Source of the DNA: Deltaproteobacteria bacterium
GTDB lineage: Bacteria > Desulfobacterota > Desulfobulbia > Desulfobulbales > VMSU01
Assembly: GCA_024275235.1 (NCBI GenBank)
Contig: JAJRZN010000097.1
Span: 1-33,829 of the forward strand
Length of the DNA: 33,829 nt
Reading direction: 5' to 3'
Shown here in pieces: positions 1 to 33,829 of this stretch (its first letter is position 1; every line of letters begins with the position of its first letter). The notes under the pieces are model-generated. The model was not told where the DNA came from and did no database searches. It worked only from the letters and a program-made list of their open reading frames with translations. The position numbers were made by a program, and so were the translations under genes.

Positions 1-1
1 C

Positions 2-1000
2 GATCAGGCTGAAGAGGTAATCATCCGTCTGCTGAGAGGCAGCGGCAGACAGGGGCTGGCCGGTATGCGGATGCGGCGCGATGAGATTATCAGGCCGCTG
101 TTGACTGTCGCCCGGCAGGAAATTCTCACCTATCTGCAGGACCGCCATATCGAAAGTCTAACCGATTCCTCCAACAGCAGCCGTCAACATCTTAGAAACC
201 GGGTGCGTTTAGACCTCATGCCTCACCTGATCCAGGAGTTTAATCCCGCCTTAAAAGAGGTATTATGTCGAACCGCCGCCATATTACAGGCCGAAGATGA
301 GCTGCTGGCCGAGATAACGGACAAGGCCTGGCGGCGGACAACCCAGGTAGAAGGCCGCCGCCTGCTTATCAACCTTGAGGCCTTTGCCTGCCAGCCGCTC
401 GCCATTAAAAGAAGATTGCTGGAAAAGGCCTTCTGGCATTTAAAGCGCCGGCCGGGCCAGAGGCAGATAGAATCCATAATCCATCTAACAGCGGCTCATC
501 CCCACATTATACATCTTGGCCGCGGCCTGCGGGCCTGGCTGGAGAATGGCCGGTTGATTATGGCCTGTCCCCAGGGCGAGACAAACAGTCGTCAGGATCT
601 GGTTGACTTGGACGGCCCTGGTTTTGAATACACTGTTCCCGGCCCGGGAATCTACCAACTTCCGGTTCTAAGCCGTCAGCTCATCGTTGAAATTACCACC
701 CCGCCAAGCTCCGCTGCCTTACGTCAGAAGGAAATCTGTTACCTTGACTATGCCTGTATAAATTTCCCCCTCATCATCAGGAACTATCGTCCCGGGGATC
801 GTTTCTGTCCTGTAAACGGGCCGGGCAGCAAAAAGGTAGGCGACTTTATGACTGATCGTAAAATTCCCCGCTTTCAACGCCGGCAAATCCCTCTGGTGCT
901 TAATAACGGCAAGGTAGCCGCTCTCCTGAGCCTAACAATAGATAATGATCATCGAATTACCCCTGGCACCAGAAAATCATTAAAATTGAGCTTAGAGTAA
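2..1000 (+). CDS. tilS: tRNA(Ile)-lysidine synthase TilS, 3' part
   Basis: TilS uses ATP and lysine to make lysidine at C34 of tRNA-Ile(CAU), so that it reads AUA. The reading frame is open from base 2, before the first Met at 65, and begins DQAEEVIIRLLRG...GLAGM, which matches the conserved segment just after the N-terminal ATP pyrophosphatase core. The SGGxDS loop therefore lies upstream of the window and the gene is cut by the window edge, not broken. The rest shows the substrate-binding middle domain and the small C-terminal domain, with NYRPGDRF and a KKVGDFMTDRKIPRFQR stretch typical of the TilS C-terminus. The gene stops with TAA just ahead of tRNA-Arg(CCG). The family assignment is firm. 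Confidence 0.93.
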   Translation, partial: DQAEEVIIRLLRGSGRQGLAGMRMRRDEIIRPLLTVARQEILTYLQDRHIESLTDSSNSSRQHLRNRVRLDLMPHLIQEFNPALKEVLCRTAAILQAEDELLAEITDKAWRRTTQVEGRRLLINLEAFACQPLAIKRRLLEKAFWHLKRRPGQRQIESIIHLTAAHPHIIHLGRGLRAWLENGRLIMACPQGETNSRQDLVDLDGPGFEYTVPGPGIYQLPVLSRQLIVEITTPPSSAALRQKEICYLDYACINFPLIIRNYRPGDRFCPVNGPGSKKVGDFMTDRKIPRFQRRQIPLVLNNGKVAALLSLTIDNDHRITPGTRKSLKLSLE

Positions 1001-1095
1001 AGCAATGCCAGTTTGCAGCTGGCAATCCTCAAACAAAGGACTTTACGAATGATGCTATTCGTGATAACATATTAAATTCTGCATCTCATTAACAA

Positions 1096-1172
1096 GGGCG
1101 GGTAGCTCAGCTGGATAGAGTGTCGGCCTCCGAAGCCGAAGGTCGTGGGTTCGAATCCCACCTCGCCCACCA
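1096..1172 (+). tRNA. tRNA-Arg (anticodon CCG)
   Basis: A complete 77-base cloverleaf with encoded CCA can be folded by eye. The acceptor stem GGGCGGG pairs with CTCGCCC (one G-U). The anticodon stem TCGGC/GCCGA holds the loop CTCCGAA, giving anticodon CCG. The T arm is GTGGG-TTCGAAT-CCCAC. The D stem GCTC/GAGT has a G-U closing pair. It is followed by a strong terminator. Confidence 0.97.
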
Positions 1173-1208
1173 GTAATAAATTCAGCGGTATAGCTTGACT
1201 ATATGCGA

Positions 1209-1238
1209 GGGGTTAGATTAATTTCTAACCCCTTTTTT
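1209..1238 (+). terminator. Intrinsic terminator after tRNA-Arg(CCG)
   Basis: A perfect 9-bp stem, GGGGTTAGA with TCTAACCCC, closes a 6-base loop and is followed by six T residues. It lies 36 bases after the tRNA 3' end and ends that transcript. Confidence 0.9.
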
Positions 1239-1295
1239 GCGTCCAAAATGGTATGTGTCCAAGCTGTTATTTAGCTCTAATTTGTATATGCAGAC

Positions 1296-1324
1296 ACTTG
1301 ATGGCGTCGTAGTTAACATGCTTG
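1296..1324 (+). repeat. Left 29-base direct repeat flanking the respiratory module
   Basis: The 29 bases beginning ACTTGATGGCGTCGTA recur in the same orientation at 11421-11449 with one difference (G at 1312, A at 11437). The copies lie immediately outside the first and last genes of the reductase and regulator module. Flanking bases on either side differ between copies. Confidence 0.8.
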
Positions 1325-1360
1325 TCATGAAACGAAAAGTCCGATCTACTTAGAGAAAGG

Positions 1361-1374
1361 GGGACGTCTATGAT
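1361..1374 (+). repeat. 14-base repeat GGGACGTCTATGAT, copy 1
   Basis: An exact second copy lies on the minus strand at 16112-16125, beside the decayed VapC gene. Both copies sit in intergenic AT-rich DNA. They may be fragments of a REP-like dispersed element, but 14 bases is short and this is tentative. Confidence 0.35.
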
Positions 1375-1460
1375 GTTATGCGTTGTTGCAAAATAATTTA
1401 TTATCACCTCGTTAAAACGTATGAAATCATCTTCCCTCTGTAATATTTTTCATTGAGTCC

Positions 1461-2138
1461 TCAGCAGCTGAAGTCCTCCTCTTCATCTGCCTTGGGAGGA
1501 ACGGGCGGCGCGGAACCAGCGGCTGGCAGAGCATCTTTGCGCAGCCATTGTTGATAGGCGTGATAGCCGCCTTGCAGGGTATAGGCGTTGGTATATCCCA
1601 GTTCACGCAATATTACCAGCACATGATTGGCTCGATGCTGGCTGCGGCAGATAATAAGCAGAATTCTGCCTTTTCCGGCCTCAGGCAGCCAGGCAAGATG
1701 ATGTAAGACCTGACGGAAAGGGATATTTAACGCCCCGGCAATATGGCTTTTGATAAATTCATCCGGCTGCCGGACATCAAGCAGAAAGTATTTGGCAATC
1801 CCCTCTTTTTTGTAATCACGGCCAAAGACTGCCGCCGATACCCGGTAACGATCTTTGGGTACCCCGCTTAAATAATCATCACTGGCCTGAGCCAGTACGG
1901 CCCGTTTATATTTACTCCAGAGTATGGGGCGGCTTTTAGCGCCTGACCCCGTAATAGCTTGACGCAAGATGGCTGCCGCCCGTTTATAATCAGCCAGTCC
2001 AAAGGCCTTATCAGCCTGGTTTATCTCTTTATCGACAGCGCCGCCCGTCGATGACTGCGGTGAGGCCGGCCAGACCTCACCGCAGGTAAGTAATAAAACA
2101 CTTAGGAACATCGTTAATAAACAGGATAACAGCTTCAC
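1461..2138 (-). CDS. Exported rhodanese-domain protein, last gene of the reductase operon
   Basis: This is a 225-residue protein with a hydrophobic N-terminal signal (residues 3-18); cleavage near VWPA is likely, and LLTC is a poor lipobox. The rhodanese domain spans about 112-205, with LLDVRQPDEF at 119-128, the helix SHIAGALNIP, and a six-residue active loop after Cys164 (CRSQHRA). The C-terminus is acidic and ends in Cys225. Residues 35-95 are helical and carry no family I recognise. Rhodaneses carry sulfane sulfur on the active Cys. It starts 48 bases after the molybdoenzyme stop, so it is probably co-transcribed and may deliver or accept sulfane sulfur (polysulfide, thiosulfate) for that enzyme in the periplasm. 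The rhodanese call is firm; the role is inferred from context. Confidence 0.87.
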   Translation of the reverse strand: MKLLSCLLTMFLSVLLLTCGEVWPASPQSSTGGAVDKEINQADKAFGLADYKRAAAILRQAITGSGAKSRPILWSKYKRAVLAQASDDYLSGVPKDRYRVSAAVFGRDYKKEGIAKYFLLDVRQPDEFIKSHIAGALNIPFRQVLHHLAWLPEAGKGRILLIICRSQHRANHVLVILRELGYTNAYTLQGGYHAYQQWLRKDALPAAGSAPPVPPKADEEEDFSC

Positions 2139-2186
2139 AATATTACCTCCGCTCCACGACTCTTTATTTTTTGAAAAATCAGACCG

Positions 2187-5100
2187 CTAAACCTTGATGA
2201 CATCCACAAAGGAATCATAAAACGAACAGGAGCCGCCTATAGGGTCAGACAGGCACATATTCTTCACCTGAGAATCAACGGCCATCACCGGATTAGGGCA
2301 TATACCGGTGGCCCGCCGGGCATCACCCTTGATTACTCTGCCGTTGACATTGACATCGCTTGAGCCATAGGCCCAATGCCCAAAGCTCCATGACGCGCAA
2401 ACCGTGCCCGGTCTGATACCCTCCACAACCTTGATTTTACCCACTACATCTTTGTTCGTGCTTGCGGTAACAGGCGTAGTGCCTTTGGGATTATCCGGGC
2501 TGATAAGCCGTACCCGGTCGCCGCGTTTAAGACCCAGGCGCTGGGCGTCTACCGTATTCATCCAGACATAATTCTCTCCGGCCTCGGCCGACATTGTCCA
2601 ATAATCGCTGATGGTACGGGATTGACCGCCCAAAATATGCTTATAGGTAAAGAGATGGAAAGGATACCTGCGGCTGAAGTTCACCATTTTGCCGGCAGCG
2701 TTTTGCACCGCCTGGACAATCGGCATGCCAGGCAGATGTTTGCCGGTCATGCAATGCTTGCCTAATGCCACATCCTCGGCAAAGATGTGAAACTGACTTT
2801 TAAATTGATGACGCATGTAATTACCCTTATATGCCTTTGAGGCTGCCTCAAAACGGCCGCCGCGGTTTAAGACGGTAACCGTCCGCCGCCAGAGGTCTTC
2901 GTCATTCCCCACGGCCTTTTTCCAGTATGATTCCTCGTATACGGCCTTGGTAAGATGGCGGCGGGCATCACGGAATATCTTCATCTCCGCGGCTGAGGCC
3001 GCTTTCACCATGTTCTTGCCGCCCTGATCGCCATAGGCCATATTAGCCGCCATCTTCACAAAAAAATCTTCACGGGCGTTAAAATCCAACCCTGGTCCAA
3101 AACCATTCTTGCCCATGCCTGACAACCCCATTTTTTCACCAATGGCCAGCATAAGAGATTCCATGGAAATGGGTTGCTGCCGTCCGAAGACCGTACACTT
3201 CTCAACCATGGATTCGACCGCGGGCTGCCGCAGTTTACTGGCTTCGGTGATAATGTTAGGGGCCGCATGCGGCGTTCCCCAGCGCTCCCAGATGGCAGTG
3301 TCAGGGAAAATATAATCACAGTACATGGAACTCTCGCCAATAACGATATCATCGGCGAAGAAGAGGGGGATTTTTTGGGTATCCCGGAGAATCTCCAGGG
3401 TGGAGTTGGCCCCCGGCACCGACATCCCCGGTGTTCCCATGTGAAGATAAAGGGCCTTTATGGGGTAGGGATAACCATCCGCCGCACTGGGAATTACCTC
3501 CTGACAGACGTTGCCGGTATAAGGATACCAGGTGCGTTTAGCCGGATAACCAAATTTGAAGAAGAGGCTGCAGTCCTCATAATGCCTGCTTTCCCGGCTG
3601 AGCTTAATACCGAAATGGTCAAGTTTGTCAGGATGGAGCCTGGAGAGATGAAAAGGCCCGTGCTTGCTGCCGTCCTCATGCCAATGGCCGCCGCCCTTGG
3701 TTAGCCCGCCCTTCCAGTCGCCATTACCAACCAGCAGGTTCAGGGTTAGAATCGCCCGGCCGTTATGATAACCATTGGTATGCTGTACCGGGCCGCGGTA
3801 CATATCCGCTACTGCCTGACGGCCGTGACTGACAAATTCTTTTGCTACCTCAATCACCTGCCTAATGGGCAGACCACACTCCTCTGCCCATTGCTCAACG
3901 GTACGCTCGTTGACCAGATCACGTAATACCGCGAAGACCGTCTTATATTTCATACCGTTAATCTCACCCTCAGCGAATAGATCGCCAACAAGCGGTTTAT
4001 TATCCTTCTTGTAGGGTTCAAAGGCCGTGAGCCGGCCGTTAACGCTGGTCAGGAGGTGATGCTCGGCGCTAAGGGCCGCGTCATCGCTGCGCAGGAATTT
4101 CAGGGCGGTTTTACCGTCCTTATCCAACAGAACAAGATGACTGGCATCACACCAGGTAGTATCACCGTTAAGTCTGGCGGCACTACGGTTGGCGGCTCTT
4201 AAATAGGCCTCATTATAGGCTTTATGATCAATAATCCAGCGGATGAGTCCAAAGGCCAGGGCCGCGTCTTTGCCCGGTTTTATCGGCAGCCAGTAATTGG
4301 CTTTGGCAGCCGTATGACTGCAGCGGGGATCGACCACGGCCACTTTCAGACCATTACGGGCCTGGGCGTTGGTAATATATGATGACCAGTTAGTGGGGCC
4401 GAAATTGGCTTCAAAAGGACTGGTGCCGAAAAAAATAACAAATTGACAATTAGAAATATCGGGTTTGAAATGATCCGGGCCGTTTTTGTATTTTTCCAAA
4501 ACCTCCTTAAGGCCGGAATTATATTTACCGCCTATATAGGTGGAACCAAATTTTTTGGTGGCAATATGATGAGACTGTTCACATACCGTGGTATGCTCAA
4601 ACCAGTTTTCCGAGCCTAATGAATTGCCAACCCAACGCTTGGAGAACTCTTTGCGGCCATGTTCAATTCGACCGGCCAGAAAGACAAACTGATTATTTTT
4701 TGGGCCCAGATCCGGAAAATTCGGATCAATAAGTTTGTCAAGATGAGCCCGGTGTTTGGCCTTAAATTGAGCGGCGCTCATCACATTGGCTGCTACCTTC
4801 CCGGCGTCCGCCTTCAGGTTCCGCATCAGTTCAGGATCACGCACTGCCATAATATCCTTCAGGCCCTCCACATGCCCTTCACCGAAAAGATTGCCGCCGT
4901 TAACAATCTCGCTGACGGCCTGATCAAAATCAATGGTAACCCATTTGCTGTCCCCCCTCCTGGTACCCGGTTTACGTTTTAAGACCTTCCTGATCCGATA
5001 TGGATCATACATAGTCTGTACTCCGGCCTGGCCCTTGGGGCAGAGACGACCGTCGTAGAGTACCGCCTTTTCGGGCGGGGTATCATAAGGCAGATGCGGA

Positions 5101-5447
5101 TGCATGTTAACCGGACTATAGGGATTGCCGTCCGCCTTTACCATGACGCCATTAAAGATCTTTACCTTAATCGTGCAGGCGGTATGGCATTGCAGGCAGC
5201 AGCTGTAAATCACTGTTTCCGCCTTGTCAAAGGGATAAGCATTGGTCACAAACCTGTTTGCCGCCCTGGCGTTATCATTGGAGAACATTCCCAGGCCGGG
5301 CAGCTGGCTGACGGCCAGCATCCCGCCGAAAAAGGCGCTGCTTTTCAAAAAACTACGGCGGTTTATGGCTAATTTTTTGCCATTAATTTCAATATGATCC
5401 ATAATTTCCTCTGTCTGTTTGTTTTTTGGGCTTTTTGTGATACTCAT
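2187..5447 (-). CDS. Tat-exported molybdopterin oxidoreductase, TtrA/SreA-like catalytic subunit
   Basis: A 1086-residue subunit of the DMSO-reductase superfamily, long like tetrathionate reductase TtrA and sulfur reductase SreA rather than ~760-residue PsrA. It has a Tat signal (NRRSFL at 29-34 plus a hydrophobic stretch), a [4Fe-4S] site at Cys84, 87, 91 and 136 (CLQCHTAC, LCPKG), and a probable Mo-ligand Cys289 in TVCEQSHH. The C-terminal region has the MGD-binding pattern (MNTVDAQRLGLKRGDRVRL). The first ATG overlaps the NrfD stop as ATGA behind GGGAGG. A second ATG at 5402, behind GAGGAAATT, would give a shorter, more typical Tat leader and is an equally good start. Gene order Fe-S, NrfD, Mo matches Salmonella ttrBCA. 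Substrate is not settled: tetrathionate, polysulfide or sulfur fit best given the rhodanese; arsenate is less likely. Confidence 0.88.
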   Translation of the reverse strand: MSITKSPKNKQTEEIMDHIEINGKKLAINRRSFLKSSAFFGGMLAVSQLPGLGMFSNDNARAANRFVTNAYPFDKAETVIYSCCLQCHTACTIKVKIFNGVMVKADGNPYSPVNMHPHLPYDTPPEKAVLYDGRLCPKGQAGVQTMYDPYRIRKVLKRKPGTRRGDSKWVTIDFDQAVSEIVNGGNLFGEGHVEGLKDIMAVRDPELMRNLKADAGKVAANVMSAAQFKAKHRAHLDKLIDPNFPDLGPKNNQFVFLAGRIEHGRKEFSKRWVGNSLGSENWFEHTTVCEQSHHIATKKFGSTYIGGKYNSGLKEVLEKYKNGPDHFKPDISNCQFVIFFGTSPFEANFGPTNWSSYITNAQARNGLKVAVVDPRCSHTAAKANYWLPIKPGKDAALAFGLIRWIIDHKAYNEAYLRAANRSAARLNGDTTWCDASHLVLLDKDGKTALKFLRSDDAALSAEHHLLTSVNGRLTAFEPYKKDNKPLVGDLFAEGEINGMKYKTVFAVLRDLVNERTVEQWAEECGLPIRQVIEVAKEFVSHGRQAVADMYRGPVQHTNGYHNGRAILTLNLLVGNGDWKGGLTKGGGHWHEDGSKHGPFHLSRLHPDKLDHFGIKLSRESRHYEDCSLFFKFGYPAKRTWYPYTGNVCQEVIPSAADGYPYPIKALYLHMGTPGMSVPGANSTLEILRDTQKIPLFFADDIVIGESSMYCDYIFPDTAIWERWGTPHAAPNIITEASKLRQPAVESMVEKCTVFGRQQPISMESLMLAIGEKMGLSGMGKNGFGPGLDFNAREDFFVKMAANMAYGDQGGKNMVKAASAAEMKIFRDARRHLTKAVYEESYWKKAVGNDEDLWRRTVTVLNRGGRFEAASKAYKGNYMRHQFKSQFHIFAEDVALGKHCMTGKHLPGMPIVQAVQNAAGKMVNFSRRYPFHLFTYKHILGGQSRTISDYWTMSAEAGENYVWMNTVDAQRLGLKRGDRVRLISPDNPKGTTPVTASTNKDVVGKIKVVEGIRPGTVCASWSFGHWAYGSSDVNVNGRVIKGDARRATGICPNPVMAVDSQVKNMCLSDPIGGSCSFYDSFVDVIKV

Positions 5448-6712
5448 CAGGCCGCCTCCCTATGTTCCGGATTGACAATGGGCAGTAGTTTTTCACCGAT
5501 CAGAAAGAGCAGAACTCCAAAGGATGTAACCCAGGTTGATACCAGCCACTCCATGGTTGTGGGCAGATAGGTAAATTTCAGGCCGGGACCGCTGAAGGCG
5601 TATTGCAGGCCGGGGATTTCGGGGTTAATCTGGGCCGGAATAACGATATTAAAGCGGACGGCGATAAAGGTTACGGCCACCAGCAGACAGGCAAAGGCAA
5701 TGAGCCCGCCCGCTGGTTTATCGGGTCGTCCTTTTGGCACTGCCCTGGCAAAGAGAATTATCACCGGAATTACCACCCCGATGAGAAGATGCACAATCCA
5801 GAAGACATACCAGAAATGACCATGCAGGATAGCCTCCAGGGGCAGCCGCTCGGCCGGAACCATAGAGTAAAGGCCGATGAGAAATTCAGAAATCTCCAGG
5901 AGGAAATCAAAGAGCACCAGAGCTAAAACAATTTTGCCGAGGAACCTCATAATATCGTTGAGCTGTTCTTTGCTTTTATCCGGGCCCCAGATATAGACTA
6001 CCGCCGTCAGCAATGCCCCGCTGGAAGCCAGCGCTCCGATGAGAAAGGTAATGGGCATTAATGGGGTATTCCAATGCGGCCGCGCCTGAATTACGCCAAA
6101 GAGAGCGCCAACCCCGCCGTGAAAGGCAATGGCCAAAGGGATACCGATAATGCCCAGTACCCGCAGCTTGGCGTGATCAGCGGCCCTGGCCTCAGCCGAG
6201 ATATCGCTGGAGCCGAAGGACAATAAACGGGCCAGGGTACGGGAGCCGCCGCTGCCGGTTTTAGCTGTCTTGACGAGGTCACTGCGGAGAGCGAACCACA
6301 GTTCAATTATAACTATGCCAAAATATGAGGAATAGAGAATGCCCATCCAGGACATCATGGAGCTCAGATTCATGTGGAGAAGCACATTGCCCACTCTGGC
6401 CATATGCCCCAGGTCCATCCAGATGGAGAGAAGGGCCGCCACGAGGCAGCCGAAGGCCGTGAACAGAGCCAGCTTGCCGATCTTTTCCAACTTCTCAATC
6501 CGGGCTACATAGACCAGGGTGGAGAGCAGAAAGGAACCTGCCGACAAGCCAATAAAATAGATGTAAAAAGCCACCCATAGCCCCCAGGGAATATAGGAGC
6601 CGTAGTCGGTTAGACGATCGCCGGTGGTGAAACGCAGAAACATGCCGTAAAGCCCGACACCAAAGCCAATTACGGCGATGATCCAGACCAGACCTTTAAT
6701 TGTACTTTTCAT
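5447..6712 (-). CDS. NrfD/PsrC/TtrC-family membrane subunit
   Basis: A 421-residue polytopic membrane protein with about ten hydrophobic segments, beginning with IKGLVWIIAVIGFGVGLYGM and the family hallmark YIPWGLWVAFYIYFIGLSAGSF near residues 40-60. NrfD proteins lack haem and exchange electrons between the quinone pool and a periplasmic Fe-S partner. Its stop overlaps the ATG of the molybdenum subunit and its start follows the Fe-S gene by 16 bases, so the three genes form one translationally coupled unit. It should anchor the exported Fe-S and Mo subunits at the periplasmic face and let quinol donate electrons to the reductase. The family is firm; the direction of electron flow is inferred. 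Confidence 0.9.
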   Translation of the reverse strand: MKSTIKGLVWIIAVIGFGVGLYGMFLRFTTGDRLTDYGSYIPWGLWVAFYIYFIGLSAGSFLLSTLVYVARIEKLEKIGKLALFTAFGCLVAALLSIWMDLGHMARVGNVLLHMNLSSMMSWMGILYSSYFGIVIIELWFALRSDLVKTAKTGSGGSRTLARLLSFGSSDISAEARAADHAKLRVLGIIGIPLAIAFHGGVGALFGVIQARPHWNTPLMPITFLIGALASSGALLTAVVYIWGPDKSKEQLNDIMRFLGKIVLALVLFDFLLEISEFLIGLYSMVPAERLPLEAILHGHFWYVFWIVHLLIGVVIPVIILFARAVPKGRPDKPAGGLIAFACLLVAVTFIAVRFNIVIPAQINPEIPGLQYAFSGPGLKFTYLPTTMEWLVSTWVTSFGVLLFLIGEKLLPIVNPEHREAA

Positions 6713-6728
6713 TTATACTCCCCCCTCT

Positions 6729-7454
6729 TTAGACCAGATAAGTTGTTGTGGGCTTAGTTCCTTCCTCTTCCCGAAGCTTCCGGGCCCGCGGTGAGCCAAG
6801 CAGCTCGGCCACTAAACTCTCAGGATCATTTCTATCTCCGAAATAGGTGGCGTCACCGATACAGGTAGTCACACAGGCTGGCAGTATGCCCTTCTCCACC
6901 CGATGAATACAGTAGGTGCATTTTCGGGCATTACCAATGGGAGATGTTTCACGATTCCGGCGGGGCCACTCCCTGCCGTACTCAAAACTGGGCTCTTTTT
7001 CGTAATCCATAATTTCCGGGGTACCGTCAGTATAGAAAAAGCCTTTGTCAAAGGTTCTGGCTGAATACGGACAGGCGCTTATACAGTACCGGCAGCCGAT
7101 ACAGCGATTATAATTGATTTCAACAATGCCGTCGGGCCGCTTCCAGGTAGCGTGAGCCGGGCAGACCTTGACACAGGGGGGATCATCGCACTGCATACAG
7201 GGGCGGGGCAGAAAGGTCTTGCGGACGTTGGGATATTTACCGACCTCCGTCTCCACCACCGGCCGGTAAACCACTCCGGGCGGCAGATGATTCTCCGCCA
7301 CACAGGCTGTGGTGCAGGCGGTACAGCCCACGCACTTGGCCTGGTCAATAACCATGGCCCAATGCCTTTTGTTTATGGGTTTTTTCAGGGCCCGTTGCAG
7401 ATCATTCATCATCCGCTCCCTGATTTCGTGTCGTTCAACATCAATGAGGGCCAT
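6729..7454 (-). CDS. Four-cluster ferredoxin-like electron transfer subunit, TtrB/PsrB type
   Basis: A 241-residue protein with sixteen cysteines in four [4Fe-4S] sets: 41/44/47/51, 86/89/94/98, 118/121/124/128 and 179/182/194/198. This is the standard pattern of DmsB/PsrB/TtrB subunits, which wire the NrfD partner to the molybdenum subunit. It has no signal peptide, so it is expected to be exported by hitch-hiking with the Tat-tagged catalytic subunit. It is the first gene of the operon; the start is supported by AGGAGGAG about 7 bases upstream. The leader carries a sigma-54 promoter and a small hairpin. Confidence 0.93.
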
Positions 7455-7484
7455 TGAATTCTCCTCCTTTTATTTTAAAATAAA

Positions 7485-7501
7485 GGCGGTCGTTATCCGC
7501 C
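7485..7501 (-). promoter_or_regulatory. Terminator-like hairpin in the reductase operon leader
   Basis: On the minus strand GGCGG, a 7-base loop and CCGCC form a small GC stem directly followed by TTTATTTT, between the predicted transcription start (about 7529) and the first ATG at 7454. It could act as an attenuator or as a 5' stabiliser. The stem is only 5 bp, so the call is weak. Confidence 0.35.
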
Positions 7502-7540
7502 CTCCGGGGTCGTAAATGTGGTAATTCCGGGGAGGTTACT

Positions 7541-7555
7541 GCACGGAGGGTGCCA
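7541..7555 (-). promoter_or_regulatory. Sigma-54 promoter of the reductase operon
   Basis: The minus strand reads TGGCAC, five bases (CCTCC), then GTGC, against the consensus TGGCAC-N5-TTGC. Only one position of the ten core bases differs and the spacing is exact. Transcription would start near 7529, about 75 bases before the Fe-S gene. The neighbouring regulator has the GAFTGA loop that contacts sigma-54, which makes this site credible. Confidence 0.78.
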
Positions 7556-7605
7556 AAGGGTATATGGCGGATTCAGGGGGCTGAACAATCAGGAGGACTG
7601 GGGAA

Positions 7606-7646
7606 TTGCTTACAAAATAAACAGCAGGTGTCTATTTTATAAGCAA
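7606..7646 (-). promoter_or_regulatory. Inverted repeat, candidate enhancer site for the NtrC-type regulator
   Basis: Two 14-base arms, TTGCTTACAAAATA at 7606-7619 and TATTTTATAAGCAA at 7633-7646, are inverted repeats with one mismatch and a 13-base spacer. The right arm overlaps the 3' end of the regulator gene. The centre lies about 70 bases upstream of the -24 element (about -97 from the predicted start), the usual place for a bacterial enhancer-binding protein. There is no U tract on the minus side, so it is a poor intrinsic terminator. Confidence 0.6.
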
Positions 7647-9020
7647 AGATGTTTTTTTACGCAGAGTCATACGATTAATGCCAAGGAGTTCCGCCGCCCG
7701 CACCTGATTACCCTGGGTGAGCGCAAGGGCTTTGTCAATCATCATGGTCTCCATTTCTGCGAGCAATTGATGATAGGGCCGGGATTCACCTTGAGTTATA
7801 AGTTTATCAATTCGGCGGCTGAGGGCAAGGGAAAATTCTGAAGCTGCAGGCTGATGATCTTCTATGAGACAATCAGCCTGGTCTATAATCCCTGATCTAT
7901 TCAGGATGACGGCCCGGCGAATAACATTCTCCAATTGCCGGATGTTGCCGGGCCAATTATAGTCAGCGAGAAGATCGAAGGCCTCAGCCCCTATCCCGGT
8001 CACCGGCGGTGAAACCTGTGAACCAAAACGTCTGATAAAATATTTAACCAATTGCGGTAAATCGGCAATCCGCTCCCGCAGGGGCGGAATATGGAGGTCA
8101 AAAACATTTATCCGATGTAATAAATCACCCCGAAAAGTGCCGTCCCGCACCATTTCGTTCAGGTCTCGATTAGTGGCTGCAATAAGACGGATATCGGTGA
8201 GCAAAGGCCGGCCGGCCCCGAGGCGCTCAAAGGTTCCTTCCTGCACTACCCGAAGAATCTTGGCCTGAGCCGGCAGGGATAATTCGCCGATCTCATCCAA
8301 AAAGATGGTACCGCCGTCACATTGTTCAAAACGGCCAATACGCTGCTTGCCAGCCCCGGTAAAAGCCCCGGGCTCATAGCCGAATAACTCACTCTCCACT
8401 AAGGTGTCAGGCAGCGCCGCACAGTTTACCACCATTAAGCTCCGCTGGTGATGGCCGCTATACTGATAGATAGCCCTGGCGGCCAGTTCCTTGCCAACCC
8501 CGGTCTCACCGCTGATCAGCACCGGCAGATCCGCCGCTGCCACCAGACCTATTTGCTTGCAGACCTCAAGCATTACGGGGCTGGAACCAACAATAAATTC
8601 ATCTGTCGGAGGCAAATCCTGGGCTTCAGGCACACATTCGCAGCGCAGTGTTCCCCTGACCCTTACCGCTGCTTCGGCCTTGTCCAAAATTAGGCGCAAT
8701 TCATTATTATCAAAGGGCTTGACAATATAATCAAAGGCTCCTTCCTGCATGGCCCGCATGGCGGTGGCTGAATCGGCATAGGCGGTCATCATGATAACGG
8801 GCAGAGTTGGATATTGTTCATGAATTCGTTTGAGAGCTGTCAGGCCGTCCATTTGCGGCATGCGGATATCCATCAGGACAATATCTGGTCTGGAAGAATC
8901 CGCTGCGTCCAGCCCTTGGATGCCATTTTCGGCTGTTATAATATCGAAACAACCACCAAAAGTACGCTGAAAGGCATAGCGTACCGATTTTTCGTCATCG
9001 ACAATGAGCAGCTTAGTCAT
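7632..9020 (-). CDS. NtrC-family sigma-54-dependent response regulator
   Basis: A 462-residue protein with three domains. The receiver (1-120) has Asp8/Asp9, phospho-acceptor Asp51, Thr79 and Lys101. The AAA+ domain (about 142-370) has Walker A GETGVGKE at 171-178, the sigma-54-contacting GAFTGA loop at 218-223 and Walker B IFLDE at 239-243. The C-terminus has a Fis-type helix-turn-helix (GNQVRAAELLGINRMTLRKK). It overlaps the sensor kinase gene by 8 bases, so the two are a pair. The adjacent sigma-54 promoter and inverted repeat point to the reductase operon as its target. Every key residue for phosphorylation and ATP hydrolysis appears present. Confidence 0.95.
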   Translation of the reverse strand: MTKLLIVDDEKSVRYAFQRTFGGCFDIITAENGIQGLDAADSSRPDIVLMDIRMPQMDGLTALKRIHEQYPTLPVIMMTAYADSATAMRAMQEGAFDYIVKPFDNNELRLILDKAEAAVRVRGTLRCECVPEAQDLPPTDEFIVGSSPVMLEVCKQIGLVAAADLPVLISGETGVGKELAARAIYQYSGHHQRSLMVVNCAALPDTLVESELFGYEPGAFTGAGKQRIGRFEQCDGGTIFLDEIGELSLPAQAKILRVVQEGTFERLGAGRPLLTDIRLIAATNRDLNEMVRDGTFRGDLLHRINVFDLHIPPLRERIADLPQLVKYFIRRFGSQVSPPVTGIGAEAFDLLADYNWPGNIRQLENVIRRAVILNRSGIIDQADCLIEDHQPAASEFSLALSRRIDKLITQGESRPYHQLLAEMETMMIDKALALTQGNQVRAAELLGINRMTLRKKTSLLIK

Positions 9021-10476
9021 AGGGCAGGGTTAGAATAAGGCTTGTGCCTTGGTTAAGGTGGGATTCAATATCGAGCCGGCCTCCGTGTTGACGGGCAATA
9101 TTCCAGGCTACGGCCAATCCCATGCCGGTTCCTTCCGACTTAGTTGTGAAGAAGGGATCAAAAACATATTTAAGATTTTTCGGGCTGATACCGCAGCCGC
9201 TGTCAGTAATCAGGCAATGCAGTTCCGCGCCGGTAATTTTGCTGCTGATGGTCAGCGTTCCGCCATTAGGCATAGCCTGAACAGCGTTTAATATACCATT
9301 CATGAATATCTGCTTAATGGAGGCGCTGTCAAGCTCCAAAGGGGCGAGTTGTGGTTCTAAGGCACTCTCAAGACGGATACCCGCTTTCTCGATTTTTCTT
9401 CTCGTAATGGCGGCCACGTCGCTAAGCAGCTGATTTACATCTGTTGGTGAGCGGTTTAGGCCAGCAGGCCCCGCTCCCTGTAAAAAACGACTTACTGTGA
9501 GATCAATACGATCCAGTTCTTCAACAATCACCTCCAGGTCGTGATCATCTAAGGGCTCTTGTTCCTCGCCTACACGTTGCATCAGCATCTTAATGGAGGT
9601 AAGGGGGTTTTTAATCTCGTGGGCCAGGCCGACGGAAAATTCTCCCAGGGCATAAAGTTTTTCGGTACGAACCAGATTGTCCTGAGCCTTTTTAAGCCTG
9701 GCTATCAAATCATTAAGCCGCAGAACCATATGGTTAAAGGTCAGGGCCAGTTCTCGGATCTCTCCCACCCCGGTCACGGTAATTTTAGTCTCCAGATCAC
9801 CTTCTTCCCCAAGACGACGAGCGGCATTATTAAGCAGCAATACCGGGCGAATAAGGATACGGGTAAACCACAGGCTGATCAAAATACCCAGAAAGGCGAT
9901 TATAGAGGTGGCTATCCACACCTTGCGATGAGCGGTTCTCAAGGTATTGGTCAGGGGGGACACTGAAATACCGAGGCGCAGGTAACCGATAATTCCTATC
10001 CTTGGTGTGGAAATGGGCATTAGAAAATCAGCCGGTCTGACTGCCATACCTGACTGTATTTTTATATCCCGCAGAAAGACTGGTTCTGTTGCGAGGGTAT
10101 GCGGCAGAACCGGTATCCTCGCAGAGTATGATGACTGTCTGCCGGTAAGGAGCAACTCGCCGTTCTTATTATAGATACTGCCGTAAATCAGGATAGAATC
10201 CTTGGCATCAAGATAGGATTTGAGTATAGAATGAAGGGTAAATTTTTCCTCGTAGAGCATGGGCTCAATCACCTGCCTGACCATAATCTCACCCAACTGT
10301 CGTGTTCTAACCCGCAGATCACGCACCATGGTATCCCTTTCATCACGCAGAATAAGGGAGGTCACAGTAAGCGCCGTAATGATAATAACTATTACAATTG
10401 ACAGCGATAAACGCAGGGCTACCCGGTTATACCAGGGGACGGCCATGGGCGGATTGTTCAGCCCGGCCTTCGTCAT
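9013..10476 (-). CDS. Sensor histidine kinase with periplasmic domain and HAMP
   Basis: A 487-residue kinase with a first membrane helix at about 22-42, a periplasmic region of about 140 residues, a second helix at about 186-205, HAMP (206-258), HisKA with His286 in GLAHEIKNPLTS, and a HATPase domain with N box (NAVQAM), DSGCGIS and GTGMGLAV. Its start overlaps the stop of the PhnD-like binding protein (ATGA) and its end overlaps the regulator gene. The binding protein, kinase and regulator therefore form one translationally coupled operon. The periplasmic region has no Cys-based metal site that I can see; sensing may depend on the partner binding protein. Confidence 0.93.
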   Translation of the reverse strand: MTKAGLNNPPMAVPWYNRVALRLSLSIVIVIIITALTVTSLILRDERDTMVRDLRVRTRQLGEIMVRQVIEPMLYEEKFTLHSILKSYLDAKDSILIYGSIYNKNGELLLTGRQSSYSARIPVLPHTLATEPVFLRDIKIQSGMAVRPADFLMPISTPRIGIIGYLRLGISVSPLTNTLRTAHRKVWIATSIIAFLGILISLWFTRILIRPVLLLNNAARRLGEEGDLETKITVTGVGEIRELALTFNHMVLRLNDLIARLKKAQDNLVRTEKLYALGEFSVGLAHEIKNPLTSIKMLMQRVGEEQEPLDDHDLEVIVEELDRIDLTVSRFLQGAGPAGLNRSPTDVNQLLSDVAAITRRKIEKAGIRLESALEPQLAPLELDSASIKQIFMNGILNAVQAMPNGGTLTISSKITGAELHCLITDSGCGISPKNLKYVFDPFFTTKSEGTGMGLAVAWNIARQHGGRLDIESHLNQGTSLILTLPYD

Positions 10477-11363
10477 TCGAGTCCCTTGTTTAATAAAAAA
10501 GCGGAGCGGTAAAGGGCGGGATCTGGCAGAATAAAACGATCCATACCCAATTGTTTCAAAACCGCACGTCCGGCGGCATTCTTGTTCATATTAAGCATGA
10601 CCTTTAGCAATTTGTAACGAAGTTCATGATCAATAGTTGGCGCTACTACCACCGGCGGCATGCCGAATTTTTCTGATTTTTCAATAACCTTAAGTTTGCT
10701 GACGTCAGGATCAGCCGCCGCCCGCATAGCGTTAAAAATCAGGCTGTCCACCGCCGCGCCGTCGGCAAGTCCTGTAGCTACTGCCTCAATGGACTTGTCG
10801 TGGCTCTCGGTAAAAAAGACATGCCGAAAGAATTCCTTTTGGCAGAATCCCAACTGCTTTATTCGGGCGGCTGGATAGATGTAGCCTGAAAGCGATAAGG
10901 GGTCGGCATAAGCAAAAACCCGGCCCCGCAGATCCGCCAAAGATTTGGCCGAAGATTCTTTGCGTACCACTATATAGGAACGATAAAAGCTGTGGCCCTT
11001 AATAACCGGCACCGTCAGGAGTTCCAGGCCAAAATCACGGCGGCCCGCAATATAACCGCCGGTGCATGTAAAGGCCATTTGAATCCGGGACTGGGCCAGT
11101 AACTCATTAATCTCCGCATAGGTACGCCGTTGCTTCAGGTGTACCGGGCGGTGCAGCTTGACGGCAAGATAGGATTCTAACTCGGAAAAATGGGATAGAG
11201 TCCAGGTCGGAGAGGTCATGGCTGAAACGGCAAAATTGAATGATTTAGCCGCCGGCTTAGAGGATATTATTTGTGCCTGTACGGCAGCGCAGAGAGAAGA
11301 AATCAGGAAACAGGCCAATAACAAGATAACTTTAGTTCTTCGTAAAGGTATGGATATAGGCAT
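10473..11363 (-). CDS. Exported PhnD-like substrate-binding protein, sensing partner of the kinase
   Basis: A 296-residue protein with a clear signal peptide (about 1-30, ending AAVQA) and a periplasmic binding-protein fold of the PhnD/phosphonate type: the SAMTSPTWTLSHFSELESYL opening, QMAFTCTGGYI, and a DSLIFNAM stretch in lobe two. No ABC permease or ATPase is nearby. Instead it is coupled to a histidine kinase and an NtrC-type regulator. Known parallels are TtrS, whose periplasmic part is PhnD-like, and the ArxX-ArxS-ArxR arrangement for arsenic oxyanions. The ligand is therefore probably the reductase substrate, an oxyanion of sulfur or possibly arsenic. No convincing Shine-Dalgarno sequence precedes the ATG. 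Confidence 0.82.
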   Translation of the reverse strand: MPISIPLRRTKVILLLACFLISSLCAAVQAQIISSKPAAKSFNFAVSAMTSPTWTLSHFSELESYLAVKLHRPVHLKQRRTYAEINELLAQSRIQMAFTCTGGYIAGRRDFGLELLTVPVIKGHSFYRSYIVVRKESSAKSLADLRGRVFAYADPLSLSGYIYPAARIKQLGFCQKEFFRHVFFTESHDKSIEAVATGLADGAAVDSLIFNAMRAAADPDVSKLKVIEKSEKFGMPPVVVAPTIDHELRYKLLKVMLNMNKNAAGRAVLKQLGMDRFILPDPALYRSAFLLNKGLE

Positions 11364-11420
11364 TGTTGTTTTACCGGATTAGAGTTTCGCGGAGGTTCCA
11401 GGAAGTTCCACGGATACCAT

Positions 11421-11449
11421 ACTTGATGGCGTCGTAATTAACATGCTTG
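11421..11449 (+). repeat. Right 29-base direct repeat flanking the respiratory module
   Basis: Second copy of the repeat at 1296-1324, in the same orientation and 28/29 identical. It lies 58 bases upstream of the start of the binding-protein gene, so the 10.1 kb between the copies holds the seven genes of the module and nothing else. Confidence 0.8.
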
Positions 11450-11575
11450 ATTTTGGGTATTATAGACAAAAATGGGGGGGCAAGTCGACTGTTAACTTTT
11501 GATTAATCTTTTTTGTACTATAAAAGCTGATGGTACCCCCTTTCTTTGATTGGGCTGCCCACTGGGACAGCGGCT

Positions 11576-11901
11576 ATTCTTGTAGTTGACGATGAACCGT
11601 CAATTAGAAGCGTCGATAATCGACGCCCTTGAGCCGTTTGGCTCCGCAGTTTATCCAGGCCAAACTTGAAAATATGAAAATATTGATCTTCTTCTGACCG
11701 ATGTAATTATGCCGGGCATGAACGGCAGGGAGCGTTCTGATAAGATCAGTGATAATCCAGCCATAAAAATAATTTTTATATCCGGTTATACCGAAAACGT
11801 TATTGTCCATTATAGTATTCTTGACACTGAGATTAATTATATCCAGAAGCCGCTGACCCAGACTGTTTTAATAAAAACTGCGCCAGGTTCTTGACGTATA
11901 G
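11576..11901 (+). pseudogene. Decayed receiver-domain gene
   Basis: Pieces of a response-regulator receiver are readable in different frames: ILVVDDEPSIRS from 11576, then DALEPFGSAVY in a second frame, then LLLTDVIMPGMNGR, IKIIFISGYTENVIVH and INYIQKPLTQTVLIK from about 11685 in a third. A final frame shift gives LRQVLDV and a TAG at 11899-11901. All receiver landmarks (DD, the phospho-acceptor Asp, the Ser after the fourth strand, the KP pair) survive as words but at least two frameshifts and a stop at about 11625 break the gene. It resembles the receiver at the end of the hybrid kinase next door (which ends KKLREVLEH), so it may be the relic of a related hybrid kinase or regulator. I see no start codon or ribosome site. 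Confidence 0.8.
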
Positions 11902-12382
11902 CGTTTAAGGAGTAAATCTTTATCCTTGACAATATTTCCGGCCTTGCTTACTTGTATGAAAGTAAGAATATCACAAATATAATGTCTTAGGCGCATTATA
12001 TTATTCACTGATTACAGCATGGTTTTAATGAATGGCTGTTCAATTATGAGCCAATTACGCACAATAATTGTGCTGAAAAGCATTCAAAGAGATCATAAAG
12101 TCGGCCTGGAATCAAGATTTGTCCCAGGCCTTTGCCTTACGCAGTATTTAAAAAAATCATTAAATTCTTAATTACTTACTGTTTAGCATGGTATCTAAAA
12201 ACAGCAATAATTATCAGGCAGTTTTCAAAATTGTTCAGGAACGGTGTTTTTTTGTAGTATGATACTAATACTAATATTTGCAGATATGACAATATATCGT
12301 CTTCAACAGGGAGGAATAAGACACGAGATGTAGTAAAATAGAATTAACATAAAATATATAACTTTGCGTTTATGCAGTAGTC
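11902..12382. other. AT-rich intergenic stretch without a recognisable gene
   Basis: About 480 bases between the receiver relic and the nested hairpin hold no open frame I can support on either strand. A TTGACA at 11926-11931 has no good -10 partner. The short palindromes AGTATGATACT and GTTCAGGAAC occur near its right end. It probably contains the promoter of the hybrid kinase, which I could not place. Confidence 0.5.
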
Positions 12383-12530
12383 GTGTCACTCGAAAACCGC
12401 CAATTTCCTGCCTACGAGACGATACTGGTGAAACGCGCCCTGAGTTGGGCGCGGCTTCTATTAGTGTTTCGTAGGCGGGTGCTTGGCGGTACCTCGGGTG
12501 TGACACTAATGGAGATCGCGCCTTTTTTTT
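12383..12530 (+). ncRNA. Nested four-helix hairpin upstream of the hybrid kinase, candidate structured leader RNA
   Basis: Four inverted-repeat pairs are nested in order: GTGTCAC (12383-12389) with GTGACAC (12500-12506); ACCGCCA (12396-12402) with TGGCGGT (12484-12490); GCCTACGA (12410-12417) with TCGTAGGC (12469-12476); and CGCGCCC (12434-12440) with GGGCGCG (12447-12453), closing a 6-base loop. After the structure comes a second CGCGCC (12517-12522) followed by eight T residues. That copy could compete with the first strand of the innermost helix for GGGCGCG, an arrangement like a terminator switch. The hybrid kinase starts 16 bases after the T run. I do not recognise a named RNA class. An extruding DNA element is the alternative. 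Confidence 0.55.
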
Positions 12531-12545
12531 GGGGGGAGACTGTTC

Positions 12546-14756
12546 ATGATTGAGAAAGAGAGTATGGGGAACAATTATGAAAGATTGCAGAAGATAAGAA
12601 AAAAACCCTTTCGTAACATCTGTATCAGGGATAAACTTATGGTGCTTCATTGCTGTCAGGAAGATTATGGCAGGGGATATATCAATATCATCTTCACTCA
12701 TGGCAGCATCCCCTTGATTGACAAAGCAAAGTGTCATGATAGAGGCTTAAAACAGGCAGGTTATGCGGGCAGGTCATTTCTACAAAAAGAAACAAGCATA
12801 GCGGCAAAACCTTTATCCTCCATTTCACTTCTACAACTATGCCTGTTTCTGACCTTTTTCATTAACCTCTTCCCTGCTTTTTCTCACGCTCAAACTACCA
12901 CCGGCATCACCTCCGCCATCCAGACAACACTTCAGAATCAACCACTCCATTTCAACCAGACAAAAGCCCTTTCGCGGTTAAACCAGCAAAACGGCCAGGC
13001 AGGTAACAGTGAAATTTTACTTCAGTGTCAGGAGTGGATTATTGCAGCTGTAATAATTATGATAATTCTTATTGCTGCTATAATTCATGCCCGACGGCTC
13101 AATCATTTTTTGCGCCATACCAAAAGAGAATTGGAAGAGGCCCGGCAAAATCTGGAGGCACAGGTGCGTGAACGTACTGTTGAACTGACCGTCTTCAATG
13201 AAAAATTATGGCTGGAGATAGGGGAGCGTGAGTGTTCTGAAAGATTAGTCAATGAGATACTGGAGAGCATTGGAGAGGGACTGATTGTTATTGACAGTAA
13301 ATATAGAATAGTTACCGCTAACAGAGCATATTGTGAGCAGGTAAATATGACGAATGAAAATATCCGGGGTGCCTATTGTTATGAAGTTTCGCACCAGTTG
13401 TCTAAACCTTGTTTTCTGGCCGGGGAAGACTGCCCCTGTAAGGTTTCTTTTGCAACAGGCAGGGCGTGCTCGGCTCAACATGTCCATTATGACGAGAATA
13501 ATAATCCCGTTTATGTGGAAGTGAAATCCTATCCCATCAAGGATGAGAGTGAAGGTATAAAATCCGTAATTGAAATTGTCAATGATGTGACGGAAAACAA
13601 GAAGCTTGAAGAACAACTTCGGCATGCCCAGAAAATGGAGGTCGTTGGACGGCTGGCGGGAGGGGTGGCTCATGATTTTAATAATATTCTGACGATTATT
13701 TCCGGTTATACGGCAGTGATGCAAAGTGAAATGGATAAAGATAGTCCACTGAGAGATTTTCTGGATAATATATCAATCGCTGCCGCTAAGGCTACCAAGC
13801 TTACCAGAAGCCTTTTGGCATTCAGCCGTAAACAGGTGCTTCATCCTGTGCCGGTGGGTATAAATCAAATCATCAATGACGCGAAAAAGCTTTTTTCGCA
13901 GCTTGTTGGTGAAAATATCGAGATAAAATTTATCTTGCGGGATATTGAAATAAACGTCTTGGCCGACAGCAGTCAGATTGAACAGGTACTCATGAACCTT
14001 GTGGCCAACGCGCGGGATGCCATGCCCAGAGGCGGGCGGTTGAGTATTGAAACTGATGTCGTGGAAATTGATAATGATTATGTAGACATGCATGGCTATG
14101 GCAGTCCGGGAGAATTCGCCATGGTGACAGTGGCAGATACAGGGAGCGGGATAGATAAAATAACCAGGGGGAAAATTTTTGAGCCCTTTTTCACCACTAA
14201 GGGAATCGGCAAAGGTACGGGCCTTGGTCTTGCCATGGTTTACGGTACTGTCAAGCAGCATAACGGCTATATTAATGTTTACAGTGAAGCTGGTCAGGGA
14301 ACAACTTTTAAAATTTACCTGCCGCGTATTGGACAGATCAATAACAAATTGACAGAGGTGGAAGAGATAAAAAACGATATTACAGGCGGCAGCGAAACAA
14401 TACTGCTGGCTGAGGATGATGGATCGGTACGGGAATTTGTGAAAAGAGTTCTGGAACGTGCCGGTTATCAGGTCATCCTGGCAGGTGATGGTGATGAGGC
14501 GCTTCGTCAGTTTCAAGAGCACGAAAGTGAAATTGATGTTCTTTTTTTAGACACAATCATGCCGAAAAAAAACGGCAAAGAAGTATACGAAGCAGTCTTG
14601 CAGAGGCATCCCGACGTTAAGGCGCTGTTTACCAGCGGGTATAGTGAGGACATTATACACACCAATGGAATTTTACAGAAAGATTTAAGTTTTGTTCCAA
14701 AACCAGCTTCTCCGCAGGAAATCTTAAAAAAACTGCGGGAAGTACTTGAACACTGA
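12546..14756 (+). CDS. Hybrid sensor histidine kinase (TM-PAS-HisKA-HATPase-receiver)
   Basis: A 736-residue protein with a hydrophobic segment at about 93-115, a short loop, a membrane helix at 164-181, a coiled coil (about 190-235) and a PAS domain (about 235-350) with five cysteines (278, 289, 296, 298, 308; [10 protein letters not shown]). HisKA has His376 ([11 protein letters not shown]), the HATPase has [17 protein letters not shown] and GTGLGLAM, and the receiver has phospho-acceptor Asp669. The ATG at 12546 follows GGGGGGAG by 8 bases. The first 75 residues look unlike any domain and precede what could be a signal-anchor, so the true start may be later. The PAS cysteines suggest redox, metal or haem sensing. 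No target gene is evident; the CheW-CZB gene 60 bases downstream may be its partner. Confidence 0.9.
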
Positions 14757-14816
14757 ATAATCTGGCAGAAAGTAAGAATCTTTACAGGGTAATTTTTGAC
14801 AGGTGGAGACGGGGAT

Positions 14817-15623
14817 ATGTCTGAGCATAAGAACGAATTTCCATGGGTTATTTTTTCAATCAAAGGCACATTGTTTGCCATTTCTGCCAGTATTGTGCGC
14901 TCTATGGTTGCAATGCCGCCGGTGGTACAGGTTCCCTATACCCCGGATTATGTCAGAGGGGTTGTCAATCTTCGCGGCCGGGTGATACCAGTTATTGATT
15001 TGCGCACCCGGCTGGGAATGAAATCTTTTCTTCTGGATGTTGAGGAATTTTGTACCATGCTGGAACAACGGGAACAGGATCATCTTAACTGGATGCAGGA
15101 GTTGGAGGCTTCGGTGCATGAGCGCAGGAATTTCAAGCTGGCCGTTGATCCTCATCTATGCGCCTTTGGTAAATGGTTTGACAGCTACAAGCCGGAATCT
15201 AATCTCTTGGAAATGCTGGTGAAAAAATTTGAGGAGCCTCATGAAAAGATTCACGCCATTGCCGCTAAAGTTAAGTCATTAGAAAAAAGCGGAAATATTG
15301 ATGTCGCACATGAAATTATCGCCCGGTGCAGGAATAACGAATTATCGGAAATGATTGGGTTATTCAGGGAAATGCGGAAGGCATATATTGAATGCAGCCG
15401 TGAAATATGCATTGTTATGCTGTTGAGTTCTCAATACATCGCTGTTACGGTTGATTCAATCGAATCGGTGGAAAAGCTCACTCGCAACGGGTTTGAAGAA
15501 CTCTCAGAGGTGGTTTCAGGGCAGGGGGGTAAAAATTTTATATTTTCCACCGGCAGAAGAAGTAAACATGATGACCTTGTGTTTCTTCTGGATCACAGCA
15601 AAATAGCCGAGGGGTGCCACTGA
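14817..15623 (+). CDS. CheW-like coupling protein with inserted zinc-binding CZB domain
   Basis: The chosen ATG follows GGTGGAGACGGGG; a TTG 21 bases upstream is less likely. The 268-residue product opens as a CheW domain (about 8-68, with YVRGVVNLRGRVIPVIDLRTRLG). It is interrupted at about 75-185 by a CZB domain with its 3-His/1-Cys zinc set: His89, Cys115 (LCAFGKWFDSY), His142 and His146. CheW resumes with IVMLLSSQYIAVTVDSIESVEKL to the end. CheW couples chemoreceptors to CheA. CZB domains bind zinc and respond to zinc or to oxidation of the zinc-bound Cys. This should make coupling sensitive to redox or zinc. No receptor or CheA is in the window; the gene follows the hybrid kinase by 60 bases, in the same direction. 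Confidence 0.88.
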   Translation: MSEHKNEFPWVIFSIKGTLFAISASIVRSMVAMPPVVQVPYTPDYVRGVVNLRGRVIPVIDLRTRLGMKSFLLDVEEFCTMLEQREQDHLNWMQELEASVHERRNFKLAVDPHLCAFGKWFDSYKPESNLLEMLVKKFEEPHEKIHAIAAKVKSLEKSGNIDVAHEIIARCRNNELSEMIGLFREMRKAYIECSREICIVMLLSSQYIAVTVDSIESVEKLTRNGFEELSEVVSGQGGKNFIFSTGRRSKHDDLVFLLDHSKIAEGCH

Positions 15624-15684
15624 CCGTCTTAAAAGAGTCGCCCACAGATATCCCTAATACCACTACCCAGATTTTTTTAAGGGA

Positions 15685-16110
15685 TTATTCCCATGGGTTG
15701 AATAAAGCAGCACCACTAATTTCCATGTCTGATGTGTTTCGTGTTGCTACAGTGAGGCCAAATGATATTCCTGTTGCAACAATCTGTCCATCAATTGCTG
15801 GCACAGCTCTCCCCGATAGTTCTGAGTGTGCTTGAATTTTCCCCCATACTGTTGCAGTTTTGAAATCAAAGTCAATTATTCTACCCTTAAATCTTTCTAT
15901 TAGGTCAGCATTTATCCATTGATGTAAATTTTCCTTTTTTTTACTCCCTCGAAGTTTTTCTATACCGTTATGAATTTCACCGATAGTTAAAACACTGCTA
16001 AAAAGATCACTCCCATCATTTTTTGCAATCCATCTGGTTACTTTTGAGCTGGGATTTTTTTAATTAATGCTGAAAGCACACAGGTGTGACGTAATATCAA
16101 TATTTCTTGA
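15685..16110 (-). pseudogene. Decayed VapC/FitB-type PIN-domain toxin gene
   Basis: Read on the minus strand, the frame ending at TAA 15685-15687 gives PIN-domain words in the right order: NPSSKVTRWI, LFSSVLTIGEIHNGIEKL, IIDFD...WGKIQ, GRAVPAIDGQIVATG, LTVATRNTSDMEISG and the terminal LFNPWE. The N-terminal part (TCVLSALIKK) lies in another frame, separated by a run of seven A's where eight would keep the frame. The usual first catalytic Asp appears replaced by His, and the Glu of the SEL motif by Ala. No in-frame start and no VapB antitoxin are visible. The gene is almost certainly inactive. The N-terminus may also have been overwritten by the repeat sequence next to it. Confidence 0.8.
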
Positions 16111-16111
16111 A

Positions 16112-16125
16112 ATCATAGACGTCCC
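16112..16125 (-). repeat. 14-base repeat GGGACGTCTATGAT, copy 2
   Basis: Exact inverted copy of 1361-1374. It abuts the decayed N-terminus of the VapC relic. Between here and the NSS transporter start at 16356 there is AT-rich DNA with no gene I can support. Confidence 0.35.
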
Positions 16126-16355
16126 TCATGCCGCTCTACTCATGCTACTCTAAAGCTCTACCCTAGTTTTTGCTACCCTATTGTTACCTTTTGTGGTAAA
16201 AAAAACAGCAAATAAAGCAAACCTGTAAGGTGTTGTTGAAGCCGGTTAAATAGGTGTAGTCAAGTGATATTAAAGGAAATTGAGCTAATAGGACCGGGTA
16301 GCAAAAAACAGTCTATGGTCGCCGAAGTTTATTGGTATCGGGAGGGATATCTCTT

Positions 16356-17912
16356 ATGAATTCTGACAGAAGCGGCTGGAAGAGCAATATTGGCTTTCTT
16401 CTGGCAGCCATCGGTTCAGCAATCGGCTTGGGAAATGTCTGGCGCTTCAGCTATATGTCTTTTGAATACGGCGGCGGCGCTTTTCTGATCCCCTACCTTG
16501 TCGCCCTTGTTGTCGCGGGGCTTCCGATCATGATTCTTGAATACGGTATCGGCCACTGGCAGAAAGGCTCTGCCCCCCTGAGTCTGGCCCGGATCGACCA
16601 TCGTTTTGAATGGCTTGGCTGGTGGATGCCGGTGGTGGCTATGATGGGAATCATGCTCTACTATTCAGTAATCATCGGCTGGTGTGTCAATTACTTTTGC
16701 TACTCCTTTACCCTTGCCTGGGGGAAAGACCCGGAAGGCTTTTTCTTTAAACAGTTCCTTGAACTCTCCGACTCCGCCAGCCACTTGGGTGGACTTCGCG
16801 TTCCCATTGTTTTTTCCACCCTTCTGGTATGGATTTCATGCTGGGCCATATGCTTCCGTGACATCAGCCACGGCATTGAAAAAACGAGCATAGTATTTAT
16901 GCCGATACTGTTTGTCCTGACCATCATCATGGTCGCCTGGAGCGTTTCCCTCGACGGCGCCGGCAATGCGATCATCAACCATTATCTCCATGCCGACTGG
17001 AATAAAATCAATCTGTTCGCGAGCGACCCGGCAAAGGCCAAGGCCGCGGGTGAGGTGTGGGCCGCGGCCTTTGGGCAGATATTCTTCACCCTCTCCCTCG
17101 GCTTCGGGATAATGATAACCTATGCCAGTTACCTGCCGGACAAAACCGATATCGTTAAAAACGCTCTGGTAACGAGCATTGTCAACTGCTTATACTCATT
17201 TATCGCCGGATTTGCGGTGTTCGGTATTGTCGGCTTCATGGCCAAAAGCCAGGGGGTTCCCTTTGACCAGGCGATTAAGAGCGGTCCGCAGCTGGCCTTT
17301 GTTGTTTACCCCAAAGCAATTTCGCTGTTGCCGGGAATGAACTCCATCTTCGGAGTCATTTTCTTCCTGATGCTGATTCTGGCAGGGCTGACCTCCGGGG
17401 TTTCCCTGATTGAGGCCTTTGCCTGTGCAGTTACCGACAAATTCGGCCTGTCGCGGCGTAAGGTGGTCAGTATCCTCTGCGGCGCCGGCTTTGCGGGGAG
17501 TCTGATCTTTACCAGCCGTGCCGGTCTTTATCTTCTTGACATAGCCGACCACTTCATTACCAATTACGGTCTGGTATGCGGCGGGGCGCTTGAATGTATT
17601 GTTATCGGGTGGGTTCTAAAGGCAAGGATACTCAGGAGTCATATAAACAGACACGGAACCAGGCTTCCGGCAGTGTGGGACTTCTTTATCAGGTTCAGCA
17701 CCCCGGCGATTCTTGTTTTTCTCTTTTCGCTGACAATCAATGACGATCTTTCGAAAAATTACGGCGGCTATCATACCGATCAGCTGATTCTCTTTGGCGG
17801 CGGCTGGATGCTGATTTGCCTTCTTCTGGCTCTGGCACTGGCCTTTGCCCCCTGGAAGGCTGGAAAGCTGGTGCGCCGTCATGAACCGGAAGAAGACGAG
17901 CTCCTGGTATAA
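16356..17912 (+). CDS. Sodium-dependent transporter of the NSS (SNF/LeuT) family
   Basis: A 518-residue membrane protein with about twelve hydrophobic segments. The signature of the first helix, AIGSAIGLGNVWRFSYM, matches the sodium- and substrate-binding GLGNVWRF motif of the neurotransmitter:sodium symporter family. Bacterial members such as LeuT and MhsT import amino acids with Na+. The ATG at 16356 follows GGGAGGG by 9 bases; upstream in-frame starts lack a ribosome site. The C-terminus ends in a charged tail. The gene stands alone between accessory DNA and tRNA-Arg(ACG). The substrate cannot be read from sequence; an amino acid is most likely. It could be part of the accessory block or the start of the core region. 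Confidence 0.92.
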   Translation: MNSDRSGWKSNIGFLLAAIGSAIGLGNVWRFSYMSFEYGGGAFLIPYLVALVVAGLPIMILEYGIGHWQKGSAPLSLARIDHRFEWLGWWMPVVAMMGIMLYYSVIIGWCVNYFCYSFTLAWGKDPEGFFFKQFLELSDSASHLGGLRVPIVFSTLLVWISCWAICFRDISHGIEKTSIVFMPILFVLTIIMVAWSVSLDGAGNAIINHYLHADWNKINLFASDPAKAKAAGEVWAAAFGQIFFTLSLGFGIMITYASYLPDKTDIVKNALVTSIVNCLYSFIAGFAVFGIVGFMAKSQGVPFDQAIKSGPQLAFVVYPKAISLLPGMNSIFGVIFFLMLILAGLTSGVSLIEAFACAVTDKFGLSRRKVVSILCGAGFAGSLIFTSRAGLYLLDIADHFITNYGLVCGGALECIVIGWVLKARILRSHINRHGTRLPAVWDFFIRFSTPAILVFLFSLTINDDLSKNYGGYHTDQLILFGGGWMLICLLLALALAFAPWKAGKLVRRHEPEEDELLV

Positions 17913-17946
17913 ACGATTACACCGCTCTGCACCTTCCTTTCGCTAT

Positions 17947-17985
17947 AAAAAAAACGGGGTTAAGTTCATAAGACTTAACCCCGTT
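17947..17985 (-). terminator. Intrinsic terminator after tRNA-Arg(ACG)
   Basis: A perfect 13-bp stem, AACGGGGTTAAGT with ACTTAACCCCGTT, closes a 7-base loop and is followed on the minus strand by a run of T residues. It ends the transcript of the tRNA. The same stem could also stop transcription leaving the NSS gene on the plus strand, but lacks a U tract there. Confidence 0.88.
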
Positions 17986-17995
17986 ATCTATTACT

Positions 17996-18072
17996 TGGTG
18001 CGCCCGGCAGGATTCGAACCTGCTACCCTCGGATTCGTAGTCCGATACTCTATCCAGATGAGCTACGGGCGC
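17996..18072 (-). tRNA. tRNA-Arg (anticodon ACG)
   Basis: A 77-base cloverleaf on the minus strand with encoded CCA. The acceptor stem is GCGCCCG/CGGGCGC, the anticodon stem TCGGA/TCCGA, the loop CTACGAA with anticodon ACG (read as ICG after deamination), and the T arm contains TTCGAAT. It lies downstream of tgt-yajC on the same strand. Confidence 0.97.
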
Positions 18073-18167
18073 TTGTGAATTTAACTGCCTGGATTAATAA
18101 CCTAAAATCATTAAAGCGGCAACAAAATTATCCCTCATTCCCGATGAGGTTAACCCCGGGGTACTTT

Positions 18168-18518
18168 TCAACCGCCGCCGGGGGCGCAAACCTCTTTGGA
18201 TTTAACCGAATTAGCCGACCCCATGATATAAGACCGGGCAACCTTTACCCGTATATTATCCGCAATCTCGAGAGTGACTACGGTGTCGGTGAGACCGGTA
18301 ATCACCCCGTGCAGGCCGCCCTGGGTGACCACGGCAGTGCCTTTTTGCAGGTTATTTAAAAAAGTCTGCTGTTCCTTGGCCTTTTTCTGCTGCGGCCGGA
18401 TAAGCAGAAAATAAAAGACGGCGAAAATCAAGATCAACGGCACAAATGACATAAAGCTCTGACCAAAACTGCCTCCCGCCGCGTTACCAGCGGCGTGAGC
18501 AATATTTACTCCCAACAT
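18168..18518 (-). CDS. yajC: YajC, preprotein translocase accessory subunit
   Basis: A 116-residue protein with one membrane helix (about 22-42, SFMSFVPLILIFAVFYFLLI) followed by the YajC hallmark RPQQKKAKEQQ and a small beta-rich cytoplasmic domain with GGLHGVITGL and VTLEIADNIRVKVARS. YajC associates with SecDF-YidC at the translocon. It starts 12 bases after the tgt stop, behind AAAGGAGAAG, in the common tgt-yajC order. SecD/secF, which often follow, are not here: a tRNA gene comes next. The C-terminus ends with an unusual CAPGGG. Confidence 0.94.
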   Translation of the reverse strand: MLGVNIAHAAGNAAGGSFGQSFMSFVPLILIFAVFYFLLIRPQQKKAKEQQTFLNNLQKGTAVVTQGGLHGVITGLTDTVVTLEIADNIRVKVARSYIMGSANSVKSKEVCAPGGG

Positions 18519-18530
18519 GATACTTCTCCT

Positions 18531-19730
<1,200 letters not shown>

Positions 19731-19861
19731 CTATTAATCTCTTTTTGACTTTTTACAAGATCAGGCCATTTATTAATTGCAAAAAAATAAATTTCATGTA
19801 ATGAATGACTATTCATTTTTTGCCATAAGGCTACAAAATAACTAATAAAGAGGAGAGTAAA

Positions 19862-20614
19862 ATGAAAGAAATGAAAAAAACGAAAAAAACTTTTCTGTTG
19901 ATGAGCGGCGCACTTTTATTATCTGCCACCACCGCCCTGGCCGGCGGGCACTGGAGCTACAGCGGCCATAGCGGGCCGGAGCATTGGGCTGAATTAAACC
20001 CGGCTTTTTCCGTCTGCGGCAGCGGCGTAAACCAGTCGCCGGTAAACCTGAGTAATATGGTGGAGGCCCAGTTATCGCCCATAACTATCAATTATCAAAA
20101 AACACCGATGACGGTCTTGAATAACGGCCATACCATTGAGGTTAAATACCAGAACGGCAGTACTCTCACGGTTGACGGTCACAGCTATACCCTTAAACAA
20201 TTCCATTTCCACACCCCAAGTGAGAATGAGATTAACGGAAAATCGTTTCCCCTTGAGGCCCATCTCGTTCATGCCGATGCCCAGGGCAACCTGGCGGTGG
20301 TCGCGGTTCTTTATAAGGAGGGGGCGCCAAACAAGACCATAGCCTCGGTCTGGAAAAATATGCCCATGACCGCCGGTACCGAGAAGACAACGGCAGAGAC
20401 CGTTAATGCCGCCGATTTGCTGCCGACCAACCATGATTATTACCGTTTCAACGGTTCGCTGACCACCCCGCCATGTTCAGAGGGGGTATTGTGGATAGTA
20501 ATGAAAAATCATCCCACCGTCTCCGCCGCCCAGGCCGCCAAGTTAAACAAGGCCTTGGGATTTAACAATAACCGTCCGGTTCAACCTTTGAACGCCCGTC
20601 TGATCATGCAATAA
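19862..20614 (+). CDS. Alpha-class carbonic anhydrase, exported
   Basis: A 250-residue enzyme that interconverts CO2 and bicarbonate. A signal peptide (about 1-27, ending TALA) sends it to the periplasm. Zinc ligands are His115 and His117 (FHFHTPSE) and His134 (EAHLVH). Other alpha-class landmarks are WSYSG, NQSPVNL and the gatekeeping LTTPPCSEGV. Cys52 and Cys205 are placed to form the usual disulfide. The start follows AGAGGAGAG by 4 bases. It stands alone between a gene on the other strand and its own terminator. A likely role is periplasmic CO2/bicarbonate supply or pH control. Confidence 0.96.
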   Translation: MKEMKKTKKTFLLMSGALLLSATTALAGGHWSYSGHSGPEHWAELNPAFSVCGSGVNQSPVNLSNMVEAQLSPITINYQKTPMTVLNNGHTIEVKYQNGSTLTVDGHSYTLKQFHFHTPSENEINGKSFPLEAHLVHADAQGNLAVVAVLYKEGAPNKTIASVWKNMPMTAGTEKTTAETVNAADLLPTNHDYYRFNGSLTTPPCSEGVLWIVMKNHPTVSAAQAAKLNKALGFNNNRPVQPLNARLIMQ

Positions 20615-20667
20615 CAATTTTTCTATATTTTACATCCTCCGGGCAGACGAAACTGCCTGACAGCCTG

Positions 20668-20699
20668 AAAGGCCGCGATAATACTGTACCGCGGCCTTT
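20668..20699 (+). terminator. Terminator after carbonic anhydrase
   Basis: A 10-bp stem AAAGGCCGCG / CGCGGCCTTT with a 12-base loop lies 53 bases after the stop codon, followed by GTTTATTTA. The stem is strong; the T run is interrupted. Confidence 0.75.
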
Positions 20700-20789
20700 G
20701 TTTATTTACTCAAGTCGGAAATGAGTATATTTTGTATCTTTTTATGACTACTTATGTTCAACTTGTTATCAAGTTTACCAACAAGAGAG

Positions 20790-20879
20790 TCTCGTAAAAG
20801 GTCAAAAACCAACTTCTTGCGCCTAATGATTTCAACAGGTCAGTTTGGTGAAAATGCAAAATCCGGACTTTTTACGAGA
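20790..20879. repeat. MITE-like element with 14-base inverted ends
   Basis: TCTCGTAAAAGGTC at 20790-20803 and GACTTTTTACGAGA at 20866-20879 are inverted repeats (13/14). They enclose about 60 bases with no coding capacity, directly upstream of dapL. The outer flank of the right end (ACCATCAA) gives TTGATGGTCTCGTAA on the minus strand, similar to TTGATGGCGTCGTAA in the direct repeats around the respiratory module, so the three may share an origin. Confidence 0.6.
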
Positions 20880-20905
20880 CCATCAAACAATTAATAAGGA
20901 CAAAT

Positions 20906-22141
20906 ATGGCGCGTATTAATGATAATTACCTTAATTTAAAGGCAGGTTACCTGTTTCCGGAGATTGGCCGCCGGGTCAGCCGGTTCGCGGCAGCCAACCC
21001 GGAGGCAAAAATTATCCGTTTGGGAATCGGCGATGTTACCAGGCCCCTGGCCCCGAAAATCATAGAGGCCTTCCGGGCCGGGATTGATGATCTGGCCCAG
21101 GAAAAATCATTCCACGGCTACGGCCCGGAGCAGGGCTACTCCTGGCTCAGCGAAGTAATTATAGACAAGGCCTACCGGCCCCTCGGCGTGGAACTCAAGA
21201 CCTCGGAGATTTTCATTTCCGATGGCTCTAAATGCGATACCGCCAATATCCTGGATATCTTTGATTTAAACAACAAGGCGGCCATCTGCGACCCCGTCTA
21301 TCCGGTCTATAATGATACCAATGTCATGGTCGGCCGCGGCGGTGAGGCCGACAGTCGGGGTTATTATAAGGGCATCACCTACCTGCCATGTACCGCCGAG
21401 AATAACTTCACCCCGGCTCTGCCCGCTGACAGGGTTGACCTGATCTACCTCTGTTACCCCAATAATCCCACCGGCACCGTGGCCACGAAAGAGCAATTAC
21501 AGACCTGGGTGGACTATGCCCTTGCCAACGAGGCCGTAATTCTCTTTGATGCCGCCTATGAGGCCTTCATCCGTCAGGCGGAAATTCCCCACTCCATCTA
21601 TGAGATCCCCGGCGCCCGGCAATGTGCCATTGAATTCCGCTCCTTTTCCAAAACAGCGGGGTTCACCGGAGTACGCTGCGGCCTGACCATGATTCCTGAG
21701 GAATTAAAGGGCCGGACTGCGGCAGGGGATGAAATCTCTCTGAACCAGTTATGGAACCGGCGGCAGGGTACCAAATTCAACGGGGTCTCTTACCCGGTTC
21801 AAAAGGCGGCGGCGGCGGTCTATTCCACTGAAGGCTGGGCTCAGGTAACCGAGACCATTGATTATTATCTCGAAAACGCCCGTCTTATCCGCGAGGGCCT
21901 GACGGCAATGGGCATCACCTGCTTCGGGGGGGTGAATTCCCCCTATATATGGCTCCGGAATCCGGCGGGGATGTCCAGTTGGGATTTATTTGATCAGCTA
22001 TTGACGGAATGCCATGTTGTCGGGACACCGGGCAGCGGCTTTGGCCCCAGCGGTGAGGGCTATTTCCGTCTCTCCGCCTTTGGTGAGCGGGAGAATGTCA
22101 AGGAGGCAATCAGCCGGATTCGGACTAAATGGGTTGCCTAA
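20906..22141 (+). CDS. dapL: LL-diaminopimelate aminotransferase
   Basis: A 411-residue class I/II PLP aminotransferase that converts tetrahydrodipicolinate directly to LL-diaminopimelate for lysine and peptidoglycan synthesis. DapL features are the opening [28 protein letters not shown] at 38-48, YCYPNNPTG-type motif at 183-190, and PLP-binding Lys249 in [11 protein letters not shown]. DapL replaces the succinylase or acetylase routes and is common in Desulfobacterota. The 3' end overlaps the end of mntP on the other strand by 4 bases. The MITE-like element ends 26 bases before the ATG and may contribute to or disturb its promoter. Confidence 0.96.
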
Positions 22142-22704
22142 AACACCCCGTGGCTATGGAGAATATTAAGGCCGATAATAATTAAAACCAGGCCGCCGGC
22201 AATCTCCACCCTGGGGCCGAGACGTGATGAGCGCCCGGCGAAATGGCCAAGATGAATACCAAGGGCGGTGAACAGAGCGGCAACTATGCCGATAATTAGG
22301 GCCGGGAACCAGATATTCACCTTTAAAACCGCGAAGCTCAGGCCCACGGCGAGGGCGTCGATACTGGTGGCCACGGCCAGTATTACCATGGTACGCCCCC
22401 GGGTGGGATCATCATGTTCCGCTGTTTCCCCCGTTTTTAAGGCTTCCATGATCATCCGGCCGCCGACAAAGGCCAAAAGGGCGAAGGCCAGCCAGTGATC
22501 CACCCGTTCAATAAGATGTCGTACAGAGAAGCCCAAAGCCCAGCCGATTATATTCATCCCGGCCTGAAAAAGCCCAAAATGCCAGGCCAGGCGGAAGGTA
22601 TGACGCCAGCCCACTCTGGGCAGGGCAATACCGGCGGCCAGAGCCACGGCAAAGGCATCAACGGCCAGAGCCGCCGCGATTAAGAAAATGGTACTCAGAG
22701 ACAT
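22138..22704 (-). CDS. mntP: MntP-family manganese efflux pump
   Basis: A membrane protein of 188 residues (from MSLSTIF) with six hydrophobic helices in two similar halves, each with an acidic motif in a helix: [13 protein letters not shown] and [13 protein letters not shown]. These paired Asp-containing motifs define the MntP (YebN) family, which exports Mn2+. A longer start at 22875 adds 57 residues unlike the family and is unlikely; ATG at 22731 is another option. None has a good ribosome site. The gene is divergent from mobB and tail-to-tail with dapL. I see no yybP-ykoY manganese riboswitch upstream. Confidence 0.88.
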
Positions 22705-22896
22705 AAAAATCTGTATTAATTTATCAGGCATACCAGTTTGGAGTACCCCCGAGCCGCAAGGCAGAAGAAAACACGAGAATACTACAGGCTGCCAATGGCG
22801 GCAACACTTGTCAGGCAGGCAATTAATAAACCATACTCTGATGGCCGGCAAGCCCCGGAGATATAAGCATCCCATTCAACAAAATTAATAAATAAA

Positions 22897-23547
22897 ATGC
22901 CTGAAATTATTACCTTTATCGGTTGGCACGACAGCGGCAAAACCACCCTGGCCAGTGAGGTGGTCTCCCATCTCAAACAAGACGGCTACCGAGTGGCGGT
23001 TATCAAGTCCAGCGAAGAGCATGGTATCGGTTTTGACACCCCTGGAACAGACTCCTATAAACATAAGGCGGCCGGGGCCGATTCCGTTCTCTTTGTGGCC
23101 CCTGACCAGATGGTGATGATGACCGAAAACGCCGGCCAGCCCCTCACCTCTCCGGTGCATCAATATTTTACCGATGTTGATATAGTTATTGGCGAGGGGT
23201 TTAAAACCGCCGCGGGTGTCGCCAAGATCGAGGTGGTGCGGGATCACAAACAACATCTTCGTGATCAGGTGGAGGGGGTTATTGCCGTGGCCACCACCCT
23301 GGATATCAGCTTCCCCAAAATCTTTGACCTTAACGACAGCCTGACCATTGCCGCCTTTATCCGCCGGCGTTTTCTGGCCAACGCCCCATCCCAGGCCCCG
23401 GCCCGGGCCGTCCTCTGGGTTAACGGCCGCCAGGTGCCCCTTAAAAGCTTTGTTCAGAATGCCCTCTCCGAAACCGTGGCCGGGTTTGTAAAATCGTTGA
23501 ACGGTACCGAAAACGCTAAGGAGATAAAAATCAGTATTAATACCTAA
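22897..23547 (+). CDS. mobB: MobB, molybdopterin-guanine dinucleotide biosynthesis GTPase
   Basis: A 216-residue P-loop protein with Walker A GWHDSGKTTL (residues 9-18) and the MobB motif GFDTPGTDSYKHKAAGAD. IGEGFK follows in the middle. Residues 170-216 form an extra tail (VNGRQVPLKSFVQ...) seen in some MobB proteins. MobB assists MobA in attaching GMP to molybdopterin. The Mo-bisMGD reductase in this window needs that cofactor. No Shine-Dalgarno precedes the ATG. The hydrogenase promoter lies just after its stop. Confidence 0.9.
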   Translation: MPEIITFIGWHDSGKTTLASEVVSHLKQDGYRVAVIKSSEEHGIGFDTPGTDSYKHKAAGADSVLFVAPDQMVMMTENAGQPLTSPVHQYFTDVDIVIGEGFKTAAGVAKIEVVRDHKQHLRDQVEGVIAVATTLDISFPKIFDLNDSLTIAAFIRRRFLANAPSQAPARAVLWVNGRQVPLKSFVQNALSETVAGFVKSLNGTENAKEIKISINT

Positions 23548-23553
23548 AAGACC

Positions 23554-23583
23554 TTGACATAATCCTTTTTTTAGGCGTAATAG
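23554..23583 (+). promoter_or_regulatory. Sigma-70-type promoter of the hydrogenase operon
   Basis: A perfect -35 TTGACA (23554-23559), an 18-base spacer and TAATAG (23578-23583). It leaves a leader of about 215 bases before the small subunit. I see no gene in the leader and no hairpin of note. The -10 is imperfect, so confidence is moderate. Confidence 0.55.
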
Positions 23584-23803
23584 AATAGAGAGGAGAGTTG
23601 CAGGCCGATTTCATCGTGGTTTATTATATCATAAGGCTCCCTGGGTCTTGAAAGGGCGTATTGTACCCCTGTGGTCAGGCAGCCATTATTTTGATTGTTT
23701 ATTTCTGCTGTTGCTTCAGGACTCAGTAACAGAGATATCCACTATTGATTCCAGCCATGCCTATCCATTAGTTTTCCCCTGACAAAAAAGAAAGGAGGGA
23801 GTT

Positions 23804-24895
23804 ATGCCGAGACAATGCAGTGCCGATCTGGCCCCGCTGAGCCGCCGGGATTTCATCAAGGCCTGTACCACCGTGGCCGCGGCTCTGGGATTATCTGACA
23901 GCCTGATTCCACGAATGGCGGCGGCCGCAGCCGCCCCGGATCGGCCGCCGGTGATCTGGCTCCATTTTCAGGAATGCACCGGCTGTACCGAGAGCCTGCT
24001 CAGGGCCTCCCACCCCGACCTGGCCCGCCTCATTCTTGATCTCATCTCCCTGGATTATCACGAAACGCTCATGGCCGCCGCCGGTCAACAGGCCGAAGAC
24101 AACCTGATAAACACCATTACCAAGTATGACGGTAAATTTATCTGCGTTGTTGAAGGGGCTATTCCCACCAAGGATGGCGGTATTTATTGCAAAATCGGCG
24201 ACCGCACGGCCATGGATATCCTGGCTGCCACCGCCCCCCATGCCGCCGCCGTTATCGCTATTGGCACCTGCGCCTCTTTCGGCGGTATTCAGGCTGCCGA
24301 TCCCAATCCCACCGGGGCCGTGGGGGTCAGGGATCTGCTTAAAGGCAAGACCCTGATTAATATCCCCGGCTGCCCGCCCAATCCCATCAATTTTTTAGGC
24401 ACGGTTCTGCATTACCTCACCTACAAAAAATTCCCGGCCTTAGACAAACTGAACCGTCCCATGTTCAGCTATGGCCGCAAAATTCACGATCAATGTGAGC
24501 GGCGGCCCCATTTTGACGAAGGCCGCTTTGTGGAGACCTTCGGCGACAGTTACCACAGAAAAGGCTATTGCCTGTATAAAGTAGGCTGCAAGGGCCCGGA
24601 GAGCTTTTCCAATTGCCCGGTGGTGCGTTTCTGCGATGTGGGGGCCTGGCCGGTGGGAACCGGACATGGCTGCATCGGCTGCACGGAACCGAAATTTTGG
24701 GACACCATGAGCCCCTTTTACGAACGTCTGCCCGGAATACACATTCCCGGCAGCGGCCAGGGGATTGTCGTCGGTGCTGAGTCCGCCGGCAAGAAGATAT
24801 TGGCCGTCACCGGGGCCGCCATCGGCATTCATGCCGCGGTGGGCCTTGGCAAACGGCTGGTCAAGGGCGGCAAAAAAGAGAAGAGGGAGGATTAG
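23804..24895 (+). CDS. hyaA: [NiFe] hydrogenase small subunit, Tat-exported
   Basis: A 363-residue small subunit carrying three Fe-S clusters. The Tat motif SRRDFIK is at 13-19. Proximal cluster ligands are Cys58, Cys61 (ECTGCTES), Cys156 and Cys190; distal are His228, Cys231, Cys256, Cys262; medial are Cys271, Cys290, Cys293, with the usual Pro283. Gly60 sits where oxygen-tolerant enzymes have an extra Cys, so this is the standard oxygen-sensitive type. A weakly hydrophobic stretch (ILAVTGAAIGIHAAVG) near the C-terminus may anchor it. The large subunit starts 3 bases after its stop. The hya symbol reflects the small-large-cytochrome order; hynB would be equally fair. Confidence 0.95.
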   Translation: MPRQCSADLAPLSRRDFIKACTTVAAALGLSDSLIPRMAAAAAAPDRPPVIWLHFQECTGCTESLLRASHPDLARLILDLISLDYHETLMAAAGQQAEDNLINTITKYDGKFICVVEGAIPTKDGGIYCKIGDRTAMDILAATAPHAAAVIAIGTCASFGGIQAADPNPTGAVGVRDLLKGKTLINIPGCPPNPINFLGTVLHYLTYKKFPALDKLNRPMFSYGRKIHDQCERRPHFDEGRFVETFGDSYHRKGYCLYKVGCKGPESFSNCPVVRFCDVGAWPVGTGHGCIGCTEPKFWDTMSPFYERLPGIHIPGSGQGIVVGAESAGKKILAVTGAAIGIHAAVGLGKRLVKGGKKEKRED

Positions 24896-24898
24896 ACC

Positions 24899-26599
24899 AT
24901 GGCACAACGAATTACAGTCGATCCACTGACCAGAATTGAGGGCCATTTGCGGATAGACGCCGAGGTGAAAGACGGTAAGATCAGCAAGGCCTGGTCTTCA
25001 GGCCAGATGTGGCGTGGTATTGAGGTAATTCTCCAGGGCCGCGACCCCCGCGACGCCTGGCTCTTTACCCAGCGTATCTGCGGGGTCTGCACCACGGTGC
25101 ATGCCCTGGCCTCGGTACGGACGGTGGAAAACGCCCTGGGGCTTGAGATTCCGATAAACGCCCAGTATATCAGGAATATGGTTATCGCCCTTCATACCCT
25201 CCACGACCATATTGTCCACTTTTACGCCCTCTCGGCCCTGGACTGGGTTGATGTGGTCTCGGCCCTTAAGGCCGATCCCGTCAAGACCGCCGCCCTGGCC
25301 TCATCTCTCTCGAACTGGCCCGGCAACGGGGTGAAACGTTTCGCGGCGGTAAAGGCCAAGATCAAGGCCCTGGTGGACAGCGGCCAGTTAGGCCCCCTTG
25401 CCAACGGCTATTGGGGCCACCCGGCCATGACCCTGCCGCCGGAGGCCAATCTTATGGCAGTCTCTCACTATCTGGAGGCCCTTGATTACCAGCGCAAGGC
25501 TAATCAGGCCATCGCCATTATCGGCGGCAAGAGCCCCCACATTCAGAACATGTCGGTGGGCGGCGTGACCACGGCCATCAACCTTAATAACGAAACCACC
25601 CTTAACATGGAGCGGCTCTACTGGATGAAACAGCTCATGGAGGAGGTGCGCGGTTTCATTCAACAGGTTTATCTACCCGATGTAATCGCCATCGGTGCCC
25701 TTTACAAGAACTGGCTGGCCTATGGGGCCGGAGTTACCAATTATCTTGCCGTCCCTGATATGGTGCTGAATACGGCCGGTACTGAATTTGATCTCCCCGG
25801 CGGCACTATAATGAATGGTGATTTCAGCACGGTTAAACTCATCACCAGTTTCCATGATAAATATTTCCGGGACAATGTGAAGGAATCCATCGCCCACGCC
25901 TGGTATGACGGCGACTGGAGCCGCCATCCCTACGAGGAGGATACCGTACCCCGTTACACCGATTTTCAGGATGACGGTAAATATTCCTGGGTCAAGGCCC
26001 CCCGTTTTCAGAACCAGCCCATGCAGGTCGGCCCCCTGGCCCAGGTGCTTATCGGCTATGCCTCCGGTCATGAATTAACCAAAAAATATGTTGATGACGT
26101 TCTGGCCCGCATCAGTACCGTCGCTGGAACCGAGGTGGGAGCGGCGGCCCTGCAGTCCACCATCGGCCGCCACGCCGCCCGGGCCATTCGAGCCGCCATG
26201 TTAGCCGACCTGGGGCTCAAACACTGGCAGTTATTGGTGGATAATATCGGCCGGGGCGACCTGGAGATATTCAATCCCCCCACCTTTCCCAAGGGCGAAC
26301 AGCGGGGCTTTGGATTCCATGAAGCGCCGCGCGGGGTTTTATCCCACTGGATTGTCATTAATGACGGCCGGATCAAGAATTATCAATGCGTCGTCCCCTC
26401 CACCTGGAACGCCGGCCCCAGGGATAAGCAAGGCCGGCCCGGCCCCTACGAGGCCTCTCTCGTGGGTAACCCCGTTGCCGATGCCCAGCGTCCTCTTGAG
26501 ATCTTGCGAACCGTCCACTCCTTTGACCCCTGTATCGCCTGCGCCGTCCATATGTTAGACCCTGAGGGCCGGGAGATGATTAAGGTCAAGGCGGTATGA
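24899..26599 (+). CDS. hyaB: [NiFe] hydrogenase large subunit
   Basis: A 566-residue catalytic subunit. Nickel ligands are Cys61 and Cys64 (RICGVC) near the N-terminus and Cys545 and Cys548 in DPCIACAVH at the C-terminus. The last 15 residues after His551 are the tail removed by a dedicated endopeptidase once the NiFe(CN)2CO site is built. Both C-terminal ligands use Cys codons (TGT, TGC), so this is not a [NiFeSe] enzyme. It is exported with the Tat-tagged small subunit. The matching endopeptidase (HyaD/HynC type) is not in the window. Confidence 0.96.
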   Translation: MAQRITVDPLTRIEGHLRIDAEVKDGKISKAWSSGQMWRGIEVILQGRDPRDAWLFTQRICGVCTTVHALASVRTVENALGLEIPINAQYIRNMVIALHTLHDHIVHFYALSALDWVDVVSALKADPVKTAALASSLSNWPGNGVKRFAAVKAKIKALVDSGQLGPLANGYWGHPAMTLPPEANLMAVSHYLEALDYQRKANQAIAIIGGKSPHIQNMSVGGVTTAINLNNETTLNMERLYWMKQLMEEVRGFIQQVYLPDVIAIGALYKNWLAYGAGVTNYLAVPDMVLNTAGTEFDLPGGTIMNGDFSTVKLITSFHDKYFRDNVKESIAHAWYDGDWSRHPYEEDTVPRYTDFQDDGKYSWVKAPRFQNQPMQVGPLAQVLIGYASGHELTKKYVDDVLARISTVAGTEVGAAALQSTIGRHAARAIRAAMLADLGLKHWQLLVDNIGRGDLEIFNPPTFPKGEQRGFGFHEAPRGVLSHWIVINDGRIKNYQCVVPSTWNAGPRDKQGRPGPYEASLVGNPVADAQRPLEILRTVHSFDPCIACAVHMLDPEGREMIKVKAV

Positions 26600-26628
26600 A
26601 ACAGGAAACAGGAAACAGGGGGCAGGAA
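26600..26628 (+). repeat. Purine-rich short repeat (caggaaacagg type), copy 1
   Basis: The gap after the large subunit starts with tandem CAGGAAA units leading into CAGGGGGCAGG. A similar sequence follows hypE at 33740-33769. Both are intergenic on the coding strand. The likeness is loose and function unknown. Confidence 0.35.
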
Positions 26629-26666
26629 TTTTATATGGAGCAGCGAAATAAATTAAAGGAGGGGTC

Positions 26667-27308
26667 ATGCAATACGAAAAAAAATATGCCTGGAGCTGGC
26701 TCTTGCGTCTGTATCACTGGGCCATGGTCTTATCTGTTATCTTTCTGACCTTCACCGGCCTCTATATTGATCATCCCGTAACCAGCAGTCTCACCGGCGG
26801 CGGCATCTTCCCCATGGCCAACATGCGTTATCTGCATTTTCTTGCCGCCTTTGTCTTTACCGGAGCCGTCATCGCCCGGCTTTACCTTGCCCTCTTCGGC
26901 AATCGCCAGGAGAATATCTTCAGCCTCCTGCGCCGCCTGCCTGAAAATATTGTCGATGCCTGGCGCAGTCTGCTTAGTTATCTCTATATAAGGGATTACG
27001 AGCACCCAGGCCTGGGGCATAACGGTCTGGCAACCATTATCTATTGTTTCACCTTTCTGCTCGCCATGCTGCAGATCTTCAGCGGCTTCTATCTCCTGCT
27101 GCCGGAGAGCCTTTTCTGGCAGGGCTGGGGATTGTCTGTCTTTGGCTCTCCACAGTCGGCCCGCCTGGTTCATTATCTCAGTATGTGGTATTTCATGACC
27201 TTTGCCGCGGTTCATGTCTATATTATTGTCTGGAACGAGATCAAGCACCCGGAAGGTATGCTGTCCGCCATGTTAGGCGGTTATAAATTCAAGCCCCGCA
27301 AAGTTTAA
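26667..27308 (+). CDS. hyaC: Hydrogenase b-type cytochrome subunit
   Basis: A 213-residue membrane protein with four helices and His residues placed for two b haems: LYHWAMVLSV in helix 1, MRYLHFLAAFVF in helix 2, and VHYLSMWYFMTFAAVHVY in helix 4. It ends with HPEGMLSAMLGGYKF, characteristic of the HyaC/HupC family. It passes electrons from the periplasmic hydrogenase to the quinone pool. It follows AAAGGAGGGG by 3 bases and belongs to the small-large-cytochrome operon. Confidence 0.93.
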   Translation: MQYEKKYAWSWLLRLYHWAMVLSVIFLTFTGLYIDHPVTSSLTGGGIFPMANMRYLHFLAAFVFTGAVIARLYLALFGNRQENIFSLLRRLPENIVDAWRSLLSYLYIRDYEHPGLGHNGLATIIYCFTFLLAMLQIFSGFYLLLPESLFWQGWGLSVFGSPQSARLVHYLSMWYFMTFAAVHVYIIVWNEIKHPEGMLSAMLGGYKFKPRKV

Positions 27309-27349
27309 TCCGCCCCCCCCGGCCTGAGTTTAAGAAAAAACCTAACTGG

Positions 27350-29671
27350 ATGTCGCTGATAATGACAGGCACAAAAATAACGGTGCGGGGTATAGTGCAG
27401 GGGGTGGGGTTCCGGCCCTTTGTCTATCGACTGGCCACGGAGATGGGGCTTTCCGGTTCCGTGAGCAATACCAGGGAGGGGGTTGATATCCTCCTGACCG
27501 CTCAGGAAAAGCCGGTAGAAGCCTTTATAACCGCACTGCGGCAGCAGGCACCGCCCATGGCCCGTTTAGAGTCTGTTACCAGCCGACCCTTAAACGGAAC
27601 GTCCCTGACAACGGGTTTTAAAATCATAAAAAGTGAGACTGAATCACCCTTACGCGGTGTAACGCCGCCCGATACCGCAATTTGCCCGGCCTGCCGGAGC
27701 GAATTGTTTGATCCCGCCGACCGCCGCTTTCTCTATCCCTTTATTAACTGTACCAACTGCGGGCCCCGCTTTACCATCATCTCTGCCATTCCCTATGATC
27801 GGCCCCAGACCAGCATGGCAGCCTTTGAGATGTGCGGCGACTGCGCCGCCGAATACCAGAACCCGATAAGCCGCCGCTTTCATGCCCAGCCGGATGCCTG
27901 TTGGGCCTGCGGCCCCCGTCTGAGCTGGCACGATAACCGGGGGCATGAACTGACCACCGCCAGCCCCATCCAGGCCGCGGCCCTGGCCCTGGCCAAGGGT
28001 AAAATTGTCGCCATCCGGGGACTGGGCGGCTTTCATCTCGCGGTTAACGCCGCTGACGAGGAAGCCGTCCTGAGGCTGCGCCGCCGGAAGGGCCGCCCTG
28101 CCAAGGCCCTGGCGGTCATGGCGGCTGATATTGATTCAGTCCGCCGCCTCTGTTCTCTTTCCACCCCGGAAATCCAGGCTCTCGAAGGGCCGGAACGACC
28201 CATTGTCCTCCTCCAGCGCCATGAGCCTGACGGATTAGCCGCCTCCCTGAGCCCGAATCTAAACGAATTAGGGGTGATGCTGCCCTATACCCCTCTCCAT
28301 TATCTGCTTTTTGCCGCCTCCGCCTGTCCGGCCGTATTGGTCATGACCAGCGGCAACCCAAGCGCTGAGCCCATCTGTATTGCCAATAATGAGGCGGTAA
28401 ACCGTTTGGCGGGAATTGCCGACTTTTTTATCCTCCATGATCGGGAGATAACCGCGAGAGCCGATGATTCAGTCATCCGGTTGATATCAGAGCAGCGGAT
28501 TCTCCTGCGTCGTTCCAGGGGGTATGTCCCCACTCCCCTTGCCCTGCGGGTAAATTTACCGCCTCTCATCGCCTGCGGAGCGGAATTGAAAAATACCTTC
28601 TGTCTGGCTCAGGGACGTCAGGCCGTCTTAAGTCAGCATATTGGTGATCTTATCCACCCCGGTTATCTTGATTTTTTCAAGCAAAGTGTGCACCACCTGC
28701 GGCAGTTGACCGGCATCAAGCCGCTCCTCGCCGTCTGCGATGAACACCCCGATTACCAGAGCAGCATTTACGCCCGCGAACTGCGCCTGCCGCTGATTAC
28801 AGTGCAGCATCATCACGCCCACGCGGCGGCGGTCATGGCCGAACATGGATTGAAATCCGGCCTGGCCATTATCCTGGACGGAGCAGGTATGGGGCCGGAT
28901 AAGGCCGTCTGGGGCGGTGAAATTCTCTTAACCAGTTACCTCGAATACCAGCGTCAGGGACAACTTCAATATCTACCCCTGCCCGGCGGCGACCAGGCCT
29001 CCCGCCAGGGCTGGCGGCTGGCGGTGGCCCTTTGCGTCCTCAGCGGCCAGGCCCTGCCGCCCCATCTCCAGGAAATTGACAGGTCAAAACGGCAGATGAT
29101 CGCGGCCATGGTCAAGGCCGGGGTAAACTGCCCCCCTACCTCCAGCGCCGGCCGTCTCTTTGACGCCGCGGCCGCCATTCTCGGCCTCTGCCTGGAGTCA
29201 ACATACGAGGGCCAGGCGGCCATGGAGCTGGAGGCCTTGGCCTGGCGGGCCATGCGGGGCAGATCCCTGGCCGCAGCCCTGATCAGAGACCCCGTCCTGC
29301 CGTCGGCCGTTTATGAAAAAAACGACCATGTTATAACAATTAAGACTGTGCCGATGCTCATGGGCATGTTAAATTTAAGCTGCCGGCATGGGGTGGAAGA
29401 CCTGGCCCTGGACTTTCATCTCTGGCTTTGCCGGGCCTTAAGCGCCCTGGCCGGACAATTAAATCCAACGGCCGATGCCCCCATAATCCTTGGCGGCGGC
29501 TGTCTGCAGAACAAACTGTTACGCCAGGGACTTACCCTTTTATTGGAAAAACAAAATTTTAAGGTCTACAGCGGGGAGAAGGTGCCGGTCAATGACGGCG
29601 GCCTGGCCCTGGGGCAGGCCCTTATTGGAGGAAGCCGCTATGTGTCTCGCCGTACCCATGCGGGTTGTTGA
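27350..29671 (+). CDS. hypF: HypF, carbamoyltransferase for hydrogenase maturation
   Basis: A 773-residue enzyme that transfers the carbamoyl group from carbamoyl phosphate to the C-terminal Cys of HypE, the source of the cyanide ligands. Domains in order: acylphosphatase (GIVQGVGFRPFVYR, about 13-26), two zinc-finger sets (CPACRSE...CTNCGP and CGDCAAE...CWACGP, about 105-190), YrdC-like (about 200-390) and Kae1-like (VQHHHAHAAAV, LDGAGMGPDKAVWGGE). Length is normal. The start may be 27350 or the ATG at 27362; neither has a good ribosome site. Its end overlaps hypC by 32 bases. Confidence 0.96.
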   Translation: MSLIMTGTKITVRGIVQGVGFRPFVYRLATEMGLSGSVSNTREGVDILLTAQEKPVEAFITALRQQAPPMARLESVTSRPLNGTSLTTGFKIIKSETESPLRGVTPPDTAICPACRSELFDPADRRFLYPFINCTNCGPRFTIISAIPYDRPQTSMAAFEMCGDCAAEYQNPISRRFHAQPDACWACGPRLSWHDNRGHELTTASPIQAAALALAKGKIVAIRGLGGFHLAVNAADEEAVLRLRRRKGRPAKALAVMAADIDSVRRLCSLSTPEIQALEGPERPIVLLQRHEPDGLAASLSPNLNELGVMLPYTPLHYLLFAASACPAVLVMTSGNPSAEPICIANNEAVNRLAGIADFFILHDREITARADDSVIRLISEQRILLRRSRGYVPTPLALRVNLPPLIACGAELKNTFCLAQGRQAVLSQHIGDLIHPGYLDFFKQSVHHLRQLTGIKPLLAVCDEHPDYQSSIYARELRLPLITVQHHHAHAAAVMAEHGLKSGLAIILDGAGMGPDKAVWGGEILLTSYLEYQRQGQLQYLPLPGGDQASRQGWRLAVALCVLSGQALPPHLQEIDRSKRQMIAAMVKAGVNCPPTSSAGRLFDAAAAILGLCLESTYEGQAAMELEALAWRAMRGRSLAAALIRDPVLPSAVYEKNDHVITIKTVPMLMGMLNLSCRHGVEDLALDFHLWLCRALSALAGQLNPTADAPIILGGGCLQNKLLRQGLTLLLEKQNFKVYSGEKVPVNDGGLALGQALIGGSRYVSRRTHAGC

Positions 29672-29885
29672 GGTTAAAAATGGTGATAATGACCTGTTGC
29701 CGCCCACCGCTCTGGTGGAATCAGAGGGCTTAAGCCAGGAGGTACGATTAGATATTGTTGATCGTCTGCCGGAGGTGGACGATTTTGTTATTGTTCACGC
29801 CGGGTTTGCCATTCACGCCATGTCAGCCGTTGAGGCCCGGAAAAATATTGATCTGATGCGGGAAATGGCAGAGGGCTTGATGTGA
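29640..29885 (+). CDS. hypC: HypC, hydrogenase maturation chaperone
   Basis: An 81-residue OB-fold protein opening MCLAVPMRVVEV; the N-terminal Cys2 binds the iron centre and links to HypD and the large subunit precursor. The C-terminal half (FVIVHAGFAIHAMSAVEA) matches the family. It starts inside the end of hypF behind GGAGGAAG and ends overlapping the GTG start of hypD. An upstream in-frame start would only extend it into hypF. Confidence 0.96.
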   Translation: MCLAVPMRVVEVKNGDNDLLPPTALVESEGLSQEVRLDIVDRLPEVDDFVIVHAGFAIHAMSAVEARKNIDLMREMAEGLM

Positions 29886-30973
29886 GTACCAGAAATAACC
29901 CCCTGGAACAGTTAAACGACGGAGCTTTATGCGCCGCTCTTGTTAAAAAGATCAGCCGCCGCCTCAGCCGTCCCATCCGGATCATGGAGGTATGCGGCAG
30001 TCATACCATGGCCATATTCCGGCACGGCCTGCGGACGTTGCTTCCCAAAGATTTGACGCTTGTCTCCGGGCCGGGCTGTCCCGTCTGCGTGACCTCCCCC
30101 GGCCAGATAGATTCCTTTATCGAACTGGCAGCTATGCCTGATGTCATCCTCACCACCTTCGGCGATCTCTACCGGGTGCCGGGCTCAGAGGGCTCTCTAA
30201 CCCAGGCCGCCGCCCAGGGCGCGGCCGTCAAGATAGTCTATTCACCCATGGAAGCCCTGAAACTGGCCCGGAAACAGACTGACAAAATGGTAGTTTTTGC
30301 CGGTATCGGCTTTGAGACCACAACTCCGACGGTGGCCGCTACCATTATGACCGCGGCCCGGGAGGAAATAAATAATTTTACCGTCTTATCGGCTCACAAA
30401 CTCATGCCGCCGGCCTTAAAGGCCCTCTTTCATGAAGATTTAGCCGTTGACGGTCTGCTTTGTCCCGGTCACGTCAGCGCCATTATCGGCACCGATCCCT
30501 ATGAGACTCTGACTGATGAATTTCATCTGCCCTGCGTGGTAGCAGGTTTTGAGGCCGTGGACATCCTCCAGGCCCTCTTCATGCTTGTCCGGCAAAGTGA
30601 AGAGGGCCGGGCCGTGGTGGAAAACGCCTATAGCCGGGTGGTTAAAGCCGAAGGTAATCATCAGGCCCTGAAGATTATGAATCAGGTATTCAGCCCCGAA
30701 GACTGCCAATGGCGGGGGCTGGGCCGAATCCCGGCCAGCGGTCTGGGAATTCGGCCGCAATACGATAAATTCAACGCCGCCGTCCGCCTGGGCATAAAAA
30801 TCAGAGATGCTGCGGAACCGCCGGGCTGCCTCTGCGGAGAGGTCATAAAGGGGAGGATCAGCCCCAGCCATTGTCCGCTCTTTGCCAGGCAATGCACCCC
30901 GATGAGGCCCGTAGGCCCCTGCATGGTCTCCAGCGAAGGAACCTGCGCCGCCTTTTATAAATTTCAGCTGTAA
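29882..30973 (+). CDS. hypD: HypD, Fe-(CN)2CO assembly scaffold
   Basis: A 363-residue iron-sulfur protein that, with HypC and HypE, builds the Fe(CN)2CO unit. Conserved cysteines are in VCGSHT, GPGCPVCVTSP, and the C-terminal [4Fe-4S] set (GCLCGEVIKG, HCPLFARQC, GPCMVSSEGTC). It uses a GTG start that overlaps the hypC stop (GTGA), so it is translationally coupled. It is the last gene of this hyp block; hypE comes 1.76 kb later beyond the inserted mercury-type operon. Confidence 0.96.
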   Translation: MSTRNNPLEQLNDGALCAALVKKISRRLSRPIRIMEVCGSHTMAIFRHGLRTLLPKDLTLVSGPGCPVCVTSPGQIDSFIELAAMPDVILTTFGDLYRVPGSEGSLTQAAAQGAAVKIVYSPMEALKLARKQTDKMVVFAGIGFETTTPTVAATIMTAAREEINNFTVLSAHKLMPPALKALFHEDLAVDGLLCPGHVSAIIGTDPYETLTDEFHLPCVVAGFEAVDILQALFMLVRQSEEGRAVVENAYSRVVKAEGNHQALKIMNQVFSPEDCQWRGLGRIPASGLGIRPQYDKFNAAVRLGIKIRDAAEPPGCLCGEVIKGRISPSHCPLFARQCTPMRPVGPCMVSSEGTCAAFYKFQL

Positions 30974-31023
30974 CTGTTTAGGGACGCGCGGACTCCGGAT
31001 TGGGTACCGCCAAAGTTACAATT

Positions 31024-31347
31024 TCAGTAATTAAGGGCCTCAGAGATGAGCCTGTTCGGTATCATCTTGACGAAGCGACCTGCTTCGTTCTTATATACCC
31101 TTCAGCCTACGCCATACTCTTTTCGTTCCCTTGCTTCCGGCTCCACATCAATCCCGTTTACACGGACAGAGGGAGAGCCGAGAAATCTGGTCGCTGCCGC
31201 CTGTTCCGGGCTTTTAATCACAATGGTTTCCACCCTTGCTTTGATCGCGGCCCTGGCAAGGAGCCTTGCGACCAGCTCCTCGGTATGCTGTCTTGAAGAG
31301 CAGCCTTCAGCTACCAGTATCTCAACTTTTGTTTCCATTACTGACAT
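31024..31347 (-). CDS. Thioredoxin-like selenoprotein, TGA at 31102-31104 read as Sec
   Basis: From ATG 31347 (behind GGTGG) the frame gives KVEILVAEGCSS, a helix, then RFLGSPSVRVNGIDVEP and EYGVG before an in-frame TGA. A normal reading stops there at 81 residues. Reading through gives RVYKNEAGRFVKMIPNRLIS and EALNY to a TGA at 31024, 107 residues. Homologues I recall from mercury-resistance contexts have YGLxCRVY followed by a short tail ending in an I..AL helix, so the TGA replaces the conserved Cys (Sec82). A 7-bp hairpin with AGGUC loop begins 13 bases after the TGA, a convincing bacterial SECIS. The fold is thioredoxin-like; binding or transfer of mercury or organomercury is inferred. 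Last gene of the MerR operon. Confidence 0.82.
31070..31088 (-). promoter_or_regulatory. Bacterial SECIS element candidate
   Basis: On the minus strand ACGAAGC and GCTTCGT form a perfect 7-bp stem around the loop AGGTC. The stem starts 14 bases after the in-frame TGA and the loop GU is about 23-24 bases from it, within the usual 16-37. The E. coli fdhF SECIS has a GC-closed AGGUCU loop at nearly the same distance. Confidence 0.8.
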
Positions 31348-31421
31348 GAATGTTCCACCTTTTATTTTGCTTATACTCAGTTGGTAAGCGCTCAATAAGC
31401 CACACTCTTGACTTTATAACC

Positions 31422-31688
31422 TCAGTTGAGTGCTTGTCCAAGCCCGGCGGCTGCAAGAGTTGCCTCATCCGGACCTCGTCCGCCACAGCAGTCAGCAAGT
31501 TTGCCGTTTATTGCCACAGCGGGGACTGAATGAACCCCAAGCTCCCTTGCCCGGCTGGCTCCGACAAGGTCATGCATGTCAATGACACTCACCTCACAGG
31601 ACGGGCAAGCGTTCCTTCTTACCATCTCTTCTGTTTCTTTACACAGGGGGCATCCGGCACTGAATATTTCTATTTTTCTTGTTGTCAT
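31422..31688 (-). CDS. Small CxxC thioredoxin/glutaredoxin-like protein
   Basis: An 88-residue protein from the ATG at 31688 (GGAGGAAG about 5 bases upstream); a longer reading from 31769 adds unlikely residues that overlap the previous gene. The redox motif is Cys13-Pro-Leu-Cys16 after KIEIFSAG. Further cysteines are at 28, 31 (CPSC), 67 and 68. HSVPAVAINGK is the cis-Pro region of a thioredoxin fold. It ends 74 bases before the second selenoprotein. The six cysteines suggest thiol exchange or metal carriage between the membrane protein and the selenoprotein. It has no in-frame TGA. The fold is firm; the role is inferred. Confidence 0.85.
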   Translation of the reverse strand: MTTRKIEIFSAGCPLCKETEEMVRRNACPSCEVSVIDMHDLVGASRARELGVHSVPAVAINGKLADCCGGRGPDEATLAAAGLGQALN

Positions 31689-31716
31689 TTTTCTTCCTCC
31701 ATTTAAAGTTGAATGT

Positions 31717-32094
31717 TCAGGCTGGCTTTTGTACTTTTTTCGGCCAACTGTTCCAGAAAGAGGCCGCAATCAACAAAACCAACCCATTATAAAAAAGTAG
31801 CGGTATATCATAAACAAATTTGCCCATTACAATGAATGTGGCAGCTGCAAATCCTGTCCAAAATGGATTGTATCCCCGTCTTCGTTTTGCTCTGTATGCA
31901 AGAAGTCCGACAGATACAAGCAGCGCGGCAATGGTTATCCAGAGCATAATGCTGTTATTAATTAAAAAGCCCAGTCCGACCGAACTGGCTAATCCGGCAT
32001 AAGCCGGCCAGCAAGAAGGTCAGAGCAGACGGGGTAGTAAAGCCACGCCGAGTCCGGGAAGTGTTCCTGACAATTGCGCTATAATTTTTTTCAT
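31717..32094 (-). CDS. MerC/MerT-like membrane protein with Sec-x-x-Cys, TGA at 32020-32022 read as Sec
   Basis: The ATG at 32094 overlaps the merR stop (ATGA). The frame encodes MKKIIAQLSGTLPGLGVALL and PRLL, then TGA, then PSCWPAYAGLASSVGLGFL and continues in the same frame through the hydrophobic C-terminal part (from Met at 31947) to TGA 31717. The full product is 125 residues with about four membrane helices. Homologues I recall from the MerC-domain family read CPxCWPAYAG at this place, so Sec25 replaces the first Cys of the metal-binding CxxC, giving U-P-S-C28. A conventional caller would find only a 76-residue fragment. A strong hairpin starts 7 bases after the TGA. Probable role: uptake or transfer of Hg(II) or an organomercurial across the inner membrane. 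A nonsense mutation is the alternative. Confidence 0.78.
31988..32012 (-). promoter_or_regulatory. Possible SECIS hairpin in the MerC/MerT-like gene
   Basis: GCTGG-CCGGC, loop TTAT, GCCGG-A-TTAGC folds into a 10-bp stem with one bulged A and two G-U pairs. The stem starts 8 bases and the loop 18 bases after the TGA, within the bacterial SECIS range. The loop lacks the usual early G, so this is less typical than the downstream element. Confidence 0.5.
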
Positions 32095-32504
32095 GGTTCT
32101 TCTACCGTGGCTTCAAGGGCGGTCAGGATTGGACACTCACTAACCGGTCCCCTGCCAAAGCATTGACAGGTGAGTTTAGTCAACGCCTCTTTCATTCGAG
32201 TTAAATCTCTAATCTTCAGTTCTATATTATTAATTTTTTCCTCTGCCTGTACTCTGACATCAGCGCAAGTGGCATCTCGGTTTTGGCGCAGAGCCAGAAG
32301 TTCCCCAATTTCACGCAGGGAAAATCCTAATTGCTTGGCTTTTTTGATAAAGCTCAATTTAGCAATTGCCTCTGGTGGATATTGCCGGTATCCAGAATCG
32401 TTTCTCTGTGGTTCTTTGAGTAAGCCGGTTCGCTCATAAAACCGGATGGTTTCCACCCCGATTCCCACCTTCTTCGCTACTTTGCCAATTGTAAAAGTAT
32501 TCAT
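32091..32504 (-). CDS. merR: MerR-type mercury-responsive regulator
   Basis: From the ATG at 32504 the product has 137 residues. An upstream ATG at 32561 lies inside the promoter and is rejected. The winged helix starts FTIGKVAKKVGIGVETIRFYERTGLL, as in MerR. Cys80, Cys115 and Cys124 (CADVR; CQCFGRGPVSECPI) fall at the spacing of the Hg(II)-binding Cys82, Cys117 and Cys126 of Tn501 MerR, offset by two, with an additional Cys113 matching as well. The gene is first in the operon and overlaps the membrane protein gene, so it should autoregulate the whole cluster. Hg(II) is the best-supported inducer; other thiophilic metals or organomercury remain possible. Confidence 0.9.
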   Translation of the reverse strand: MNTFTIGKVAKKVGIGVETIRFYERTGLLKEPQRNDSGYRQYPPEAIAKLSFIKKAKQLGFSLREIGELLALRQNRDATCADVRVQAEEKINNIELKIRDLTRMKEALTKLTCQCFGRGPVSECPILTALEATVEEP

Positions 32505-32542
32505 TTCGGTCCGTATTTTTAGTTTTGCTTTCTTTTTGTTAT

Positions 32543-32574
32543 ACTGTAACCCCTGTACCATACTAAAGAGTCAA
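32543..32574 (-). promoter_or_regulatory. MerR-type promoter with long spacer
   Basis: Minus-strand TTGACT (32574-32569), a 20-base spacer and TACAGT (32548-32543). MerR-family promoters have 19-20 bp spacers that the regulator untwists. The spacer contains an imperfect dyad, CTTTAGTA against TACAGGGG, a plausible operator. It lies 38 bases before the chosen merR start. Confidence 0.65.
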
Positions 32575-32730
32575 GGGTAAAATATATAACTATCAGGAAT
32601 AGATTATTTTTGATTATTGAGGTAAGCGGCTCAAAATATATAAGTGCTTGAAAAATCATCCAAATGAATTAGCATCAGAAATATAGAAATACATACCAAG
32701 GCAGCACAAATCCAACAAAGTGTATCACTC

Positions 32731-33738
32731 ATGACCAAGAGCATAAATTTAGATCACGGCAGCGGCGGCCTGGCCAGCGGGGAACTGATAACCAGCCTTA
32801 TGAAGCCCTTAAGTAATCCGGCCCTGGACGATATGGAGGATTGCGCCGTCATAGATACAGAAGCCGGACGCCTGGCCTTCAGCACTGACAGCTATGTGGT
32901 TGAGCCGATTTTCTTTCCCGGCGGTTCCATTGGCAAACTCGCGGTTCACGGCACCATAAACGATCTGGCCATGCGCGGCGCGCGTCCCCTGGGCCTGAGC
33001 CTGGGGCTTATTCTTGAAGAGGGGCTGGCTATGGCTGAATTACGGCGCGTAAATTTAGACATAGCCGAGGCCTGCGCCCTGGCCGGGGTGCCGATATTAA
33101 CCGGTGATACCAAGGTCGTGCCCCGCGGCAAGGCCGATAAAATATTTATCAATACCGCCGGTATCGGAGTGGTGGCCGCCGGCCTCAATCTCGGGGCTCG
33201 TAACGTCAGGCCGGGCGACCGCGTATTACTCTCCGGCAGCATGGCAGATCACGGTATCACCATTATGCTGGCCCGCCATAATCTGCCCTTCAGCGGTAAT
33301 CTGCAAAGTGATACCCAGGCTCTGCATCGACTGACCGCGGCCCTGGCGCAGGACATAAGTCCAGAACTCCACGCCATGCGTGACCCAACGAGAGGCGGAG
33401 TGGCCACCACTCTCTGTGAGATAGCTGCCAGTGCCGGGGTTGCCGTGAGCATTACGGAAAGCGCCATTCCTATCCATCCCCAGGTGCGGGTTGCCTGCGA
33501 TCTTCTCGGTCTTGATCCCCTTTATCTCGCCAATGAAGGTAAACTTCTGGCCTTTGTTGAAGAGAAAGAGGCGGATAACGCCTTAAAAATTATGCACCAA
33601 TTCCCTGAAGGCCGGGAGGCCGCCATCATCGGCGAGGTACGTGAGTCCCCGGCCGGACGGGTTGAGATGCGAACCACGGCCGGCGGCCGGCGGCTGGTAA
33701 CGGCCTTAAGCGGTGAGCCTCTGCCGCGTATATGCTAA
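32731..33738 (+). CDS. hypE: HypE, carbamoyl dehydratase for hydrogenase maturation
   Basis: A 335-residue PurM-like ATPase. The N-terminus LDHGSGGLASGELI and the metal/ATP region FSTDSYVVEPIFFPGGSIGKLAVHGTINDLAMRG (in part) are typical, as are MRDPTRGGVATTLCEIA and LYLANEGKLLAFV. The C-terminus ends PRIC: the final Cys is carbamoylated by HypF and dehydrated to thiocyanate. It is in line with hypFCD on the plus strand but separated from hypD by the MerR operon on the opposite strand. HypA and HypB are not in the window. No obvious ribosome site or promoter could be placed in the 170 AT-rich bases upstream. Confidence 0.96.
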   Translation: MTKSINLDHGSGGLASGELITSLMKPLSNPALDDMEDCAVIDTEAGRLAFSTDSYVVEPIFFPGGSIGKLAVHGTINDLAMRGARPLGLSLGLILEEGLAMAELRRVNLDIAEACALAGVPILTGDTKVVPRGKADKIFINTAGIGVVAAGLNLGARNVRPGDRVLLSGSMADHGITIMLARHNLPFSGNLQSDTQALHRLTAALAQDISPELHAMRDPTRGGVATTLCEIAASAGVAVSITESAIPIHPQVRVACDLLGLDPLYLANEGKLLAFVEEKEADNALKIMHQFPEGREAAIIGEVRESPAGRVEMRTTAGGRRLVTALSGEPLPRIC

Positions 33739-33739
33739 T

Positions 33740-33769
33740 CAGGAACCAGGAGGCAGGGGACAGGGGCAG
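33740..33769 (+). repeat. Purine-rich short repeat (caggggacagg type), copy 2
   Basis: After hypE the sequence runs AGGAACCAGGAGGCAGGG followed by GACAGGGGCAG, resembling the gap after the hydrogenase large subunit at 26600-26628. No function is evident. Confidence 0.35.
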
Positions 33770-33792
33770 TCTTTTACAAAATGGAACTTTTT

Positions 33793-33829
33793 ATGAATAA
33801 ACAAAATAACGCCATAGAGACCATAACCA
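33793..33829 (+). CDS. Start of an unidentified gene, cut by the window end
   Basis: An ATG at 33793 opens MNKQNNAIETIT and runs off the window; an in-frame ATG at 33781 is an alternative. It lies 54 bases after hypE in the same direction. Twelve residues are too few to identify it. There is no strong ribosome site, so the start is uncertain. Confidence 0.35.
   Translation, partial: MNKQNNAIETIT

Follow-up and report, generated by a model that had tools for sequence, protein, structure and literature searches.

The window, i.e. the whole stretch of 33,829 nucleotides that was analysed, carries on its minus strand an operon with the gene order merR–merC(Sec)–thioredoxin-like–DF(Sec), in which two in-frame TGA codons are found, one in the merC-like gene and one in the DF gene. 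The features of the locus are as follows.

32543 to 32574, minus strand: MerR-type promoter, TTGACT and TACAGT separated by a 20-bp spacer with an inner dyad
32091 to 32504, minus strand: merR, MerR-type regulator of 137 aa with three Hg(II)-ligand cysteines (C80, C115, C124)
31717 to 32094, minus strand: merC-like gene of a predicted selenoprotein, 125 aa with a UPSC motif, identified by the PF03203 match of the read-through product and by 14 TGA-containing orthologs
32020 to 32022, minus strand: UGA (codon 25) of the merC-like gene, very likely a Sec codon; it is a TGA in each of the 14 orthologs of the class, and its counterpart in all 89 Cys homologs encodes Cys
31972 to 32022, minus strand: putative merC SECIS, with hairpin H1 (32007-31994, loop UUAU), hairpin H2 (31987-31972, loop GGUC) and, as an alternative, a lower helix formed by 32022-32018 and 31981-31977; covariation is among the supporting evidence
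31422 to 31688, minus strand: thioredoxin-like protein of 88 aa with a GCPLC motif (PF13192, 36.2 bits, above the gathering threshold)
31024 to 31347, minus strand: gene of a DF family selenoprotein of 107 aa, with its Sec codon at 31104-31102, identified by the match of the read-through product to NF049942
31070 to 31104, minus strand: DF SECIS, a 7-bp stem with loop AGGUC, 20 nt after the UGA

The genome assembly is a draft in 269 contigs. The mer-type operon is flanked by hypE (32731-33738) and hypD (29882-30973) of a [NiFe]-hydrogenase maturation cluster, both on the plus strand.

The ATG of the merC-like gene (32094-32092) overlaps the TGA stop codon of merR (32093-32091) in the sequence ATGA. 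The frame meets the in-frame TGA at codon 25, within LLUPSCWPAYAG, and continues to residue 125 and the stop codon at 31719-31717, so that the N-terminus of the read-through product reads MKKIIAQLSGTLPGLGVALLPRLLUPSCWPAYAGLASSVGLGFL.... Starting at the first ATG downstream of the TGA would yield a fragment of 76 residues. A first-pass annotation had described the overlap of the start codon with the merR stop, the TGA at codon 25, the 125-residue frame and the 76-residue fragment produced by conventional gene calling, and all these claims held, with the addition that the gene, for which no strand had been given, and the whole operon lie on the minus strand; the second selenoprotein of the operon, DF, had been missed. 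A further Sec was considered for the last codon of the merC-like gene (31717-31719, KPA-TGA), which lies opposite a C-terminal CPAC motif present in many Cys homologs, and was rejected: orthologs differ in their stops and extensions and no hairpin is found 3′ of this codon, so that this TGA was judged a true stop.

The read-through product matches the Pfam MerC family PF03203 with 32.6 bits (gathering threshold, 27.6). The scores against the NCBIfam MerC equivalogs (33 of the required 170 bits and 31 of 140 bits) are far below the cut-offs, which makes the protein a distant relative of MerC rather than an equivalog. No match to PF02411 (MerT) was obtained in the read-through product at E-values up to 1; thus, of the earlier definition of the protein as MerC/MerT-like, only the MerC-like part can be maintained. 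In Sedimenticola selenatireducens (L088), a bona fide MerC (NF033784, 154 bits over a cut-off of 140) is encoded beside a Cys-type member of the present family, and in the alignment U25 falls on the first Cys of the CASC motif of this MerC. The two Sedimenticola genes are found side by side at 3559-3894 and 4001-4369, with a MerA-like gene adjoining. The Cys pair that MerC proteins carry next to their first membrane helix is present in the form of UPSC (Sec/Cys), and residues Sec/Cys25, P26, C28, Y32, A33, G40, P77, G81 and W114 are invariant over 53 sequences. The structure model is all-helical, with UPSC at the break between the first two helices; its confidence is modest (mean pLDDT, 68), and a Foldseek search with it returned no solved relative. 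The protein is likely a member of the MerC family of inner-membrane proteins with Sec as the first residue of the metal site, metal binding and Hg(II) transport being inferred.

The assignment of the UGA to Sec rests on the machinery of the host, on the distribution of the codon and on the pattern of substitutions beyond it. Profile matches to selB (379 bits) and selD (376 bits) are found in the genome together with a tRNA-Sec whose anticodon is UCA (73.7 bits, also called by ARAGORN). When 258 genomes from the class were searched, a merC-like match was obtained in 15; 14 of these matches, from five families, are clear orthologs with exactly one TGA each, at the same codon in every case, in the motif UP[SAG]C and without a second stop beyond it. 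All 14 Sec genomes contain a selB match, which is above the family cut-off in 13, the exception being a match at a contig end; the fifteenth merC-like match (G471) belongs to a distant homolog with 34% identity, from a genome in which no selB match was found. The TGA column is occupied by Cys in 89/89 Cys homologs examined, which come from many phyla and carry the motif CP[AS]C. It should be considered that the pattern used in the contig scan fixed Cys at the Sec position and could not return Sec forms, which come from the searches of the class, order and phylum. Downstream of the merC TGA, comparison of closely related pairs gave dN values mostly of 0.05-0.2 and dS values of 0.3-1.7, with dN/dS of about 0.1-0.4 in most pairs; dN being well below dS, the frame past the TGA is under protein-level constraint (purifying selection). 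A tree built from 53 proteins requires one or two switches between the Sec and the Cys form. Both Sec subclades are represented in the genus of the window, and this points to lateral transfer inside the order. A search for hosts of the merC-like gene on plasmids or viral contigs found none. In single loci a gene is split over two frames, merC-Sec in L129 (G521) and merR in L134 (G558), possibly by a frameshift or an error of the draft assembly. As a side observation, the selD genes of relatives (L143, L144 and L145) contain one in-frame TGA each (Sec-SelD), and the selD match of the genome of the window (G000, L142) has no internal stop.

The region following the merC TGA can form more than one structure. 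A 10-bp hairpin with one bulge, which carries the UUAU loop of H1, folds 7 bases past the TGA (−22.8 kcal/mol; z, −3.2). In the alignment of the 14 Sec genes (48 nt after the TGA), H1 occupies columns 16-29 with a four-base UNUA-like loop and H2 columns 36-51 with the loop GGUC; an alternative lower helix, UGACC·GGUCG, competes with H2. Either H2 or this lower helix is more strongly conserved than H1. The third-position pair 18-27 of H1 occurs as UA, GC, CG and UG, and is paired in 12/14 Sec genes vs 38/89 Cys genes (p 0.003). Pair 39-48 of H2, made of two silent sites with T:A and C:G as alternatives, is formed in 14/14 Sec vs 32/89 Cys genes (p 3.5e-6), and the octamer TCGGTCGG is present in 14/14 Sec genes vs 1/89 Cys genes. 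Over the 14 Sec genes, 193 of 196 base pairs are formed, as opposed to 135±5 after synonymous recoding (about 11 sd). Since H2 and its competitor are counted jointly in this score, and since the 14 genes share ancestry, what is shown is a constraint at the RNA level rather than one exact fold. When compared with the published bSECIS rules (G in the first two loop positions, spacing of 16-37 nt, stem of at least 4 bp, MFE ≤ −7.5, as quoted in PMC13188914), H1 lacks the expected G in its UUAU loop, and H2 has the G in its GGUC loop, but its spacing is 38 nt and its MFE is weak when taken alone. The putative merC element fits the rules only approximately, and an Rfam search at the locus gave no SECIS-type match.

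Taken together, recoding of the merC-like UGA is supported at the sequence level, and it is very likely that the codon specifies Sec, an inference made in the absence of protein or selenium data. The first-pass annotation had placed the TGA at the first Cys of the family, and this is confirmed by Cys in all 89 homologs. It had also called for a search of the genome for the Sec genes, with the outcome that selB, selD and tRNA-Sec were found, and it had indicated an isolated nonsense mutation as what would refute the proposal, which failed to appear, the TGA being common to 14 genomes. The 10-bp hairpin that it had described 7 bases past the TGA also held, but the loop is without the SECIS G and H2 or the lower helix is better conserved; the bacterial SECIS check that it had suggested ended with this H1 and with H2 at 38 nt, within a conserved RNA structure.

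The regulator is of the Hg(II) type, as shown by sequence evidence. Its score against TIGR02051 (135.9 bits) is below the cut-off of 150.85, yet it is the highest among all regulator models. The best solved relatives are the Hg(II) MerRs 4ua1 and 5crl. Cys80, Cys115 and Cys124 align with the Hg(II) ligands Cys82, Cys117 and Cys126 of Tn501 MerR, and these cysteines recur in 12-13 of the Sec operons that were aligned. A long spacer with a dyad is characteristic of MerR-type promoters, and the architecture TTGAC[TC]-N20-TA..[TG]T with an inner dyad (e.g. CTGTAGTATGGTACAG) is found upstream of merR in most of the other Sec loci.

With respect to the two remaining genes, the thioredoxin-like protein shows weak similarity to the MTH895/ArsE family. 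The read-through product of the fourth gene matches NF049942, ‘DF family (seleno)protein’, with an alignment that spans almost the full profile (103.3 bits vs a cut-off of 70); mechanical ORF calling ends the protein early, at YGVG. Its SECIS (fold z, −3.9; MFE, −14.7) meets all the bSECIS rules quoted in PMC13188914, and the hairpin is kept in every DF Sec locus examined. DF genes from other Sec operons have their TGA at an identical codon position, and in the Sec-merC genomes 7/7 full-length DF matches carry one TGA, 6 of them within the merC operon and one (G461) on a different contig. The predicted fold of DF is thioredoxin/SelW-like (pLDDT, 89; Foldseek best E, 0.003, probability 1.0), with Cys16 and Sec/Cys82 as invariant residues.

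Scoring of neighbour genes by tblastn with defined queries showed that the association is conserved. merR is directly upstream of merC in 13/14 Sec loci, and the thioredoxin-like gene is directly downstream of merC in 14/14 Sec loci and in 67/80 Cys loci, being followed by DF in 7 of the 14 Sec loci. In the Cys-type loci the usual place of the DF domain is between merR and merC; at least 46 of these 80 loci (L033-L110) encode it as an in-frame fusion with the MerC-like domain. The fusions are about 230-240 aa long, widespread across phyla and usually followed by the thioredoxin-like gene; four of four tested match both NF049942 (E 1e-11 to 1e-14, below the curated cut-off) and PF03203. Thus, the fusion of the two domains provides independent evidence that DF and MerC cooperate. 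In two loci (L078, from Geobacter argillaceus, and L102) the module is clustered with MerT, MerP and a bona fide MerA, the last scoring above the family cut-off. The operon and the DF–MerC link, as well as the recoding and the Hg(II)-type regulator, are shown by sequence evidence.

The explanation that best accounts for these data, and that appears likely overall, is that of a Sec-containing MerC-type protein in a MerR-controlled metal operon. In the proposed mechanism, MerR would detect Hg(II) or another thiophilic metal and turn on its own four-gene operon. The UGA of merC would be recoded in a SelB-dependent manner through the mRNA structure inside the coding region, and the metal would be bound by the Sec/Cys pair, close to where the first helix ends, and transferred by it across the membrane, with UPSC acting, by analogy, as a metal relay in which a selenolate takes the place of a thiolate. 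The two thioredoxin-fold partners, one of which with a Sec of its own, may exchange metal with the transporter and maintain the selenol/thiol sites in the reduced state. The substrate, the direction of transport and the relay are inferred. MerC has a role in Hg(II) uptake according to the published literature, and a MerC-type role in the transport of mercury or of a soft metal is modestly favoured here by inference, without uptake data; for mercury as the specific substrate, also inferred, the evidence is evenly balanced. No canonical MerA was found in this genome, the best match (332 bits) being under the cut-off of 454 and without the C-terminal Cys pair; among the 13 other Sec genomes, a canonical MerA occurs in only two, so that import for reduction is unlikely here. 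HgcA is found in 5 of the 14 Sec genomes, and neither MerA nor HgcA is a consistent partner across the Sec genomes that would indicate the fate of imported Hg. Export, sequestration or a different soft-metal substrate are possible. The early proposal of a mercury transporter exploiting the affinity of selenolate remains an inference, in favour of which are the Hg(II) ligands of MerR and merA/merT/merP in related clusters, against the lack of a canonical MerA here. A bolder reading, which we regard as slightly less likely than not, is that of two cooperating selenoproteins, Sec-MerC and DF, in a MerR-controlled operon, in which mercury or a soft metal is moved or detoxified by selenolate chemistry without a mercuric reductase, and with a SECIS just outside the accepted bacterial rules.

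Among the alternative explanations, the one that survives best accepts the selenoprotein but assigns the module to redox or metalloid chemistry (disulfide, As, Se or Te) or to the efflux of another thiophilic metal sensed by MerR, rather than to mercury uptake. It is supported by the two thioredoxin-fold partners, with the weak similarity of the thioredoxin-like protein to MTH895/ArsE, and by the lack of MerA here and in most Sec genomes. However, the regulator retains the three-Cys site for Hg(II), the transporter is MerC-like, and some homologous operons are joined to merT/merP/merA; this hypothesis is considered less likely than not, and it stands well behind the preferred one. It is very unlikely, even without a direct alignment to ABB16073.1, that the protein is the already known selenoprotein listed as ‘putative mercuric transport protein’ (PF02411 MerT, C/SxxU): the broad role and the phrase used in selenoprotein lists are the same, but the product matches PF03203 and not PF02411, and Sec is the first residue of UxxC rather than the last of C/SxxU. 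That the TGA is a nonsense mutation or an assembly error in a Cys-type merC, now a pseudogene, would agree with the conventional annotation, with the 269-contig draft and with the frame break in the same gene of L129; however, it is all but excluded by the TGA at the same codon in 14 genomes, without a second stop and with purifying selection beyond, and by silent sites that form a conserved RNA structure. Finally, reading of the TGA as a different residue (Trp or near-cognate read-through) can be practically dismissed, since, although some bacteria recode TGA to Trp, TGA serves as a stop in this genome (in merR itself), selB, selD and tRNA-Sec are present, every homolog has Cys and never Trp at the site, and the SECIS-like structure is conserved.

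With the Sec-containing MerC-type transporter as the preferred reading, Sec-MerC (UPxC) is a selenoprotein family missing from the 2026 (May) inventory of 119 prokaryotic families, whose closest entry is the MerT type with C/SxxU (PMC13188914). The absence of a MerC/PF03203 family refers to this inventory and does not extend to the primary literature on the SAO and Tso operons, so that a prior mention is not fully excluded. In NCBIfam 20.0, no MerC selenoprotein model matches the read-through product. Annotation without recoding would truncate Sec-MerC, and its atypical SECIS may explain why rule-based searches would miss such genes. The uncharacterised DF family gains a functional context, that of a MerC-type transporter, through the shared operon and the widespread fusions. 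Since selenolate is a tighter ligand of Hg(II) than thiolate is, a selenolate in a mercury-type site is chemically striking, and the availability of 14 Sec and at least 89 Cys forms makes the benefit of selenium to a metal transporter directly testable.

When compared with known systems, the putative mercuric transport selenoprotein (PF02411, ABB16073.1) shares with Sec-MerC the prediction of a Sec-containing mer transporter (PMC13188914, PMC9312934), but belongs to another Pfam family, has Sec at another position and is without a DF operon in the descriptions given in the passages of these two papers. The SAO and Tso operons also combine several selenoprotein genes per operon with a metal or organometal theme, but no MerC-type protein is among the families named in PMC13188914. 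DF was predicted as a hypothetical protein by deep-Sep in 2025, in a paper that gave neither a function nor any TGA homolog from another organism (PMC12013277); the fourth gene of the present operon is a member of the same NF049942 family with Sec at the conserved column, whereas here the TGA is found in all seven full-length matches of the Sec-merC genomes and fusion to MerC is common. Finally, MerC of the Tn21 type (PF03203) is likewise a small multi-helix membrane protein with a Cys pair by the first helix and MerR regulation; the protein described here is only distantly similar to it, has Sec in place of the first Cys, and is accompanied in its operon by a thioredoxin-like protein and DF instead of MerT, MerP and MerA.
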